Below are positions 1 through 64,000 of a stretch of 64,000 bases of DNA, piece by piece. How positions within the stretch are numbered: the first letter of the stretch is position 1; each line of letters starts with the position of its first letter. The position numbers were made by a program, and so were the translations under genes. The notes under the pieces were generated by a model. It made no database searches and was not told where the DNA came from. It saw only the letters and a list, made by a program, of their open reading frames with translations. The stretch comes from Alphaproteobacteria bacterium (GTDB lineage: Bacteria > Pseudomonadota > Alphaproteobacteria > TMED109), in the NCBI GenBank assembly GCA_030828505.1, contig JAURCJ010000004.1, positions 1-64,000 of the forward strand, written 5' to 3'.

Positions 1-917
1 TCAGATAGGTCAGGATGAACACGCTCTACATTATGCCCCATTTCTATTAATATTTTTTCAGCATGGTTAATAGCATTTCTGACTTCAGGGTCGCATGCAA
101 GCACTCCAAAATCATCTGTAATTCCAATATTAAGTTTAGATTTATCTTCATTTATAAAGTTTTGGTAAGGCTTTTCTTTAGATAAACTTGATAGAGGGTC
201 TCTAGAATCTAATGTTGTCATAGTATCAAGAAATAAAGCAATATCTTTTACATTTCTTGCCATTGGTCCATCTACAGAAAGATCGTTAAAAGGAAGGTTT
301 TGAGGTCCATGAGCAATTGTACCTGGTGTTGTTCTTAAGCCTACAACACCACAAAAACTTGCAGGGTTTCTTAATGATCCTCCTAAGTCTGATCCTGTAC
401 CAAGCCAGGCTGCTCCTGAAGCAAGTGCTGAGGCTGTTCCTCCTGAAGAGCCACCAGATGTATAATTTATATTCCAGGGGTTTGTTGTATATCCAAAAAC
501 TTCATTAAATGTTTGGGATCCTGCTCCAAATTCAGGGGTATTAGTTTTTCCTATTATTATACCTCCCATTTTTTCTATTCTTTCAACAAGAAAATCTGAA
601 GCATCCGGAATATGGTCTTTATATATTTGTGACCCATATGTTGTTTTTACTCCTTTAACATCAGTTAAATCTTTTACAACTATTGGCAGCCCATAGAGAT
701 AGCCAGGCTGATCTTTCCTATCTATATCCATATTTTTAATTTGATGGCGTGCTCTTTCTTCACAAAGAGTAACCACTGCATTAATGCTATTATGAGTTTC
801 TTTAATTCTTTTAAGGTTTTCATCAAGAACTTCATCTGGCGACACTTCCTTATTTTTTAACAAAGACACAATCTCAGTAGCACTTTTTTTCCATAAATGA
901 TCTTTTGATGAGGGCAT
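1..917 (-). CDS. Amidase signature family hydrolase (C-terminus cut by window edge)
   Basis: This reading frame begins at an ATG (915-917) and runs off the left edge of the window after about 305 codons, so the C-terminal part is missing. It hydrolyses an amide bond in the cytoplasm, but the substrate cannot be told. The amidase-signature triad is visible: Lys in GLPIVVKDL, the cis-Ser region YTSGGSSGGTA, and the nucleophile Ser in DLGGSLRNPASFCG. The family also includes GatA. The LRNPASFCG variant and the lack of gatB/gatC nearby argue for a generic amidase rather than the tRNA amidotransferase subunit. It is transcribed away from the kinase gene at 1004. Confidence 0.85.
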   Translation of the reverse strand, partial: MPSSKDHLWKKSATEIVSLLKNKEVSPDEVLDENLKRIKETHNSINAVVTLCEERARHQIKNMDIDRKDQPGYLYGLPIVVKDLTDVKGVKTTYGSQIYKDHIPDASDFLVERIEKMGGIIIGKTNTPEFGAGSQTFNEVFGYTTNPWNINYTSGGSSGGTASALASGAAWLGTGSDLGGSLRNPASFCGVVGLRTTPGTIAHGPQNLPFNDLSVDGPMARNVKDIALFLDTMTTLDSRDPLSSLSKEKPYQNFINEDKSKLNIGITDDFGVLACDPEVRNAINHAEKILIEMGHNVERVHPDLS

Positions 918-1003
918 TTTCTATTCCTTTATTTTTACAAATATTTTATCTCCTATATAACTATAAATACATTTATTAAAAATTAAATTAAAAAGGAATT
1001 ATA

Positions 1004-2005
1004 ATGAAGTTGGAAAAAACCATTGATGTTTTAGGGATAGGAAATGCAATAATAGATGTATTGGCTGATGCCGATGAAAAATTTTTAAGTCAACATGAGC
1101 TTAACAAAGGTTCAATGACTTTAGTTGATGCGGAGACATCAAATAAGATTTACTCTTCCATGAATAATAAAGTTCAAATGTCTGGAGGCTCTGCGGCAAA
1201 TACGATATTTGGCTTGGCACAGTTAGGATGTAAAGGAGCTTTTGTCGGCAAGAGATCAAATGATGAGCTTGGAAATATTTTTTATTCAGATTTAACGCAA
1301 TCAGGCATCATTTTTAACACTTCGCCTTTGCAAACTGAAGAGCCATCGGCAAGATGTTTAATTATGGTTACTTCAGATGCTGAAAGGACTATGGCAACTT
1401 TTTTAGGTTCATCAAGCAAGTTAAAAACTGAAGATATAAATGAAAAAGATATAGAAGCCTCAAAAATAATTTATTTAGAAGGCTATTTATTTGATCCTCC
1501 AGAAGCTCAAGAAGCTTTTATTCTAGCTGCAGAATTTGCAAAAAAACATGACACTAAAGTATCCTTCACATTATCCGATGCCTTTTGTGTAGAGAGGCAT
1601 AAAGATAAAATGAGGTCATTTGTTCAAAATAATGTTGATATATTATTTTGTAATGAAGGTGAATTAAAAGCTTTATACAATTCAACATCTATAGGTGATG
1701 CATTAGAAAGCCTGAAAGATGAAGTTGACATAGGGGTAGTAACTAAGGGGGAAGAAGGGGCTATTATTGTAGAAAAAGATTCAGTGCATGAAATAGAAGC
1801 TTTTCAAACAAAAGTGATCGACACCACAGGGGCTGGGGATTTTTTTGCAGCGGGCTTTCTTGCGGGAATATCTAAAAGCTATAATTTGGTTAAAGCCGGA
1901 ATGCTAGGAGCAGCGTGTTCCTCTGAAATAATTTCACATTATGGCGGAAGACCTGAGAATGAATTGAGAGAGTATGTAAAAAATAAGGCTGGTTTAGATA
2001 TATAA
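1004..2005 (+). CDS. PfkB-family kinase, adenosine-kinase-like
   Basis: A 333-residue cytoplasmic sugar/nucleoside kinase of the ribokinase (PfkB) superfamily. The N-terminal GIGNAIIDV strand and the GGSAANT motif (about residues 61-67) form the substrate pocket. The C-terminal DTTGAGDFFAAGF motif carries the catalytic base Asp279 and the anion hole. GGSAANT and the overall length match the branch often annotated as adenosine kinase, but substrate specificity in PfkB proteins is hard to read from sequence, so adenosine is an inference. The start is supported by AAGGAA just upstream of ATG 1004. The 3' end overlaps a convergent terminator shared with the next gene. Confidence 0.88.
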   Translation: MKLEKTIDVLGIGNAIIDVLADADEKFLSQHELNKGSMTLVDAETSNKIYSSMNNKVQMSGGSAANTIFGLAQLGCKGAFVGKRSNDELGNIFYSDLTQSGIIFNTSPLQTEEPSARCLIMVTSDAERTMATFLGSSSKLKTEDINEKDIEASKIIYLEGYLFDPPEAQEAFILAAEFAKKHDTKVSFTLSDAFCVERHKDKMRSFVQNNVDILFCNEGELKALYNSTSIGDALESLKDEVDIGVVTKGEEGAIIVEKDSVHEIEAFQTKVIDTTGAGDFFAAGFLAGISKSYNLVKAGMLGAACSSEIISHYGGRPENELREYVKNKAGLDI

Positions 2006-2017
2006 AAAACCAGCCTT
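1985..2017. terminator. Shared convergent terminator
   Basis: An 11-bp perfect stem (AAGGCTGGTTT at 1985-1995 with AAACCAGCCTT at 2007-2017) overlaps the last codons and stop of the PfkB gene. On the minus strand the stem is followed by ATTTTTTAC, so it should terminate the TRAP binding-protein gene. On the plus strand the T-run is weak. Confidence 0.7.
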
Positions 2018-2030
2018 AACCTAGATAAAA

Positions 2031-3095
2031 TTATTTGATATAACCTAAATCTTTCCATACAGTATAATTAGTTCTGAACTCACTTAAAGAAGCCCATACT
2101 TTTGCAAAATCTTCATCTGACTCTACAAGTTCTGTTACAACTTCATTCCAACCTTTTTCAAAAATAGAAAGCATTTCTGAAGACCATGTGTGAAGAGTAA
2201 CCCCTTTTTCTTGGAGAGTTTTCAATGCTGGTCCTTGAATTCCCTCGCCTTCAGCAATGGCGTGACGAATGTTATCGCCACATACTGCTTCTATTTGGGC
2301 TTGTTGTGTAACAGATAATGCATTCCATTTTTCCAGGTTTATCATCAATTCCATAAATGTAGATTGCTGATGCCATCCTGGGAAATAATAATGTTTAGCT
2401 ATTTGATAGAATCCTAGTTCTAAATCAATAGCTGGCATAGAGAATTCAGTAGAATCAATCGTGCCTAGCTCAAGTGCTGGATAAATATCACCACCCGCAA
2501 GAAGCTGAGTAGAAACGCCAACTTTTTCCATTACTTTTGCTCCAAGTCCAAAGAAGCGCATTTTTAAACCTTTCAAATCTTCCGGACCTTTAATTTCTTC
2601 CCTAAACCATCCTGAAGCTTCTGGAGGAATCATTCCACACAAAATACCTTTTATATTATGTCGGGCATATAATTCTTCATAAAAATCTTTTCCACCACCA
2701 AAATATACCCATGACATATATTCACTTGCAGCAGGCCCAAACGGCACAGAAGAAAATAATTGTAGTGCAGGAACTTTGCCTGCCCAATAACCAGGAGTAG
2801 ACCAACCTGCATCTATTCCTCCAGTAGATACGGCATCAAATATTTCTAATGGGGGAACTAAAGCGCTTGGTTCAAAAAATTTAATATTAATATTTCCACC
2901 AGAAACTTTTAAAACTTCATCTTGTAGTCGTATACCTAAAGTTCCTATTTGTGCTAAAGAACCCGGGAAGGTACTAGCCATCTTCCACCTGATTTTTTTA
3001 TCTGTTGTAGTAGCCTCAGAGCTTTGCTCAGATTGACCACATCCTAACAGTAATAAGGAAGATATTATTGTAACCATGTATAATAATTTTTTCAT
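2031..3095 (-). CDS. TRAP-type solute-binding protein (DctP family), predicted lipoprotein
   Basis: A 354-residue periplasmic solute receptor of the DctP/TRAP family. The N-terminus is a lipoprotein signal (hydrophobic stretch ending LLLLGC, Cys19 as lipidation site). The mature part has the family pattern WKMASTFPGS, the YPALELGTIDSTEF segment that ligates the carboxylate-binding Arg region, and a C-terminal helix. Members bind organic acids, often in marine bacteria. The membrane subunits DctQ and DctM are absent from the window, so the receptor is either an orphan or works with a distant permease. The specific ligand is unknown. It is flanked by convergent PfkB and divergent AmpG-like genes and is probably monocistronic. 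Confidence 0.88.
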   Translation of the reverse strand: MKKLLYMVTIISSLLLLGCGQSEQSSEATTTDKKIRWKMASTFPGSLAQIGTLGIRLQDEVLKVSGGNINIKFFEPSALVPPLEIFDAVSTGGIDAGWSTPGYWAGKVPALQLFSSVPFGPAASEYMSWVYFGGGKDFYEELYARHNIKGILCGMIPPEASGWFREEIKGPEDLKGLKMRFFGLGAKVMEKVGVSTQLLAGGDIYPALELGTIDSTEFSMPAIDLELGFYQIAKHYYFPGWHQQSTFMELMINLEKWNALSVTQQAQIEAVCGDNIRHAIAEGEGIQGPALKTLQEKGVTLHTWSSEMLSIFEKGWNEVVTELVESDEDFAKVWASLSEFRTNYTVWKDLGYIK

Positions 3096-3171
3096 AAATT
3101 TGCCTCCATAAGCATTTATTAATTTTTGATAATACTTTTTATTTAAACTCTATTTATATAAAGTATATTTC

Positions 3172-4485
3172 ATGAACCATATATATAAATTAGTTCTATC
3201 TAAATTAGGGCCATATAACAAATATAATATTTTAGCATTTATTCCATTAGGTTTTTGTGCAGGGTTGCCTTTGCCTCTAATTGGAGCAACCATGTCTGCA
3301 AGGCTGATGGATTCGGGGTTAAGTTTAACTTCTATAGGATTATTTGCTTTGGCAGGAACTCCTTATGCTCTTAAGTTCTTATGGTCTCCTTTAATAGATA
3401 CTATAAAAATTCCTTTTTTAAATAATTTATTGGGAAAAAGAAGAAGCTGGTTATTAATAACGCAAATTATTCTTTTTTTAATATTCTTTATAATTGCTAC
3501 TATTAACCCATTAGAAGATTTATATATGTTAGCTGTTCTTGTTTGTAGTGCAGCTTTTATTTCTGCAACACAGGATATAGCTTTGGATGCTTATAGAATA
3601 GAATTGCATTCCGAAAAAGAATTAGCAGCGGGTATCGCTACATATGTATTAGGATATAGAATCGCTCTTATTGTAGCTGGGGCAGGAGCTCTTTATTTAG
3701 CAGAATATATGTCATGGAATGCCGCCTTTATTATTATGTCTTTATGCTTTTTGTTAGGTCCATTAATTTTATTATTTTTACCCGCTAATAATAAAATAAT
3801 GGAAAGCAAAGAAAAAGACATTGGATATTTTGATAGAGTTATTCAATGGATTAAAACGGCTGTCTTAGATCCATTTATTGAATTTTCACAAAGACAATCT
3901 TGGATATGGATATTAATCTTTATAGCAATATATAAATTAGGGGATGCTTTAGCTGGGAATATGACCACGCCATTTTTATTAGATATAGGTTTTTCAAAAA
4001 TTCAAATCGCTAATATAGTTAAAGTTATAGGCCTTGCTGCAACTCTAATAGGACTGTTTATAGGAGGAATGTTAGTAGCAAAATATAATATTGTGTCTGT
4101 ATTATTTATTGGAGGTTTTCTCCAAATGTTTTCTAATTTATTTTTTGCCATTCAAGGCGTTGTAGGAGTAAATACAAATGTTTTAATGCTAACAATTTCG
4201 ATAGAAAATTTAGCAGGAGGAATTGGAACAGCTGCTTTTCTTGCATATTTATCAAAGCTTGTGGATTCTAGATATATAGCTACACAATTTGCTCTTTTGA
4301 CCTCTTTTATGGCTTTATCTAGAACGCAATTATCAGCTCCTGCAGGATGGATAGTGGAAGGAATTGGATGGAACGGTTTGTTTTCTTTTTATAACTTAGA
4401 ACATATAGATTGGGTTTGTTTTTTTATTTTAACTACCCTATTAGCAATTCCCGCACTTTTGATTTTAAAGAAGGCTACAAAATAA
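3172..4485 (+). CDS. AmpG-like MFS permease (PAT family)
   Basis: A 437-residue inner-membrane protein with about 12 hydrophobic segments. The start FIPLGFCAGLPLPLIGATMSA and the conserved internal motif SATQDIALDAYRIE (about residues 130-143) are hallmarks of the peptide/acetyl-CoA/drug transporter branch of the major facilitator superfamily. The best known member, AmpG, imports anhydromuropeptides for cell-wall recycling. That role is inferred, since no other recycling genes adjoin it. ATG 3172 is the first codon after a short divergent intergenic region shared with the TRAP receptor gene. Confidence 0.82.
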   Translation: MNHIYKLVLSKLGPYNKYNILAFIPLGFCAGLPLPLIGATMSARLMDSGLSLTSIGLFALAGTPYALKFLWSPLIDTIKIPFLNNLLGKRRSWLLITQIILFLIFFIIATINPLEDLYMLAVLVCSAAFISATQDIALDAYRIELHSEKELAAGIATYVLGYRIALIVAGAGALYLAEYMSWNAAFIIMSLCFLLGPLILLFLPANNKIMESKEKDIGYFDRVIQWIKTAVLDPFIEFSQRQSWIWILIFIAIYKLGDALAGNMTTPFLLDIGFSKIQIANIVKVIGLAATLIGLFIGGMLVAKYNIVSVLFIGGFLQMFSNLFFAIQGVVGVNTNVLMLTISIENLAGGIGTAAFLAYLSKLVDSRYIATQFALLTSFMALSRTQLSAPAGWIVEGIGWNGLFSFYNLEHIDWVCFFILTTLLAIPALLILKKATK

Positions 4486-4511
4486 AAAGGGCCCTAAGAA
4501 TAGAGCCCTTT
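4486..4511 (-). terminator. Intrinsic terminator of the porin gene
   Basis: A 7-bp stem AAAGGGC/GCCCTTT (4486-4492 with 4505-4511) lies between the convergent transporter and porin genes. On the minus strand it is followed by TTATTTTG, which fits a terminator for the porin. On the plus strand no T-run follows, though it may still mark the transporter mRNA end. Confidence 0.6.
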
Positions 4512-4532
4512 ATGTTCTAAGGAGATTGTTTT

Positions 4533-5957
4533 TTAAAATTTATATTGGAAACGCATGCCATAAATATCGGTGCTTGCACCTCCTCCATTAAGAGAAGCTG
4601 AAGTTGCTCCCGCATTTTGAGCTGCTTTATTATTCATGATAGATCTAATGTAATTAGCTTTAATCATAGCATTACCATTGATGTACCAATTTAATCCTAA
4701 TGTGTAATTATCCATAACCCCACCTAAAATTTTAGATGAATTATTATCATCCATATCTACATGAGAATAACGTGCAGCTACTTCCCATACACCAGTTCCC
4801 TTATTTGGCCATTTGGTTTCTACTTTAGGAGCTTTAAAGGCAGCTTTTTTTATATCATATCTTTTTTTACCATTTAAAACGTAACCCATAGAAAGAGTAG
4901 ATGAATCTGCATTATAATCCGGTACTTCAGCGCCATCTAAACCACTTCTGAAAGCGGTATAATCGGTATATTCTCCCAATGCCCAGAATTGGCCGTCTTG
5001 CCCTAAATAAGCCGCTTCTAAACCATAATGTTGAGCTCCTTCACAAATATTATTTCCAGAATGAATAGATGAAGTTTTTAAAGGTTTTGCGTCGGTTACA
5101 TTTAATTCAGCTCTATATTCTAATTTACATAAAGAAGCTGCATAGCCACCACCAAAATCTACTGTTGCCCCCCATGCCCCTAAATGTAAAACTTGAGTTT
5201 TAGACAGTACAGGAGCAAAAGCCGCTCTTATAGTATTAAGCTTATTTCCATCTTTATTATCTATTTTATTTTCTGGTCCAAAACCATGGGCTACTCCAAA
5301 AAAGTACCCTAATTTTTTATCATAAGTAGTAAACCTTATAGCAGGTCTTTTAGGACCAAACTGCTTATCGCTAAAAATATCAATAGCTACTGAACGCTCT
5401 ATAAAAGAAATATCATTAGAGGAGATCGCTTCTTCAAAATACATTGGCATCTTTAATTTACCAATTGATAGTTTCATAGTTTTAGTTGGATGGTAGGAAA
5501 AGTGTATTTCATCAATACTAGTTTGGTCTGCAATATCTGAAGCAGCCTTAGCTGAAGAACCTTTATCAAAGGTAGCAGTAAAACTAAAGTCATCTGCTTT
5601 CCCTTTAAACCCTAGTCTTGCTCTTCTTATATTAGTTCCGGAACCATAAACATCTTGATCTTTAACTTCACCATAATAACCTACATCCCAATGCATACGT
5701 CCATGGACTTCAAAAGATTTGTTGCCATGTTTTACAGAAAAGCCGGGACCAACTTTAAACTTAGGAGCATCATCAGAAGCTTCTTGTTTTTTATTTGCAA
5801 CTTTCATTTTAATGGTTAAATCTTGAATTTGATTTTGCAATTCATCAATTTGTTTTTGTAAGGCATCAGCTTCTTGGGAAAAAGCATTATGATTTACTAA
5901 AATCATCCCAAATAGTATTGTTATAAAAATATTTAATTTTCTCATTCTCTTTTCCAT
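4533..5957 (-). CDS. Phosphate-selective porin, OprP/OprO family
   Basis: A 474-residue outer-membrane protein. It has a signal peptide (to about residue 27, ending NAFSQ), then a short coiled coil rich in Gln/Leu heptads (residues 30-60) as in trimeric porins, then a barrel domain that ends in aromatic-terminated YKF, the outer-membrane assembly signal. The segments VHGRMHWDVGYY and LGFKGKADDFSFTATFD match the OprP/OprO (Porin_O_P) family. Members admit phosphate or pyrophosphate, and this one lies directly downstream of phoB on the same strand with a candidate Pho box in the gap. An alternative start is the Met at residue 5. Phosphate selectivity is inferred from family and context. Confidence 0.85.
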   Translation of the reverse strand: MEKRMRKLNIFITILFGMILVNHNAFSQEADALQKQIDELQNQIQDLTIKMKVANKKQEASDDAPKFKVGPGFSVKHGNKSFEVHGRMHWDVGYYGEVKDQDVYGSGTNIRRARLGFKGKADDFSFTATFDKGSSAKAASDIADQTSIDEIHFSYHPTKTMKLSIGKLKMPMYFEEAISSNDISFIERSVAIDIFSDKQFGPKRPAIRFTTYDKKLGYFFGVAHGFGPENKIDNKDGNKLNTIRAAFAPVLSKTQVLHLGAWGATVDFGGGYAASLCKLEYRAELNVTDAKPLKTSSIHSGNNICEGAQHYGLEAAYLGQDGQFWALGEYTDYTAFRSGLDGAEVPDYNADSSTLSMGYVLNGKKRYDIKKAAFKAPKVETKWPNKGTGVWEVAARYSHVDMDDNNSSKILGGVMDNYTLGLNWYINGNAMIKANYIRSIMNNKAAQNAGATSASLNGGGASTDIYGMRFQYKF

Positions 5958-6022
5958 ACATTAAATTAAAAAAAAATCTAATTGGAAAGTAGCAATCGCA
6001 TATTAAAATAATTTTTAATTAA

Positions 6023-6040
6023 TATTACAATTTTATTAAA
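6023..6040 (-). promoter_or_regulatory. Candidate Pho box upstream of the porin gene
   Basis: TATTACA (6023-6029) and TATTAAA (6034-6040) are spaced exactly 11 bp apart, as in PhoB direct repeats. The same motif and spacing recur upstream of pstS and phoR. The site lies about 65 bp upstream of the porin start, in the phoB-porin gap, and is read on the minus strand as TTTAATA/TGTAATA. Confidence 0.5.
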
Positions 6041-6077
6041 TTATATTTTAAATATATATTTTACGTTAATTATTATA

Positions 6078-6764
6078 TTAAACATCTGCTTCTAATGAAT
6101 ATCCGGCATCTCTTACAGTTCTAATAATATTTATTTCATTATTAGCAGTAATGGCTTTACGTAACCGCCTTATATGTACATCTACTGTTCTCGGTTCAAC
6201 ATAAATGTTTTCACCCCAAATTTTATCTAATAATTGGTCTCTACTAAAAACTCTTTGAGGTTGCTCGAGAAAGTTTTTTAATAATTTAAATTCTTTTGGC
6301 CCTAATTTGATTTTACGACCATTTCTAATTATTTTATGAGTTACTAAATCCATTTCTATATCTGCATATTTAAGTTTTTTATTATTATTCCTTTCTATTC
6401 TTCTTAATATTGCTTTCACTCTGGAACTAAGCTCTGCAGTTGAAAATGGTTTAGTAATATAGTCATCAGCTCCACTATCTAGGCCGAGCACTTTATCTTC
6501 TTCTGTAATTTTTGCGGTTAGCATTATAATAGGAATATTTTTAGTATTTATATCTCGTCTTATACTTCTGCATATTTCTAAACCAGATACAGAAGGAAGC
6601 ATCCAATCTAGTATAACTAGATCAGGTTTATTTTCTTTTAACATTTTTATTGCCTTTTCACCGTCATCAATAGAAATAGTTTGGTAACCTTTCCCTTCGA
6701 GTGCATAAATAATTAAATCTCTTATATCTTTTTCATCTTCTACTATAAGGATTTTATTATTCAT
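6078..6764 (-). CDS. phoB: Phosphate regulon response regulator PhoB
   Basis: A 228-residue OmpR/PhoB-class response regulator. The receiver domain (residues 3-118) has the acidic pocket VEDE, the phosphorylated Asp53 in LVILDWMLP, and the conserved Lys in DDYITKPFS. The winged-helix domain (about 130-226) ends with the recognition-helix segment VEPRTVDVHIRRLRKAI, diagnostic of PhoB. Phosphorylated by PhoR at low phosphate, it binds Pho boxes and recruits RNA polymerase. It is the last gene of the pst-phoU run, 14 bp after phoU, and therefore probably autoregulated through the pst promoter. Confidence 0.95.
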   Translation of the reverse strand: MNNKILIVEDEKDIRDLIIYALEGKGYQTISIDDGEKAIKMLKENKPDLVILDWMLPSVSGLEICRSIRRDINTKNIPIIMLTAKITEEDKVLGLDSGADDYITKPFSTAELSSRVKAILRRIERNNNKKLKYADIEMDLVTHKIIRNGRKIKLGPKEFKLLKNFLEQPQRVFSRDQLLDKIWGENIYVEPRTVDVHIRRLRKAITANNEINIIRTVRDAGYSLEADV

Positions 6765-6778
6765 TTTTTTATTCCTGT

Positions 6779-7462
6779 TTAATCTTTATTAGACATATGC
6801 ATATTTCTATCAGCAGTAAGAATGAAAGATATATCTTCAGCAATATTAGTGGAATGGTCTCCAATTCGCTCTATATTTTTTATAGCAAATGATAAATGTG
6901 CAGCTGGCGTAGCAATTTTTTTATCATTATTCATAAGTTCTAAAAGTTGCTTAAATATTTTTGCATACAGGTCGTCTATTAAATCATCTTTATCCCAAAC
7001 TTTTCTTGCCATCTTCAAATCATTTTCTACATATGCGTCTAAAGCTTCTCTAAGCACATTTTTGGTAATTATAGTATATTCTTCTAGGTCATACAGCTTA
7101 TCAATTTTAGCGTGTTGAGTTATAATTATAGCTCTTTTAGCTATATTTACAGCTAAGTCTCCAACTCTTTCTAATTCTCTGGCAATTTGCATTGCTGCTA
7201 AAACATTTCTTAAGTCTAAAGAAATTGGTTGCCGTAAAGTAATAATTCTTTCTACATAATTTTGAATATTAATGTGTAATTCATCTATTTCCTTATCACT
7301 TTTAATTATTTTTACACAGTCTTTTGAGTCGTGCTTCAGGATACTGTCTAATGAAAGCTGTAATTGATTTTCAACTAGGCCAGCCATTTTGAGAATCATA
7401 TTTTTTAATTGAATTAAATCTTCTGAGAACGATTTTACTATATGTTCATGTTCATCTGACAT
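6779..7462 (-). CDS. phoU: Phosphate signalling protein PhoU
   Basis: A 227-residue all-helical protein made of two PhoU three-helix repeats, the expected length. Both repeats show the metal-binding E/D-xxx-D pattern, for example ELERVGDLAVNIAKRA (first repeat) and IERIGDHSTNIAEDI (second repeat). PhoU links the PstSCAB transporter to PhoR and represses the Pho response when phosphate is plentiful. It sits 23 bp after pstB and 14 bp before phoB, inside the operon. The spacing suggests co-transcription. Confidence 0.95.
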   Translation of the reverse strand: MSDEHEHIVKSFSEDLIQLKNMILKMAGLVENQLQLSLDSILKHDSKDCVKIIKSDKEIDELHINIQNYVERIITLRQPISLDLRNVLAAMQIARELERVGDLAVNIAKRAIIITQHAKIDKLYDLEEYTIITKNVLREALDAYVENDLKMARKVWDKDDLIDDLYAKIFKQLLELMNNDKKIATPAAHLSFAIKNIERIGDHSTNIAEDISFILTADRNMHMSNKD

Positions 7463-7485
7463 TTTTAAACTCCTTTCTTTATATA

Positions 7486-8256
7486 CTAACCATATCTTCC
7501 CGTTATATAGTCTTGAGTCTTTTCTAATTTAGGGTTAGTAAATATCTGATCAGTAGGGCCTAGTTCAATAAGTTTTCCGAGATGGAAAAAAGCAGTGTTT
7601 TTAGAGACTCTTGCTGCTTGTTGCATATTATGAGTCACTATTATGATAGTAAATTCTTTTTTTAATTCGTCCATTAGCTCCTCAATATTTGCAGTCGCTA
7701 TTGGGTCAAGGGCGGAGCAAGGCTCATCCATAAGAATGATTTCGGGTCTAACGGCAATTGCTCTGGCTATACAAAGGCGCTGTTGTTGCCCTCCTGATAA
7801 ACTGGTTCCTGGTTGACTTAATCTATCTTTGACTTCACTCCATAGGCCTGCTTGCTTTAAACTCTTCTCTACTATTTCTTCTAGTTCTAATTTATTTTTT
7901 GCCATCCCGTGAATTTTTGGACCATATGCAACATTATCAAAAATTGATTTTGGGAATGGATTTGGTTTCTGAAACACCATACCTATTTTAGTTCTTAGCT
8001 GCACGACATCTATTTCAGGATTATTAACATTAGCATTATCGATATTTATGTTTCCCTTCACAACACAATTTTCTATTGTATCATTCATACGGTTAAAGCA
8101 TCTTAGTAAGGTCGATTTTCCACATCCAGATGGCCCAATTAATGCAGTTGTTTCTTTCTCATTAATTGATATGTTTACATCAAATAAAGCCTGCTTTTCA
8201 TCATAGAAGACACACAGGTCATTAGTTGTTATTTTTATATTATCGTTTTTTATCAT
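7486..8256 (-). CDS. pstB: Phosphate ABC transporter ATP-binding protein PstB
   Basis: A 256-residue ABC ATPase. Walker A is GPSGCGKST (residues 41-49), the Q-loop lies in [17 protein letters not shown] (a PstB signature), the ABC signature is LSGGQQQR, and Walker B is [13 protein letters not shown], followed by the H-loop [10 protein letters not shown]. As a dimer it powers high-affinity phosphate import through PstC and PstA at the inner membrane. The gene follows pstA after 4 bp. Length and motifs are complete. Confidence 0.96.
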
Positions 8257-8260
8257 ATTA

Positions 8261-9550
8261 TTACCATCTTACTTCAAATTTTCTGCGTAACCAAATTGCT
8301 AGACTATTCATTATAATTAAAAACAAAACTAAAACAATAATAGCTGCAGATGTTTTTTCTACAAACCCTCTTTCGGGACTATCTGCCCATAAATATATTT
8401 GCGCGGGCAGGACTGTTGCAGGATCAAATATGGATGTAGGTACTTCAACTATAAAAGCGACCATTCCCATTAATAGTAGGGGCGCTGTTTCTCCAAGTGC
8501 TCTAGCCATCCCAATAATAGTTCCTGTAAACATTCCTGGCGCTGCGCTTGGAACGACATGGTTAAATACAGCTTGCAGTTTGCTAGCTCCTAATCCTAAT
8601 GCGGCTTCTCTTATTGTTGGAGGAACGGCTTTTAAAGAAGCTCTTGAGGAAATTATTACCGTAGGAAGAGTCATTAGAGTTAAAACCAATCCACCCGTTA
8701 AAGGAACAGACCTTGGAAGACCAAAAAAATTTAAAAATATAGCTAGACCTAGGAGCCCAAAAACTATAGAGGGCACTGCTGCTAGATTATTAATGTTTAT
8801 TTCAATAAAATACGTAAATTTATTCTTAGGAGCGAATTCTTCTAAATAAATAGCAGTCAATACTCCTATAGGAAATGATAATAATAAAGTAATAATAAGT
8901 GTAAACATTGATCCTAATAAAGCGCCAAGAATTCCGGCCTCTTCTGGGTTTCTACTATCCCCGTATTTAAAAAATGAAAAATTAAGTCTTTTTTTAATAA
9001 CACCTTCAGTATTTAATTGGTCATATATTTTTAAGGTAGCATCCGAAACTGGTCTATCACTTTCTGGTACTTTAATATTGATATTATTTTTTCTTAATTG
9101 ATCTATTGTGCTGGATGAAATTAAATCAACATTAATTGTCTTGCCTATTAGCGATATATCATCAAGAACCATTTTTTTTAAAAGATAAGTAGACCCCCTA
9201 CTAAATATTTTAGAAATATTTCTATACATTTTTCTATTATCTTTTGCTTCTGGGAATTTTTGTAAAAGGCTTTGTTTAAAAATTTTTCTAAAGCTGGCTT
9301 TATTAATTACGGCTATATCTCTAGTATTTTCAGGGTCAATAATTTCTTCATTAAAATATATTGGAATTTGAATTGTAGTTTTAGTAAAACCTGATAAGCC
9401 CTTGTAGGCTAATGAAGATAGCAATATTATTAAGAATAATATTGCCACTATTACGGCTCCTAAGCACAAAGATTTAAATCTTTTCTCTTTTCTGTGTCTT
9501 TTATTGGTTGAATTTTCAATATTTTGACTTTTTGATAATATTCTATTCAT
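8261..9550 (-). CDS. pstA: Phosphate ABC transporter permease PstA
   Basis: A 429-residue membrane permease, longer than the roughly 290-residue E. coli protein because of a large region between the first transmembrane helix and the permease core. This extended form is common in Alphaproteobacteria. The core (about residue 210 on) has six predicted helices and the EAA loop [23 protein letters not shown] that contacts PstB. It overlaps the end of pstC by 8 bp, which indicates translational coupling. Start ATG 9550 is followed by a basic, Ser/Asn-rich cytoplasmic tail. Confidence 0.93.
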
Positions 9551-10910
9551 ATTTTTCTCTGTATTTTAAAACAACTTTAAGAGCTATTACGTTTAGAATT
9601 AAGGTAATAATAAAAAGTGTTAGTCCTAGCGCAAAAGCAGCCATAGTTTTGCTACTATCAAATTCATGGTCTCCTATTAAGAGCGTAACAATTTGTACTG
9701 TAACTGTAGTAACTGACTCTAAAGGGTTAGCAGTAAGTTTCGCTGTTAGCCCAGCTGCCATAACGACTATCATTGTTTCTCCTATAGCTCTAGAGGTGGC
9801 TAAAAGAATGGATCCTATTATTCCTGGTAGGGCCGCAGGAAAAATAACTAATATAATAGTTTCGTATTTTGTAGCCCCTAATCCATATGAGCCCTCTCTT
9901 AGAGAATTAGGTACTGCGCTTATAACATCGTCAGAAAGAGAGGATATAAAAGGGATTATCATTATGCCCATTACAAGACCAGCAGCCAAAGCACTTTCTG
10001 AAGCTATAGATAAACCAAAAGTTTCACCTATATTTCTAATAAAAGGGCCAACCGTTAAAGCTGCAAAAAAACCGTATACGACTGTAGGTATTCCTGCGAG
10101 TATTTCTAAAAGAGGCTTAACTATTGTTCTTGTTCTTTGACTAGCGTATTCAGCTAGATATATTGCTGCCAGTAAACCGATAGGAATTGCAACACACATT
10201 GCTATTATAGTAATTAATAAAGTGCCTGTAAAAACAGGAATAGCGCCAAATGACCCAGAAGCTGCTACTTGGTCTTCTCTAAGAGCAATTTGTGGAGACC
10301 ACGTTGTGCCAAAAAAGAATTCGAAAGGTGAGACGTCAGAAAAGAATTTTAGAGTTTCAAATAATAATGATAATACAATTCCTAGTGTTACAATAATTGC
10401 AATAAATGATGCTATAAACATCAATACCATTAAAATGCTTTCAATTTTATTTCTTGCTCTAAGGTCTGGATTTATTTTACGTATAAGAAAAAATAAGCCT
10501 ATGATAGCTATGCCTAAAGTCGCTATAAATCTTATAAATTCAGACTTTTGATTGAGTGAAATGTAATTACTTAATATTTCTTTAGGAACTTGGTCAGTCA
10601 AAATACCATTAGCGGCATTTTTAATAGCATTTAACTGTAAACTAATATTTGTTGCACCTTCTTCATTGATGCTTAGAGTTATAATATTAATAATAGTTTT
10701 ATCTATCCATATACTAGAACAAAAAGTCCAAAGACAAAAAAATAGTAATGCAGGAAAAATTGTCCAAAACAAACAATACCAACCGTAATAGGAATGAAGC
10801 GGCCTATGTTTAGTATTTAGGCTTTGAGCTGATTTAATTTTATATACGGCATAATAAAATGCGAATATAGAAAGGCTAATTATTAGAATTGTTAGTAAAG
10901 TTGTATTCAT
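9543..10910 (-). CDS. pstC: Phosphate ABC transporter permease PstC
   Basis: A 455-residue inner-membrane permease with the extended alphaproteobacterial N-terminus (several extra hydrophobic segments before about residue 200). The core contains the GSFGAIPVFTGTLLIT entry segment and the EAA loop LREGSYGLGATKYETIILVIFPAA. It pairs with PstA to form the phosphate channel. The start lies 58 bp after the pstS stop codon, and that gap holds a strong hairpin, so expression is probably lower than that of the binding protein. Confidence 0.93.
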   Translation of the reverse strand: MNTTLLTILIISLSIFAFYYAVYKIKSAQSLNTKHRPLHSYYGWYCLFWTIFPALLFFCLWTFCSSIWIDKTIINIITLSINEEGATNISLQLNAIKNAANGILTDQVPKEILSNYISLNQKSEFIRFIATLGIAIIGLFFLIRKINPDLRARNKIESILMVLMFIASFIAIIVTLGIVLSLLFETLKFFSDVSPFEFFFGTTWSPQIALREDQVAASGSFGAIPVFTGTLLITIIAMCVAIPIGLLAAIYLAEYASQRTRTIVKPLLEILAGIPTVVYGFFAALTVGPFIRNIGETFGLSIASESALAAGLVMGIMIIPFISSLSDDVISAVPNSLREGSYGLGATKYETIILVIFPAALPGIIGSILLATSRAIGETMIVVMAAGLTAKLTANPLESVTTVTVQIVTLLIGDHEFDSSKTMAAFALGLTLFIITLILNVIALKVVLKYREKYE

Positions 10911-10928
10911 TAGCTCTTTCTATTGTTT

Positions 10929-10961
10929 AAGGAGCAGATATATATTTTATATCCGCTCCTT
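10929..10961 (-). terminator. Intercistronic hairpin between pstS and pstC
   Basis: AAGGAGC at 10929-10935 pairs with GCTCCTT at 10955-10961, and GATAT with ATATC further in, leaving one mismatch. No long T-run follows on the minus strand (AAACAATAG follows), so it looks like an mRNA-stabilising or partially terminating element that raises pstS over pstCAB rather than a full terminator. Confidence 0.6.
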
Positions 10962-10968
10962 ATTATCA

Positions 10969-12003
10969 TTATAATTTATCTAAAATAATCATTTCCTGCC
11001 CTGATTTTCTAAAGAATTCTCTTTCTTCATCAGGCATTGGAATTAAACCTCTCTCAGATAAATACCCATCAGGTCCAAACGCATCATCTGAAGTATAAGC
11101 CTCGACGAATTCTCTTATTCCAGGTATTACATCGACATGTGCATTTTTAATATAAAAATATAGTGGTCGCGATACAGGATAAGCTTTTGACGCAATATTT
11201 TCAAAAGTCGGTTCATTTCCATCAATATTTGACCCTTGAATTTTGTCTTCGTTTTCAGCTAAGAAAGAAAACCCGAACACTCCAAGAGCATTTTTATTCT
11301 CTGCTAATTTTTGCACGATAAGATTGTCGTTTTCTCCTGCTTCTATATAAACGCCATCCTCTCTAACTGCTCTGCATATAGCTTTATATTTCTTTTTATC
11401 TTCTTTCTTTATGGCCTTAAGGTTTGGAAATGTTTTACATCCTCCCTCAATAGCTAATTCATTAAATGCATCTCTAGTTCCCGATGTAGGAGGAGGCCCT
11501 AAAACTTCAATTTTAATATCAGGCAGATTAGAATTTACCTCTTTCCATGTTTTGTTTGGATTAGGAATGAGTTTTCCTCCTTCTGCATTTCCTTCTGGCA
11601 CATCTTTTGCTAGAGCTAAGAAAATATCACGTTTTGATAAATTAAATTTTTCGCTTTTTTTAGAGTTTGCAATGACTATTCCATCATAACCAACTTTAAT
11701 CTCTACTACCTCTATTCCTGCCTTTGAACATTTTTCTAATTCTGATTTTTTAATACGGCGTGATGAATTTGTTATATCAGGGTGATTTACTCCTAAACCT
11801 GCACAAAAAAGCTTCATGCCTCCACCTGAGCCTGTGCTTTCTATTTTTGGAGTTTTCATACCAGTGTCTCTTCCAAAGTTTTCTGCTACTACAGTTGAAA
11901 AAGGATACACTGTTGATGACCCAACAACGCTTATTTGGTTTCTTGCATGACTAGTAAAAGAAAACATAAAAACGATTGCACATAATATAATTAATTTTTT
12001 CAT
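10969..12003 (-). CDS. pstS: Phosphate ABC transporter substrate-binding protein PstS
   Basis: A 344-residue periplasmic phosphate-binding protein with a Sec signal peptide (MKKLIILCAIVFMFSFTSHA). Binding motifs visible are GSSTVYPFS, STGSGGGMKLFCAG and PPPTSGTRDAF, the loops that cradle dianionic phosphate in PstS. The last one, with its SGTRD element, is highly diagnostic. The extended PPPTSGTRDAF plus two extra Cys-containing loops match the longer alphaproteobacterial form. It is the first gene of pstSCAB-phoU-phoB and lies behind a three-repeat candidate Pho box. Confidence 0.95.
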   Translation of the reverse strand: MKKLIILCAIVFMFSFTSHARNQISVVGSSTVYPFSTVVAENFGRDTGMKTPKIESTGSGGGMKLFCAGLGVNHPDITNSSRRIKKSELEKCSKAGIEVVEIKVGYDGIVIANSKKSEKFNLSKRDIFLALAKDVPEGNAEGGKLIPNPNKTWKEVNSNLPDIKIEVLGPPPTSGTRDAFNELAIEGGCKTFPNLKAIKKEDKKKYKAICRAVREDGVYIEAGENDNLIVQKLAENKNALGVFGFSFLAENEDKIQGSNIDGNEPTFENIASKAYPVSRPLYFYIKNAHVDVIPGIREFVEAYTSDDAFGPDGYLSERGLIPMPDEEREFFRKSGQEMIILDKL

Positions 12004-12080
12004 GATATTTCCTTCCTTAATATTTCTAATAGGTTAATTAATATAGATTATGTGTTGATAAATATTTCATTTGGAAATTA

Positions 12081-12109
12081 TATTACGGCAATATTACAGT
12101 TTTATTACA
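12081..12109 (-). promoter_or_regulatory. Candidate Pho box (three repeats) upstream of pstS
   Basis: Three 7-mers, TATTACG (12081), TATTACA (12092) and TATTACA (12103), follow one another with an exact 11-bp period. On the minus strand they read CGTAATA/TGTAATA. This is the geometry of PhoB tandem half-sites (7 bp plus 4-bp spacers). The block abuts the phoR stop codon and lies 78 bp upstream of the pstS start, leaving room for a -10 element. Confidence 0.7.
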
Positions 12110-13492
12110 TTATTTAATAAACTTATTAAAATATAGGCAAACTTCAGTTCCTTTGCCAAAGATGCTAAAAATATCAAATTTTCCCTTATTTTTTTCTAAT
12201 AAACTTTTTACTATTGAGAGCCCTAACCCCGAACTGTTACTACTTTTACTTCGAGCCTTATCCACTCTGTAAAACCTATCTTTTATTTTAGGTAAATGTT
12301 TCTCTTCTATTCCAATTCCATTATCTTTTATTTTTACTAATACCAATTCTTTATTATTTTTATTCTCTATTATAGAGGTCGTTATATTAATTTTAGAATT
12401 TTTCCCAGAATACTTTATAGCATTATCAATTATATTATTGATGATGGTAGATACATCACTTTCTTCAGCTAAAATTGAAATTTTTTTTGATTTTGTATAT
12501 GTCAGAATTTGATTATTGGCTGCAACAATTTGTTTTCTTTGGTTGATGCTATCTGTAATCACTTTTTTAATATCTGTAACGGAGGAATTTTTTACTTTTG
12601 CTGCATTTTCTATTCTTGATAGCTCAATCAATTTATCTAATAATTTCGTCATATTATTAATCTGTTTATTAGCAATATTTAAAAATTTATTTTTAGTCTT
12701 TTTGTCATCTATATTTTTAAGAAGTTCTGTAGTATTTTTTATGACAGTTAAAGGTGTTCTTAATTCATGGCTTGCATCAGCAATAAAGTCAGTTTTAATT
12801 TCTTCGCTTTTTTTATTTTCTTTTGGCTTCAATATAAAAGCTATTTCGTCTTCATGATTGATTAAATTTTCAGCTGAAATAAATATAGGCACTGCTGTAT
12901 ATAATTTATTTTTATTAAAGTTTGTTATGGAAAACGGTTTTATTTTATTATTATTTTTAGGCTTATTTTTAAAAATTTTTTCAATTACAGGAATTAGTTT
13001 CGGTTCTCTTGAAATGATTGAAATATTTTCTCCTATGTTGGCCGTGGGGAAAATATTTTTAACAAGGTGATTGATATAAATTATAGTCATACTTCTATTT
13101 ATCACTATTACAGGATGCCAGTAATTATCAATTATATAACTAAATCTAATATTTTTTTCTGAGTTATCAGCATTGGATTTAATATGGTTTTCATTAATTT
13201 TGGATACTAGCTTCATGGTATTCGCTAAAAGACTACTATCTATTATAGGAAAATTGCTCTTTGGGTTAATACTATTTTTACTATCATGTGTTAATTTTTT
13301 AAGCCATTGATTAAAGTTATCCCAATCTTTTTTTAAATAAAGTGTAATAAGTAAAATAATAATAAATTTAACAATGCAAATTACTACTAAGTGCAAAATA
13401 TTTATAGAAAAATAAAGCCCTATTAGGATTATAGTAGCAATTCCGGGTAAGGATAATTTGGTAGATAAAGAAAGGGTATTAATTAAGTTCAT
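12110..13492 (-). CDS. phoR: Phosphate regulon sensor histidine kinase PhoR
   Basis: A 460-residue membrane histidine kinase. Two N-terminal hydrophobic helices (about residues 14-52) are followed by a PAS-like domain (about 113-200). The DHp domain carries the phospho-acceptor His242 in DASHELRTPLTV. The ATPase domain has the N box NIIDNAIKYS, G1 DNGIGIEEKHLPKI, the F box and G2 GLGLSIVKSLL. The protein is very Lys/Asn/Ile rich, like its AT-rich gene. It phosphorylates PhoB when the Pst/PhoU complex signals low phosphate. Its own candidate Pho box at 13552-13569 suggests positive feedback. Confidence 0.92.
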   Translation of the reverse strand: MNLINTLSLSTKLSLPGIATIILIGLYFSINILHLVVICIVKFIIILLITLYLKKDWDNFNQWLKKLTHDSKNSINPKSNFPIIDSSLLANTMKLVSKINENHIKSNADNSEKNIRFSYIIDNYWHPVIVINRSMTIIYINHLVKNIFPTANIGENISIISREPKLIPVIEKIFKNKPKNNNKIKPFSITNFNKNKLYTAVPIFISAENLINHEDEIAFILKPKENKKSEEIKTDFIADASHELRTPLTVIKNTTELLKNIDDKKTKNKFLNIANKQINNMTKLLDKLIELSRIENAAKVKNSSVTDIKKVITDSINQRKQIVAANNQILTYTKSKKISILAEESDVSTIINNIIDNAIKYSGKNSKINITTSIIENKNNKELVLVKIKDNGIGIEEKHLPKIKDRFYRVDKARSKSSNSSGLGLSIVKSLLEKNKGKFDIFSIFGKGTEVCLYFNKFIK

Positions 13493-13551
13493 TTTTGGGA
13501 CCTTATTCTTTATAAAGCTATATAAAATTAAACTTATTTTTAATATGTTTA

Positions 13552-13569
13552 TATTACAGAAATATTAAA
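13552..13569 (-). promoter_or_regulatory. Candidate Pho box upstream of phoR
   Basis: TATTACA (13552-13558) and TATTAAA (13563-13569) are separated by the same 11-bp step as in the pstS and porin upstream regions. The pair lies 60 bp upstream of the phoR start, in the 96-bp maeB-phoR gap. A weaker third copy, TAATATG, lies at 13541. Confidence 0.5.
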
Positions 13570-13588
13570 AATAAAGCATTTTTAGATA

Positions 13589-15904
13589 TTACTTATTGCC
13601 AACTTTTGAAAGCGCATTATTATTTTTCACTTTTAAAAGTGTTGCATCATGCGCCGCAAACATAGCATAGTTAAGTATTTCTGAAACATTTGCACCAATT
13701 GGCATTATTTGAATTGACTTAGAAAAACCATTTAATATGGGCCCTATAACCTCTCCTCCACCAACTTGTCCTAATAATTTTGCTGCAATATTTGCAGAAT
13801 GAAGACCGGGCATTATTAAAATATTAGCAGGTTCTGATAATCCACTAAAAGGGTAAAGTTCTAATAATTCTTTATTTAAAGCAACATCTGCACTCATCTC
13901 ACCATCATATTCAAAGTCTACTTTTCTTTTATTTAATATTTCTATGGCCTCATGAATACGTTCTGTTCCTTTCATCGTCGGGTTTCCGAAATTAGCAAAT
14001 GATAGTAGCGCAACTCTTGGAGTGTGTCCAAGCGCTCTTGCTTCATTAGCCGCTTGAATTGCAATATCTGCTAGTTCTTCAGAAGTTGGAGTATGAATTA
14101 CAGTACTATCTGCAATAAAAAGTGTTCTACTTCTTGTAATCATAATTGATAAACCAAATAGAAGTTTGTTTTTCTCTATTGCAACTACACGCTTAATATC
14201 TTTTAAGCTTGCATAATAATTTCTAGTTGTTCCTGTTACCATCGCATCCGCATCTCCAGTAGCAACTACACAGGCAGCAAAACTATTTCTATCTTGATGA
14301 ATTAGCCTTACACAATCCCTTTTTAGAAAGCCTGATCTTTGAAGCCTTGAATATAAAAAATCAGTATAATGTGCATTACGTTTACTAATTTTTGCATTTA
14401 ATATTTCTATTCCCTCAAGGTTAGGGTCTAGCCCTAAGTTTTCAATTGCATTTAGTACCCTACTTTTTCTTCCTATTAATATAGAGCTTCCATAACCATC
14501 TTTAGACCATTGATAAGCGGCACGTATTATTCTTTCTTCCTCACCTTCTGCGAACACCATTTTTTTAGGGTTGTCTTTAACTCTAGCAGATAACATTTGA
14601 ATCATAGAGGCTGTTTGGTCTAGTCTCATTGCTAGTTCTCTACGATAAGTAACATCGTCTTTAACAGGTTTTTGTGCCACCCCTGAATCAGCGGCTGCTT
14701 TAGCAACGGCAGGTGGAACTGTTGTTATAAGCCTAGGGTCAAACGGAGTAGGAATAATATATTCTGGGCCATAATGTAATTCCACTCCACTATATGCAGC
14801 AGAAACTTCATCAGGAACATCTTGTCTTGCAAGTTGAGCTAGTGCATTCGTTGCTGCAATCTTCATTTCCATATTTATTCTTGATGCTCTTGCATCCAAA
14901 GCTCCTCTAAAGATAAAAGGAAATCCCAAGACATTATTAACTTGATTTGGATAATCGGATCTTCCTGTTGCAATTATTGCATCAGGACGGATTTTTTTTA
15001 ATTCCTCTGGAGTGATTTCTGGATCTGGGTTGGCCATAGCAAAAACTATAGGTTTCGGCGCCATAACTTTCATCATTTCTTTCGTAAAAGCGCCTTTTAC
15101 AGATAGCCCAAAAGCTACATCTGCTCCTTTTAAAGCATCAGCCAGAGATCTCTTTTTAGTAGAGGCAGCATGCGCAGACTTCCATTGATTTAAGTCTGTT
15201 CTATCTCTATGAATGACACCTTTTGTATCACACATAATAATATTCTTTTTTGGCATTCCCATTGCATTTAATAATTCGGCACAAGCTATACCAGCTGCTC
15301 CCGCGCCATTTATTACCATTGTAAAATTATCAATAGTTCTATTTGTAATATCTAGAGCATTGATTAGGCCTGCCGCAGCTATAATGGCTGTACCATGTTG
15401 ATCATCATGAAATACTGGAATATCTAGAAGTTCAGATAATTTTTCTTCAATAATAAAACATTCAGGAGCTTTTATATCTTCTAAATTTATTCCTCCCCAC
15501 GTTTTACTCAAAACCTTCACACTATTAATGAATTCATCAGCATCTTCAGTATTAACCTCTAAGTCTATGCCATCAATATCTGCAAACCTTTTAAATAGCA
15601 CAGCTTTTCCTTCCATAACAGGTTTAGAAGCTAGTGCGCCTATATTTCCTAAGCCTAAAACAGCAGTTCCATTAGAAATAACAGCTACCATATTTCCTTT
15701 TGAGGTATAATCATACGCGCTGGAAGGTTTTTTTTCTATTTCTAGACATGGTATCGCGACACCAGGAGAATAAGCTAACGATAAATCTCTTGCTGTTGTT
15801 AAAGGCTTAGTAGGAGAAATTTCTAGCTTACCTGGTTTACCTTTCTTATGAAAGTTTAGTGCATCTTTTGGGTGTATTGATTTTGGCATTAATAATTTAT
15901 CCAC
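13589..15904 (-). CDS. maeB: NADP-dependent malic enzyme with phosphotransacetylase-like domain (MaeB type)
   Basis: A 771-residue two-domain enzyme converting malate to pyruvate, CO2 and reduced cofactor. The malic enzyme part (about residues 15-400) shows SLAYSPGVAIPCLEI, the catalytic KAPECF and DDQHGTA segments, and the nucleotide fold VINGAGAAGIACAELL. The C-terminal part (about 430-755) is a phosphotransacetylase-like domain (VFAEGEEERIIRAA, MVTGTTRNY), which in MaeB proteins is catalytically inactive and serves acetyl-CoA regulation. Length equals the usual 750-770 residues. It lies upstream of phoR on the same strand but is probably a separate unit. Confidence 0.95.
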   Translation of the reverse strand: MDKLLMPKSIHPKDALNFHKKGKPGKLEISPTKPLTTARDLSLAYSPGVAIPCLEIEKKPSSAYDYTSKGNMVAVISNGTAVLGLGNIGALASKPVMEGKAVLFKRFADIDGIDLEVNTEDADEFINSVKVLSKTWGGINLEDIKAPECFIIEEKLSELLDIPVFHDDQHGTAIIAAAGLINALDITNRTIDNFTMVINGAGAAGIACAELLNAMGMPKKNIIMCDTKGVIHRDRTDLNQWKSAHAASTKKRSLADALKGADVAFGLSVKGAFTKEMMKVMAPKPIVFAMANPDPEITPEELKKIRPDAIIATGRSDYPNQVNNVLGFPFIFRGALDARASRINMEMKIAATNALAQLARQDVPDEVSAAYSGVELHYGPEYIIPTPFDPRLITTVPPAVAKAAADSGVAQKPVKDDVTYRRELAMRLDQTASMIQMLSARVKDNPKKMVFAEGEEERIIRAAYQWSKDGYGSSILIGRKSRVLNAIENLGLDPNLEGIEILNAKISKRNAHYTDFLYSRLQRSGFLKRDCVRLIHQDRNSFAACVVATGDADAMVTGTTRNYYASLKDIKRVVAIEKNKLLFGLSIMITRSRTLFIADSTVIHTPTSEELADIAIQAANEARALGHTPRVALLSFANFGNPTMKGTERIHEAIEILNKRKVDFEYDGEMSADVALNKELLELYPFSGLSEPANILIMPGLHSANIAAKLLGQVGGGEVIGPILNGFSKSIQIMPIGANVSEILNYAMFAAHDATLLKVKNNNALSKVGNK

Positions 15905-16067
15905 AATTTTTAATTTTAGATTACATATATTAATAAATAAGGTCTATCTATTTAATACAGAATAAGAATAATTATTTACTGTATAATATAGAATATTTTT
16001 TCATGAGAAAATTTATACGATATGGTATAGTAAGAATCTAACTTAAATATTTTGACAGAGATGTACT

Positions 16068-18785
16068 ATGTCAGGCGATAAAAATTTAGAACAACAACCT
16101 TTACCTCTATTATCAAAAGTTACAGGTGAAGCTATACTAAAAACTACCCCTATGTTTCAGCAATTTTTAAAAGTTAAAGCTGAAAATGAGGATTGCCTAC
16201 TTTTTTTTAGAATGGGGGATTTCTATGAATTGTTTTTTGAGGATGCTGTTGTTGCATCTAATGAATTAGATATTGCTCTAACGAGCAGAGGACAATATGA
16301 TGGGAAACCAGTATCTATGTGCGGAGTGCCTTATCACTCTTATATGCCTTATTTAGAAAAGTTAACAAAAAAAAATTATAAGGTTGCAATTTGTGAGCAA
16401 GTTGAGAGCCCGAAAGAAGCGAGGATTAGGGGAGGTTACAAAGCCATAGTTAGAAGAGAGGTTGTAAGAATAGTTACACCTGGAACTTTAACTGAAGAAG
16501 TATTATTAGAAGCAGATAAAAACAATTTCTTACTTTGTATATATTATTTGAAAGAAAATATTGGTCTCTCATGGATAGATATATCAACTGGAGAACTTTA
16601 TTCAGAGAAGTGCTCTAAGCAAAATTACTTAACATCTATCTCTAGGATAAGGCCGAGAGAAATTTTAGCAGTAAATAATAGCTTAATAGATGAAAACAAC
16701 TACATAGAAATACTAAAAAATACTTTTGATTGCGTAGTTACTTCTTTTAACCAAAATATTACTAATAGCAAAAAAGCAGGAGACTTAATATGCCTTCATT
16801 ATGGAGTTAAGTCTTTAGAGTCTTTTGGAAACTTTTCAGAAAATGAAATTTTATCGTGTTGGTCACTTTTAGATTATGTTTCTGTTACACAAAAAGGTAA
16901 TATTCCACCAATAAGGTTTCCCAAATCTATTAAAAATAATTCAACAATGCAGATAGACAATTCTACAAGAAGAAGCTTGGAAATAAATCAAACATTGTCA
17001 GGCAATAAAAAAGGAAGTTTAATTGATTCCATTGATTTTACGCTTACAGCTGTAGGTGCAAGACAGTTGGATAAAGACATATCTGCGCCTTTAACTAATT
17101 TTGAGGAAATAAATGAACGTTTAAATTTAATAGATTTTTTTGTGGCATCTGACACTACTAGATCTGGGATAAGGGCAATTTTAAAATCGGCGGCGGATAT
17201 AGATAGGGCTAAAGCAAGGATAATATTATCACGGGGAGGACCTAGAGATCTTCAGTCTATAAAATTTGGAATAGAGGCGGCTCACAACCTTGCTGGTATA
17301 TTAGAAAATACAAATAAAAATATCCTTCCAAAATTATTAGTTGAAATAATTAATAATTTAAAAAAATGTATGCCGTTATTAAATTTATTAAATGAAACGC
17401 TATCAGACAACCTGCCATTATTTTCTAAAGATGGTGGTTTTATAAAAAAGGGCTATTCTAAAGAATTAGATGCTGTGACATCTTTTAGAGATGAAAGCAG
17501 GCAACATATAATAGAAATGGAATCTCAAGAAAGAAAAAAAACAGGGTTAAATACTCTTAAAATAAAATATAATAATGTTTTGGGGCATTTTTTTGAAATC
17601 ACTCAACTGCAAAAAAAGAAATTTATGGAGATGGAAGATGCAGAGAGGTTTATTCCTAGACAGTCTTTAAAAGGAGTTTCTCGTTTTGTTACCGATGATT
17701 TATCCAAATTGTCAGAGTCTATAAGTAATGCCGCTGAAAAAGCAATAGATATAGAATTGGAAATATTTGAAAAAATAAAAGAATCTATTTCTGACCAGCA
17801 TTTTGATTTAGCAAGCATTTCATATGCTATTTCTAGATTAGATATAGCTTCATCTTTGGCTGAGATCGCAACACTATATAATTTTGTGAGGCCATCTATT
17901 CAAAAAGACCAAACTTTAGAAATAATAGAAGGTCGACATCCTTCTGTAGAATTATCTATGTATAAATCAGGTGCGGATAGATTTTATAGCAATAACTGTA
18001 TGTTAAATAATAAAGATAAAATATGGCTTATTACGGGACCAAATATGGCGGGAAAATCTACTTTTTTAAGACAAAATGCCCTCATTACTATTCTTGCTCA
18101 AGCCGGATCTTTTGTGCCTGCAACAAAAGCATCAATAGGTATAGTAGATTCATTATTCAGTCGTGTTGGTTCTTCAGATGACCTTGCAAGTGGAAGGTCA
18201 ACCTTTATGGTTGAAATGTTAGAAACAGCTGCAATATTAAACCAAGCAAGTAAAAATTCATTAGTTATTATGGATGAAGTAGGAAGAGGGACTTCAACTT
18301 ATGATGGTTTATCATTAGCATGGGCAATTTTGGAACATTTACATAACGTTAGTAATTGCAGAACACTTTTTGCGACGCATTACCATGAATTAACTAATTT
18401 ATCCGATTCTTTGAATGCTTTAACATGTCATACAATGAAAGTGAAAGAATGGAAAAATAAGGTTATTTTTCAATATACAGTTGAAAAAGGAATAGCAAAA
18501 GGTTCTTATGGCATTCATGTTGCTTCTCTAGCTGGTATACCAAATTCTGTATTGATGCGAGCAAAGGTTAAATTAGAACAATATGAAAGCGCATATAAAA
18601 ATTTTAAGGATATAAAAGTTAAAACAAATAAAGAGCCAGAAGATAATATTAGCGAAGACTTTAAAAATATTTTTGATAGTATTATTTCTGATATAAAGTC
18701 TTCAGACTTGGATGAGATTTCTCCAAGAGAAGCTTTAGAAAAGTTATATGCTTATAACAAAAGTATTAAAAAATTAGATAAATAA
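16068..18785 (+). CDS. mutS: DNA mismatch repair protein MutS
   Basis: A 905-residue mismatch-recognition ATPase. The mismatch-wedge motif F-x-E is F52-Y53-E54 (RMGDFYELFF). The ATPase domain has Walker A GPNMAGKST (about residues 657-665), Walker B in SLVIMDEVGRGTSTYDG, and the helix TLFATHYHEL. Length and domain order are complete. No mutL lies in the window. The gene holds an in-frame A9 tract at 16367-16375, relevant to the slippage question raised elsewhere. A TATAAT at 15982-15987 in the 163-bp divergent gap with maeB is a plausible -10 box. Confidence 0.97.
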   Translation: MSGDKNLEQQPLPLLSKVTGEAILKTTPMFQQFLKVKAENEDCLLFFRMGDFYELFFEDAVVASNELDIALTSRGQYDGKPVSMCGVPYHSYMPYLEKLTKKNYKVAICEQVESPKEARIRGGYKAIVRREVVRIVTPGTLTEEVLLEADKNNFLLCIYYLKENIGLSWIDISTGELYSEKCSKQNYLTSISRIRPREILAVNNSLIDENNYIEILKNTFDCVVTSFNQNITNSKKAGDLICLHYGVKSLESFGNFSENEILSCWSLLDYVSVTQKGNIPPIRFPKSIKNNSTMQIDNSTRRSLEINQTLSGNKKGSLIDSIDFTLTAVGARQLDKDISAPLTNFEEINERLNLIDFFVASDTTRSGIRAILKSAADIDRAKARIILSRGGPRDLQSIKFGIEAAHNLAGILENTNKNILPKLLVEIINNLKKCMPLLNLLNETLSDNLPLFSKDGGFIKKGYSKELDAVTSFRDESRQHIIEMESQERKKTGLNTLKIKYNNVLGHFFEITQLQKKKFMEMEDAERFIPRQSLKGVSRFVTDDLSKLSESISNAAEKAIDIELEIFEKIKESISDQHFDLASISYAISRLDIASSLAEIATLYNFVRPSIQKDQTLEIIEGRHPSVELSMYKSGADRFYSNNCMLNNKDKIWLITGPNMAGKSTFLRQNALITILAQAGSFVPATKASIGIVDSLFSRVGSSDDLASGRSTFMVEMLETAAILNQASKNSLVIMDEVGRGTSTYDGLSLAWAILEHLHNVSNCRTLFATHYHELTNLSDSLNALTCHTMKVKEWKNKVIFQYTVEKGIAKGSYGIHVASLAGIPNSVLMRAKVKLEQYESAYKNFKDIKVKTNKEPEDNISEDFKNIFDSIISDIKSSDLDEISPREALEKLYAYNKSIKKLDK

Positions 18786-18798
18786 ATTAGGAAATCAC

Positions 18799-21558
18799 TT
18801 GAGTAATAAATATCATTTTAATCGAAGAAATTTGATAGAAAAGATAGAAAGTTCTTTATCTGAAAAAGATTCTAATAAATCTCTTAAACAAAATTTACTT
18901 CCAATTTTAAAAAGTTTCATAGATGAAAATTATAAAAATATAAAACAGCTTTTTATTAAAGATAGGGATGGTCTTTATTGTGGAATATTAAGATCAAAGA
19001 CAATAGATGCAGTAATCTTAAGTACTTTTGATGTGATTAATACGCATGCATTCCCTATTGCAAATCCAACAAAAGCAGACAAATTATCAATAGTTGCAGT
19101 AGGTGGTTATGGCAGAGGAAATTTAGCACCTGGATCAGATATAGATATATTAATTTTAACTCCCTATAAAATTACTCCTAGAATTGAACAGGTCGTAGAA
19201 ACTTTATTATATATACTTTGGGATTTAAAACTTAAAGTGGGTTATGCAATTAGAAGTCTAGAAGATAATATATCCAAGGCAAAATTGGATAATACAATTT
19301 GTACAGCATTGTTAGATACGAGATTAATATCTGGAGACCAAGACTTATGGATAAGTTTTAATTCTACATTTAAGCTAGAAGTTTTAAATAAATATAAAGA
19401 GAAATATTTTTATGAAAAACTAAAGGAGAGAGACTCTAGACATAAAAAAATGGGAGACTCAAGATATCTTTTAGAGCCTAATATAAAGGAAGGTAAGGGT
19501 GGAATACGTGATTTAAATACAATCAGATGGATAATCTCTTTTTTGTATCAAAGTAATAACTCTAGAGATTATTTATCTCTTGGTGTGATGTCTAAAAAAG
19601 AAGTTGCATTTTATGAAAAAGCAGAAAAATATTTTACATCTTTAAGATCAATGATGCATTATAACAGCAAGAATAATTCTGATAGACTCACATTTGATTT
19701 ACAATTAAGTATTGCTGAAAAATTAGGTTATAAGTTACATTCAGGTTCTACTCCTATAGAACGTTTAATGAAGCACTATTATATTTTTGCCAGAGAAGTT
19801 GGATATCTAACGAAAAGCGTATTAGATAATATAGAAAATAATAATTTTAAGACAAATAAATCTTTTCTAAAGACAATTGTATTTAATCTTAAAAAAAATA
19901 AAAATGGTATATTTGAGTTTTATGGAAATAACATTCACTTAGCAAAAAGTGAAAAAAATATTAAGCCATTAGATATATTTAGGGCTTATGATTTTTCATC
20001 AAAGTATGATTTAACTTTAAGTAATGAACTTATCAGTATTATAAAATTAAATATTAGAACAGTAGATGATTTAAGAAATGATAAGAAAGCAAATGCATTT
20101 TTTATCAATATACTTACTAATATAAATAATTCAGAAAAAGTTTTAAGAAGTATGAACGAGATAGGTGTATTAGGACGTTTTATTCCTGATTTTCAAAAAG
20201 TTATAGCTAGAGTACAACATGATATGTATCACACTTACACTGTAGATGAGCATACTATAAACGCGATAGGAATTTTGCGTAAAATTGACAACGGAGAGCT
20301 AAAAAGTAAATTTGATTTAGCTTCAAAAGTTATAAAAAAAATAGTATCAAAAAAAGTTTTATATATTGCACTATTTTTGCATGATATTGCTAAAGGAAGA
20401 GGCGGAGATCATTCTGTTTTAGGTGGAGAAGTAGCACAAAACCTTTGTCCTAGATTTGGATTAGATGCGGATGATACAGAAACAGTGGTTTGGCTAGTAG
20501 AAAACCACCTTTTAATGTCTCATATAGCTTTCAAAAGAGATCTTCAAGACCCTAATACCATAATTGATTTTAAGAAACGAGTTCAATCAGCTGAATTATT
20601 GAGGCTTTTATATGTTTTAACTGTTGCGGACATAACTGCAGTTGGTCCTGAAATTTGGAATAGTTGGAAGGATAATTTATTAAAAATAGTTTATAATGAG
20701 ACTTTGATGGAAATTAATGGGGGAGGAGATATAAAATCTCGTGCATTTATAGAAGATAAGGCAAAAACTAAATTAAAGAAATCTCTACCAGATTGGTCAG
20801 ATGAAAAGTTTTCAAATTATGTTAACAGATTTTTTTCATACTATTGGACAAATATAAATTTTGATGTTCATTTACATCACGCAAAATTAATTACAGAAGC
20901 TGATTCTAAAGATTTAAAAATTAAAATTGATGTGGAGGTGCTTGATGATCAAGGTGTAACAGAAGTATCAATTTATACACAAGACCATTTAGGGCTTTTT
21001 GCTAGAACATGCGCTGGACTTGCTCTTGCTGGGACTTCTGTACAAGATGCAAGAATTGTAACTACTAAAGATGGAATGACTGTAAATACATTTTTAATAA
21101 GGCCAACTAACTCTATCTCATTAATGGAAGACAAAACTAGATTATCCACATTGGTTGATACAATTAGTAAAACAATTTCAGAAGAAAGAAATCCTAAAGT
21201 ATTAATGAATGAATTTAAAGGTATACAAATTCCTTCAAGAAAAGACTCTTTTATAATTGAACCTCGTGTCTTAATAGATAATTTGTCTTCTAAATCTCAT
21301 ACCTTAATAGAGATAAATTCAAAAGATAAAATTGGTTTATTGCATACATTAGCAAGCGAATTATTTTTAATGGGTTTACATATTTCAACAGCAAGAATAA
21401 GTACATATGGCATTAGAGCGGTAGATGTTTTCTATATTAAAAACATGACGGGTGGAAAAATTATAGAAAAAGATAAAATAGATATTATTAAGTCCCGATT
21501 AATGAAAGCGATTAATGATAATAAAGTGCAAAAAAGTAAAATTTTAGAAAAAATCTAA
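18799..21558 (+). CDS. glnD: PII uridylyltransferase / uridylyl-removing enzyme GlnD
   Basis: A 919-residue bifunctional nitrogen sensor that uridylylates PII when glutamine is low and deuridylylates it when glutamine is high. Domains in order: nucleotidyltransferase with GGYGRGNLAPGSDIDILIL (about residues 99-117), the HD domain with LFLHDIAKGRGGDHSVLG (about 523-540), and two C-terminal ACT domains (about 715-800 and 828-905) that sense glutamine. The start is TTG 18799 preceded by AGGA. It follows mutS by 13 bp and overlaps murJ, a gene order common in Alphaproteobacteria. PII genes are not in the window. Confidence 0.96.
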   Translation: MSNKYHFNRRNLIEKIESSLSEKDSNKSLKQNLLPILKSFIDENYKNIKQLFIKDRDGLYCGILRSKTIDAVILSTFDVINTHAFPIANPTKADKLSIVAVGGYGRGNLAPGSDIDILILTPYKITPRIEQVVETLLYILWDLKLKVGYAIRSLEDNISKAKLDNTICTALLDTRLISGDQDLWISFNSTFKLEVLNKYKEKYFYEKLKERDSRHKKMGDSRYLLEPNIKEGKGGIRDLNTIRWIISFLYQSNNSRDYLSLGVMSKKEVAFYEKAEKYFTSLRSMMHYNSKNNSDRLTFDLQLSIAEKLGYKLHSGSTPIERLMKHYYIFAREVGYLTKSVLDNIENNNFKTNKSFLKTIVFNLKKNKNGIFEFYGNNIHLAKSEKNIKPLDIFRAYDFSSKYDLTLSNELISIIKLNIRTVDDLRNDKKANAFFINILTNINNSEKVLRSMNEIGVLGRFIPDFQKVIARVQHDMYHTYTVDEHTINAIGILRKIDNGELKSKFDLASKVIKKIVSKKVLYIALFLHDIAKGRGGDHSVLGGEVAQNLCPRFGLDADDTETVVWLVENHLLMSHIAFKRDLQDPNTIIDFKKRVQSAELLRLLYVLTVADITAVGPEIWNSWKDNLLKIVYNETLMEINGGGDIKSRAFIEDKAKTKLKKSLPDWSDEKFSNYVNRFFSYYWTNINFDVHLHHAKLITEADSKDLKIKIDVEVLDDQGVTEVSIYTQDHLGLFARTCAGLALAGTSVQDARIVTTKDGMTVNTFLIRPTNSISLMEDKTRLSTLVDTISKTISEERNPKVLMNEFKGIQIPSRKDSFIIEPRVLIDNLSSKSHTLIEINSKDKIGLLHTLASELFLMGLHISTARISTYGIRAVDVFYIKNMTGGKIIEKDKIDIIKSRLMKAINDNKVQKSKILEKI

Positions 21559-23114
21559 TGATAACTACAAATAAAATATCGAATATCTACAAATCTAGTG
21601 CTGTAGTCGGTGTATGGACATTATTAAGTAGAATAATGGGTTTCATAAGAGATATATTATTTGCTTCTATATTAGGTTCGGGGCCAATAGCAGATGCTTT
21701 TCTCCTGGCTTTTAGGATTCCTAATTTATTTAGAAAATTTTTTGCTGAAGGTGCTTTTTCTGCTGCGTTTATACCTTTATTAGCAGAGAAAAATGAAAAA
21801 TTTGGGCCGAAATCTGGTGTAGCCTTTACATCTAATATAGCTGCTCTACTATTGCTTATTATCATTCCTCTCATACTTTTATCAGAACTTTTTATGCCAA
21901 GTATAGTTCGTTTTATGGCGCCGGGGTTTATAAATGATATTGGGAGATTAGAACTAGCTATTCCTTATGCTAGAATAGTTTTTCCATATTTAATTTTTAT
22001 AATATTCACAGCTCTTTTTGCTTCAGCTTTAAATACCAATGGTAGATTTTGGTCTGGTGCTGCTGCACCAATTATCCTAAATATATTTTTAATTATAGGT
22101 TTAATAGCATCTATTTACATTGAAGGAGATACGGGGATAATTATATGTTGGGCGGTACTTATATCCGGTGTATTTCAAATGCTCCTATTAGCTTGGGCAA
22201 ATTTTAAAAATGGTTTATCTTTTAGTATTTTTTTTCCTGAGATAAATGATGATATAAAGTTATTTTTTAAGAAGTTTTTACCGGGTGCAATTGGTTCAGG
22301 AATAACACAAATTAATTTACTAGTAGCATCTATATTTGCAAGTCAGATACCAGGTGCTATTTCTTGGTTATATTATTCTGATAGAGTAGCGCAATTACCA
22401 TTAGGAATAATTGGAGTTGCATTAGGAACTGCACTATTACCTGATCTTGCAAAAAAAATAAATTTGGGACTAAATAAAGAACAAAATCTTATTCAAGAAA
22501 AAGCTATAATTTTATCACTTTTTTTTGCATTTCCATCAGCCGTAGGTCTTTATTATTTGTCAGAACTAGTAATTATGTCATTATTCGGTTACGGAGTTTT
22601 CGTTCAATCTGACATTATAGCCACTTCTAAAGCTTTAGAAATATATGCAATAGCTATACCTGCTTTCATGATGATTAAAGTTCTTTCCCCTAATTTTTTT
22701 GCTAGGAAAGATACGAAGACTCCTGTTGTAATAGGCGCTATTTGTGCTTTTATAAATATAATGCTTACATGGTATTTAATGAATAAATATGGGTTTATAG
22801 GGATTGCATTTTCTCTCTGCATTGCAGGGTATTTAAATACTATTTTATTATTTATTATAATGATAAAAAGAAAATTTTTTAATTGTACAAAAATATTTTT
22901 TGAAATTTTAATTAAAATTATATTGGCTACTTTTTTGATGTATTTAATTTTGTATTTTTTGGAAACAATTTTATTCAATCTTGCCTTAGCTACACCTTCA
23001 TATATAGGTTTTTTTAAATTGATACTAATTATTTTAATAGGGTTTATATCTTATATATTATTTAATTATTTATTAGGTGTAAAAAAATATTTTAGTTCTA
23101 ATAGTATTATATAA
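21558..23114 (+). CDS. murJ: Lipid II flippase MurJ (MviN)
   Basis: A 518-residue polytopic inner-membrane protein of the MOP superfamily with about 14 hydrophobic segments. The N-terminal SRIMGFIRDILFA and AFLLAFRIPNLFRKFFAEGAFSAAFIPL are the hallmark MurJ sequences lining the lipid II cavity. It moves the peptidoglycan precursor lipid II across the membrane. The ATG shares one base with the glnD stop codon (TAATG), which points to translational coupling. The C-terminal helices are unusually Ile/Leu/Asn rich, following the AT-rich base composition. Confidence 0.95.
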   Translation: MITTNKISNIYKSSAVVGVWTLLSRIMGFIRDILFASILGSGPIADAFLLAFRIPNLFRKFFAEGAFSAAFIPLLAEKNEKFGPKSGVAFTSNIAALLLLIIIPLILLSELFMPSIVRFMAPGFINDIGRLELAIPYARIVFPYLIFIIFTALFASALNTNGRFWSGAAAPIILNIFLIIGLIASIYIEGDTGIIICWAVLISGVFQMLLLAWANFKNGLSFSIFFPEINDDIKLFFKKFLPGAIGSGITQINLLVASIFASQIPGAISWLYYSDRVAQLPLGIIGVALGTALLPDLAKKINLGLNKEQNLIQEKAIILSLFFAFPSAVGLYYLSELVIMSLFGYGVFVQSDIIATSKALEIYAIAIPAFMMIKVLSPNFFARKDTKTPVVIGAICAFINIMLTWYLMNKYGFIGIAFSLCIAGYLNTILLFIIMIKRKFFNCTKIFFEILIKIILATFLMYLILYFLETILFNLALATPSYIGFFKLILIILIGFISYILFNYLLGVKKYFSSNSII

Positions 23115-23162
23115 ATAGTATTAGTTTATACTAAAACAAAATAAAAAATATAGAGGTCTGAT

Positions 23163-24185
23163 ATGAAAAGAGTTTTTTCGGGCGTTCAGCCAACAGGTAA
23201 CTTACATTTAGGGAATTATTTAGGAGCTATTAAAAATTTTGTTTCATTACAAAATGACAGCGAATGTATTTACTGTGTTGTTGATATGCATGCTATCACT
23301 GTAAAACAAGACCCTAAAATATTAAAAAATAATATTTTAGAAGTAGCAGCAGCATTTGTTGCTTCTGGAATAAATCCTGAAAAATCTATTATTTTTGTTC
23401 AATCTCAAGTTAATGCTCATGCAGAACTTGCATGGATCTTTAATTGTGTTGCGCGTTTAGGTTGGTTAAATAGAATGACTCAATTCAAGGAAAAAGCAGG
23501 TAAAAACCGTGAAAACGCGTCAGCTGGTTTATATACATACCCAGTTTTAATGGCTGCAGATATTTTAGCATATCACGCATCACACGTTCCTGTTGGTGAT
23601 GACCAAAGACAGCATTTAGAGCTTGCACGAGATATAGCCCAAAAGTTTAATAATGATTTTAAAGTAGACTATTTTCCAATTACAGAACCTGTAATCATGG
23701 GTAATGCAACTAGGGTTATGAGTTTAAGAGATGGGCAAAATAAAATGTCTAAATCTGATATTTCTGATTATTCTAGGTTAAACCTTACGGATAATGCAGA
23801 TGATATATCAAAGAAGATTAGAAAAGCTAAAACGGATCCTTTACCACTGCCTGATTTATCTTGCTTAGATAATGAAGAAAAATTTAAAGATGATATTATA
23901 GCGACTAGGCCAGAAGCAGTAAATTTATTAAATATATATGCCGCGCTAGCAAATGAAAATATTAAAAAAGTAGTATCAACTTTTGCAGAAAAACAGTTTT
24001 CATTTTTTAAGAATCAATTAAATGATATATCTGTAGAAGTATTAAGTCCAATTACAGAAGAGATGCGCAAATTGATAGATGACAAAGCTTACTTAGAAAG
24101 CATTCTAAATAAGGGTGGAGAAAATGCAGATAGTATAGCTTCACCGATATTAAAAAAAACGAAAGAAATAGTTGGATTTTATTAA
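23163..24185 (+). CDS. trpS: Tryptophanyl-tRNA synthetase
   Basis: A 340-residue class I aminoacyl-tRNA synthetase that charges tRNA-Trp. The HIGH-like motif is [12 protein letters not shown] (residues 12-23), and the KMSKS loop is exact (about residues 195-199, in [10 protein letters not shown]). Conserved elements [30 protein letters not shown] bind tryptophan and ATP. Length is normal for a bacterial enzyme. It lies 48 bp after murJ with AGAGGT before the ATG and is followed 3 bp later by the TauE/SafE gene. Confidence 0.97.
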
Positions 24186-24188
24186 TTA

Positions 24189-25106
24189 ATGGAAATTTAT
24201 CTTCCTATAGCTGGTCTACCTGTAAATCTTTTTATATTAATGTCTTTAGGCCTAGTTGTAGGTTTTTTATCAGGTATGTTTGGTGTAGGAGGCGGTTTTT
24301 TAATGACGCCAATGCTAATGTTACTTGGTATTCCGCCAGCAGTAGCAGTAGCTTCTGAGGCAAATCACATTTTGGCGGCCTCCTTTTCTGGTTTTTTAGC
24401 TCATATGAGAAGACTAAATGTAGATTTTTTGATGGGATTTATTTTACTATTAGGAGGGATATTAGGAAGTATACTTGGTGTATTTTTGCTTAAATATTTA
24501 TTGCTTATTGGACAGGAAAAGATATTTATATCTTTGTCATATATTTTTATACTTCTTTTTGTAGGCTCATGGATGTTAAGAGAAAGTGTTACATCTATAA
24601 AAAATATTAATAAAGGAAAAATAAATAAATTACATGAGCATATTTGGTTACATGGACTTCCTTTTAAAATAAAATTTAGAAAATCTCATTTATATATAAG
24701 TATTATTCCTCCGGTTTTTATAGGTTTTATCGTTGGTATATTATCTTCAATCATGGGCGTTGGCGGAGGCTTTATATTAGTACCTGCAATGATTTATATA
24801 CTTGGCATGCCTACTCAAGTCGTTATAGGAACTTCTTTATTACAAATAGTTTTTGTAACTTTTGTTTCCACGATAATGCATTCTTACATTAATCAAACAG
24901 TAGATGTAATGTTGTCCTCTTTATTATTAATTGGGGCAGTTATAGGAGCTCAAATTGGTACAAGGCTTATGGTAAAACTTAGAGGAGAACAAATTAGATT
25001 TTTGTTAGCAATTATTATTATTATAGTAGCGATTGTTTTAGTCGGGGAAGTTCTAGTGGTTCCTAAGGAGGCTTTTATTGTTGATATAATAAGAGAAAAT
25101 ATATGA
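24189..25106 (+). CDS. TauE/SafE (TSUP) family membrane permease
   Basis: A 305-residue inner-membrane protein with about eight hydrophobic segments in two homologous halves. Each half starts with the family motif: GMFGVGGGFLMTPML near the N-terminus and SIMGVGGGFILVPAM near residue 190. TSUP members export sulfite, sulfonates or related anions. The substrate here is unknown. It begins 3 bp after trpS and overlaps the downstream TIGR02186 gene by 4 bp (ATGA), a pairing recurrent in Alphaproteobacteria, so the two products probably act together. Confidence 0.88.
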   Translation: MEIYLPIAGLPVNLFILMSLGLVVGFLSGMFGVGGGFLMTPMLMLLGIPPAVAVASEANHILAASFSGFLAHMRRLNVDFLMGFILLLGGILGSILGVFLLKYLLLIGQEKIFISLSYIFILLFVGSWMLRESVTSIKNINKGKINKLHEHIWLHGLPFKIKFRKSHLYISIIPPVFIGFIVGILSSIMGVGGGFILVPAMIYILGMPTQVVIGTSLLQIVFVTFVSTIMHSYINQTVDVMLSSLLLIGAVIGAQIGTRLMVKLRGEQIRFLLAIIIIIVAIVLVGEVLVVPKEAFIVDIIRENI

Positions 25107-25849
25107 AAAGCATTATTTTTATTATCTATATAATCTTTAAGATTTACCCATCTCATTCAGGAGAACCCTTGCTAGCTGATATTGTAGATGAAGAAATAAA
25201 CATAACGGCATCATTTGATGGAGCAAAAATTATAACATATGGAACTGTAGATAAGACATTATATAAAAATTCTATTTTAATTATAAGTGTAATAGGCCCT
25301 AATAATCATTTTAAAATAAGAAAAAAAGAAAAATATTTAGGCATATGGTTGCCAGGAAAAGAGGAATTAGAGTTTTTGGAGGCACCTGGATATTATGCAA
25401 TAGCAACTAATAAACAAGATTGGAGTAATTTAGATAATGATATTTTAAATAGTCTTCAAATAGGCTGGGACAATTTATATATGATTTCAAATCATACAGA
25501 TATTAATAAAGTAGAAAGTTATAAAAATTATTTAAAAATATTTTATAAAAATAGAGGTCTCTTCCATTCAGAGAGTGATATAGATATATTAGGCGACACG
25601 TTATTTAGAGCTGAGTTTATTTTACCTGCAACTACTCCTACGGGTATTTATATTATAAAATCATTTTTAATAAATAATGATGGAAAATTAATTTCTTCTT
25701 GGAGTAATAATGTTAAAGTATCCAAAGAAGGTGTAGCGGAAGAATTATACGATTTATCAATTGAGCATCCTTTTATATATGGATTGTTAGCTGCCTTAGG
25801 GGCTATAATGGCTGGATATATTGGAAGTGAAATATTTAGAAGATTATGA
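25103..25849 (+). CDS. TIGR02186-family protein, partner of the TSUP permease
   Basis: A 248-residue protein of unknown function. It has a signal peptide-like N-terminus (residues 1-18), an extracytoplasmic domain of about 195 residues, and one C-terminal transmembrane helix (about residues 222-240, FIYGLLAALGAIMAGYIGSEIF). Opening residues of the mature part (ADIVDEEINITASFDGAKIITYG) and the LWLPG-like element (LGIWLPGK) match the TIGR02186 family, which I recognise from context next to TSUP permeases. The 4-bp overlap implies coupled translation. A role as periplasmic accessory to anion export is inference only. Confidence 0.75.
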   Translation: MKSIIFIIYIIFKIYPSHSGEPLLADIVDEEINITASFDGAKIITYGTVDKTLYKNSILIISVIGPNNHFKIRKKEKYLGIWLPGKEELEFLEAPGYYAIATNKQDWSNLDNDILNSLQIGWDNLYMISNHTDINKVESYKNYLKIFYKNRGLFHSESDIDILGDTLFRAEFILPATTPTGIYIIKSFLINNDGKLISSWSNNVKVSKEGVAEELYDLSIEHPFIYGLLAALGAIMAGYIGSEIFRRL

Positions 25850-25865
25850 AGGGGAAGTTTTTAAA

Positions 25866-26339
25866 ATGCATGTTCCTGGAGAAGTAAAATTTTTAGTTTG
25901 TGTTGATTCCTCCGAAGAATGTAAAACTGCTTTAAAGTTTGCTTGTATGCGATCTAGAAATTCTAAAGGGCAGGTTTGTATTTTGTATATTATTGAGCCG
26001 AAGGACATGCAACATTTTGCAGGCGTAGAGAAACTTATGGAAAAAGAAGCTGAGGAAGAGGCTAATAGAGTAATAGCTCAATTAAAAGAAGATACAATGA
26101 ATGAATTTAATATTGAAATAGAAACTATAGTTTCATATGGGAACAAATATAATAAAATAGTAGATTTGATTAATGAGGATAAAACTATTAGTATATTGGT
26201 TCTTGGAGCTGCGCCAGAAGGAAAAGGGACTAATGATTTAATTAATACTTTCTCTGCTGACCTGACAAGAAGTATTCATATACCTTTAACTATAGTTCCA
26301 GGTAATTTGAGTAAAGAGGAATTAGAAAAAATAACATAG
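25866..26339 (+). CDS. Universal stress protein, UspA family
   Basis: A cytoplasmic UspA-fold protein of about 157 residues. It opens with VKFLVCVDSSEECKTALKFAC and ends with the nucleotide-binding pattern ILVLGAAPEGKG...FSADLTRSIHIPLTIVPG, close to the G-2x-G-9x-G(S/T) motif of ATP-binding Usps. The frame is open upstream to a TTG at 25821, but that would overlap the previous gene by 29 bp. ATG 25866, preceded by AAGGGGAAG, is the better start. It probably forms part of the trpS-downstream operon and is followed 12 bp later by nfu. Confidence 0.85.
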   Translation: MHVPGEVKFLVCVDSSEECKTALKFACMRSRNSKGQVCILYIIEPKDMQHFAGVEKLMEKEAEEEANRVIAQLKEDTMNEFNIEIETIVSYGNKYNKIVDLINEDKTISILVLGAAPEGKGTNDLINTFSADLTRSIHIPLTIVPGNLSKEELEKIT

Positions 26340-26351
26340 AAAGAGGAAAAA

Positions 26352-26903
26352 ATGTTTATACAAACAGAGGTAACACCAAACCCTAAAACTGTAAAATTTA
26401 TCCCAGGTAAAGAAGTTTCACCCTTAAAGAGTATTAATTTTATTAATATTGAAGAAGCTTCTATTTCTCCATTAGCCAAAAGACTATTTTTAATTAATGG
26501 AGTTAACAGTGTGTTTTTAGGTTCTGATTTTATTTCAATTACAAAAGATGAAAGTATAGAATGGCAAGAGTTAAAACCTCTCGTATTAAGTCAGATAATG
26601 CAACATTATATGTCAAATGATGTAATTATTAAAGATTTTAATGAGGAAAAGGCTGTAGAATTAAATGAAGAAGATAAAGAGATAGCATCTCAAATAGAAG
26701 ATTTATTAGAAACAAGAGTGAGACCTTCAGTAGCTAGCCATGGTGGAGATATAGTTTTTCATAGTTATTCAGATGGAATAGTTGAGCTTGAAATGAGAGG
26801 TGCTTGTTCGGGTTGCCCCTCATCCATGGCCACTTTAAAGATGGGAGTAGAAAATATGTTAAAACATTACATACCTGAAATAATGGAAGTTAAAGAGGTT
26901 TAA
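26352..26903 (+). CDS. NifU-like Fe-S cluster scaffold/carrier (Nfu)
   Basis: A 183-residue iron-sulfur cluster carrier. The N-terminal Nfu_N domain (residues 1-85) opens with the diagnostic MFIQTEVTPNPKTVKFIPG. The C-terminal NifU domain (about 105-180) holds the cluster-binding CxxC as GACSGCPSS. Two subunits share a 4Fe-4S cluster, which is handed to target enzymes such as lipoyl synthase or aconitase. This architecture equals mitochondrial NFU1 and alphaproteobacterial Nfu. It follows the Usp gene closely and converges on the minus-strand pair downstream. Confidence 0.92.
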   Translation: MFIQTEVTPNPKTVKFIPGKEVSPLKSINFINIEEASISPLAKRLFLINGVNSVFLGSDFISITKDESIEWQELKPLVLSQIMQHYMSNDVIIKDFNEEKAVELNEEDKEIASQIEDLLETRVRPSVASHGGDIVFHSYSDGIVELEMRGACSGCPSSMATLKMGVENMLKHYIPEIMEVKEV

Positions 26904-26911
26904 TAATATAT

Positions 26912-27874
26912 TTATTTTTTAACCCAATATAATGAGCCATGCCATAGCAATCGATTATTAGCATCTTTAGACACGCAATTAATTCTTGCTTTTTTACCAA
27001 GAAATTTTTTAGTTCTAACTTCAATTCTATTATTGCTAATTAGTAATACCTCTGCCTTATCTTTATTATTAGTGTAGCATAGTGGAATTTGTTTTTCATT
27101 TTCTAAGGTAAACCCATATAGAGGTGGATTATGTGTAATGCTATTACCATAAGGAAGAATATTAGTAACTTCTAAGGGCAAAGTTTCTAAAACTGTTTCG
27201 AGTCTTTTTGTTTCTGAAAATTTACCAGATATATTAAATCTGGGAAGCCTATATTTATGCATAGTATTACTAATAGGCCCTGAATTGTCGGTAAATGCAA
27301 TTTCCATATTATAATTATTTAGTATTTTAAGTTCCCTTTCAGACCAGATGCCTTGCCTATAAATATAGTAAATTGGCTTAATATTTAAATTTTTTATAAA
27401 AATATCTATATCATTTACTATATTTTTAGGTGAGCTCCTAATTCCAATATCGACGCCATTATTTTTTAAAATTATAATGTCATTCCAAGACATATAATTA
27501 TTATTTGTATTTATTACTCGTGGATCAATAAATAAAGTAAATGGTAAAGAATCACTAGAAAGAAGTGGCCAGATATCTTCTATTACTTGTTTATTATTAC
27601 TTGAAACAGTTATGCCTACTGAATAGTCAGGTAGGTTTTTTGAATTATCTAGTAAATAAATAATTTCATTTATTGGCGTAACAAAGTATTTTGCTTTAGT
27701 TAATATTTTTATATGTTTTTTTATGGTGTATAAATCGAAATCTGTTTTATTGAAATTGTCATAAGATATTACAACAATATTTGCGAAGCTCGCTTTAATA
27801 TATATACTATTGATAAAAAAAAATATAATAAATATAGTTATCTTTAATATTAAATTAAACATGGTCACATGCAT
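26912..27874 (-). CDS. Degenerate polysaccharide-deacetylase-like (NodB-fold) protein
   Basis: A 320-residue protein with an N-terminal membrane anchor or signal (about residues 8-30). The order of segments follows alphaproteobacterial NodB-fold proteins: FDLYTIKKHIKIL, YFVTPINEIIYLL, YSVGITVSSNNKQ, PFTLFIDPRVI, MSWNDIIILKNNGVDIGIRS. The metal-binding residues are not there. The DD dyad is replaced by SS after GIT, and the His-x3-His region reads IGIRSSP. It may be a pseudoenzyme or a cell-wall-binding protein. It overlaps the ddpX-like gene by 20 bp, or by less if Met5 is the start. Family assignment rests on pattern similarity. Confidence 0.6.
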   Translation of the reverse strand: MHVTMFNLILKITIFIIFFFINSIYIKASFANIVVISYDNFNKTDFDLYTIKKHIKILTKAKYFVTPINEIIYLLDNSKNLPDYSVGITVSSNNKQVIEDIWPLLSSDSLPFTLFIDPRVINTNNNYMSWNDIIILKNNGVDIGIRSSPKNIVNDIDIFIKNLNIKPIYYIYRQGIWSERELKILNNYNMEIAFTDNSGPISNTMHKYRLPRFNISGKFSETKRLETVLETLPLEVTNILPYGNSITHNPPLYGFTLENEKQIPLCYTNNKDKAEVLLISNNRIEVRTKKFLGKKARINCVSKDANNRLLWHGSLYWVKK

Positions 27875-28423
27875 TTTTCATTATATTTACAGCATCTTCA
27901 GGCTTAGATATTAATGGCCAATTTTTACTATTATGAAGCTGATAATGCCACCATTCTTTTTCATAGTAATCCCAACCGGAAGCGGTCATGATGCCGAGTA
28001 ATATTAATCTATTTTTTTGAGCTGTTTTAGAAATATCTGTATTTCCATGATACGACTCTTTATATAAATAATCAAAATTAGTACCCATATTTAGTTCTTT
28101 ATTATTTTTGATCAATGTTAGGTCTATTGCAATGCCTCTGGAGTGAGGTGAACCAATACATGGAGGAGTTATGAAATTTTTGTCCGGACAGAAATCCCAT
28201 AAAATATTTTGTGCATCTACAGGACGGAATGCGTCGTAAATTTTTAACTGGAAACCTAAGTTTTTAGCAATAGTTATTGCTGATAGTAACTTAGGTAAGG
28301 CGTCTTGGTGAAGAAAACATTTATTCTGTAAATAAATTTTTTGTCCTGTAAAATTTGTATTTTTGTAATACTCCAAATCTATACATACATTATATTTTTT
28401 TTTGTAATTTCAATTAAACTCAT
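27855..28423 (-). CDS. ddpX: D-Ala-D-Ala dipeptidase (VanX/DdpX family), frame broken at an A9 tract
   Basis: A zinc dipeptidase of the VanX/DdpX family, expected to cleave D-Ala-D-Ala. Motifs are intact: DAFRPVDAQ, the zinc ligands in SPHSRGIAIDLTL (His and Asp) and the catalytic Glu and His of EWWHYQL. The conserved N-terminus is in another frame. From ATG 28423 it reads MSLIEITKK, then breaks at A9 (28395-28403, minus strand). One extra A joins it to YNVCIDLEYYKNTNFTG, matching the family and giving 189 residues. Without it, only a TTG start at 28376 is available, which lacks the first strand. Slippage, decay or sequencing error are all possible. Confidence 0.75.
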
Positions 28424-28516
28424 AATTTACCTTTTAAAATACCTTAAAAAGAATAAAAAGATATAGTATTAATATATAGGCCTTAGTTTGTTAAGTAAAT
28501 AAGTGAGGAAGTATAG

Positions 28517-29194
28517 TTGAAATTTTTAGCTTTAGACGTTTCTTTAAGCCATCTAGTTATTATCTATGGTGATCTTAATAATTTACATTATAAAAAAAGT
28601 GTTCCATTAAATAAAGATCGCGCAGGATTAATGTTTTCCAATTTGGAACAGATGATCAACAAATTGCAAATTGATTTATCTTCATTGGACATCCTTTTTT
28701 CTTCTATAGGCCCAGGTAATTTTAATGGTATTAGAATATCTTTATCGTTAATCAAAGGACTAGCAATCTCTAATAAAACGAGAATATCAGGCTTATCATC
28801 TTTAGAATTATTGAGTAGAAGCTTTCTAAATAAAAATAATCAAAATATATGCACTTTTATAAAAGCTTCTCCAGACTTCTATTATTTAGAAATTTATAAT
28901 AATCTTTATGACTCATTATCAACGCCGAAACTTATTAATTTAAAACAAGATATACAATTTCCTTTTTCGGAACCTGAAATGGTTTTTGTAGGAAATGATA
29001 TTGAAGTAGTATCTAAGGCTATGAACTTTAAAGGACAAATTATAAATATAATAAGTCCAACTCCAGAAAGCTTATATTCTTTAGTTAAATATAAAATAAT
29101 CAAAAATGAGTTTATAGACGCAAGTCCTCAGTATCTTAGAGAAGTTAATGCAAGTAAACCTTCTTCATGGAAAAGAAAACCAATAGTTAGTTAA
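28517..29194 (+). CDS. tsaB: tRNA threonylcarbamoyladenosine biosynthesis protein TsaB
   Basis: A 225-residue cytoplasmic protein of the ASKHA fold. It opens with FLALDVSLSHLVIIYGD and has the TsaB-diagnostic SSIGPGNFNGIRISLSLIKGLA (about residues 70-91). TsaB dimerises with TsaD and supports t6A37 formation on ANN-decoding tRNAs. The start is TTG 28517 with GAGGAAG upstream. The gene stops directly before the rimI-like ATG, a pairing conserved across Proteobacteria. The C-terminal half is poorly conserved, as usual for this family. Confidence 0.9.
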   Translation: MKFLALDVSLSHLVIIYGDLNNLHYKKSVPLNKDRAGLMFSNLEQMINKLQIDLSSLDILFSSIGPGNFNGIRISLSLIKGLAISNKTRISGLSSLELLSRSFLNKNNQNICTFIKASPDFYYLEIYNNLYDSLSTPKLINLKQDIQFPFSEPEMVFVGNDIEVVSKAMNFKGQIINIISPTPESLYSLVKYKIIKNEFIDASPQYLREVNASKPSSWKRKPIVS

Positions 29195-29665
29195 ATGAAT
29201 CCCAATATAAAAATTTTATCATCAGTAAATAATAAGATATTAACTGATTTAGTAAAAATTCATTTTAATGCTTTTAAAAAATTTAATTTGAGACCATGGA
29301 ATTATAGAGATTTTTTAGATATTTTAAATAATGGATATAAAATTTTTTATTATAATTTGGATAATAAAATTATAGGTTTTGTGATAGTGAATTATAATTT
29401 AGATTTTAGAGAAATTATTACGATTGCTGTAGATAGGTCATATCAAAGAAAAAAAATTGGCAGTATTTTATTGCAACATATTATAGATTATGGTCAGTTT
29501 AATAAAAGTATATATATAGAGGTGGCTAAAAATAATTATCAAGCTATTAAATTTTATAATAAATTTGGTTTCAAGCTATTATCTTATCGAAGGAATTATT
29601 ATTCAATATACAGTGGAAAGAATAAAGGGTTTAGGATAGATGCTTTAGTTATGAAACTAATATGA
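29195..29665 (+). CDS. rimI: GNAT acetyltransferase, RimI-like
   Basis: A 156-residue GNAT-fold N-acetyltransferase. The acetyl-CoA pyrophosphate-binding motif A is present as AVDRSYQRKKIGSILLQHII (about residues 77-96), followed by the motif B segment EVAKNNYQAIKFYNKFGFKL. Position directly after tsaB is the classic place of rimI, whose product acetylates the N-terminal Ala of ribosomal protein S18. The ATG follows the tsaB stop codon without a gap. Substrate assignment rests on this context, since GNAT proteins are diverse. Confidence 0.82.
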   Translation: MNPNIKILSSVNNKILTDLVKIHFNAFKKFNLRPWNYRDFLDILNNGYKIFYYNLDNKIIGFVIVNYNLDFREIITIAVDRSYQRKKIGSILLQHIIDYGQFNKSIYIEVAKNNYQAIKFYNKFGFKLLSYRRNYYSIYSGKNKGFRIDALVMKLI

Positions 29666-29669
29666 AAAA

Positions 29670-29903
29670 TTATTTTTCAATAATAATATAGAAATTTTTT
29701 CGGTCTAATTTATCAATTTGAATAATTTTATGGTTTAATTCCTCCAATGATTTAGGAACATTAGTTTCTGCCTCTTTGCTATCAAAAATAACTTTTATCC
29801 TTTCTCCATAATCTACCTTTTCTAAGGCTAGTCTCGTCTTGACAAAAGTCATCGGACACACTTCTCCTTTTAGATTTATTTCATTCACAATTTTTTTATC
29901 CAT
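29670..29903 (-). CDS. TusA/SirA-like sulfur carrier protein
   Basis: A 77-residue protein of the TusA (SirA/YeeD) family. The catalytic Cys lies in the family motif GEVCPMTFVKTRLALEK (about residues 13-29), with the conserved CPxP variant here as CPMT. Such proteins carry persulfide sulfur in tRNA thiolation, molybdenum cofactor synthesis or sulfur metabolism. The gene is convergent with rimI, with a short AT hairpin between (29663-29679), and divergent from fur. Because the second Pro of CPxP is replaced by Thr, a role different from canonical TusA is possible. Confidence 0.85.
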   Translation of the reverse strand: MDKKIVNEINLKGEVCPMTFVKTRLALEKVDYGERIKVIFDSKEAETNVPKSLEELNHKIIQIDKLDRKNFYIIIEK

Positions 29904-30009
29904 GACCTTCCTTTAATAATATTTTTTTATACTTTATATAAAAATAATGATAAATATAAGTTATATTATTTTTTATTAAAGATACTTTATGCTTTTATGG
30001 AGTAAATAA

Positions 30010-30423
30010 ATGGCAAAATCAGCGATAGAGGTAATGTGTGCTTCAAAAGGAATTAAGTTAACGCATCAGAGAAAGGTTATTGCAAAAGTCCTTTCTAAGG
30101 CAGATGATCATCCCGATGCTAATTTAGTGTTTAAAAGATCTTCAAAAATAGACTCTAATATTAGTATGGCAACGGTTTATAGAACTATGAAATTATTTGA
30201 AGATACAAATATTGTAGTAGTTAGAGATTTTGGTGATGGAAGGTCTCGTTACGAAATATATAGTAATGAGCATCATGACCATTTAATTGATACTGAGTCA
30301 GGTGAAGTTATAGAGTTTGTTAATGAAGAGATAGAAGAATTGCAACATAAAGTAGCTAAAAAGTTAGGATATGAATTGACAGGACACAGATTAGAATTAT
30401 ATGGAAAAAAAAATAAAGGTTAA
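30010..30423 (+). CDS. fur: Fur-family metalloregulator
   Basis: A 137-residue ferric uptake regulator family protein. The winged helix includes LTHQRKVIAKVLS and the recognition helix SMATVYRTMKLFED. The dimerisation domain holds the metal site HHDHLID (about residues 91-97). The C-terminal CxxC pairs of zinc-bearing E. coli Fur are absent, as in many alphaproteobacterial Fur/Mur and Irr proteins. It represses uptake genes in response to iron or manganese, and which one cannot be told. It leads an apparent operon with the OlsB-like gene, 3 bp downstream. ATG 30010 follows GGAG. Confidence 0.92.
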   Translation: MAKSAIEVMCASKGIKLTHQRKVIAKVLSKADDHPDANLVFKRSSKIDSNISMATVYRTMKLFEDTNIVVVRDFGDGRSRYEIYSNEHHDHLIDTESGEVIEFVNEEIEELQHKVAKKLGYELTGHRLELYGKKNKG

Positions 30424-30426
30424 TTT

Positions 30427-31248
30427 ATGGCAGCTGCAGAAGAATATTTTAAGAATATAGAAGCCGTTCATTCTGGTAATCTTGAAGTACGTTTGGCAGA
30501 AAATAATGAAGAAATTGATGCTGCACAAGCATTAAGATATAAAGTATTTTATGAAGAAATGTCTGCGAGACCTAGTGAAGAAATGAAAGTATCACAGAGA
30601 GACTATGATCGTTTTGATAAATATTGGGACCATTTACTAGTCATAGATAACTCTAAAACTAAAATTATAGATCAAGTAGTAGGTACTTATAGACTAAACA
30701 GAAAAAGTGAAGCAAAAAATAATCAAGGTTTTTATTCTTCGGCGGAATATAATATTGACTGTTTGTTAAATTATAATGGAGAAACTTTAGAATTAGGGCG
30801 TTCATGTGTTGATAAAAAATATAGAAATGGTCAAACGATGCAATTATTATGGCGAGGTATCGCTAATTATGTATTTTTTCATGATATTAAAGTTATGTTT
30901 GGCTGTGCTAGTTTTCCTGAAATCTCAGCAGATTTAATAGATAGGCCTCTTTCTTATTTATATCATTATCATCTTGCCCCGAAAGAATTAAGGCCTACAG
31001 CTCTTCCTAACAGATATATTGATATGAATCTTATAGCTAAAAATAATATCAACATCAAAGAGGCAAGGAGGCTTATACCACCTTTAATAAAAGGTTATCT
31101 GAGATTAGGTGCATATATTGGTGAAGGAGCAGTTTTAGACAAACAATTCGGAACTACAGATATATTTATAGTTTTAAAAACAGATCAAGTTACTAAACGT
31201 TATAGATCTCATTATGAATTAGATAAACCGGATATATCTATATTGTGA
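30427..31248 (+). CDS. olsB: OlsB-like N-acyltransferase (ornithine lipid synthesis)
   Basis: A 273-residue GNAT-like acyltransferase of the hemolysin/OlsB family. The core is LEVRLAENNEEIDAAQALRYKVFYEEM, followed by VVGTYRL, the LELGRSCVDKKYRNG strand-loop and LWRGIANYVFFHDIKVMFGCASFP, all typical of OlsB. OlsB attaches a 3-hydroxyacyl chain to ornithine, giving lyso-ornithine lipid. The next gene encodes a PlsC-type acyltransferase (OlsA role), overlapping by 4 bp, which supports this function. Phosphorus-free ornithine lipids are a known response to phosphate limitation and would suit the nearby Pho locus. Confidence 0.78.
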   Translation: MAAAEEYFKNIEAVHSGNLEVRLAENNEEIDAAQALRYKVFYEEMSARPSEEMKVSQRDYDRFDKYWDHLLVIDNSKTKIIDQVVGTYRLNRKSEAKNNQGFYSSAEYNIDCLLNYNGETLELGRSCVDKKYRNGQTMQLLWRGIANYVFFHDIKVMFGCASFPEISADLIDRPLSYLYHYHLAPKELRPTALPNRYIDMNLIAKNNINIKEARRLIPPLIKGYLRLGAYIGEGAVLDKQFGTTDIFIVLKTDQVTKRYRSHYELDKPDISIL

Positions 31249-32087
31249 AAATATATAATATCTTGCTATCTATAATTATTTTTTTAAGAAGTATTACAAA
31301 ACTAGTACTAATTATTATTTTGCTTTTTACCCTATTTATTCCTTTTATAATATTGAGACTTATCAAAGTTAAAGTTTATAAAGATATCCCTAGGTATTTT
31401 CATTTATTATTTTTAAAAATTTTAAATATTAAAATACAACTAATCGGTGAAATATATACTGCTAAACCTGGGCTTTTAGTATCTAATCATGCTTCTTGGA
31501 TAGATATTTCAATATTATCTTCATTAACTAATATAAGTTTCATAGCTAAGTCAGAGGTTTCTAGCTGGCCTATATTTGGTTTTTTAGCAAAGATGCAGGA
31601 TACTTTATTTATTGAGAGAAAATCTATAAAAGCTAGTAAACAGAAGAATGAAATAAAGGACATATTATCTAAAGGAAAAAGACTTGTATTATTTCCGGAG
31701 GGAACTTCATCAGATGGAAATAGAGTTTTAAACTTTAAGTCCTCACTTTTTTCTGTAGCTGAATGTGATTCTAATATTGAAGATGTTTATGCTATTCAGG
31801 CTATTACAATTTGCTATAAAGGATTAAATGGCTTACCGATGTCTAGAAGTGAGCGACCTTATTTGTCTTGGTGGGGTGATATGGGTTTAATAAGTCATTT
31901 ATGGAACATGTTATCATTCAAAAGCGCAGATATTATTGTCATAGCGCATGAGCCTATAGATAATAAATTTAATAGAAAAATTATATCAAACATTGCATGG
32001 AAACAGATTTCTTGTGGCTTAGGTTTAGCATTATCTGGAAGAGCTAAATCCCTCAAACAAAATGATACATTATTTGAGATTTTGTGA
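31245..32087 (+). CDS. PlsC-family acyltransferase (possible OlsA)
   Basis: A 280-residue membrane-anchored 1-acyl-glycerol-3-phosphate acyltransferase family protein. One or two hydrophobic helices (about residues 8-38) precede the catalytic HX4D motif NHASWID and the phosphate-binding FPEGTSSDGNRV. It would acylate lysophosphatidic acid, or lyso-ornithine lipid if it acts as OlsA with the coupled OlsB. The GTG start at 31245 overlaps the olsB stop (GTGA), which supports joint function. miaB follows after 45 bp. Confidence 0.85.
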   Translation: MKIYNILLSIIIFLRSITKLVLIIILLFTLFIPFIILRLIKVKVYKDIPRYFHLLFLKILNIKIQLIGEIYTAKPGLLVSNHASWIDISILSSLTNISFIAKSEVSSWPIFGFLAKMQDTLFIERKSIKASKQKNEIKDILSKGKRLVLFPEGTSSDGNRVLNFKSSLFSVAECDSNIEDVYAIQAITICYKGLNGLPMSRSERPYLSWWGDMGLISHLWNMLSFKSADIIVIAHEPIDNKFNRKIISNIAWKQISCGLGLALSGRAKSLKQNDTLFEIL

Positions 32088-32132
32088 TGTCTTTGTTAAT
32101 GTTATTTTTTTATAAAATTTAAATAAGGTATT

Positions 32133-33473
32133 ATGAAAAAAATATATATAAAAACTTATGGTTGCCAAATGAATGTTTATGATTCTGAAAGAATGTATGA
32201 ATTGATGAAGCCTCATGGTTATGTAATTTCAGATAATTATGAAGACTCCGATCTAATAATATTAAATACATGCCATATAAGAGAAAAAGCTGCTGAGAAA
32301 ATTTATTCAGAATTAGGGAGAATAGCGCCTTATAAAAAGAGTTCTAGTGAAAAGGGTAAACAACTAAATATTGTTGTAGCGGGCTGCGTAGCTCAGGCCG
32401 AAGGAAAAGAAATTGTAAAAAGACAACCTATAGTAGATGTAGTAGTAGGTCCACAGACTTATCATCGATTGCCAGAAATTTTAAATAGGTTATCAAATAA
32501 ATCACGTAAGATAATAGACACTGATTTTCCTTTAGAAAATAAGTTCGATGAGCTCAAAAAAATTAGAATGAATAAAAACCCAGTTGCATTTTTAAGTATT
32601 CAAGAAGGGTGTGATAAATTTTGTAGTTTTTGCGTAGTACCGTATACAAGAGGCGCTGAGTATTCTAGACCTGTATTAGATATTATTTCTGAAGCTAAAA
32701 ATCTAATAAAACAAGGCGCGAAAGAAATCTGTTTATTAGGACAAAACGTAAATGCATTTCATGGAAATTATAAAAAAAGGACCATGTCATTAGAAGAACT
32801 TATTATGGAGGTTGCAGATTTATCTGGTGTGGAAAGAATACGTTATATGACTTCTCATCCTGTAGACATGACAGATGGCTTAATCTCTGCTCATGGAAAA
32901 GTGAAAAAATTAATGCCATATTTGCACTTACCTGTTCAGTCTGGAGATAATAACGTATTAAAATCTATGAATAGAAAATATTCAGTAGAGAATTATTTAA
33001 AAATTATAGATAAACTAAAAAATACTAGAGAGGACATGGCTTTTTCTTCAGATTTTATAGTTGGTTTTCCCGGTGAAAGCAAACAAGCATTTAAAAATAC
33101 TTTAAAATTAGTTGATGAAGTTAAATATTGTCAGGCCTACTCATTTAAATATTCAAGGAGACCTGGAACACCGGGCTCTATATTAAATGGACAGGTATCA
33201 GAAGAAATAAAAATTGAGAGACTTGCTGAACTACAGATGATCTTGAATGAACAACAATTAAGTTTCAATAAGAAATTTATAGGTAAAAAATTTGATGTTT
33301 TACTAGAAAGAAGAGGCAAAAAAGATAACCAGTTGGTTGGTAAAAGTCCTTATATGCAAGCTGTGCATATATTAACAAAAGATTCTAAGATAGGAGATAT
33401 TGTGAAAACTCAGATAGTAAATGCAGATAAAAATAGTCTGAATGGAAGTTTATATAATCGATGCAAGGAATAA
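32133..33473 (+). CDS. miaB: tRNA-2-methylthio-N6-isopentenyladenosine synthase MiaB
   Basis: A 446-residue radical-SAM methylthiotransferase that adds a methylthio group to i6A37 of tRNAs. The N-terminal UPF0004 domain ligates one 4Fe-4S cluster through Cys11, Cys47 and Cys85. The radical SAM cluster motif is C160-x3-C164-x2-C167 (CDKFCSFC). A C-terminal TRAM domain follows (about 375-440). KTYGCQMNVYDSE is the MiaB signature start. It heads a run of genes with phoH, ybeY, corC and lnt spaced by a few bases or overlapping. Confidence 0.97.
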   Translation: MKKIYIKTYGCQMNVYDSERMYELMKPHGYVISDNYEDSDLIILNTCHIREKAAEKIYSELGRIAPYKKSSSEKGKQLNIVVAGCVAQAEGKEIVKRQPIVDVVVGPQTYHRLPEILNRLSNKSRKIIDTDFPLENKFDELKKIRMNKNPVAFLSIQEGCDKFCSFCVVPYTRGAEYSRPVLDIISEAKNLIKQGAKEICLLGQNVNAFHGNYKKRTMSLEELIMEVADLSGVERIRYMTSHPVDMTDGLISAHGKVKKLMPYLHLPVQSGDNNVLKSMNRKYSVENYLKIIDKLKNTREDMAFSSDFIVGFPGESKQAFKNTLKLVDEVKYCQAYSFKYSRRPGTPGSILNGQVSEEIKIERLAELQMILNEQQLSFNKKFIGKKFDVLLERRGKKDNQLVGKSPYMQAVHILTKDSKIGDIVKTQIVNADKNSLNGSLYNRCKE

Positions 33474-33477
33474 TTAA

Positions 33478-34458
33478 TTGAGAGCTTATAATGATAGCGA
33501 TGATAATACTTTAGTAATATCTTTTAATGAAGAAGAATTTATTCCAGATTTATTTGGGCTATATGATAAAAATTTACATAGGATTGAAACTTTATTAAAT
33601 GTTAATTTACAGGGCCGAGGAAAAAATATTTCTATTTCAGGTAAAGATGTTTTTTTGGCTAAAGATGTACTTAATGATTTATATGCTCAACTTAAGAAAG
33701 GTTTTGACATTGGTTTTGAAGAGGTAGATGCTAGTATTAGAATGAATAGTGAAAAAAATATTGATGCAGATAAAATACAAAAGGATCAGTCTCTTATAAG
33801 GACTAAAAAAAAGACAATAAGAGCTAGAACTCATAAACAAAACGAATATATTCTTGCTCTAAATAAATCTGAGTTAACTTTCGGCGTAGGCCCAGCAGGT
33901 ACAGGAAAAACATTTTTACCTGTTGTTCATGCTGTAGAATTATTAGAAAAAGAGGAAGTTTCAAAAATAATTTTATCTCGTCCAGCAGTAGAAGCTGGCG
34001 AAAAATTAGGTTTTTTACCAGGAGATTTAAAAGATAAAGTAGATCCTTATTTAAGGCCTTTATATGACGCATTAGAAGATGTTTTGCCATTTAAAAAGTT
34101 GGAAAAATATATAGAAATTGGTATAATAGAAATAGCTCCTTTGGCTTTTATGAGAGGGAGAACATTATCTAATTCTTATATTATTTTAGATGAAGCACAA
34201 AATACAAATAAAATGCAAATGAAGATGTTTCTTACTAGATTAGGGTTTAATTCCAGAATGGTAATAACAGGGGATATTACCCAAATTGATCTACCTAATA
34301 ATATAAGTTCTGGGCTATCAGAAGCTTTAAAAATAACTAGTATTATTAAAGATAAGGTCTCACATATATATTTTAGTGAAAAGGATGTAGTGCGTCATCC
34401 GTTAGTTCAAAAAATTGTAAATGCTTATGAAAGGTCGGAAAAATCTATTGATAGATGA
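33478..34458 (+). CDS. PhoH-like ATPase (YbeZ)
   Basis: A 326-residue P-loop ATPase. Walker A is FGVGPAGTGKTFLPVVHA, Walker B lies in SYIILDEAQNTNKMQMKMFLTRLG, and the conserved ITGDITQIDLP follows. These are diagnostic of PhoH/YbeZ. A KH-like N-terminal domain (about residues 20-80) is present. It works with the endoribonuclease YbeY in rRNA maturation and RNA quality control. Start TTG 33478 follows AAGGAA. The ybeY frame begins inside its last codons. Confidence 0.92.
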   Translation: MRAYNDSDDNTLVISFNEEEFIPDLFGLYDKNLHRIETLLNVNLQGRGKNISISGKDVFLAKDVLNDLYAQLKKGFDIGFEEVDASIRMNSEKNIDADKIQKDQSLIRTKKKTIRARTHKQNEYILALNKSELTFGVGPAGTGKTFLPVVHAVELLEKEEVSKIILSRPAVEAGEKLGFLPGDLKDKVDPYLRPLYDALEDVLPFKKLEKYIEIGIIEIAPLAFMRGRTLSNSYIILDEAQNTNKMQMKMFLTRLGFNSRMVITGDITQIDLPNNISSGLSEALKITSIIKDKVSHIYFSEKDVVRHPLVQKIVNAYERSEKSIDR

Positions 34459-34924
34459 AATAAATATTAATTTTGATGTAGTAAATGGAGATTGGGGAAA
34501 GTTAAAAGCTTATGGGTTAGCTTATGAAGCAGTTAAAATTACTTTAGAGAAATGTAATAAGTTTAATGCAGAGATTACTATTAGATTAACAGATGACACA
34601 GAAATGCGGAATTTGAATATGAAGTGGAGAAATCAATATAATTCTACTAATGTTTTAGCATTTCCAATAAATAGTAATATAAATATACCTCAAAAATCAA
34701 AACATATTGGAGACGTAATTGTATCTTATAGCGATATAAAATCCGAAGCAATTGAAAGAAATATATCTTTTGAAGACCATATGATTCATATTATTATCCA
34801 CGGTGTTTTACATTTGTGTGGGTATGATCATATAGAAAAGAAAGATGAAATTATTATGATTAAAAATGAGCAATTAATTTTAGATAAGGTTGGAATTAAA
34901 GACCCTTATGTAAGTTATATTTAA
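34448..34924 (+). CDS. ybeY: Endoribonuclease YbeY
   Basis: A zinc-dependent RNase of about 158 residues for 16S rRNA 3'-end maturation and ribosome quality control. The zinc motif H-x3-H-x5-H is complete in HGVLHLCGYDH. The central LNMKWRNQYNSTNVLAFP and GDVIVSYSDIKSEA are family hallmarks. The frame is open up to ATG 34421 inside phoH. TTG 34448, which overlaps the phoH stop by 11 bp, gives an N-terminus (MIDEININF) closer to that of homologues, so I prefer it. It is coupled to phoH upstream and followed by a CorC-like gene. Confidence 0.9.
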   Translation: MIDEININFDVVNGDWGKLKAYGLAYEAVKITLEKCNKFNAEITIRLTDDTEMRNLNMKWRNQYNSTNVLAFPINSNINIPQKSKHIGDVIVSYSDIKSEAIERNISFEDHMIHIIIHGVLHLCGYDHIEKKDEIIMIKNEQLILDKVGIKDPYVSYI

Positions 34925-34940
34925 CTGTTTGGAACTATAA

Positions 34941-35771
34941 ATGTTAATTAGCAAGTTTAATTTAAATAAACTTTTTTTAAGAAAGAAAAATAATAAAGAG
35001 TTGGATTTAGAAAGTACAAGAGGGGAGGTTAGGTCCTTAGGAAAAAAAGCGGGCTTATCTTATTACGATAGAGTTATGCTAGATAATGTTATAGGTTTTT
35101 CTTCTATTGAAGTTGAAGAGGCAATGGTACCAAGAGCAGATATAGTAGCTATTCCGGAAAACAGTACATTAAAAGAATGTATAGATTTATTTAGAAAAGC
35201 AGCTCATTCGAGGTTGCCTGTATATAAAGGAACATTAGATGAGGTTATAGGAATGGTGCACGTTAAAGACATTTTAACATTTTGGGATAATGATAAAGAT
35301 TTTATATTGGGAAATATTATAAGAAAAGTAATTATTTCAGCTCCATCCACGTTGATTTCAGATTTATTTCAAGAAATGAGAAGAACTAAAGTCCATCTTT
35401 CTATTGTAGTAGATGAACACGGAGGAACTGATGGGTTAATAACTATTGAAGATTTACTTGAAGAAATAACTGGGGAAATAGAAGATGAGCATGATAAAAA
35501 CTTTAGCAGAATATTAAATGATAATTTAGATGATTCAATAATTGTTGATGCTCGAATACCTATAAGTGAATTAGAAAATTACTATAACTGTAAGTTAATA
35601 AATTCTTCTATCGATGTAGATACTTTAGGAGGTTTAATATTTTTTTACGAAAAAAGTATACCAGAAGTAGGAAAATTCATAAAGCATTCTAATGGTTTAA
35701 TTTTTGAAATTATTGAGTCTGACATGCGCAGGATTAAAAAGATAAAGATTACTGGTATGCCAAAAGTATAG
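34941..35771 (+). CDS. CorC/HlyC-like CBS-domain protein
   Basis: A 276-residue cytoplasmic protein with two CBS domains (about residues 55-180) followed by a CorC_HlyC domain (about 200-275). The motifs EEAMVPRADIVAIPENSTLKE and IVVDEHGGTDGLITIEDLLEEI are typical. Family members are tied to magnesium/cobalt efflux or membrane-associated regulation. In E. coli ybeX (corC) also sits between ybeY and lnt, the same order as here, and has been linked to ribosome metabolism. It starts at ATG 34941, 17 bp after ybeY. Confidence 0.88.
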   Translation: MLISKFNLNKLFLRKKNNKELDLESTRGEVRSLGKKAGLSYYDRVMLDNVIGFSSIEVEEAMVPRADIVAIPENSTLKECIDLFRKAAHSRLPVYKGTLDEVIGMVHVKDILTFWDNDKDFILGNIIRKVIISAPSTLISDLFQEMRRTKVHLSIVVDEHGGTDGLITIEDLLEEITGEIEDEHDKNFSRILNDNLDDSIIVDARIPISELENYYNCKLINSSIDVDTLGGLIFFYEKSIPEVGKFIKHSNGLIFEIIESDMRRIKKIKITGMPKV

Positions 35772-35775
35772 AACT

Positions 35776-37329
35776 TTGATAAGTTATAAGGTAATTAAAT
35801 ATTTAAAAAATAAGATTTACCTAGAGTATCTAATTATTTTTTTTACAGGAAGTTTAAGCGGTTTATCATTTGGCGGATTTTCTGTTTTTATATGTGTTCC
35901 TATAATGTTTTTTTCGTTGGGAGTTTTTTTATTATTATTATTCTATAGCAAGAAGAAAAATAATTATTTATATTTTTTTTCTACGGGAAGCTTGTTTAGT
36001 TTTGGTCAATTATTAGTTGGATTATATTGGATTTCATTTTCTTTTGATTTTGTCTTTTCTAATGGAATATATTTAGGAATAATTTCTATAATATTGTTAA
36101 CTATTGCATTGTCCTTATTTTATGGTTTTTTTTGTATAATTATTTCTTATTTTCATGAAATTTGGCAATTAAATTTATATGGCTTTTCTATTATATTTTC
36201 TATATTTTTATCTTTATCAGAATACTTAAGAGGAAATATATTAACTGGATTTCCTTGGAATATAATTGGTTATATATGGACAGATTCTGATATTATGATG
36301 CAATCAATCTCTATAATAGGGATTTATGGTCTTGGTTTACTTACTTTTTTAGCTGCAGCTTCAATTGCTCTAATTTTTCATAATATTCTGTTTAGTTTTT
36401 ATGCTATTTTACCAATTTTATTATTCGCATTATACGGAGAAATAAGATTAAATATGCAAGATAATGATTTGGAAAAATTTTTACAAATTAGAATCGTACA
36501 ACCCTCCATTACCCAAGATTTGAAATGGGATGAAAAATTAAGACATGAACATTTAAAAAAACTTATAAGTTTGTCTGTAAAAGAGAATGACAATCCTAGG
36601 CCTTCGTTAATCTTATGGCCAGAATCTTCTATACCATTTAATTCTTCATTTTTAGAAAAAAAATTAGAAATAATTAATTGGCTTGAAGAGGGCCAAATTT
36701 TAATTGCAGGTATTACTAGAACAGAATTTCAAAATAATGAACTGAAAAATATTTATAATAGTGCTATTATCACGGATAAATATTTTAATAATACTTATTA
36801 TAATAAAATTAAGTTAGTCCCCTTTGGAGAATTTATTCCTTTAAATAATTTTTTAAATTTTAATAAAATTACAAATGGTACATTAGATTTTTCTCATGGA
36901 AAAAATAGTAATATAATTGTGCCATTTAATATGAAATATAAAATTGGTATTTTAATTTGTTATGAAATTATTTTTCCTGGCAATGTTATTCATGGTGAAA
37001 GGCCTGACATATTAGTTAATATAACTAATGATGCCTGGTATGGAGATACATATGGTCCTTTACAGCATTTATCAGCTGCTCGGGCCAGAGCAATTGAGGA
37101 AGGTGTTCCAGTTCTAAGGTCCGCTAATACTGGAATTTCTGCCGTTATAAATGAATATGGTCAATATTTGAAAAGATTAGAACTAGGAAAAGAAGGCATC
37201 TTAGATATTAACTTGCCTCTAAAGAAGAAAAGAACAGTTTTCTCAATTTTAGGAAATTATTTATATTTAATTAGTTTAATCTTTATGTTGATGTTAACTA
37301 GATTTATATTTATAAATAAAAAATTCTAA
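35776..37329 (+). CDS. lnt: Apolipoprotein N-acyltransferase
   Basis: A 517-residue inner-membrane enzyme that N-acylates the lipid-modified Cys of lipoproteins. The N-terminal part has about six to seven transmembrane helices. The periplasmic nitrilase domain carries the Glu-Lys-Cys triad in LWPESSIPF, YNKIKLVPFGEFIP and ILICYEIIFP. A last helix follows near residue 495. The start is TTG 35776, 5 bp after the corC-like stop. The membrane half is very Phe/Ile rich with long T-runs, reflecting base composition. Confidence 0.95.
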   Translation: MISYKVIKYLKNKIYLEYLIIFFTGSLSGLSFGGFSVFICVPIMFFSLGVFLLLLFYSKKKNNYLYFFSTGSLFSFGQLLVGLYWISFSFDFVFSNGIYLGIISIILLTIALSLFYGFFCIIISYFHEIWQLNLYGFSIIFSIFLSLSEYLRGNILTGFPWNIIGYIWTDSDIMMQSISIIGIYGLGLLTFLAAASIALIFHNILFSFYAILPILLFALYGEIRLNMQDNDLEKFLQIRIVQPSITQDLKWDEKLRHEHLKKLISLSVKENDNPRPSLILWPESSIPFNSSFLEKKLEIINWLEEGQILIAGITRTEFQNNELKNIYNSAIITDKYFNNTYYNKIKLVPFGEFIPLNNFLNFNKITNGTLDFSHGKNSNIIVPFNMKYKIGILICYEIIFPGNVIHGERPDILVNITNDAWYGDTYGPLQHLSAARARAIEEGVPVLRSANTGISAVINEYGQYLKRLELGKEGILDINLPLKKKRTVFSILGNYLYLISLIFMLMLTRFIFINKKF

Positions 37330-37344
37330 ATAAAGGAAAACTAT

Positions 37345-38520
37345 ATGAGTGATAATTATTTATTTACTTCTGAATCAGTATCTGAAGGACACCCTGACAA
37401 AATATGTGATCAAATCTCTGATGCTGTGGTGGATTTATTTTTAGAGAAAAGTGATGATAAAGACCGAGTTCGTGTTGCTTGCGAAACTATGGTTACTACA
37501 AATAAAGTAATTATTGCAGGAGAAGTACGAGGTCCAAATATAAGTAATGAAGAAATAGAGAAAATTACTAGAGAGGTGGTTAAGGATATAGGCTATGAGC
37601 AAGAAAACTTTCATTGGAAAAGTTTTGAATTTGACTGTTTTTTACACGCGCAATCAGTTGATATTGCACAGGGTGTTGATGCAAATAATATAAGAACTGA
37701 GGGTGCGGGTGATCAAGGAATAATGTTTGGTTATGCTTGTACTGAAACTAAAGAGTTTATGCCTGCTCCAATTCATTATAGTCATTTAATCTTGAATGAT
37801 TTAGCTAAATTAAGAAAGTCTGGAAATGCTCAAGGTATATTGCCTGATTCTAAATCACAAGTAACTTTAATATATAATCAAGATAATAAACCTATAGGTT
37901 GTGATAATATAGTAGTTTCCACTCAACATGAATCACATTTAACTAAAAATAAGATATTTGATTATTTATATCCTATTATTAAAAAAACCTTACCAGATGA
38001 TTGGATGCCTCCAGAAGAAAAAATATTTATAAACCCCACTGGAAAATTTGAAATTGGAGGGCCTGATGGAGATGCAGGTCTTACAGGAAGAAAGATTATT
38101 GTAGATACTTATGGTGGAGCTTGTCCTCATGGAGGAGGGGCTTTTTCAGGAAAAGATCCATCTAAAGTGGATAGGTCAGCTGCATATGCTGCCAGATATG
38201 TCGCTAAAAATATCGTATACGCAGGAATAGCGGAAAGATGTTCTATACAATTAGCTTATGCAATAGGTATGGTTGAGCCTTTATCTGTTTATGTTAATAC
38301 TTATGGAACAGGTAAGTTAAATGATTTAGAAATAAGAAGTTTAATTAATAAAACGTTTGACCTAACTCCTAGAGGTATTAGAGAAATGCTTAATTTGTCA
38401 AATGTGAATTATTTATCAACTGCTGCATACGGTCACTTTGGAAGAGAGTCAAAAAGTAGTAAATATTTTACCTGGGAACTAACAGATAAAAGTAAATCAA
38501 TTTTAGAATATCTAAATTAA
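37345..38520 (+). CDS. metK: S-adenosylmethionine synthetase
   Basis: A 391-residue cytoplasmic enzyme forming SAM from methionine and ATP. Motifs are complete: TSESVSEGHPDKICDQ, GAGDQGIMFGYA (ATP/methionine binding), GGPDGDAGLTGRKIIVDTYGG and GGGAFSGKDPSKVDRSAAY. Only 15 bp separate it from lnt, so no SAM riboswitch precedes it. AAAGGAAAAC serves as the ribosome binding site. Its position after lnt and before trmB is common in Alphaproteobacteria. Confidence 0.98.
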   Translation: MSDNYLFTSESVSEGHPDKICDQISDAVVDLFLEKSDDKDRVRVACETMVTTNKVIIAGEVRGPNISNEEIEKITREVVKDIGYEQENFHWKSFEFDCFLHAQSVDIAQGVDANNIRTEGAGDQGIMFGYACTETKEFMPAPIHYSHLILNDLAKLRKSGNAQGILPDSKSQVTLIYNQDNKPIGCDNIVVSTQHESHLTKNKIFDYLYPIIKKTLPDDWMPPEEKIFINPTGKFEIGGPDGDAGLTGRKIIVDTYGGACPHGGGAFSGKDPSKVDRSAAYAARYVAKNIVYAGIAERCSIQLAYAIGMVEPLSVYVNTYGTGKLNDLEIRSLINKTFDLTPRGIREMLNLSNVNYLSTAAYGHFGRESKSSKYFTWELTDKSKSILEYLN

Positions 38521-38523
38521 ATC

Positions 38524-39203
38524 ATGAGTAAAACGCTGCATGGAAGAAGAATAGGTAGAAAATTAGGTAAAAAAAAACTTTATTCATAAATAATATACTA
38601 CCTAGTAATGAGTTTAAATATGAAGATACAGCTAACTTATCCGAATTATTTGATAATAGTATACATGAAATATGGCTAGAAATAGGGTTTGGTTCTGGAG
38701 AACATATAAAATGGCAGTTAGAGAAAAATAAGCACATAGCAATAATAGGTTGCGAACCATATATTAATGGCATAGCTAATTTATTAGGTTTGCTCTCTGA
38801 AGAAGAATTAAAAAGAGTTAAAGTATTTAATGGAGATGGTAGAAAAATTATTAGTGCTTTAAAAAATAATAGTATTGCAAAAATATTTATTCTATTTCCA
38901 GACCCATGGCCTAAAAAGAAACATTATAAGAGACGGTTTATACAATTTGATATTTTAGAGAATTTATATAGAGTTTTGATAAATAATGGTGAATTGAGAA
39001 TTTCCACAGATCATTATAGTTATTTATCTTGGATATTATTTCATTTTTTAAAATTCAAAAAATTTTATTGGTCGGCTAAAAATAAATCAGATTTCTTAAA
39101 TAAGCCTGAAAATTGGACTAAAACAAAATATGAATTAAGAGCAGATAGATTAGGTAATAGTTGCTATTATCTTCAATACTTTAAACGCAATAAGAATAAT
39201 TGA
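38524..39203 (+). CDS. trmB: tRNA (guanine-N7)-methyltransferase TrmB, frame broken at an A9 tract
   Basis: TrmB makes m7G46 in tRNA. The reading frame starts at ATG 38524 with the family-like MSKTLHGRRIGRKLGKKK, then hits a stop at 38587 because of an A9 tract (38569-38577). One extra A leads into LFINNILPS and on to the SAM-binding WLEIGFGSGEH, the NGDGRKII segment and the hallmark FPDPWPKKKHYKRR, ending at 39203. The restored protein has 226 residues, the normal length. The only intact frame without correction, from 38790, lacks the SAM-binding site. The same defect occurs in ddpX. Slippage or a base-calling error could explain it. Confidence 0.82.
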
Positions 39204-39260
39204 TTTTAAGTTTTTTATAGTTTATAGTAGTATATATTAATTTAGTTGTAATAAGAAAAT

Positions 39261-39287
39261 AATAAGCCGAAAGGCTTATTTTTTTTT
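39261..39287 (+). terminator. GAAA-loop intrinsic terminator in the rimP-nusA leader
   Basis: AATAAGCC (39261-39268), GAAA loop, GGCTTATT (39273-39280) and an uninterrupted T-run to 39287 form a textbook intrinsic terminator. The GGAGG ribosome binding site of rimP begins at 39288. It terminates the metK-trmB transcript, and any rimP promoter must lie upstream of it or within it, so it may act as an attenuator. Confidence 0.85.
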
Positions 39288-39300
39288 GGAGGACTTATAT

Positions 39301-39804
39301 TTGAGCGATAAAAAATTTAATTTTGATAAAGTATTTCAGGTCAAAGAACTAGAAAAAATAGCACCTAAGTTAAATAAGGTCATTAATTCTTTAGGTTTTA
39401 AAATTGTAAGAGTTATTATGACTGAGTCTCAAACTAGAACTTTACAGTTTATGATAGAAAGATCTGATTTAACTGATATTAATATTAAGGAATGTGTTAA
39501 ATTAAGTAAAATTATATCAGAAATTTTAGATAATAATGACTTAATTAAAGAAGAGTATCTATTAGAAGTGTCTTCACCTGGTATAGAAAGACCTATAATA
39601 GAATATAATGATTATAAAAGATTTAAGGGAAGTATGGTTAAAGTAAAATTATTTGAAAAGTATAATAATAAAACGAAATTTAATGCGTATATTAAAGATT
39701 GTGACGATAATAAGGTAACTTTTTTAGATAATAAAGATAAAGAAATTATGATTTTACCCCTTTCATTAATTAGTAATGCAAAACTTGTATATAATGAATT
39801 TTAG
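39301..39804 (+). CDS. rimP: Ribosome maturation factor RimP
   Basis: A 167-residue 30S assembly factor. The N-terminal alpha/beta domain includes LGFKIVRVIMTESQTRTLQFMIER, the central region has the family hallmark EYLLEVSSPGIERPI, and an SH3-like barrel follows. The frame is open to TTG 39286, but that codon overlaps the GGAGG ribosome binding site (39288-39292). TTG 39301, eight bases after it, is the real start. It leads the rimP-nusA-ylxR/L7Ae-infB-rbfA-truB-rpsO-pnp series and lies directly behind an intrinsic terminator. Confidence 0.93.
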   Translation: MSDKKFNFDKVFQVKELEKIAPKLNKVINSLGFKIVRVIMTESQTRTLQFMIERSDLTDINIKECVKLSKIISEILDNNDLIKEEYLLEVSSPGIERPIIEYNDYKRFKGSMVKVKLFEKYNNKTKFNAYIKDCDDNKVTFLDNKDKEIMILPLSLISNAKLVYNEF

Positions 39805-39827
39805 AAAAGATTTAGAGAGGATAATTT

Positions 39828-41357
39828 ATGTTTGAAGATAATCTAAACCAAAATATTGCGCGACCAGAATTATTACAAATTGCTGAATCCGTAGCAAGAG
39901 ACAAATCAATAGATCAGGGTATAGTTATAGAAGCAATGGAGCAAGCAATTCAATCCGCTGCAAAAAGAAAATATGGACAGGAATTAGAAATTAGAGCAGG
40001 CATAAATAAAAAAAGTGGTGAAATTGAGATTGCTAGAGTTTTAAAAGTCGTAGAAGTGATAGAAAATAAAGCAACAGAAATAACTTTAGAGGACGGTCAA
40101 AAAAGAGATGCTTCAGCTAGACTAGGAGATTTTTTTTACGATCCTTTACCCCCAATAGAACTTGGAAGGGTAGCTGCGCAAACTGCTAAACAGGTAATAG
40201 TTCAAAAGGTAAGGGATGCTGAACGTGAAAAACAATATGAAGAATTTAAAGATAGAGTAGGTGAAGTAGTAAATGGCTTAGTTAAAAGAATAGAATATGG
40301 AAATGTAATAGTAGATTTAGGAAGAGGAGAAGCATTTATTAGACGTGACGATGTTATACCTAGAGAAACATTCAGGCCTGGAGATAGAATTAGATCTTGG
40401 ATTTCAGAAGTAAAGAGAGAACAAAGAGGTCCACAAATATATTTGTCTCGGACAGCAAATGAATTTATGACTAAATTATTTACCCAAGAGGTTCCTGAAA
40501 TATATGATGGAATTATTCAAATTATTTCTGTTGCTAGAGACCCAGGTAGTAGAGCAAAAATATCGGTTTTATCAAAAGACAATTCTATAGACCCTGTAGG
40601 TGCATGTGTAGGAATGAGAGGAAGTAGAGTACAAGCAGTAGTTGCAGAATTGCAAAATGAAAAAATTGATATTATTCCTTATTCTGAGGATGTTCCTACT
40701 TATTTGGTTAATGCTTTAGCTCCTGCTGAAGTTACTAAAGTAGTAATGGATGAAGAAGAGAAAAAAGTTGAGATTGTTGTTCCAGATGATCAACTAAGTC
40801 TGGCAATTGGAAGACGCGGTCAAAATGTAAGATTAGCATGCCAATTAACAGGCTGGGATATAGATATACTCACAGAAGGCTCAGAATCAGAGAGAAGACA
40901 AAAAGAAATGAGCAATATTTCACAATTATTTATTGATACGTTAAACGTAGATGAGGTTATAGCTCAAGTTTTAGTTACAGAGGGTTTTTCATCATTAGAA
41001 ACTGTGGCTTACGTCCCAATTGAAGATCTTATTGAAATAGAAGGGTTTGATGAAAAAATAGCTCAAGAGTTAAGAGAAAGAGCCTTAGCTAGTTTAAAAG
41101 AGAAAGAAGCTAGCCTAAAAGATGATTTAAGTAAATTAGGCATCAGTTCAGAATTATCTGAGTTTGATGGGCTAACTTCTGCTATGCTAGTTAAATTAGG
41201 TAATGCAAATGTTAAAACTGTTAATGATTTAGCAGACTTAGCTAGCGATGAGTTAAAAGAAGTCTTAGAAGATATATCGTTATCAACTAAAGAAGCAGAT
41301 GAAATTATAATGAAAGCACGTTCTTCATGGTTTGAAGATGATAATAAGACAGAATAA
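39828..41357 (+). CDS. nusA: Transcription termination/antitermination factor NusA
   Basis: A 509-residue RNA polymerase-binding factor for pausing, termination and antitermination. Order: N-terminal polymerase-binding domain (1-125), S1 domain (about 130-200, VNGLVKRIEYGNVIVDLGRGEAFI), two KH domains (about 205-345, with CVGMRGSRVQAV and AIGRRGQNVRLA), and two C-terminal acidic helix-hairpin repeats (about 365-500). The two C-terminal repeats match the proteobacterial long form. It follows rimP by 23 bp. It may regulate its own operon through the terminator in the rimP leader. Confidence 0.97.
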   Translation: MFEDNLNQNIARPELLQIAESVARDKSIDQGIVIEAMEQAIQSAAKRKYGQELEIRAGINKKSGEIEIARVLKVVEVIENKATEITLEDGQKRDASARLGDFFYDPLPPIELGRVAAQTAKQVIVQKVRDAEREKQYEEFKDRVGEVVNGLVKRIEYGNVIVDLGRGEAFIRRDDVIPRETFRPGDRIRSWISEVKREQRGPQIYLSRTANEFMTKLFTQEVPEIYDGIIQIISVARDPGSRAKISVLSKDNSIDPVGACVGMRGSRVQAVVAELQNEKIDIIPYSEDVPTYLVNALAPAEVTKVVMDEEEKKVEIVVPDDQLSLAIGRRGQNVRLACQLTGWDIDILTEGSESERRQKEMSNISQLFIDTLNVDEVIAQVLVTEGFSSLETVAYVPIEDLIEIEGFDEKIAQELRERALASLKEKEASLKDDLSKLGISSELSEFDGLTSAMLVKLGNANVKTVNDLADLASDELKEVLEDISLSTKEADEIIMKARSSWFEDDNKTE

Positions 41358-41385
41358 TAATGTTTAAGAGTAAGAAAAGTACTTT

Positions 41386-41955
41386 ATGGAGAAAAATATT
41401 AAATACAGTTGTTCATTAACAGGAAACCTTTATTGTATTAAGGAAATGCTATTATTTAGAGAAATGAATAATTTTTTAGTATGTGATGTTAATGCAAAAG
41501 TAAATGAAAAAGGTATATGGTGCAACCCTAATAGAAAAGAAATAGAAAAAGCCATAGAAAAACAAGTATTTGATGGGCTTTTAAATAAAAAACTTAAAAT
41601 ACCTAGTTTTTTTTTAGAAAGTATAGAAAATAATTTAAAGTTAAAAGTTTTAAATTTGATAGGATTAGCAAGAAAAGCGGGTTTGTTAGAAATAGGATAT
41701 GAAAAAGTATCACATGCTTTAAAGAAGAATGCTGTAGATGTTGTTATAATTGCTAAAGGAGCTGAAATAAGGAATAGTTTATTTGAAGAAAAAGATGATA
41801 AATATAAAATTTTACTAAACAAATACTTTACGAGTGAAGAAATAGGAAAAGCTATAGGGTATAAAAAAGTTTTATGTGTTGCATTAATAGTTAGTAAACT
41901 ATCTAATACTTTAAAATTAGATTTTTATAGACTAGGCAAATTTAAATTGAATTAA
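41386..41955 (+). CDS. YlxR (DUF448) domain fused to an L7Ae-like RNA-binding domain
   Basis: A 189-residue RNA-binding protein. Residues 1-75 resemble YlxR/DUF448 (CSLTGNLYCIKEMLLFREMNN, KGIWCNPNRKEIEKAI), though the usual CxxR motif CIVTRE has diverged to CSLTGNL. Residues about 85-160 are an L7Ae/L30e-type domain (LNLIGLARKAGLLEIGYEKVSHALKKN...VVIIAKGA). In Gram-positives these are two genes (ylxR, ylxQ), and in Alphaproteobacteria they are one. It sits between nusA and infB as expected. Confidence 0.88.
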   Translation: MEKNIKYSCSLTGNLYCIKEMLLFREMNNFLVCDVNAKVNEKGIWCNPNRKEIEKAIEKQVFDGLLNKKLKIPSFFLESIENNLKLKVLNLIGLARKAGLLEIGYEKVSHALKKNAVDVVIIAKGAEIRNSLFEEKDDKYKILLNKYFTSEEIGKAIGYKKVLCVALIVSKLSNTLKLDFYRLGKFKLN

Positions 41956-41978
41956 ATTATTAGTTAAAGGTTAATGAA

Positions 41979-44441
41979 ATGGTTGAAAAAACGCCAGAAA
42001 TAAAAAAAGACATTAAAGATAGTGAGAAAAGTTCCAAGAAATTGGGCTTTTCTTCTTCTAGATTGGAGCTGAAAAAAACAATTGGAGGAGGTACCATTAG
42101 GCAATCCTTTTCACATGGTAGAACTAAATCTGTTTCTGTTGAGGTTAAAAAGGTTAGAACTTATAAATCTTATAATACAAGTCAAGCTGACTCTAGGAGT
42201 AGTAAAGATAATAAAGACATGAATTTGTCTGAATTAGAAAAAGAAGCTAGATTAAATGCTATTAATAAATCCATCAAAATGAAAGAATTTGATGAAAAAC
42301 AAAAAAAAGAAGAATTAGACAATAAAGCTATAAAAAATAAAGATGCTCCAGCTAAAGAAAGCCCAAAAAAAGATTCCTCAAAAAATAATGATATAAACGA
42401 AAAAACAGTCAATGAAATAATCCCAGCGCCTATAAAGGAGTCTGATAGTGACAAATCTATTCGTTTAAGAAAAGAGGAAGAAGCTGAAGAAAGAAAGAAG
42501 GGCACCAAAAAGCAGTTATCACTTGGAAGAGATTTTGGAAAAAGAAGACAAAAAAAGTTAAGTATAAATCAAGCATTTGAGGATGAAGAGAGACAGCGTT
42601 CTCTTGCCTCTGTCAGAAGAGCTAGAGAAAGAATCAAAAAAATAAATGCAGGAGGTGGCTCTGAAGCAACTAAAAAAATAATAAGAGAAGTTGTTATTCC
42701 TGAAGTGATTACAGTTCAAGAGTTAGCTAATAGAATGGCAACCAGGAGTAGTGAAGTAATAAAATCACTAATGAAAAATGGAGTATTAGCTACAGCAACA
42801 CAAACTATAGACGGTGACACTGCGGAGCTAGTAGTAATTGAGTTTGGACATACGGTAAAAAGAGTTGCAGATGCGGACGTAGAAATAGGTTTGGAGGTTA
42901 TCGACGACAGCTCTGAAGGTGAAAAACGTCCTCCAGTCGTAACAGTAATGGGACATGTTGACCATGGAAAAACTTCTTTATTAGATGCAATAAGATCTAC
43001 TGATATTGTTAGCAAAGAATCGGGCGGAATAACCCAACATATTGGAGCTTATCAGATTGAAACATCTGATGATCAAATTATTACTTTTATTGATACTCCA
43101 GGTCATGCGGCGTTTAGTGCCATGAGAGCTCGAGGAGCTAATATAACTGACATAGTAGTATTAGTTGTTGCTGCAGATGATTCTGTAATGCCTCAAACAA
43201 TTGAGGCTATTCAGCATGCTCTTGATGCAAAAGCCCCAATAGTTTTAGCTATAAATAAAATAGATACTCCAGGCTCTAATCCGCAAAAAGTAAAACAAGA
43301 TTTATTGCAGCATAATGTACTAACTGAAGATGTTGGAGGTGAAGTTGTCTCTGTTGAAGTTTCTGCTCTTAAGAAATTAAATATTAATGAGTTGTTATCA
43401 GCAATAAATCTACAAGCGGAATTATTAGAATTAAAAGCTGTCAAAAAAGGAGAGGCTTCAGGAGTAGTAGTTGAATCTAGAATTGATGCAGGAAGAGGAG
43501 TTGTTGCAACATTATTAGTTTCTAGAGGAACATTAAAAATTGGAGATATAGTTGTGGCAGGTGCGAACTGGGGAAGAGTAAAGGCTTTATTAGATTATAA
43601 AGGAACAAGAAAAAACGAAGCTGTACCAAGTGAACCAGTTGAAATATTAGGATTAAATTCTGTTCCTCAGGCAGGAGATCAATTCACTGTGGTTAAAAGT
43701 GAGGCTAGGGCAAGAGAAGTTTCTGAATATAGACAAGGTCTGGCGCAAAAAAACAACCCATTATCTTCTAGATCAATTGTTACTAATGTTGATCAGATGC
43801 TAACACAAATAAAACAAGGGGAAAGGAAAGCTCTACCTATTATTTTAAAAGCAGATGTAAATGGCTCTATGGAGGCTATATCTGCAGCAGTACGTGAATT
43901 ACAAAATGATGAAGTAACTTCTCAAATAATTCTTTCTGGAGTAGGGGCACTGAATGAGAGTGATATTATGCTTGCAGTATCTTCTGGTGCAATTGTAATA
44001 GCATTTAATGTACGTGCAGATGCACCTGCGAAAAGAATAGCAAAGCAAAATAATATAGAAATAAAATACTATTCAATAATTTATGAAATTTTAGATGATA
44101 TTAAAAACCTGCTTTCAGGTTTAATGGCACCTATTAAAACTGAAAAATTTTTAGGATATGCAAAAATTAAGAAAGTATTTAAAATTACAAAAGTAGGTAA
44201 AATTGCAGGTTGTGAAGTAACTGAAGGAGTAGTAAAGAAAAATATTAAAGTACGACTTCTTAGGGACAATGTAGTAATTCATGAAGGTGATTTAGCCACA
44301 CTTAAACACCATCAGAAAGAAGTCGATGAAGTTAAAGAAGGAACTGAATGTGGAATGTCATTGGCTAATTATGAAGATATAAAAGAAGAAGATTTGATAG
44401 AATGTTTTGAAATTAAAACTGAAATTCCTACTTTAAAGTAA
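41979..44441 (+). CDS. infB: Translation initiation factor IF-2
   Basis: An 820-residue GTPase that delivers fMet-tRNA to the 30S subunit. A Lys/Glu/Ser-rich low-complexity N-terminal region (residues 1-230) precedes the IF2_N helix bundle (about 240-290, VQELANRMATRSSEVIKSLMKNG). The G domain shows G1 GHVDHGKTS, G3 DTPGHAAFSAMRARGA, and G4 AINKID. Domains II to IV follow to the C-terminus, which is complete. Start ATG 41979, 23 bp after the L7Ae gene. The stop overlaps the rbfA ATG. Confidence 0.97.
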   Translation: MVEKTPEIKKDIKDSEKSSKKLGFSSSRLELKKTIGGGTIRQSFSHGRTKSVSVEVKKVRTYKSYNTSQADSRSSKDNKDMNLSELEKEARLNAINKSIKMKEFDEKQKKEELDNKAIKNKDAPAKESPKKDSSKNNDINEKTVNEIIPAPIKESDSDKSIRLRKEEEAEERKKGTKKQLSLGRDFGKRRQKKLSINQAFEDEERQRSLASVRRARERIKKINAGGGSEATKKIIREVVIPEVITVQELANRMATRSSEVIKSLMKNGVLATATQTIDGDTAELVVIEFGHTVKRVADADVEIGLEVIDDSSEGEKRPPVVTVMGHVDHGKTSLLDAIRSTDIVSKESGGITQHIGAYQIETSDDQIITFIDTPGHAAFSAMRARGANITDIVVLVVAADDSVMPQTIEAIQHALDAKAPIVLAINKIDTPGSNPQKVKQDLLQHNVLTEDVGGEVVSVEVSALKKLNINELLSAINLQAELLELKAVKKGEASGVVVESRIDAGRGVVATLLVSRGTLKIGDIVVAGANWGRVKALLDYKGTRKNEAVPSEPVEILGLNSVPQAGDQFTVVKSEARAREVSEYRQGLAQKNNPLSSRSIVTNVDQMLTQIKQGERKALPIILKADVNGSMEAISAAVRELQNDEVTSQIILSGVGALNESDIMLAVSSGAIVIAFNVRADAPAKRIAKQNNIEIKYYSIIYEILDDIKNLLSGLMAPIKTEKFLGYAKIKKVFKITKVGKIAGCEVTEGVVKKNIKVRLLRDNVVIHEGDLATLKHHQKEVDEVKEGTECGMSLANYEDIKEEDLIECFEIKTEIPTLK

Positions 44442-44815
44442 TGAAAAAAAATAATTATGGGCCTTCATCACGGCAATTAAAGGTCGGAGAAAATTTAAGA
44501 AAAGCTATTTCTTCTATTATGCAAAACCATACATTTCATAATTCCCTCATTGATAAAGCTTCTATTTTGATTACAGAAGTAAAGGTTTCACCGGATTTAA
44601 GTAACGCTTCTGTTTTTATATCCACTTTAGGAGGTTTAAATAATTCTCCAGATTTGATTACTGCATTAAATAATTCATATAAGCCATTAATTGGCCCACT
44701 GACAAGAGAATTAAAACTTAGAAGGGCTCCAAAATTAAATTTTATTTTAGATGATAGTTTTGAGCGTCAAGTATATATTGATAATTTAATTAAAGATGCA
44801 AAAAACAATAGGTAG
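44441..44815 (+). CDS. rbfA: 30S ribosome-binding factor RbfA
   Basis: A 124-residue KH-fold factor for late 16S rRNA and 30S maturation. Motifs include RQLKVGENLRKAISSIMQ at the N-terminus, ITEVKVSPDLSNASVFISTLG, and the helix RELKLRRAPKLNFILDDSFERQVYIDNLI. ATG 44441 shares a base with the infB stop (TAATG), which suggests coupled translation. truB follows after 12 bp. Confidence 0.95.
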   Translation: MKKNNYGPSSRQLKVGENLRKAISSIMQNHTFHNSLIDKASILITEVKVSPDLSNASVFISTLGGLNNSPDLITALNNSYKPLIGPLTRELKLRRAPKLNFILDDSFERQVYIDNLIKDAKNNR

Positions 44816-44827
44816 AAGGAAATATAT

Positions 44828-45739
44828 TTGCAGAAAAAGTATTCTAATAAATTTAACGGTTGGTTAGGAATTAATAAACAGATAGGTATATCTTCTGCTA
44901 AAACAGTCAATGAAATTAAAAAAATATTGAATATTAAAAAAGTGGGACATGCGGGCACATTGGACCCACTTGCTTCGGGCGTTTTACCAGTTGCTTTAGG
45001 TGAGGCAACTAAGACAGTTAAATATGCAATGCATTCTCAGAAGGCATATGAATTTGATATATCTTGGGGTATTGCTACCGCAACAGAAGATTTAGAAGGG
45101 AAAATATTATATACAAGTGATATAAGGCCCACTAAAAATGAAATTAAAAATGCCTTACCAAAATTTATAGGAAAAATTATGCAGAAACCTCCAATATATT
45201 CTGCAATAAAGATAAATGGTGTGCGTTCATATAAATTAGCTAGAAAGGCTATAAAAAAAGATATTCCAGAGCGAGAGGTCTTTGTTAGAAGTTTTGAGCT
45301 TTTGAAAGAAATTGATAATAATAAAGCAAGGTTTTTGGTCAAATGTAGTAAAGGTGTATATATTAGGTCTTTGGCTAGAGATCTAGCTATTTATTTAAAT
45401 ACTTATGGACATATTAGTCATTTAAAGAGACTTTCTGTAGGAAATTTTTTATATAAAGATGCGATTTTACTTGCAGATCTTGCTAACCTAGTAGATAAAG
45501 CTACAATATCTAAGGTTATAAAGCCTATATCTTTTGTGCTGGACGACATCCCGGCAATCGATATTAATAGTGATGAGGCATTTCTTATCTCTAGAGGGCA
45601 AAAAATTTATAAGAAGGATATTATTTTAGAGGAAGGAAAATTTTATAAAGAGGTTTATATAACTAGTAACGGTAGTTTAATTGCTCTTGCTAAAATAGAA
45701 GAAAAATATATTTCTCCTTTCAGAGTTTTTAATAATTAA
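44828..45739 (+). CDS. truB: tRNA pseudouridine-55 synthase TruB
   Basis: A 303-residue pseudouridine synthase making psi55 in the T-loop of tRNA. The catalytic Asp lies in [25 protein letters not shown] (about residues 38-62). The [23 protein letters not shown] start and the [21 protein letters not shown] segment are hallmarks. The C-terminus contains a PUA-like region. The start is TTG 44828 behind AGAAGGAA. The next gene, rpsO, begins 14 bp after its stop. Confidence 0.96.
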
Positions 45740-45753
45740 AATGGAGTATTTCG

Positions 45754-46023
45754 ATGTCGATAACAACAGAGAAAAAAAAAGAAGTAATAGAAAAATTTGC
45801 TTTAGAAAAAGGAGATACAGGTTCTCCCCAAGTACAAATAGCAATATTAACGGAACGAATTAATAATTTAACAGGACATTTTAAGGACCATAAAAAAGAT
45901 GTACACTCCAGAAGGGGTTTATTAAAAATGGTAAATAGAAGACGTCGTTTATTAGATTATTTAAAAGAAAAACAAGAAGAATCATATAAGAAAATAATTA
46001 AAGATTTGGGCTTACGTAAATAA
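45754..46023 (+). CDS. rpsO: 30S ribosomal protein S15
   Basis: An 89-residue primary-binding 30S protein that contacts helices 20-22 of 16S rRNA. The sequence [51 protein letters not shown] is close to universal for S15. Its codons 7-9 form an in-frame A9 tract (45772-45780), so any polymerase slippage at A9 would produce defective S15 message. The leader between truB and rpsO is too short (14 bp) to hold a pseudoknot operator of the E. coli kind. Confidence 0.98.
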
Positions 46024-46024
46024 A

Positions 46025-46050
46025 AGCTTAAATACTAATTAAATTTAGCT
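46025..46050 (+). other. Possible hairpin in the rpsO-pnp gap
   Basis: AGCTTAAAT (46025-46033) pairs with ATTTAGCT (46043-46050) with one bulge. E. coli has an RNase III-processed hairpin in this gap that controls PNPase. This one is short and AT-rich, so it may be chance. Confidence 0.25.
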
Positions 46051-46092
46051 AAAGTAGGTAAGAAATATAAGAAGAATTTAAAGGAAAAATGT

Positions 46093-48264
46093 ATGTTTGA
46101 TATTTATAAAGAAGAAATGGATTTTGGAGGAAAAAAATTAATATTAGAAACTGGAAAAATAGCTCGGCAAGCTTCAGGTTCAGTTTTAGTTACATATGGT
46201 GGAACACAAGTTTTATGTACAGTTGTTGCTTCAAAGGATGTTATGCCAAATCAGGATTGGTTTCCACTTTCCGTGCATTATCAAGAGAAATCTTCAGCCG
46301 CGGGTAAAATACCAGGAGGTTTTTTTAAAAGAGAAGGTCGTCCCAGTGAAAAAGAAGTTTTAACTTCTAGATTAATTGATAGGCCTATTAGACCATTATT
46401 TATGGATGGTTTTATGAATGAAGTGCAAGTAATTTGTACTGTCTTTAGCCATGATTTAGAAAATGATGCAGATATTCCTTCTATTATAGGAACCTCTGCA
46501 GCTTTAACTATTTCGGGTGTACCTTTTTTAGGTCCTATTGGAGGAGCTAGAGTTGCTTGGATAGATAATAAATATGTTTTAAATCCTTCTTATGCAGAAT
46601 TAGAGAATTCTAAATTAGATTTAGTAGTTGCAGGAACTAATCAAGGTGTTTTAATGGTTGAATCTGAAGCTAATGAATTGTCAGAAAAAGTTATGCTAGG
46701 TGCTGTAGATTATGGGCATAAGGAAATTAAAAAAGTAATAAAGACTATCATAAGTCTAGCAGAACAAGCTGCTAAAGATCCTTGGGACTTTAATCCCCCT
46801 TCAGTAGGAGAAAAAGAGGTAAAACATGTAGAAAAACATACAAAGACAGTTTTAAAGAAAGCATATTCTGAAATTGTAAAACAAAAACGTCAGAGTATGT
46901 TAAGCGATATAAGAAATAAAGTTATTGAAGAAGCTGAAGCTGAAGGGCTAGATATATCTCAAGTAAATAGCCAGCTTAAAAAAGCTGAAAAAGATTTGGT
47001 TAGAGGCCAAGTCTTGAAAACTAGTAAAAGAATAGATGGAAGAGGGTTAAATAAAATTAGGCCTATAGTTTCTGAGGTTGATGTTCTAGAAAGAACACAT
47101 GGATCAGCTTTATTTACTAGAGGAGAGACTCAAGCGCTTGTTTCAACTACATTAGGAAGTAGCAGAGATGAACAAATATTAGACTCCTTAGAAGGGGACT
47201 TTAAAAGAAGTTTTATGTTACACTATAATTTTCCTCCTTATTCAGTAGGCGAAGCGGGTAGATTAATGACAGGAAGACGTGAAACAGGTCATGGCATGTT
47301 AGCTTGGAGAGCGATTCATCCAATGCTTCCAGATCATGATGACTTCCCTTATACTATAAGAGTATTATCAGAAATTACAGAGTCTAATGGTTCTTCTTCT
47401 ATGGCTACTGTCTGTGGAACTTCTTTAGCATTAATGGATGCAGGTGTCCCAATAAAAAAGCCTGTAGCTGGTATTGCTATGGGTCTAATTAAAGAAGGGG
47501 AAAACTTTGCGGTTCTTTCTGATATTTTAGGAGATGAAGACCATTTAGGAGATATGGATTTTAAAGTTGCAGGAACTGATAGCGGTATTACTTCATTGCA
47601 AATGGATATTAAGATAACGTCAATTACAAAAGAAATTATGACTTTAGCGCTGGAGCAAGCTAAAGAAGGAAGGCTTCATATACTATCAGAAATGGCTAAA
47701 GAAATTAAAACTGCGAGAAAAGAGGTAAATGAATTTGCCCCTAGAGTAGAAAAAATCCAAATTGCTGTTGATAAAATTAGAGAAGTTATAGGAGCAGGAG
47801 GAAAAGTCATTAAAGAGATATCGGCTAATTCTGAAACAAAAATTGATATAGATGATTCTGGTTTAATTTCAATATTTGGAACAGGAAAAGAATCTATTGA
47901 AAAAGCGAGAGCAGAAATAGATAGTATAGTTGCTGAACCTGAAGTTGGAGTTATATACGAAGGCAAAGTTGTAAAAGTAATGGACTTTGGCGCTTTTGTT
48001 AACTTTTTAGGTAAAAAGGATGGTTTAGTACATATTAGTGCAATGGCGCCAGAGAGAGTTGAAAAAGTCACTGATATTTGTAATGAGGGAGATACAGTAA
48101 AAGTTAAGGTTATGGGGCTAGACGATAGAGGAAAAGTTAGACTTTCAATGAAAGTTGTTGATCAAGAAACCGGAGAGGACATATCTGATCAGTTTCCTGA
48201 GCAAGAAAATGATCGTCCTAAACCTTCTAGGGGAGGTAAAAGAAAGCCTCATCATAAAAGATAA
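46093..48264 (+). CDS. pnp: Polyribonucleotide nucleotidyltransferase (PNPase)
   Basis: A 723-residue trimeric 3'-5' phosphorolytic exoribonuclease. Order: first RNase PH domain (about 10-145), helical linker, second RNase PH domain (about 305-545, with RPIRPLF in the first and [21 protein letters not shown] in the second), KH domain (about 555-615, [17 protein letters not shown]) and S1 domain (about 620-690, [20 protein letters not shown]). A basic His/Lys-rich tail closes the protein. It follows rpsO as in most Proteobacteria. Confidence 0.98.
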
Positions 48265-48288
48265 ACTTATAAGAAAGAGAAATTAGCG

Positions 48289-49692
48289 TTGTTTCCTAGT
48301 TTGAATTCATTAAAAATTTCTGGAGCAGATGTACTGCCTCTAATTGAAGGAGGAAAAGGTGTTGCTGTAACAAGTGGGAAGTCTTCTGGGGCTTGGGCTG
48401 AAGCTGGAGGTGTTGGAACTATCTCTGGCGTTAATGCAGATTCATATGATAGTCAGGGGAATATTATTCCGCAAATTTATTCGGGAAAGACTAGGATAGA
48501 TAGACATCAAGAGTTAGTCAAATATGCAATTGATGGAGGTGTACAACAGGCACAAATAGCCCATGAAGTTAGAAAAAATAATGGCAGAATACATATTAAT
48601 ATATTATGGGAAATGGGAGGGGCAGAAGAAGTTTTATTAGGGATACTAAAGAAAACTAAAGGCCTTGTGCACGGAGTAACCTGTGGTGCGGGCATGCCTT
48701 ATAGGTTAGGAGATATTTGTGCTAGTTTTGGAGTATATTATTATCCAATAATATCTTCAGCAAGGGCATTTAAAATTTTATATAAAAGGGCATATGTGCG
48801 TAGTACAAAATGGTTAGGAGGAGTAGTTTACGAGGATCCATGGCTAGCTGGTGGTCATAACGGATTGTCTAATAATGAACATCCTGAAAAACCAGAAGAC
48901 CCTTATCCCAGGTGTGTAGACCTTAGAAAGGCAATGAATGAAGTTGGCTTAAATACTACACCTATAGTTATGGCTGGAGGGGTTTGGCATTTGAGAGATT
49001 GGAAAGACTGGATTAATAATAAAGAATTAGGGCCAGTAGCATTTCAATTTGGCACCAGACCTTTATTAACTAAAGAAAGTCCAATTTCCCAAATATGGAA
49101 AGAGCGTTTGTTAACTCTAAACAAAGGCGACATTTTACTACATAGATTTAGCCCAACTAATTTTTATTCCTCTGCTGTAAAGAACTCTTTCATTAGAGAT
49201 TTAATTGAAAGAAAAAAAAGACAGTTACAAGCATCTTTATCTAAAGTAGGAGAAATGATAGTGCCGTTAAAATTAGGAAAAAATAAAACATTTTATTTTA
49301 CTAAACAAGATGCAATAAAAGCTGCAAATTGGGTAAAACAAGGTTTTACAGAAGTTCTTAAAACACCTGAAGATTCTATTGTGTTCGTTTCTGAAGATAA
49401 AGCTAAAGAAATAAGAAAAGATCAGAAAGACTGTATGGGCTGTTTAAGCCAATGTAAATTCTCAAATTGGTCAGATAATTCAGAAAATAAATATTCTACA
49501 GGCAGGAAGGTTGATCCGAGAAGCTTTTGCATACAAAAAACTTTGCAAAATATTGCGCATGGACATAACCCTGATAATGAATTAATGTTTGCTGGGCATA
49601 ATGCTTGGAAGTTTAAGGATGATCCCTTCTATTCTAATGGTTTTGTTCCTAGTGTGAAAGAGCTTGTTAATCGAATAGCCTCAGGAGATTAA
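48289..49692 (+). CDS. Nitronate-monooxygenase-like flavoenzyme with C-terminal Cys cluster
   Basis: A 467-residue FMN-dependent TIM-barrel protein related to 2-nitropropane dioxygenase/nitronate monooxygenase. The N-terminal GGKGVAVTSGKSSGAWAEAGGVGTISG, central THGVTCGAGMP-type segment (LVHGVTCGAGMP) and the PIVMAGGVW...AFQFGTRPL phosphate-binding region are family-like. The protein is longer than classical members. Its C-terminal extension has four Cys (C382, C385, C389 and C414), which could bind Fe-S or zinc. The start is TTG 48289. Substrate is unknown. It follows pnp by 24 bp but ends at its own hairpin. Confidence 0.75.
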   Translation: MFPSLNSLKISGADVLPLIEGGKGVAVTSGKSSGAWAEAGGVGTISGVNADSYDSQGNIIPQIYSGKTRIDRHQELVKYAIDGGVQQAQIAHEVRKNNGRIHINILWEMGGAEEVLLGILKKTKGLVHGVTCGAGMPYRLGDICASFGVYYYPIISSARAFKILYKRAYVRSTKWLGGVVYEDPWLAGGHNGLSNNEHPEKPEDPYPRCVDLRKAMNEVGLNTTPIVMAGGVWHLRDWKDWINNKELGPVAFQFGTRPLLTKESPISQIWKERLLTLNKGDILLHRFSPTNFYSSAVKNSFIRDLIERKKRQLQASLSKVGEMIVPLKLGKNKTFYFTKQDAIKAANWVKQGFTEVLKTPEDSIVFVSEDKAKEIRKDQKDCMGCLSQCKFSNWSDNSENKYSTGRKVDPRSFCIQKTLQNIAHGHNPDNELMFAGHNAWKFKDDPFYSNGFVPSVKELVNRIASGD

Positions 49693-49722
49693 TAGCACCC
49701 AGAATTTATATTCTGGATGCTA
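49693..49722 (+). terminator. Hairpin terminator between convergent genes
   Basis: TAGCACCCAGAA (49693-49704) pairs with TTCTGGATGCTA (49711-49722) with one mismatch around a TTTATA loop. AAATTATTTTATTC follows, an imperfect T-rich tail. It ends the flavoenzyme transcript. Confidence 0.6.
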
Positions 49723-49730
49723 AAATTATT

Positions 49731-50318
49731 TTATTCTTTAAATATATATAAAGTTACTGGACCAAATGTATGGTTTGGTGGAGCTAAACGTCCAGGTAAT
49801 TTATTTAGGGCGACTCCATCATCATCATAGCCTACCTCATATTGTACCCAATTTTTATTTTGAAACTCTGGGGGTAGGTTTTTAGCAGTCTCACTATATT
49901 GCACTTTTACTTTAAACCTTAATTGGTTCATACTTTTAGGATCTGCCGGTGTTTTAAGACATGCGGGTCCTTTTCCTGCAAATTCAGCTCCTCCTTCTGT
50001 TACACACCACTCAGGTTGGGGGCTTGCTTTCGAACTTCTTTTTAATTTAAATATAGTAGATTCTCCTCCATGAACTTTACTACTTTCATCAATTTCTAAA
50101 ACTGCCCAATATTCTTTATCTACCCAAGCGGCTTCTGTATCTTCTGGGATACCTCCTTGCATATAGAATATATAACTAGGAAATAAGCCGCCAAAATATA
50201 GACGCGCTTCATTAGATTTAATAGTTATAATCTCCCCAGAGTAAGCTAATTTAAAAGTAAGACTCAATAAGATTAAGGTACTAATTAAAATAGAATTAAA
50301 AATTCTTAAAATTTTCAT
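49731..50318 (-). CDS. Secreted protein of unknown function
   Basis: I do not recognise this 195-residue protein. It has a clear signal peptide (about residues 1-27, ending LAYSG), and two Cys (in EWCVTEG and PACLKTP) that could form a disulfide. The rest is a soluble, beta-rich-looking domain with no known motif. It lies downstream of the Tat amidohydrolase on the same strand, separated by a GC-rich terminator-like hairpin (50338-50368). It may be co-transcribed at reduced level and is likely periplasmic like its neighbour. Confidence 0.7.
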   Translation of the reverse strand: MKILRIFNSILISTLILLSLTFKLAYSGEIITIKSNEARLYFGGLFPSYIFYMQGGIPEDTEAAWVDKEYWAVLEIDESSKVHGGESTIFKLKRSSKASPQPEWCVTEGGAEFAGKGPACLKTPADPKSMNQLRFKVKVQYSETAKNLPPEFQNKNWVQYEVGYDDDGVALNKLPGRLAPPNHTFGPVTLYIFKE

Positions 50319-50337
50319 TTTATATTCCTTATAAGTT

Positions 50338-50368
50338 AAAAAACCCCGCCCCCTTAGGGACGGGGTTT
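50338..50368 (-). terminator. GC-rich intrinsic terminator after the amidohydrolase gene
   Basis: AAACCCCG (50341-50348) pairs with CGGGGTTT (50361-50368), extended inside by CCC/GGG with one bulge. On the minus strand TTTTTT follows. This is the most GC-rich short element in the area. Only 20 bp separate it from the next ATG (50318), so that gene depends on read-through or a very close promoter. Confidence 0.8.
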
Positions 50369-50395
50369 CTTTTTATTGAAACCTAACAACGTTAT

Positions 50396-51928
50396 TTATG
50401 CAGTTCTAACATATCCATAACGCTTATTAGATGGGCTACCACCTTCTTCTTTAAATCTCTCTGCAAGTTTTGCAATTTTATCTTCAGAGAAAGAAGGCAT
50501 ATCTGGTAAATTATTTGCTTCATTCATACCTAATCCATAGATACGTGCTGAATTTAAACCAAATATTGCTTGTTTGGTAAGACTATTTTCTCCTCCAAGT
50601 GCAGGAAGGCCATATTTTTTCTGCATATCTTCAGGAACCTCAAGTCTTCTCATAGCCTCAATCTGCCATTGTGGAGATCCGTACCATACTGTATCTGTTC
50701 CCCAAACAACATGGTCTGCACCTAATCCTTTAACAAGAGTACCAATAAATGCAGCACAGAAACGTGGATGAGCAACTGCCGAATTAGCAAAAGTAGATCC
50801 AATTTCTCCATATACATTTGACACACCATATTTTTCAGGAATTGCAGCTAAATCAGAAGCCCATTTAATATATCCACCACTTTCTTCAAATTCATTCCAT
50901 GCTTGATCAGGAAGCTCAAGGAATGGACGTAAAGCTGAGTGATAAATTACAAAATTCATTTCAGGCCAGTCTTGTGCTGCTTTAGGCACATCATCAACTG
51001 TAGCATATTGCCATACACCTTTAAATGAAGTTTCGTAATCAGGTGGTAATAACCCTTTATGAATACAAATAGTATTAATACCAGCCTTTATAGCTTTTTC
51101 ATAGAATGGATACATAAGTTTTTCATCATCTAATCTCCATGGGTATTTAGATGGTGATAGTGGGTCTCCTATTGTATATGATTTCCAAGAGTTAGGTTTT
51201 AAAGTTTCTATTGCTCTATCCACTTCATCCATCCAACCATCTTGTCCTGGTGTAATAACTGTATGACCAAGCATACGTTCTGTACCAGAAAAATCATTAA
51301 TCATATCTCTAGCAGCTACAATTTGATCATTATGTAACAACCACCAGCTAGGATCATCAAAAGGAGCACCTGATAAAAGTGCCATTTTTGTATCTGATCT
51401 ATACCATAATTCTGCTATATAATTTTCAAACTTATATCTAGTTAACGAAAGCCCTTCTTCTTTTAGTTTAGGATTCCAGTGTTCTGCTGCAAATTCTCCT
51501 AATCCTAGGATGGCTTCATGCGGGAAATCATCTCTTAAGAAGTGAGTTTGATCGTCAAATATAAATTGCCCCTCAACGCGAGCAGTTCTTTCTAACATCA
51601 TTTCTGGGTCTCTAGCCTCTGCTTCGCTAACCTGGAAAACTCCGCCTCCATATATTTCATTCATAGCTAAAAAGGCAGTTGCCATTCCACAGCTTGTTTG
51701 AAGGAATTGTCTTCTTGACATTCCTAAATGCTTAGCATTTTTATCTGCTAATTCTACAGTTAAATCTTCTACTTTTTTTTGTACGTCAGATTGTTTTGGT
51801 GGAAGATATTCACCATTAGATACTATTTGTGTAGGAATCGGTAAGTCTATACTTAATTTTTCCGCTCCATCCACTAAAGCAAGCTCACGCTCGCTGAGCC
51901 AAGTTCCGCCCATTTTGTTTTCTCCCAA
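50396..51928 (-). CDS. Tat-exported amidohydrolase-family protein
   Basis: A 510-residue metal-dependent hydrolase-like TIM-barrel protein (Amidohydrolase_2 type). It has an unusually long N-region, then a twin-arginine motif SRRQFLQTS at residues 71-79 followed by a hydrophobic stretch and SEAEA cleavage-like site, so export to the periplasm in folded form is expected. The barrel includes NTICIHKGLLPP, NFVIYHSAL, YGEIGSTF and DHVVWGTDTVWYGSPQWQIEAMRR. Substrate is unknown. It is divergent from the NosR-like gene and upstream of the secreted unknown. The metal ligands look conserved only in part. Confidence 0.78.
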   Translation of the reverse strand: MGENKMGGTWLSERELALVDGAEKLSIDLPIPTQIVSNGEYLPPKQSDVQKKVEDLTVELADKNAKHLGMSRRQFLQTSCGMATAFLAMNEIYGGGVFQVSEAEARDPEMMLERTARVEGQFIFDDQTHFLRDDFPHEAILGLGEFAAEHWNPKLKEEGLSLTRYKFENYIAELWYRSDTKMALLSGAPFDDPSWWLLHNDQIVAARDMINDFSGTERMLGHTVITPGQDGWMDEVDRAIETLKPNSWKSYTIGDPLSPSKYPWRLDDEKLMYPFYEKAIKAGINTICIHKGLLPPDYETSFKGVWQYATVDDVPKAAQDWPEMNFVIYHSALRPFLELPDQAWNEFEESGGYIKWASDLAAIPEKYGVSNVYGEIGSTFANSAVAHPRFCAAFIGTLVKGLGADHVVWGTDTVWYGSPQWQIEAMRRLEVPEDMQKKYGLPALGGENSLTKQAIFGLNSARIYGLGMNEANNLPDMPSFSEDKIAKLAERFKEEGGSPSNKRYGYVRTA

Positions 51929-52053
51929 TTGATTAATCGTTCTTTAATGTAATCATGAAAACTAATCAAACGCAAATTATTTTTTATAATATTTTATAGT
52001 ATTTTTATTATTTATAAATTAGGTTTTAAAGAATATTGTTTTGGGAGGGACAG

Positions 52054-54369
52054 TTGATATTTAAAATTATTCAATTTTTTTTGTTTATATTATTTTTATA
52101 TGCTTCTAATGTTTTAGCTCAAGATGACTCAGAAAATATGGGACATGCGGAATATGCAGATAAGCTTAGAAACCCTGATTATAAATATAATAAATTAGAT
52201 AAGAAAGAAGAAAGTCTGACTACAAGTTATATAAACAGTTTAAGGTCAGGAAAGTGGGGAGCTTCTGATCCTGCTTGGGTAAATCTAGATTTGGCAAAAG
52301 AGTTTTTTCCTGAAGCAACAAAAATAGGAAGATTAGAGGGAGAAATCCCATCAGCTTCAGTAAGTTCTGATGAAAATCTTCTGGGATATTTATTTATTAC
52401 CAAGGATATTACAAGCTCTAAAGGCTATTCCTCTCAGGAGTTTGATATAGTAGTTGGACTTCGTTTAGATGGAAAATTAGCTGGGGCAAAAGTTATAGAT
52501 CATTTAGAACCTATCATTGGAATGTATACACCGGAAGGCGAATTAGTCTTGCCTTTATTTACTGCTCAATATAAAGGTTTAGATATTAGAATGCCAATAA
52601 AAGTAAATTTACTTAGAACGGAGGGGCCTGGTTCAATTGATGGAATTTCCTCTGCAACAGTAAGCGCTGTTTTATTTAATGGAGCTATTTTAAGGGCTGC
52701 CAGAACAATAGCACTTGCTAAAGGAATGCGACTGAGTGATGAACCTGTAGTAAATATTGTTACATTTGAGGAATCAAAATTCAATAAGTTAATACAGGAT
52801 GGCTCTGTTGGAAGGCTGAAATTAACTTTAGATGACTTAAAACAACTAGGAATGAATCACCCTAAAATTACAGATAGAACTGGAGTTGCAGATATATATA
52901 GATATAAAGCAGTCTTCAGCGGTAATACTCCTGTTGCCGCGGAACAAAAGGAAGTAAAAAAAGGTTACAAAGATACGGATAGAAATTTAGTAATAGATTT
53001 ATATGTAGCACCAGTAATAACTCCGACAATAGGAAGAAATTTGTTAGGAGATAAGTGGTATGATATTTTTATTGCAGGAAGAGATCCCAAAGAAATTACA
53101 TTGATGGTAGCAAGCCTAGGACGTTATCCTATAGATGGAGAACCACATATTGCGTCTGGCCCATTTAAAAGAATGGCTATTATTCAAGGCGATAATAGAT
53201 TTCAATTATCTAAAGAACATTTTAGAAATTTAGGTTTTTTACATGGCGAAGATAAGCCATTTTTTGCAGAAGCTGGCATTTATAGGATTCCTCCTGAGGC
53301 TGGTATAGATCAAGTTAAACCATGGAAGTTTGAATTAACTATGGAAAGCAGTGAGAATGAACCTAGCAAAAAATTTTATATAGACTATTCAATGAATCCT
53401 AAATACATTATTCAACCTGACGGACTAGATGAACTTGCAGATAATAATGATCCTATTTGGTACGCTGCTTGGGCAAGTCAGAAAATAAACTTAAGTTTAC
53501 TATTACTTACTTTAACTATTTTATCTATAGCCTTATGGAAGATGGATGAGCTAGTTAAACACAATTTTATTTGGAAATCTTTTAGATATTTATTTTTAAC
53601 TTGGATATTGATTTGGTTAGGTTTTTATGCAGGAGGTCAAGTAACTATAATTAGTATACTTACATGGCTAACAGCTCCAATTTTAAAACCTTCATGGGAT
53701 GTTCTCCTATCAGACCCTATTTTAGTATCTATGATGGTTTTTGTACTGGTAAGTTTTGTCATTTGGGGAAGAGGAGTTTTTTGTGGCTGGCTTTGCCCTT
53801 TTGGAGCATTACAGGAATTAAGTGCTAAGATTGCTAAAGCATTAAAGTTCACGCAAATAAAAATTTCTTATAATTGGCATAATAGATTATGGCCAATAAA
53901 ATATTTCATACTTGTAGGGTTAGTAGGTACAGGTTTTTACTCAATGGCTAGTGTAAATATTGCATCTGAAATAGAGCCTTTTAAAACGGCTATATCCATG
54001 AAATTTAATAGGGAATGGTATTTTATAATTTATGCAGTTTTACTTCTTTCTATTGGGCTCTTTATAGAAAGGTTTTTCTGTAGATTTATATGTCCATTAG
54101 GAGCTTTTATGGCTATTGGAGGGAAACTAAGGATATTTAAATCCTTAAAAAGAAGAGAAGAGTGCGGTAGTCCTTGTCAGCTTTGTTCTCATGAATGTCC
54201 AATAAATGCGATAAAGCCTACCGGCGAAATTATAATGGATGAATGCTTTTATTGTTTAGATTGTCAGTCATTATATAGTGACGAGCATAAATGCCCACCT
54301 CTAGTGAAGATAAGAAAGCAAACAGCTAGAAGTAATAAAACAATATTAACTCCTAATTTAGCCAAATAG
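52054..54369 (+). CDS. NosR/NirI-like FMN-binding, Fe-S membrane protein
   Basis: A 771-residue membrane redox protein. After a signal sequence (1-22) comes a periplasmic FMN-binding domain with the flavinylation motif S199-S-A-T202. Six or more helices (about 470-690) contain CX3CP motifs (FCGWLCPFG, FCRFICPLG), and two cytoplasmic 4Fe-4S clusters follow (CGSPCQLCSHECP, CFYCLDC...KCPP). NosR passes electrons from quinol towards periplasmic nitrous oxide reductase, but no nos genes are here. The frame is open to TTG 52036, yet GGGAGGGA (52042-52049) makes TTG 52054 the likely start. A small membrane protein gene follows after 2 bp. Confidence 0.85.
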   Translation: MIFKIIQFFLFILFLYASNVLAQDDSENMGHAEYADKLRNPDYKYNKLDKKEESLTTSYINSLRSGKWGASDPAWVNLDLAKEFFPEATKIGRLEGEIPSASVSSDENLLGYLFITKDITSSKGYSSQEFDIVVGLRLDGKLAGAKVIDHLEPIIGMYTPEGELVLPLFTAQYKGLDIRMPIKVNLLRTEGPGSIDGISSATVSAVLFNGAILRAARTIALAKGMRLSDEPVVNIVTFEESKFNKLIQDGSVGRLKLTLDDLKQLGMNHPKITDRTGVADIYRYKAVFSGNTPVAAEQKEVKKGYKDTDRNLVIDLYVAPVITPTIGRNLLGDKWYDIFIAGRDPKEITLMVASLGRYPIDGEPHIASGPFKRMAIIQGDNRFQLSKEHFRNLGFLHGEDKPFFAEAGIYRIPPEAGIDQVKPWKFELTMESSENEPSKKFYIDYSMNPKYIIQPDGLDELADNNDPIWYAAWASQKINLSLLLLTLTILSIALWKMDELVKHNFIWKSFRYLFLTWILIWLGFYAGGQVTIISILTWLTAPILKPSWDVLLSDPILVSMMVFVLVSFVIWGRGVFCGWLCPFGALQELSAKIAKALKFTQIKISYNWHNRLWPIKYFILVGLVGTGFYSMASVNIASEIEPFKTAISMKFNREWYFIIYAVLLLSIGLFIERFFCRFICPLGAFMAIGGKLRIFKSLKRREECGSPCQLCSHECPINAIKPTGEIIMDECFYCLDCQSLYSDEHKCPPLVKIRKQTARSNKTILTPNLAK

Positions 54370-54371
54370 GG

Positions 54372-54605
54372 ATGTTACTATGTGCTTTATTAGTATGGGT
54401 TATATTCCCTTTTGAATATTTAGCTATTGATGAAATATCTATACGTAAAACATATTTAACAGAGACGGATTGTAATAAAAATTTAAATAAAAAGAATATT
54501 AAAAATAGAAATTGTATTCTTATTGATAAAAGAGTTGATTTTTCTTATGAAGAATGGGGTAATGATATTTGTTTTATGTCTGAAAATAAATGGGAAGGAA
54601 AATAG
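54372..54605 (+). CDS. Small membrane-anchored protein of unknown function
   Basis: A 77-residue protein with one N-terminal hydrophobic segment (residues 1-18) and a soluble part holding three Cys (in TDCNKN, RNCILI and DICFMS). I do not recognise it. It starts 2 bp after the NosR-like gene and ends 1 bp before the convergent helicase gene, so it fills the space exactly, which supports it being real. It may be a periplasmic partner of the NosR-like protein, but this is inference. Confidence 0.5.
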   Translation: MLLCALLVWVIFPFEYLAIDEISIRKTYLTETDCNKNLNKKNIKNRNCILIDKRVDFSYEEWGNDICFMSENKWEGK

Positions 54606-54606
54606 T

Positions 54607-56439
54607 TTATGAAGATAGTTCTAATTGAGCGTTAAAATAAGGTAATTTCTCTCTATTATGACAACCCATAATTACGATCCTTTCTCCTATTTGAAGCGCT
54701 TTTTGATATTTTCTTTCCAATTCTTTTGTAGAGTGCCCTTCAAATTTTTGTCCGCACATAAAGATTCCGTAATGAGCTTGAACAGTTCTAACTTTTTTAC
54801 CTAAAAGCAGTCCATCTGCTATGGCAGCAAAACTAAATTCCTCTTGTTGAGTAACACTAATATTTTTACTAATAAGGAATTTTCTAACTTTGATCTCTGC
54901 TTCAATTATTAAATTCCAATATTCTGATTCTGAATTAGTTTTATTACCGCTTATAAAATAAAAAGCTTTACAGAAAATTAAAAATGTTAATTCTTCGATA
55001 CTTTTACAGTTCCAAGCCTGTCTTTCTAGACTATTCCATACACTTGGCTTTAATTCCTGAAATATTCGAGGTATTCTATCAAAAAACATTCCGTGTAAAT
55101 TAAGATCACTAACATTAGAATCTACGAGTTTTTCTTTGTGTATATCAATGCAAGCAGTCGAAAAACAAATGGGACATTGATCATCCTTATAAAGGTCTTT
55201 TTTGTATATATACGAACACCTATCCTGATCTTTATTTTTACCTTCACAAATAAAAAACGATGATTTTTTTTCGTTTTCATCAAATTGTTGTGCAATCCAG
55301 TTAAATCTATTCTGGAATTTAATAAATGATCTTCTATGACTCCATAGATCCCACTTTAAATCTTCAACTGGACCAAAAGTACTCCAATTTGAACTCACAT
55401 CAATAATTATACATTTACTCTTATCTTTAGCACATCTTAAGCCTCGTCCTACAGACTGGCCCCATAATACCTTTGATAAAGTAGGTCTTAAATGAACTAT
55501 AATATTACAATTAGGATTGTCCCATCCTTCAATTAAAACACCAACTGAAACTACTGCTTCAATTCTACCATTTAAATGATCAGATAGTATTCTATTTCTT
55601 TCTCCAGTAGGAGTTAAAGCTGTAAGAATGTCACTTTTTATACTTGCTTTTTTTAGAGTCTCAAGAGTTTTATTCGCTACTGCAACATCTGGACAAAACC
55701 AAGCAGAAATAGGCTTAGGCTTAACGTTATTTCTTTCTTCTTTATATATACATAGAGCATAATCAATCATTGATGATTTAATAATTGCATTTGATAAAAC
55801 GGAAATTGGAAAATCTCCATTTTTAATTTCAGCATTATTTAAATTTAAATCATGGATAAAATGAGGTCTATATTCTGGTTTTACTAAAACTTTGTCTTCT
55901 ATTAAAGTTTTAATATCAGCACAATCAACAATAGCATCAAATACTAAACCAAGTTGATCATTTTGATTGCCTGTCCTTCTTTCAGGAGATGCCGTTAGTC
56001 CCATTATATGACTAGTCTTCTTACCTTTTTCATCAAAAATATCTAATACTCTCTGATATGCTGACCCTATAGGAGAAACTCTATGAGCCTCATCAATAAT
56101 TATTAAATCTACTTCAGGAATTAGTGAAGCAATAGCATATTTTGATCTTAGGTTTGTCGATAATATAATATCAGCTTCGCCAAAATATTTTATATCATCT
56201 GATATTCCAAGTTTACGTACCTTATGATTTATTTTTAATTCTCGTTCAAGTTGTTCTAATAGAACTATCCTATGACACAAAACCAATATTTTTTTATCTG
56301 TATAAAATTTTTTTATTATTTCACTAGCTAATACAGTTTTTCCTGCCCCTGTAGGAGCTTTTAAAATAAATTTTTTATGAGTTTTTCTGATTTCATCGTA
56401 TTTATCTATTATCTCCGACTGCCACTTACGTAAAATCAT
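54607..56439 (-). CDS. Superfamily II DEAH-type helicase with Cys-rich C-terminal region
   Basis: A 610-residue SF2 helicase. Walker A PTGAGKT is at residues 30-36, motif II DEAH at 116-119, motif III TAS at 149-151, and motif VI QSVGRGLRC at 328-336. Past the core, Cys398, 408, 422, 425 and 430 resemble a zinc ribbon. The remaining 180 residues show no known domain. Such UvrB/ResIII-like helicases occur in repair, restriction and defence, but no methylase, nuclease or partner adjoins it. It is monocistronic and divergent from the aldo/keto reductase with a 169-bp gap. Confidence 0.85.
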   Translation of the reverse strand: MILRKWQSEIIDKYDEIRKTHKKFILKAPTGAGKTVLASEIIKKFYTDKKILVLCHRIVLLEQLERELKINHKVRKLGISDDIKYFGEADIILSTNLRSKYAIASLIPEVDLIIIDEAHRVSPIGSAYQRVLDIFDEKGKKTSHIMGLTASPERRTGNQNDQLGLVFDAIVDCADIKTLIEDKVLVKPEYRPHFIHDLNLNNAEIKNGDFPISVLSNAIIKSSMIDYALCIYKEERNNVKPKPISAWFCPDVAVANKTLETLKKASIKSDILTALTPTGERNRILSDHLNGRIEAVVSVGVLIEGWDNPNCNIIVHLRPTLSKVLWGQSVGRGLRCAKDKSKCIIIDVSSNWSTFGPVEDLKWDLWSHRRSFIKFQNRFNWIAQQFDENEKKSSFFICEGKNKDQDRCSYIYKKDLYKDDQCPICFSTACIDIHKEKLVDSNVSDLNLHGMFFDRIPRIFQELKPSVWNSLERQAWNCKSIEELTFLIFCKAFYFISGNKTNSESEYWNLIIEAEIKVRKFLISKNISVTQQEEFSFAAIADGLLLGKKVRTVQAHYGIFMCGQKFEGHSTKELERKYQKALQIGERIVIMGCHNREKLPYFNAQLELSS

Positions 56440-56608
56440 AAAACATTAACCTATTATAGAATATATTACTTTTTAGCATTCCTGCTATGCAAAATTATAA
56501 TATATATTATGTTTAAATTTTTACTACTTATTTTTATATTTTTATTGTTGAAATTGAAATAAATGAATTTATTCTTTTTTATTAAAACTATTATTGTAGG
56601 TGTAATAT

Positions 56609-57475
56609 ATGACAATTGCTAAAAGAAAGTTTGGAAATACAGGCCACTTAAGTTCTGCGGTAATATTTGGAGCTGCTGCTTTATGGAATGAGACACAATC
56701 AACTTCAGATAGAATTTTAGATTTGTTACTAGAGTATGAAATTAATCATATTGATGTAGCTGCGGCTTATGGAAATGCAGAATTACGTTTAGGGCCATGG
56801 ATGCTTAATCATCGTAAATATTTTTTTCTTGCCACTAAAACTAACGAAAGAACTTATAAAGGCGCAAAGGAATCCATTATGCGCTCATTAGATCTCCTCA
56901 AAACAGATCATATTGATTTAATGCAATTACATGGTTTAACTAATCCTATAGAATGGGACCAAGCTATGGGAGAAAACGGAGCTCTAGAAGCGCTAATAGA
57001 AGCTAAATCAGAAGGTTTAGTAAAATTTATTGGTGTAACTGGGCATGGCTGGACAGTTGCAGCTATGCATCAGAAGAGTTTAGAACGTTATCATTTTGAC
57101 TCTATACTTCTTCCATGGAATTGGTTTATGGCAAATTATAGAAATTACCCTAGAGATTTTCACAATATTTTAAATATATGCGCTAATAGAAATATTGCTG
57201 TTCAAACTATTAAAGCTGTTGCTAGAGGACCGTATGCAGCAGGTATGAAAAAAGTTTATACGCCCTGGTACCAACCTTTAGATGACAAATATAGTATTCA
57301 AAAATCGGTAGATTGGGTATTAAGCTATAAAGATGTTTTTTTAAATTCATTAGGGGATGTAAATATACTTCCTTTAGTTTTAGAAGCGGCGAGTAATATG
57401 GGGGAACGCCCATCTAATAAAGAGATGAATGATATGGCGGACAAAATGGGTTTAGCATCAATATTTGGAGTTTAA
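56609..57475 (+). CDS. Aldo/keto reductase family protein
   Basis: A 288-residue (alpha/beta)8-barrel oxidoreductase. The catalytic tetrad is visible: Asp49 and Tyr54 in HIDVAAAYGNAE, Lys77 in FFLATKTNE, and His108 in LMQLHG. The start KRKFGNTGHLSSAVIFGAAAL is typical. It reduces a carbonyl with NADPH or NADH, substrate unknown. The cofactor-binding C-terminal part is shorter and less standard than in E. coli AKRs, as in related dehydrogenase branches. It is monocistronic, with tRNA-Arg on the opposite strand directly after its stop. Confidence 0.9.
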   Translation: MTIAKRKFGNTGHLSSAVIFGAAALWNETQSTSDRILDLLLEYEINHIDVAAAYGNAELRLGPWMLNHRKYFFLATKTNERTYKGAKESIMRSLDLLKTDHIDLMQLHGLTNPIEWDQAMGENGALEALIEAKSEGLVKFIGVTGHGWTVAAMHQKSLERYHFDSILLPWNWFMANYRNYPRDFHNILNICANRNIAVQTIKAVARGPYAAGMKKVYTPWYQPLDDKYSIQKSVDWVLSYKDVFLNSLGDVNILPLVLEAASNMGERPSNKEMNDMADKMGLASIFGV

Positions 57476-57552
57476 TGGCGCGCCCGAGAGGATTCGAACC
57501 CCTGACCCTCTGATCCGTAATCAGATACTCTATCCAGCTGAGCTACGGGCGC
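57476..57552 (-). tRNA. tRNA-Arg(ACG)
   Basis: The minus strand folds as a full cloverleaf of 77 bases. The acceptor stem is GCGCCCG with CGGGCGC. The anticodon loop TTACGGA gives anticodon ACG, inosine-modified in most bacteria to read CGU, CGC and CGA. The T arm is AGGGGTTCGAATCCTCT. The discriminator is G and CCA is encoded. It lies only 14 bp downstream of panC on the same strand, so its transcript may come from the panC promoter. It abuts the stop of the aldo/keto reductase gene on the other strand. Confidence 0.95.
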
Positions 57553-57566
57553 AATAATTAAAGTAA

Positions 57567-58421
57567 TTATAGTTTGATATTATCTATCAATCTTACTTCA
57601 TCAATATATACAGCTATGAATAATCTTGCATTAGATTTATCATTATTACTTGTATTTTCTAAATTATGACTATTTCTAATTTCTATATAATCTATTTTAT
57701 CTATCCCTGCATTGCCTAAATTTTTTTTAATCGAAGATATTGTTTCACTAATGTCAATATTATAAAAATTTTTTGCGGCCTCATTCATTACTAAGTTAAT
57801 ATTATTAGCTATATCGACTTGTTTAGAACTTAAATATTGGTTTCTTGACGATATCGCTAATCCATTACTATCTCTTACAGTATTGACTGGAATAATTTGA
57901 CATGGAATATCTAGGTCCCTCACTAATGAAGTTATTATTAGTAATTGTTGATAATCTTTTTCCCCAAAAATTGCATAATCAGCTCCAGACTGAAGTAGTA
58001 ACTTGGCAACTACTGTCGCCACTCCTTGAAAATGATTTTTTCTTTCTTTGCCGCATAATACTGAACTTAGTTTTGGAACATTTATAGTTAAATCAAAACC
58101 GTCTGGATAGATAGTTTCAGTTGAGGGAATATATACTATATCACAGCCTTTATCTTCCAAACGTTTAATATCTTCTATTTCTGATTTTGGATATTTGTCT
58201 AGGTCTTCATTAGCTCCAAATTGCATAGGGTTTACAAAAATTGTAGCCAAAACAATATTGGCATTTCTTTTTGCCTCAATTACTAATGCTTCATGTCCTT
58301 CGTGGATAGCACCCATAGTTGGAACTATTGCTAGCGAAGCTGCAGTATTTAATGGACCATTTCTGTGACGCGCAATTGCAGAATGTAAGCCTCTTAAATC
58401 TCTAATAACTTCTATGCTCAT
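57567..58421 (-). CDS. panC: Pantothenate synthetase
   Basis: A 284-residue enzyme joining pantoate and beta-alanine with ATP to make pantothenate, the coenzyme A precursor. The HIGH-like ATP motif is in PTMGAIHEGHEALV (about residues 34-47), and the pantoate-binding FVNPMQFGANEDLDKYP and FGEKDYQQL are clear. SSRNQYLS closes the active site. panB and panD are not in the window. It is divergent from ggt and sits upstream of the tRNA gene. Confidence 0.96.
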   Translation of the reverse strand: MSIEVIRDLRGLHSAIARHRNGPLNTAASLAIVPTMGAIHEGHEALVIEAKRNANIVLATIFVNPMQFGANEDLDKYPKSEIEDIKRLEDKGCDIVYIPSTETIYPDGFDLTINVPKLSSVLCGKERKNHFQGVATVVAKLLLQSGADYAIFGEKDYQQLLIITSLVRDLDIPCQIIPVNTVRDSNGLAISSRNQYLSSKQVDIANNINLVMNEAAKNFYNIDISETISSIKKNLGNAGIDKIDYIEIRNSHNLENTSNNDKSNARLFIAVYIDEVRLIDNIKL

Positions 58422-58524
58422 GATATCTCACCATAAAAAATCATTTAATAAATTCTTAATTTATCGTATTCTAATAAAGTGATTATTTGCACTAAGCAAG
58501 AAATTTTTTGATACGAGATAAAAT

Positions 58525-60288
58525 ATGGCATATAAAATAATAATTGCTTGGCTTATAAGCATAATAGTTTTATCAAAATCTGCTATAGCTATGGATGAAA
58601 CAGATGGTTTTAAAGCAGCACCTGAAGGTTCTATTAGTAACCTTGGTAAGTCCAAAATTAATATAGCAAATAATTATATGGTTGTTACGGCAGATTATAG
58701 AGCTACTGAATCCGCTATAAGAATTTTAGAGCTTGGAGGCAGTGCAATTGATGCCGCTATATCTGCGCAAATGGTATTAAATTTAGTTGAGCCCCAATCT
58801 TCAGGTATTGGGGGTGGTGCATTTATATTATATTATGATGCTCATTCTAAGAGTTTAGAGGCTTGGGATGGAAGAGAGAAAGCGCCTGTAAATTATTCTC
58901 AAGATATTTTTTTAAATTCTGATGGTAAAAAGAAAGGTTTTATTGAAGCGGTTTCAGGAGGTCTAGCTGTAGGTGTTCCCTCTTTAGTCTCTACTATTGA
59001 AAGAGTGCACAATAAGCATGGTAAATTACCATGGAACTCTCTTTTTAAGGATGCAATTAATTACGCTGAAAATGGATTTATAATTGGTAAACGATTGGAA
59101 AAGCTTGTAGCTAGAGCTCCACATTTAAAAAATCAAAAATATGCTAAAGACTATTTTGAATTGGATAAGGGCGGATTAAAAGCAGGCATTTTAAAGACTA
59201 ATCATGAATTTGGAGCAAGTCTTAGAGCTATAAAAGACGAAGGATCCAAAGCATTATTAAAAGGACAATTAGCAAATAATATATTATCTACGGTAGTTAA
59301 TCACACTATGAATCCTGGAAGACTGGTTGAAGAAGACTTTAATTTAGTAAATCCAAAACTTACAGAACCTGTTTGCGGTAATTATCGAACCTGGAAAGTT
59401 TGTGGTATGGGCCCACCAAGTTCAGGAGGAATTACAGTTTTACAAATTTTAGGTATATTAAATAATTTTAATTTGAGTAATAATTCTGTAGACAATACGA
59501 CTGTTTGGCACCTATTTTTAGAGGCTTCAAAATTAGCATATACGGATAGAGGTTATTACATAGCAGATAATGACTTTGTTAATGTCCCAATAAAAAAATT
59601 ATTAGATCAAAAATATTTAAAAGAAAGGTCATTGCTAATCAAATATAATGATACGATAAAAAACCCGCAAAAAGGCGATTTTAAAAATAATGAAGCAAGT
59701 TTTTTGGGACAAGATATAACTAGTGAGAAGTCTTCTACTACGCACATTTCCATTATTGATAGCAGCGGAAACGGTATAGCTCTTACTTCTTCAATAGAGT
59801 TTATGTTCGGAAGTGGTTTAATGACATCAGGTTTTTTATTAAACAATCAGATGACTGATTTTTCATTTTATCCAAGAGATAAAAATGGCCATTTAATTGC
59901 TAATCGCCCTGAAGGAAAAAAGAAACCCCGTTCTTCTATGTCGCCTACATTTGTTTTTGACTCAAAGGGTGATTTAAGAATGGTTTTAGGCTCTCCAGGT
60001 GGGTCTCAAATTATTTGTTATGTTGCTGCATCATTGGTAAGATTGATAGACTTAAATATATCTCCAGAAAATATTACACAGTTACCAAATGTGTGTAATA
60101 GAGGATTTAAATCGTTTGTTGAAAAAGGAGAAAAAGGTGATATTCTATCTGATGAACTTATAAAATTAGGTCATGCAGTTAAAAGAAAAGACATGACAAG
60201 TGGTTTGCATATTATATATAAAGACTCTAAAGGCTATTTTCATGGTGTTGCCGATCAGAGGAGAGAGGGCACGGCTAAGGGAAACTAA
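58525..60288 (+). CDS. ggt: Gamma-glutamyltransferase
   Basis: A 587-residue periplasmic Ntn-hydrolase that is processed into two subunits. A signal peptide (about residues 1-22) is followed by ESAIRILELGGSAIDAAISAQMVLNLVEPQSSGIGGGAF. The small subunit starts at the nucleophile Thr405 in SSTTHISIID, and the oxyanion and substrate loops SMSPTFVF and LGSPGGSQI follow. It cleaves gamma-glutamyl bonds such as glutathione, recycling its amino acids. It leads an apparent operon with four downstream genes spaced 0-20 bp apart. Confidence 0.95.
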   Translation: MAYKIIIAWLISIIVLSKSAIAMDETDGFKAAPEGSISNLGKSKINIANNYMVVTADYRATESAIRILELGGSAIDAAISAQMVLNLVEPQSSGIGGGAFILYYDAHSKSLEAWDGREKAPVNYSQDIFLNSDGKKKGFIEAVSGGLAVGVPSLVSTIERVHNKHGKLPWNSLFKDAINYAENGFIIGKRLEKLVARAPHLKNQKYAKDYFELDKGGLKAGILKTNHEFGASLRAIKDEGSKALLKGQLANNILSTVVNHTMNPGRLVEEDFNLVNPKLTEPVCGNYRTWKVCGMGPPSSGGITVLQILGILNNFNLSNNSVDNTTVWHLFLEASKLAYTDRGYYIADNDFVNVPIKKLLDQKYLKERSLLIKYNDTIKNPQKGDFKNNEASFLGQDITSEKSSTTHISIIDSSGNGIALTSSIEFMFGSGLMTSGFLLNNQMTDFSFYPRDKNGHLIANRPEGKKKPRSSMSPTFVFDSKGDLRMVLGSPGGSQIICYVAASLVRLIDLNISPENITQLPNVCNRGFKSFVEKGEKGDILSDELIKLGHAVKRKDMTSGLHIIYKDSKGYFHGVADQRREGTAKGN

Positions 60289-60304
60289 ATAAGATGAGGA
60301 AAGT

Positions 60305-61075
60305 ATGAAATTAACAAATGAACAAATAAATTCTTTTAAAGAGTTGGGGTATGTATTTCTAGAGAATGTTTTTGACACAATAGAAATAGATAAAATGAAT
60401 AAAGAACTACCTAGACTTTATAATTTAGACAAGGAACAAATTCAGCGTGAGAAAGATGGTAAAGCTGTGAGAACTGTCTTTGCTGCACACGAGTTAAGTG
60501 AAGTTTTTTCTAACCTTTCTAGGCATCCTAGGATTGTTGAGCCCGCTAAACAACTTTTAGGTGGAGATGTATATATTCATCAATTTAAAGTAAACGGAAA
60601 AGAAGCTTTTGATGGAGATCTTTGGCAGTGGCATCAAGATTATGGAACATGGAAAAATGATGATGGAATGCCAGAGGGTTTAGCTCTTAATGTGGGATTA
60701 TTTTTGGATGACGTTACGCAATTTAATGGGCCATTAAATTTTATTCCTAGGTCTCATAGAGATGGATATATAGAAGCAAATCATGATATAACCACAACTT
60801 CTTATCCTTTGTGGACTATTAATAATGAGACTATTTCTAAATTAGTAGAAAAAGGTGGAATAGTTGCACCTCAAGGCAAAGCTGGTTCGATGATATTATT
60901 TGATTCTACTTTAGTACATGGATCACCATCTAATATGTCTCCATGGAGCAGAACTATAGTCTATATCTCTTTAAATAGAACCAGTAATTGTATAACTAAA
61001 TTTAATAGACCAGAATATAAAGCACATAGAGATTTTACGCCTATTACTTGTGTGGATGATTCTTGTTTAAGATAA
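60305..61075 (+). CDS. Phytanoyl-CoA dioxygenase (PhyH)-family Fe(II)/2-oxoglutarate oxygenase
   Basis: A 256-residue non-haem iron oxygenase. The facial triad is His110 and Asp112 in WQWHQDYGTW, and His205 in LVHGSPSN. Arg216 (SPWSRTIVY) would bind 2-oxoglutarate. The stretch WHQDYGTWKNDDGMP is close to the ectoine-hydroxylase-like branch of PhyH, but no ectoine genes are here, so the substrate is open. It lies in the ggt operon, 16 bp downstream of ggt, and upstream of the SAF-domain dehydrogenase. Hydroxylation of an amino acid-derived or small metabolite is plausible, not shown. Confidence 0.85.
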   Translation: MKLTNEQINSFKELGYVFLENVFDTIEIDKMNKELPRLYNLDKEQIQREKDGKAVRTVFAAHELSEVFSNLSRHPRIVEPAKQLLGGDVYIHQFKVNGKEAFDGDLWQWHQDYGTWKNDDGMPEGLALNVGLFLDDVTQFNGPLNFIPRSHRDGYIEANHDITTTSYPLWTINNETISKLVEKGGIVAPQGKAGSMILFDSTLVHGSPSNMSPWSRTIVYISLNRTSNCITKFNRPEYKAHRDFTPITCVDDSCLR

Positions 61076-61095
61076 TATAGAATAATAAAATTTAA

Positions 61096-62451
61096 ATGAA
61101 TCTAGATTTAACTGATCGATTAATTAAAAAACAAGAAGAAGGAAAATTATTTCGTATAGGAGTAATAGGTTTAGGTAAGTTTGCTACCATGTTTCTTTCA
61201 CAGGCGAAAAATACACCTGGAATTGCAATTACTGCAATAGCGGATTTAGATTATAAAAAAGCAGAAGCTTCTTTAAGAACTGCAGGTTATGAGCAAGATT
61301 TAAATACATCTGGATATAATGATGCTCAAGTATTAAATCAGATATGGTATACAGACTCGGGTTTAAAGCTAGCTGAATGTGATCAATTAGACCTTGTAAT
61401 CGAAGCCACAGGTAATCCAGAGGCTGCAGTAGACCACTGTCTTTCTGCGTTTAAGGCTAAGTCACATGTCGTTTTAGTAACAGTTGAAGCTGATATATTA
61501 TGCGGGCCTGCAATTATAAAAAAAGCTAATGAAGCCGAAGTTATTTGTTCTATGGCTTATGGAGATCAACCTGCTTTAATTTGTGAATTAATTGATAGAA
61601 TAAAAAGCTCGGGCTTCGAAGTTGTTTGTGCAGGAAAGGGTACAAAGTATTTACCTATATACCATAAAAGTACTCCATCAACAGTTTGGGATTATTATGG
61701 TTTAACTGAGCAAGAAGCAAATGCTGGAGGACTAAACCCTAAAATGTTTAATTCTTTTTTAGATGGCACTAAGTCTGCAATAGAAATGGGTGCTTTAGCT
61801 AATGCTACTGGGTTAACTGTCCCAGATGATGGATTACTTTTCCCACCTGTAGGAACGTCTTCTCTTTCAAAAATTTTAAAACCGAAAGAATCTGGAGGAG
61901 TTCTATCTAGTTCAGGATCTGTTGAGGTAGTGTCATCTCTAAATAGAGATGGTACAGAAATACCAGATAATTTGCGATGGGGAGTATTTGTTGTTTTTAA
62001 ATCTAATTCTAAATATACGGAGCAATGCTTTAGAGAATATGGAGTTCCAGTGGACGAAAGCGGAGAATTTGCCTCTTTATGGAGACCAATTCATTTAATA
62101 GGTTCTGAATTAGGTTTTAGTGTTGCTACAGCTTTACTGGATAACAGGTCTACGGGATCAACCAAAGAGTTTACTGGTGATGCCGTATCTGTTGCAAAAA
62201 GAAATTTAAAAGCGGGAGAATTTTTGGATGGCGAAGGGGGAACGACAGTATGGGGAAAACTAATCCCAGCCTCCAAATCTATTTCTTTAAACGCTTTACC
62301 TATAGGTTTAGCCCATAACGTTAAACTTATAAATGACGTACCGGAAGGACAAGTGGTCTCTCAAAAAGATATAAGTTCTATTAAAGTATCTAATGCCTAT
62401 ACATTAAGAAAAGAAATGGAAGCTGATTTTATAGAAAGTCATAAAAATTGA
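61096..62451 (+). CDS. NAD(P)-dependent dehydrogenase with SAF domain
   Basis: A 451-residue protein. The N-terminal Rossmann fold has GVIGLGKFA (residues 22-30), and a homoserine-dehydrogenase-like core follows. The segment ALLDNRSTGSTKEFTGDAVSVAKRNLKAGEFLDG leads into a C-terminal SAF domain (about residues 365-445), which in other families binds sugar-acid or antifreeze-like ligands. This architecture is often annotated only as NAD(P)-dependent oxidoreductase, or wrongly as a flagellar protein because of SAF. Substrate unknown. Its stop overlaps the next TTG start by 3 bp (TTGA), which indicates tight coupling. Confidence 0.75.
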   Translation: MNLDLTDRLIKKQEEGKLFRIGVIGLGKFATMFLSQAKNTPGIAITAIADLDYKKAEASLRTAGYEQDLNTSGYNDAQVLNQIWYTDSGLKLAECDQLDLVIEATGNPEAAVDHCLSAFKAKSHVVLVTVEADILCGPAIIKKANEAEVICSMAYGDQPALICELIDRIKSSGFEVVCAGKGTKYLPIYHKSTPSTVWDYYGLTEQEANAGGLNPKMFNSFLDGTKSAIEMGALANATGLTVPDDGLLFPPVGTSSLSKILKPKESGGVLSSSGSVEVVSSLNRDGTEIPDNLRWGVFVVFKSNSKYTEQCFREYGVPVDESGEFASLWRPIHLIGSELGFSVATALLDNRSTGSTKEFTGDAVSVAKRNLKAGEFLDGEGGTTVWGKLIPASKSISLNALPIGLAHNVKLINDVPEGQVVSQKDISSIKVSNAYTLRKEMEADFIESHKN

Positions 62452-63542
62452 AATTTGACTTAATTCCTTACAAAGGTTTTTTTCCTAAAATAGGAAAAGA
62501 TGTGGTTGGAGCGAGTACTTCAACTGTGATTGGAAACACAGTATTAGGCTCAGAGTGTATTCTTAAAGATAGAGTTGTCTTGAGAGGCGATGGAGCAGAA
62601 ATAATTGCTGGCAAAGAAGTTGTATTTTTAGATAGAAGCACTGTACATGTAGCTAGCGATTTAATGGGCTCATATATTGGCGATGGCTCAATTATTGGCA
62701 GGTTTTCTCTTGTTCACGCCTGTAAAATAGGAAAATCTGTAATTCTCGGAGATCAAGCCATTGTTATGGATGGGTCTGAAGTAGGTGATAATTGTATTAT
62801 TGCTGCAAATTCTTTAATACCTCCTGGAAAAACTTTTCCTAATAATTCAATAATATCAGGTGCACCAGCTAAAATAATTGGAACAACTGAAAATAAAAGT
62901 TTTAGAAAATACAGATTTGAAATTTTAAATAATGAGTATTTACTTGATAGCATTGTTAGAAGTAACGCAGAAGGAGATGACCCATTGGCAGAGCTTGGTT
63001 TAGATCCATGGGTAAATTATAAAGTGGGATTAGAGAGAATTAGTTCTAGAGCATTTGTTGCTCCTGATGCAATTATAAGAGGAGATGTTACTGTAAAAGA
63101 TAAAGCTAGTTTATGGTTTGCTACAATTATTTCTTCATTGCCTGGAGGAAATATTTTTATAGGAGAAGGCTCTAACATTCAAGATAATACTATAATTGAT
63201 GTAGGAGAAAATTCTCTGGTTATAGGTAAAAAAGTCACGGTAGGACATAATGTAAGGTTAGGGGCATGCACTATAGGGGATAACTGCTTAATTGGGATGG
63301 GATGCACTATTGAGGATGATGCTATAATTGAAGAAGATGCTTTTGTTGGTGCTCGTGCAATTGTTAAAGCAGGAACTGTAGTAAAGGCTAATACGATATT
63401 TGCAGGTAGGCCAGCTAATTATTTTAGAGATGTAAAAGATGAGGAAGCTAATTTTTTTAAGATGGGTCAAAAAATATACGAGGGGTTTGCAGAAGATTAT
63501 ATTAAAGAACTGGGTCCATATAAAGCACAGGATAAAAATTAA
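62448..63542 (+). CDS. Tandem gamma-carbonic-anhydrase-like left-handed beta-helix protein
   Basis: A 364-residue protein made of two gamma-class carbonic anhydrase-like beta-helix domains (about 15-145 and 195-325), each rich in hexapeptide repeats. Aligned to the Cam metal ligands His81/His117/His122, domain 1 has His67/Arg85/His90 and domain 2 has Asp251/His267/Gly272. The ligands are thus complementary between domains. Domain 1 keeps the RGD-type Arg46/Asp48, domain 2 keeps the NIQD Gln245. Start TTG 62448 overlaps the dehydrogenase stop. It could be a hydratase, a scaffold, or a metal enzyme with an inter-domain site. Confidence 0.85.
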   Translation: MKFDLIPYKGFFPKIGKDVVGASTSTVIGNTVLGSECILKDRVVLRGDGAEIIAGKEVVFLDRSTVHVASDLMGSYIGDGSIIGRFSLVHACKIGKSVILGDQAIVMDGSEVGDNCIIAANSLIPPGKTFPNNSIISGAPAKIIGTTENKSFRKYRFEILNNEYLLDSIVRSNAEGDDPLAELGLDPWVNYKVGLERISSRAFVAPDAIIRGDVTVKDKASLWFATIISSLPGGNIFIGEGSNIQDNTIIDVGENSLVIGKKVTVGHNVRLGACTIGDNCLIGMGCTIEDDAIIEEDAFVGARAIVKAGTVVKANTIFAGRPANYFRDVKDEEANFFKMGQKIYEGFAEDYIKELGPYKAQDKN

Positions 63543-63700
63543 TGTTATTTATGACGTTAATAAAATTATTAGTCATCGCAGCTGTTTTAATTATATTGAG
63601 AATTCTTTTTCCTACATTAGTAAAAGGCTTTAAAAGAATATTATTTATTATAATCGTTTCTATGATAATTTTTGCAGTTGTTGTTATGTATGCATCTTAA
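63542..63700 (+). CDS. Small two-helix membrane protein
   Basis: A 52-residue protein with two hydrophobic segments (about residues 5-22 and 33-50) joined by a basic loop (LVKGFKR). Its ATG shares a base with the previous stop codon (TAATG), so it is translationally coupled to the carbonic-anhydrase-like gene and likely genuine in spite of its size. I do not recognise the family. It may be a membrane partner for the upstream protein, but this is inference only. Confidence 0.6.
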   Translation: MLFMTLIKLLVIAAVLIILRILFPTLVKGFKRILFIIIVSMIIFAVVVMYAS

Positions 63701-63847
63701 ATAGAATATATTCTTTCTTTATTTATATTTAATATCCAACTCTTATTTTTTTATAAAAATAAATCTCTATAAAAACTACATTTTTAATAGATAGAACCTT
63801 TATAAGAATAATTAAAATAAGGATTATTAAACTTATATGGAGGTAAA

Positions 63848-64000
63848 ATGGATAGTTCTGAAAATAAAGGTTTATTGGCAACATTTTTATTATTAGTAGC
63901 CCTTTTCTTATTTGGATATTACGGGAAAGATCATCAGTCTGATAGTTCTTCAAATTTATTACATGTAGAGGATAACCAATTGTTAATTAATAAAGATAAA
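63848..64000 (+). CDS. Membrane-anchored protein of unknown function (3' end cut by window edge)
   Basis: An ATG at 63848, preceded by GGAGG at 63839-63843, opens a frame of 51 codons that runs past the window end. One transmembrane helix (about residues 8-25, LLATFLLLVALFLFGYYG) is followed by a polar segment. It looks like an inner-membrane anchored protein, but the visible part is too short to identify. The 147-bp gap before it (63701-63847) suggests its own promoter. Confidence 0.5.
   Translation, partial: MDSSENKGLLATFLLLVALFLFGYYGKDHQSDSSSNLLHVEDNQLLINKDK

Follow-up and report, generated by a model that had tools for sequence, protein, structure and literature searches.

The ddpX gene of a TMED109 alphaproteobacterium is interrupted at a run of nine adenines (A9) by a one-base frameshift that is private to this genome, and we put at about one half the probability that it is a real, leaky -1 allele. 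About 10 kb away, in the same 64,000-nucleotide stretch of DNA that was analysed (hereafter the window), the housekeeping tRNA-modification gene trmB is split at another A9 run; the same break occurs in every close relative examined, so trmB is probably read by slippage. A preliminary description of the window had presented these as two independent genes that share one type of lesion, which is right in form only: the trmB break is common to relatives, whereas the ddpX break is private. The link between the two genes is useful, yet the cases differ in age and in the strength of the evidence, and of the two it is trmB, with its conserved site, that holds more interest, ddpX being a modest instance of a known phenomenon.

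The genome that contains the window (G000) comprises 1.44 Mb in 24 contigs, with a G+C content of 31% in the window, and belongs to the same genus as genomes G001, G002, G003, G005 and G006. Passages of one source (PMC8879329) ascribe a low G+C content to metagenome-assembled genomes of TMED109, and present MarineAlpha9 as a marine taxon whose genome is streamlined.

The frameshifted ddpX gene and its homologues

On the minus strand, the ATG at 28423-28421 opens a zero-frame ORF (28379-28423; MSLIEITKKNIMYV) that begins MSLIEITKK, passes through the A9 run (28403-28395; T9 on the plus strand), which occupies ddpX codons 7-10, and ends after 14 codons at a premature TAG stop (28381-28379). A Shine-Dalgarno-like AAGG lies 5' of this ATG (28430-28433, minus strand); among congeners, AAGG is also found in G001, G003 and G005, AAGGG in G002 and AAGA in G006. 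The remainder of ddpX (27855-28376, minus strand; 173 amino acids counted from a TTG codon) is one base out of frame; the YNVCIDLEYYKNTNFTG frame extends to 27855 with no further break. This frame encodes DdpX of the DdpX/VanX family (peptidase M15, PF01427), with matches to Pfam Peptidase_M15 (E=5.3e-34) and to the NCBIfam model for D-alanyl-D-alanine dipeptidase (NF007557, 216.7 bits; cut-off 176). The sequences SPHSRGIAID and EWWHYQ are present, as are both of the motifs SxHxxGxAxD and ExWWH, which we take to be the zinc and catalytic motifs of DdpX/VanX. The preliminary description had read the short ORF and its stop in this way and had proposed that one more A would continue into the start of a VanX/DdpX protein; both points were borne out, one extra A being enough to put the gene back into the conserved reading frame.

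The homologous ATG opens a single uninterrupted ORF of 176-189 amino acids in all 17 relatives compared (16 genomes of the same family and one of another family), against 14 amino acids in G000, where the gene lacks one nucleotide. None of these relatives thus shares the lesion, which is private to G000. The sister species G006 reads ATT ACA GAA AAA AAA TAC at this position; the G000 sequence is a base shorter there, and its A9 is unbroken. In G006 the counterpart of the A9 run is A-G-A8, a run broken by G, and not A10; the A9 of the window may therefore have arisen through the lesion itself and not by the shortening of an A10. Judging from these two sequences, either a single deletion or a substitution followed by the loss of one A would yield the G000 state from a G006-like sequence. 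The ddpX gene of G003 contains an N in the run, which makes its exact sequence there unreadable. In G010 and G020, in-frame A9 runs are found near the ddpX start, at or near the position that is broken in the window, which indicates that this region tends to be A-rich.

A 320-amino-acid ORF without a Pfam or NCBIfam match (26912-27874, minus strand) shares 20 nt with the end of ddpX, and downstream frames of 318 codons adjoin ddpX in G001 and G005; the two genes of the window are likely to form one operon. This ORF contains a T9 (A9) run of its own at 27815-27823. Without rescue, the product of ddpX would be 14 residues long, and the overlapping ORF could suffer from lost coupling.

The split trmB gene of two genera

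The zero-frame ORF of trmB (38524-38589, plus strand; MSKTLHGRRIGRKLGKKKLYS, then a stop) runs through an A9 run at 38569-38577, and the rest of the gene lies in the shifted frame at 38580-39203 (plus strand; TIGR00091, 112.7 bits, just above the cut-off of 112.65). All seven trmB-bearing genomes of two genera (g1 and g2) have the gene split, at A9 in five (G000, G001, G003, G005 and G006) and at A10 in two (G002 and G007), with the same frame offset, so that the same one-base step is needed each time. The sequence TTAGGT followed by at least nine A's is invariant at all seven splits, and the short zero-frame product has 19-21 residues. With regard to a Shine-Dalgarno-like element that might stimulate -1 frameshifting, GGAAG is found 5' of the run in six of the seven genomes and GGTAG in G000. 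No trmB match was found in G004, a genome that is 61% complete. Another 15 genomes of the family bear trmB, and in the six of these that were read (G008, G009, G010, G011, G024 and G029) the gene is continuous at the site; an order-level search for trmB gave the same 28 genomes as the family-level search.

The gene and its run are both retained. Between G000 and G006, trmB has dN 0.123 and dS 0.653 (dN/dS about 0.19). The trmB run is at least nine long in six of six relatives, versus 23 of 64 orthologue pairs in which in-frame runs of eight or more A's on contig C1 are still at least eight long (a set from which shadow frames were not fully removed). The seven split genes probably share one ancestral event, and retention is what counts. 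From sequence comparison, trmB looks like a candidate for conserved recoding under purifying selection, whether the shift comes from slippage in transcription or from a -1 step of the ribosome. The trmB of G002 has a second frame break, at an A7 run in WPKK(K) (L063, near 1831-1837), which is either a further slippery site or a mistake in the G002 sequence.

Homopolymer runs and alternative explanations

The genome-wide scan that had been proposed for A9/T9 tracts was carried out. The assembly contains 168 exact A9/T9 runs (88 + 80; located again as 82 + 86). A composition-based codon score had poor power, so runs were classified by open-frame lengths instead: a run was in frame if an open frame of at least 60 codons on either strand passed through it and no out-of-frame pair was better by more than 25 codons. 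By this classifier, which could overlook a break close to the start of a gene where a long antisense frame overlaps it and may count runs in small genes as non-coding, 142 runs are in frame, 19 are outside genes and seven are flagged. On reading by eye, five of the flagged runs (C9:42255, C9:70412, C13:16921, C15:55069 and C23:28247) are gene boundaries and not splits; the remaining two are ddpX and trmB, so that 142 of the 144 runs placed inside genes keep the frame. The number of flags is itself no signal, as 62 of 2,501 A5/T5 runs were flagged by the same classifier versus 7 of 168 A9/T9 runs. That two splits exceed coincidence, as had been claimed, agrees with the finding that only ddpX and trmB, among all 168 runs, split a gene.

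Contig C1 (119.7 kb), on which ddpX lies, has 72 A/T runs of eight, 13 of nine and three of ten, a spectrum that resembles those of nine relatives, with a somewhat steeper fall from eight to nine in G000. Together with the A9 census, this spectrum excludes the general homopolymer error that had been offered as an explanation, and systematic truncation of runs was rejected. Among runs of eight or more A's on C1 and in the nine relatives, 20 were flagged, of which seven are trmB (six) and ddpX (one); eight others proved to be gene boundaries or small in-frame genes when the sequence was inspected, and five (G000 24152 and 83375, G001 12595, G005 3239 and 32882) were judged from the numbers only to be gene ends. 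Of 99 ORFs of C1 with a same-clade homologue, a count that includes antisense shadow frames, 16 exceeded the length-difference limits; 15 of these were read, from their coordinates, as shadow frames, as starts placed upstream or as weak comparisons that stand alone, and the remaining one, ddpX, lacks 16 residues in six of six comparisons. A tblastn search of relatives' frames against C1 for split matches, which is blind to a break as near the start as that in ddpX, gave one pair, antisense to frames of the window, which was set aside.

These results bear on four other accounts of ddpX. The rather unlikely one that a one-base deletion has made a fresh pseudogene, with negligible rescue, is a serious rival, compatible with a private lesion and with parsimony, under which one deletion could separate G000 from G006; the gene may also be dispensable, as 11 of 28 family genomes, many of them incomplete, have no ddpX match. 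Yet ddpX shows neither a second lesion nor an excess of amino-acid changes (nine on the G000 branch, eight on the G006 branch and eight ambiguous; dN 0.082 and dS 0.727 between the two), and passages on other systems describe bypass at runs of this type (PMC3812077, PMC1088944). The low dN/dS could simply reflect a very recent lesion. An isolated consensus or assembly error at the run, leaving the organism's ddpX intact, is unlikely but likewise a serious rival: the species is represented by a single genome, errors concentrate in homopolymers, and ddpX otherwise looks functional. Against such an error stand the in-frame A9 runs, to which the only other exception is the conserved trmB; the 12 runs longer than nine in the sequence examined, of which eight are in open frames, four are outside genes and none is flagged; the similarity of the run-length spectrum to those of relatives; and the absence of a comparable loss in other C1 genes with same-clade homologues, after antisense frames and starts at upstream TTG codons had been discounted by eye.

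Phase variation, in which replication slippage at A9 would toggle ddpX on and off in the population, had also been put forward, and A9 is a plausible length for such slippage. It is nevertheless very improbable: the 168 A9/T9 runs of the assembly include no set of several loci that are OFF in one genome, ddpX being the sole private split; mutS is present as a full-length ORF (16068-18785); and ddpX presumably encodes no surface structure, judging from its family. It is just as doubtful that TTG 28376 is the true start and that nothing is broken, a reading for which there is an ORF from this codon, with the upstream stop ending two bases before it, so that a restart is conceivable. The preliminary description had allowed that homologues might start at this downstream TTG, but in all 17 the gene begins at the upstream ATG; G006 has this TTG, a leucine codon, as well, and no Shine-Dalgarno-like stretch is visible before it in the window. 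Such a start would also remove residues 1-16, which a model of the G006-type protein predicts to be well ordered (mean pLDDT 88.3; 94 and 96 for residues 1-10 and 11-20); this model aligns with VanX (PDB 1r44) from its first residue (Z 22.9, rmsd 2.2, 168 residues aligned, model 1-172 on chain 3-195). In favour of a leaky frameshift in ddpX we counted the retention in the window of the ribosome-binding region and the ATG, the lack of any other break and the low dN/dS, and we counted the conserved trmB split 10 kb away as a clade-wide precedent. The ddpX lesion is not conserved, so evolution gives no hint that slippage at this site is of use or that it suffices.

Candidate slippage and comparison with known systems

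A recent -1 frameshift at ddpX codons 7-10, private to the lineage, would have left or created the A9 run, which may itself be slippery; the run is uninterrupted and of the length, about nine or more, looked for in a slippage-rescued gene. RNA polymerase adding one A, or a ribosome slipping back one base on A AAA AAA, would lead into the full-length frame and give T-K-K-K-Y-N-V, the same length as the T-E-K-K-Y-N-V of the relatives. A minority of full-length DdpX would thus still be made, and the allele would be leaky rather than null. As a heptamer of the form X XXY YYZ, A AAA AAA stands in the zero frame at both ddpX and trmB, so an extra A and a -1 step both enter the protein frame at either site. 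Downstream RNA structure at the trmB and ddpX sites of the window does not exceed that of shuffled sequences (z -0.12 and -0.62), which mildly favours transcriptional slippage. The slippage that had been suggested for both genes is strongly supported for trmB by seven of seven genomes in two genera; for ddpX we infer it, together with its amount and the machine that slips, as plausible. Comparison of genomes shows reading by an obligatory shift for trmB only, which the clade would keep readable solely in that way. A broader, tentative proposal is that slippage at A9 or A10 has become obligatory for TrmB in a group of streamlined marine alphaproteobacteria (TMED109/MarineAlpha9), and that this tolerance has lately taken in ddpX in the present species, which would show an early stage of dependence on recoding beside an established one. 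In-frame A9 runs are also found in rpsO (45772-45780, plus strand, near the start) and mutS (16367-16375, plus strand); if A9 slippage is efficient in this clade, both should pay a cost.

The passages available describe reliance on poly(A) slippage in insect endosymbionts, in insertion sequences and in a small number of secretion genes (PMC5009743, PMC1088944, PMC4256274). In a large share of bacterial genomes, selection against A/T runs that are prone to slippage is said to become evident at a length of nine, and slippage would restore some of the genes that are disrupted (PMC1088944); laboratory bypass is described even at A8 (PMC3812077). Corrected transcripts are put at 12-50% in insect endosymbionts, in a source that also names A_AAA_AAG as a shifty site (PMC5009743). 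Searches of open-licence PMC text found no paper on a ddpX frameshift, and among the matches listed there was no title on a trmB frameshift and no relevant title on poly-A transcriptional slippage in marine or streamlined bacteria. If the present reading is true, a trmB that is out of frame in at least seven marine species would extend slippage dependence to streamlined ocean lineages; annotation of metagenome-assembled genomes may list genes of this type as fragments or pseudogenes, and the private ddpX case would show how dependence on recoding can begin. The trmB site deserves its own study.

In tssM1 of Citrobacter rodentium, according to the passages on it, an A run likewise precedes a premature stop and added A's give about 20-25% full-length protein; that run is an A11 late in the gene and both products are needed, whereas the A9 runs described here are near the start and the short products have only 14 (ddpX) or 19-21 (trmB) residues (PMC4256274). 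The nine-A sites surveyed by Baranov et al. 2005 are alike in that slippage restores an interrupted ORF, but they belong to another lineage, and neither trmB nor ddpX appears in the passages of that survey (PMC1088944). The family and fold of the encoded enzyme are those of VanX (PDB 1r44); the ddpX of the window differs in being chromosomal, in a marine bacterium, beside an unclassified ORF. Bacterial -1 ribosomal frameshifting on A AAA AAG is of the dnaX type, which both sites resemble in having A AAA AAA in the zero frame and a product restored by a -1 step, and from which they differ in having no downstream structure stronger than that of shuffles. Tamas et al. 2008 reportedly described poly(A)-frameshifted genes of Buchnera and Blochmannia that are rescued by transcriptional slippage (cited through PMC5009743). 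There, as here, a small AT-rich genome has a frameshift in a long A run of a gene that is otherwise intact, and the passages concerned name cell-wall genes, comparable to ddpX, among those affected. Those bacteria are insect endosymbionts with measured transcripts, whereas the present genome is marine and known from DNA alone; unlike the endosymbiont cases, the trmB break is conserved across two genera.

Follow-up and report, generated by a model that had tools for sequence, protein, structure and literature searches.

A fused double-domain gamma-carbonic-anhydrase-like protein with the halves of a putative interface metal site in different domains

In Cam, the gamma-class carbonic anhydrase (CA) of Methanosarcina thermophila, the metal site lies at an interface, where one subunit contributes His81 and His122 and the neighbouring subunit His117 (PMC4519908). 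The window, as we call the whole 64,000-nucleotide stretch of alphaproteobacterial DNA analysed here, contains a gene in which two gamma-CA-like domains follow each other in a single chain, each short of histidines. This locus raises the question whether such a protein can still possess a site and, if so, where it would be formed. Our best explanation, to which we assign a probability of roughly 0.82, is a protein of the gamma class with a metal site at the interface between domain 1 and domain 2, the interface, the metal binding and the catalysis all being inferred.

Gene and domains of the window protein

In the window, the fused gene comes third and last in a tightly spaced group (Table 1). 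Its TTG start, which close relatives share, has four bases (TTGA) in common with the end of the preceding gene, including that gene's stop codon. The order of this apparent operon (60305-63542) was found also in the genomes G006 and G007 and is absent from relatives more distant than these; the neighbourhood of PhyH and DRL genes is confined to the genus of the window and one neighbour. Elsewhere in the window, positions 16001-48000 display a strongly positive GC skew, with nearly all long open reading frames on the plus strand.

Table 1. Positions in the window of the fused gene, its upstream neighbours and the residues discussed in the text.
Feature	Position	Strand	Remarks
PhyH / ectoine-hydroxylase-like dioxygenase	60305..61075	+	first gene of apparent operon
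Oxidoreductase with DRL catalytic domain	61096..62451	+	directly upstream gene, same apparent operon
Fused double-domain gamma-CA-like gene	62448..63542	+	364 aa, TTG start
Domain 1, residues 5-152	62460..62903	+	left-handed beta-helix; half-site Arg46, Asp48, His67, His90
Arg46-Gly47-Asp48 (RGD; Cam Arg59/Asp61)	62583..62591	+	Arg and Asp invariant in domain 1
His67 (Cam His81)	62646..62648	+	invariant in domain 1
Arg85 at Cam His117 position	62700..62702	+	R/E/Q/P/A, once H, among homologues
His90 (Cam His122)	62715..62717	+	invariant in domain 1
Linker, about residues 163-194	62934..63029	+	low model confidence; length and sequence variable
Domain 2, residues 195-348	63030..63491	+	left-handed beta-helix and C-terminal helix; half-site Asn243, Gln245, Asp246, His267
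Asn243-Ile-Gln245-Asp246 (NIQD; Cam Asn73, Gln75, Asp76)	63174..63185	+	Asn/Gln/Asp invariant, in domain 2 only
Asp251 at Cam His81 position	63198..63200	+	His never there in homologues
His267 (Cam His117)	63246..63248	+	invariant in domain 2
Gly272 at Cam His122 position	63261..63263	+	His never there in homologues

The NCBIfam gamma-CA model matches two stretches of the protein and the Pfam Hexapep model three. Searched separately, each half found solved gamma-CAs, with best E values of 6e-23 for domain 1 and 9e-32 for domain 2. Foldseek gave TM scores of about 0.82-0.90, normalised by target length, to many single-domain gamma-CA chains, in agreement with a gamma-CA fold. As these matches are single chains, each covering one domain well, they could not be used to derive the domain-domain geometry.

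Three metal-ligand histidines per subunit are present in neither domain and are reached only by both domains together. The second-shell set (Arg59, Asp61, Asn73, Gln75 and Asp76 of Cam) is complete in the chain as well, the Arg and Asp lying in domain 1 and the Asn, Gln and Asp in domain 2. An earlier note, made from the letters alone, had described both halves as gamma-CA-like, with two ligand histidines and RGD in domain 1 and the third histidine and NIQD in domain 2. Its residue assignments at the three ligand positions of both domains were correct, the two motifs are conserved accordingly in the aligned homologues, and the likeness of both halves to gamma-CAs is borne out by the two matched stretches and the separate hits to solved structures. 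Judged by its own histidine triad, each domain would wrongly be called dead.

Compared with single-domain CamH-type gamma-CAs of Alphaproteobacteria, the window protein has the same fold, residue positions, short His81-His117 loop and C-terminal helix; unlike it, these proteins, as judged from 35 controls, carry the full histidine set in each chain and form their site by homotrimerisation. Cam is a homotrimer too, and furthermore has an acidic loop bearing the proton shuttle, which is missing from the window protein. CamH proteins likewise lack this loop, and some of them are inactive (PMC7447434).

Complementary halves among two-domain homologues

About 50 further two-domain homologues were found across many genera, which rules out a recent local oddity or an assembly error. 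A search of the relatives of the window and of its class yielded 23 fused proteins, belonging to the family of the window (f1) and to a second uncultured alphaproteobacterial family (f125). A profile search extended to the phylum brought in the genus g227 of family f71, a distant group in which the fused gene was present in all 37 genomes searched; it was found in none of the 24 genomes searched from other genera. This genus is almost certainly Methylobacterium, because a homologue from Methylobacterium bullatum is 78% identical and several fae homologues occur in the g227 genomes. Plasmid copies were identified in Xanthobacter autotrophicus Py2, Agrobacterium deltaense and the betaproteobacterium Methylibium petroleiphilum PM1. 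Since the M. bullatum protein is close to that of genome G308, distinct full-length proteins are best counted as 49-50. The occurrence of the same protein in the presumed Methylobacterium genus, in Xanthobacter Py2 and in Methylibium PM1 makes our reading testable in cultured bacteria. A stand-alone gamma-CA partner encoded in the same genome can be set aside, as the genome of the window (70% complete) and most relatives yielded the fused gene alone, G025 being an exception.

At the positions of Cam His81, His117 and His122, domain 1 reads H-x-H and domain 2 x-H-x in all 46 full-length proteins of one alignment, and His never occurs at position 81 or 122 of domain 2. Pairwise identity in this alignment falls to about 24% in domain 1 and 20% in domain 2. 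Four homologues from plasmid or named records agree, with H-P-H/R-H-E, H-A-H/R-H-V, H-R-H/D-H-R and H-R-H/R-H-A. When partial sequences were included in a larger alignment, the kept residues were found in 49/49 first and 47/47 second domains. The lost positions vary freely, position 117 of domain 1 among R/E/Q/P/A/H, and positions 81 and 122 of domain 2 among D/N/R/V/F/S/L/I/T and G/A/E/D/V/R. The single additional His at position 117 of domain 1 belongs to one homologue (L031:1489-2577), which has a full triad within that domain.

Among 28 aligned first domains, 17 of the 148 columns are invariant, including Arg46, Asp48, His67 and His90; among 26 second domains there are 14 of 154, including Asn243, Gln245, Asp246 and His267. 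A naive draw of these eight preset columns would have a probability of about 1e-4 x 4e-5, a value that ignores the family-wide conservation of such residues. As judged from these alignments, the invariance of the half-sites is far beyond chance, and the main force comes from the loss of the other half of each site, although single-domain controls keep it in 35 of 35 cases; these controls have the full His set and, except for one Asp-to-Glu replacement at position 61, the whole residue set. The RGD position varies in domain 2, where two f125 members have RGD or RAD as well, and the NIQD position of domain 1 varies or has Arg in place of Asp. Random decay of two redundant domains is ruled out by the invariance of the complementary halves.

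In ordinary gamma-CAs the Arg of RGD and the Asp of NIQD form an inter-subunit ion pair (PMC8000050). Taken with the published division of His81/His122 and His117 between subunits, this pair implies that each domain, so far as its sequence tells, has retained precisely those residues that belong to one side of the interface. In our reading of the hexapeptide register, Arg59, Asp61, His81 and His122 would share one face of the beta-helix, and Asn73, Gln75, Asp76 and His117 the preceding face. Because related bacteria preserve the same two complementary halves, a working site is very probably formed where these meet.

The earlier note had also proposed a site at the domain 1-domain 2 interface, had named random loss among two-domain homologues as a finding that would speak against it, and had likened the protein to the mixed CA/CAL trimers of plant complex I. 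In the homologue search the loss proved complementary throughout (all 46 full-length proteins and the four recorded homologues), which supports the proposed site at the level of sequence and evolution, and published data support the comparison with the plant trimers. In Vigna complex I, zinc is found only at the CA1-CA2 interface, CA1 lacking one His and CAL2 two (PMC7447434). The heterotrimer of CA1, CA2 and CAL2 in plants and algae is similar in consisting of unlike subunits, two of them short of His, with one full interface (PMC7447434), and, at the level of residues, the window protein too exhibits complementary ligand loss that leaves one complete interface. The plant trimer differs in being built from three separate gene products, of which CA2 keeps all ligands, whereas here neither domain of a single bacterial polypeptide is complete and no link to complex I was seen; no complex I genes were noticed beside the fused gene in the neighbourhoods that we read, which was not a systematic search. 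The family would offer a clean natural case in which duplication or fusion, together with reciprocal loss, made a homo-oligomeric interface enzyme dependent on a hetero-interface; other examples of this step, the plant CA/CAL proteins among them, usually involve separate paralogues. Our literature search found no two-domain gamma-CA with a split site, though papers behind a subscription may have escaped it.

In a tree of 91 domains, one branch (SH-aLRT 99) sets the first domains apart and another (96) the second domains, with f1, f125 and f71 represented in both clades. The tree was obtained by a quick search, has long branches and leaves out the plasmid homologues found later. Because first and second domains form separate clades, the tree agrees with a single ancient fusion, after which the proteins diverged while the split persisted. 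It is compatible both with an internal duplication and with a fusion of two older gamma-CAs, and the deeper origin remains open. Our data thus show which residues are present, that the kept ones do not vary, that the losses are complementary and that the fusion arose once.

Putative reaction and gene neighbourhoods

Since no member of the CA residue set has been lost from the chain, interconversion of CO2 and HCO3- is the most likely reaction, although we give this inferred activity only about even odds. The genome of the window encodes also a beta-CA (G000:C1:70855-71349, 7 kb beyond the window), so its main CA is not necessarily the fused protein. A related genus includes two largely complete genomes, G010 (97%) and G014 (91%), in which neither an alpha- nor a beta-CA was matched, which makes the fused protein the only CA candidate there.

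We rank CA activity as the first choice and acyl-CoA hydrolysis as its main rival. PaaY-type relatives of gamma-CAs hydrolyse CoA thioesters, and the site could be real, metal-binding and located at the same interface while serving CoA-ester pathways, so that only the reaction would differ. We regard this as unlikely, yet as the alternative that deserves most attention. The best family matches of the window protein include PaaY and CaiE, and some homologues are associated with CoA-ester operons, as in that family; its members, however, are single-domain proteins, and the plain gamma-CA equivalog NF050158 scores higher (220.8 bits, below its cut-off of 250) than PaaY (152.3 bits, cut-off 319.6) or CaiE (131.6 bits, cut-off 305), the window protein staying far under both of the latter cut-offs.

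The neighbourhoods speak for thioester hydrolysis in some lineages only. In Xanthobacter Py2 (L140:5152-11669), Methylibium PM1 (L141:2765-12506) and A. deltaense (L142:4372-11636), the gene lies within 2-hydroxyisobutyryl-CoA mutase-type operons on conjugative plasmids, beside genes for a B12-binding protein, CoA ligase, MeaB, acyl-CoA mutase and cobalamin adenosyltransferase. For Methylibium, hcl has been described as arranged like an operon together with hcmAB and meaH (PMC7176365). In addition, the f125 gene comes directly after meaB and an HcmA-like mutase that shares 65-70% identity with that of Methylibium (L106:3637-7433, with a gap of about 10 bp, and L107:3183-6947). No such operon surrounds the gene in the family of the window or in Methylobacterium, where only longer and more distant mutases (about 41-44% identical or less) occur elsewhere. 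A single conserved neighbourhood for the whole family was not found, the PhyH-DRL arrangement being local and the mutase operon limited to other lineages. Our literature search returned no relevant paper linking 2-hydroxyisobutyryl-CoA mutase with carbonic anhydrase and none that mentions the fused gene in the hcm-type plasmid operons; its presence there provides a concrete hypothesis for an unassigned gene in a studied pathway. We lean, with some reserve, towards an enzyme family with a permanently divided site that would work only as an asymmetric domain 1-domain 2 assembly and that in some lineages would be dedicated to operons of B12-dependent acyl-CoA (2-hydroxyisobutyryl-CoA) mutases.

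Assembly of the proposed split site

Under the interface reading, an ancestral homomeric site would have become an obligate domain 1-domain 2 site within a single fused polypeptide. Each site of an ordinary gamma-CA trimer draws His81/His122 with Arg59/Asp61 from one subunit and His117 with Asn73/Gln75/Asp76 from its neighbour. Domain 1 would be fixed permanently in the first of these roles and domain 2 in the second, and the complete site, composed of the two half-sites given in Table 1, would arise only where the domains pack in the right sense, domain 1 then domain 2 around the threefold axis. A mixed trimer of the type 1-2-1 or 1-2-2 would contain just one complete site, its other two interfaces being dead, as in the plant CA/CAL heterotrimer; three chains could give both kinds of mixed trimer, each with a single complete site. 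Against this reading it counts that chains of two domains leave a trimer unevenly filled and that the L031 homologue has its own triad inside domain 1. We nevertheless consider the split-site architecture very likely, with support confined to sequence and evolution; distances, metal binding and CO2 hydration are inferred.

AlphaFold2 was run on single chains with alignments of the family's own proteins and gave a mean pLDDT of 74 and a pTM of 0.81 for the window protein, and values of 91 and 0.90 for the homologue of L091. With two domains of nearly equal size, such a high pTM should reflect a confident prediction of how they are placed relative to each other, which is our inference and involves no His-His distances; pTM reports confidence in a placement and is silent on which placement it is.

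The value of 0.90 for an isolated chain suggests stable packing within one chain and could equally speak for a pseudo-dimer of domains 1 and 2 without a third member, a variant of the interface reading that differs in assembly and would have one complete site per chain. Unequal beta-helix pairs exist in eIF2B and dynactin, and family matches of the protein include the DCTN5 and eIF2B beta-helices. However, gamma-CA-type chains act as trimers and every close solved relative is of this trimeric kind, and we hold the pseudo-dimer to be doubtful.

That the two domains form separate, metal-free homotrimers serving as a structural or binding scaffold is very improbable: gamma-CA-like subunits without full sites do exist, for example plant CAL2 (PMC7447434), and two homotrimers would neatly suit a two-domain chain, but the half-site invariance across alpha- and betaproteobacteria, including the cross-interface pair Arg46/Asp246, would be left unexplained, and in a domain 1 homotrimer Arg46 is inferred to stand opposite Arg63, where Asp normally sits. 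Arg63 (62634-62636), at the NIQD Asp position of domain 1, would clash with Arg46 in such a homotrimer and possibly disfavour it. It is invariant in the f1, f125 and Methylobacterium proteins, and the position is occupied by W, G or M in the Xanthobacter, Methylibium and Agrobacterium homologues, so that Arg is not universal.
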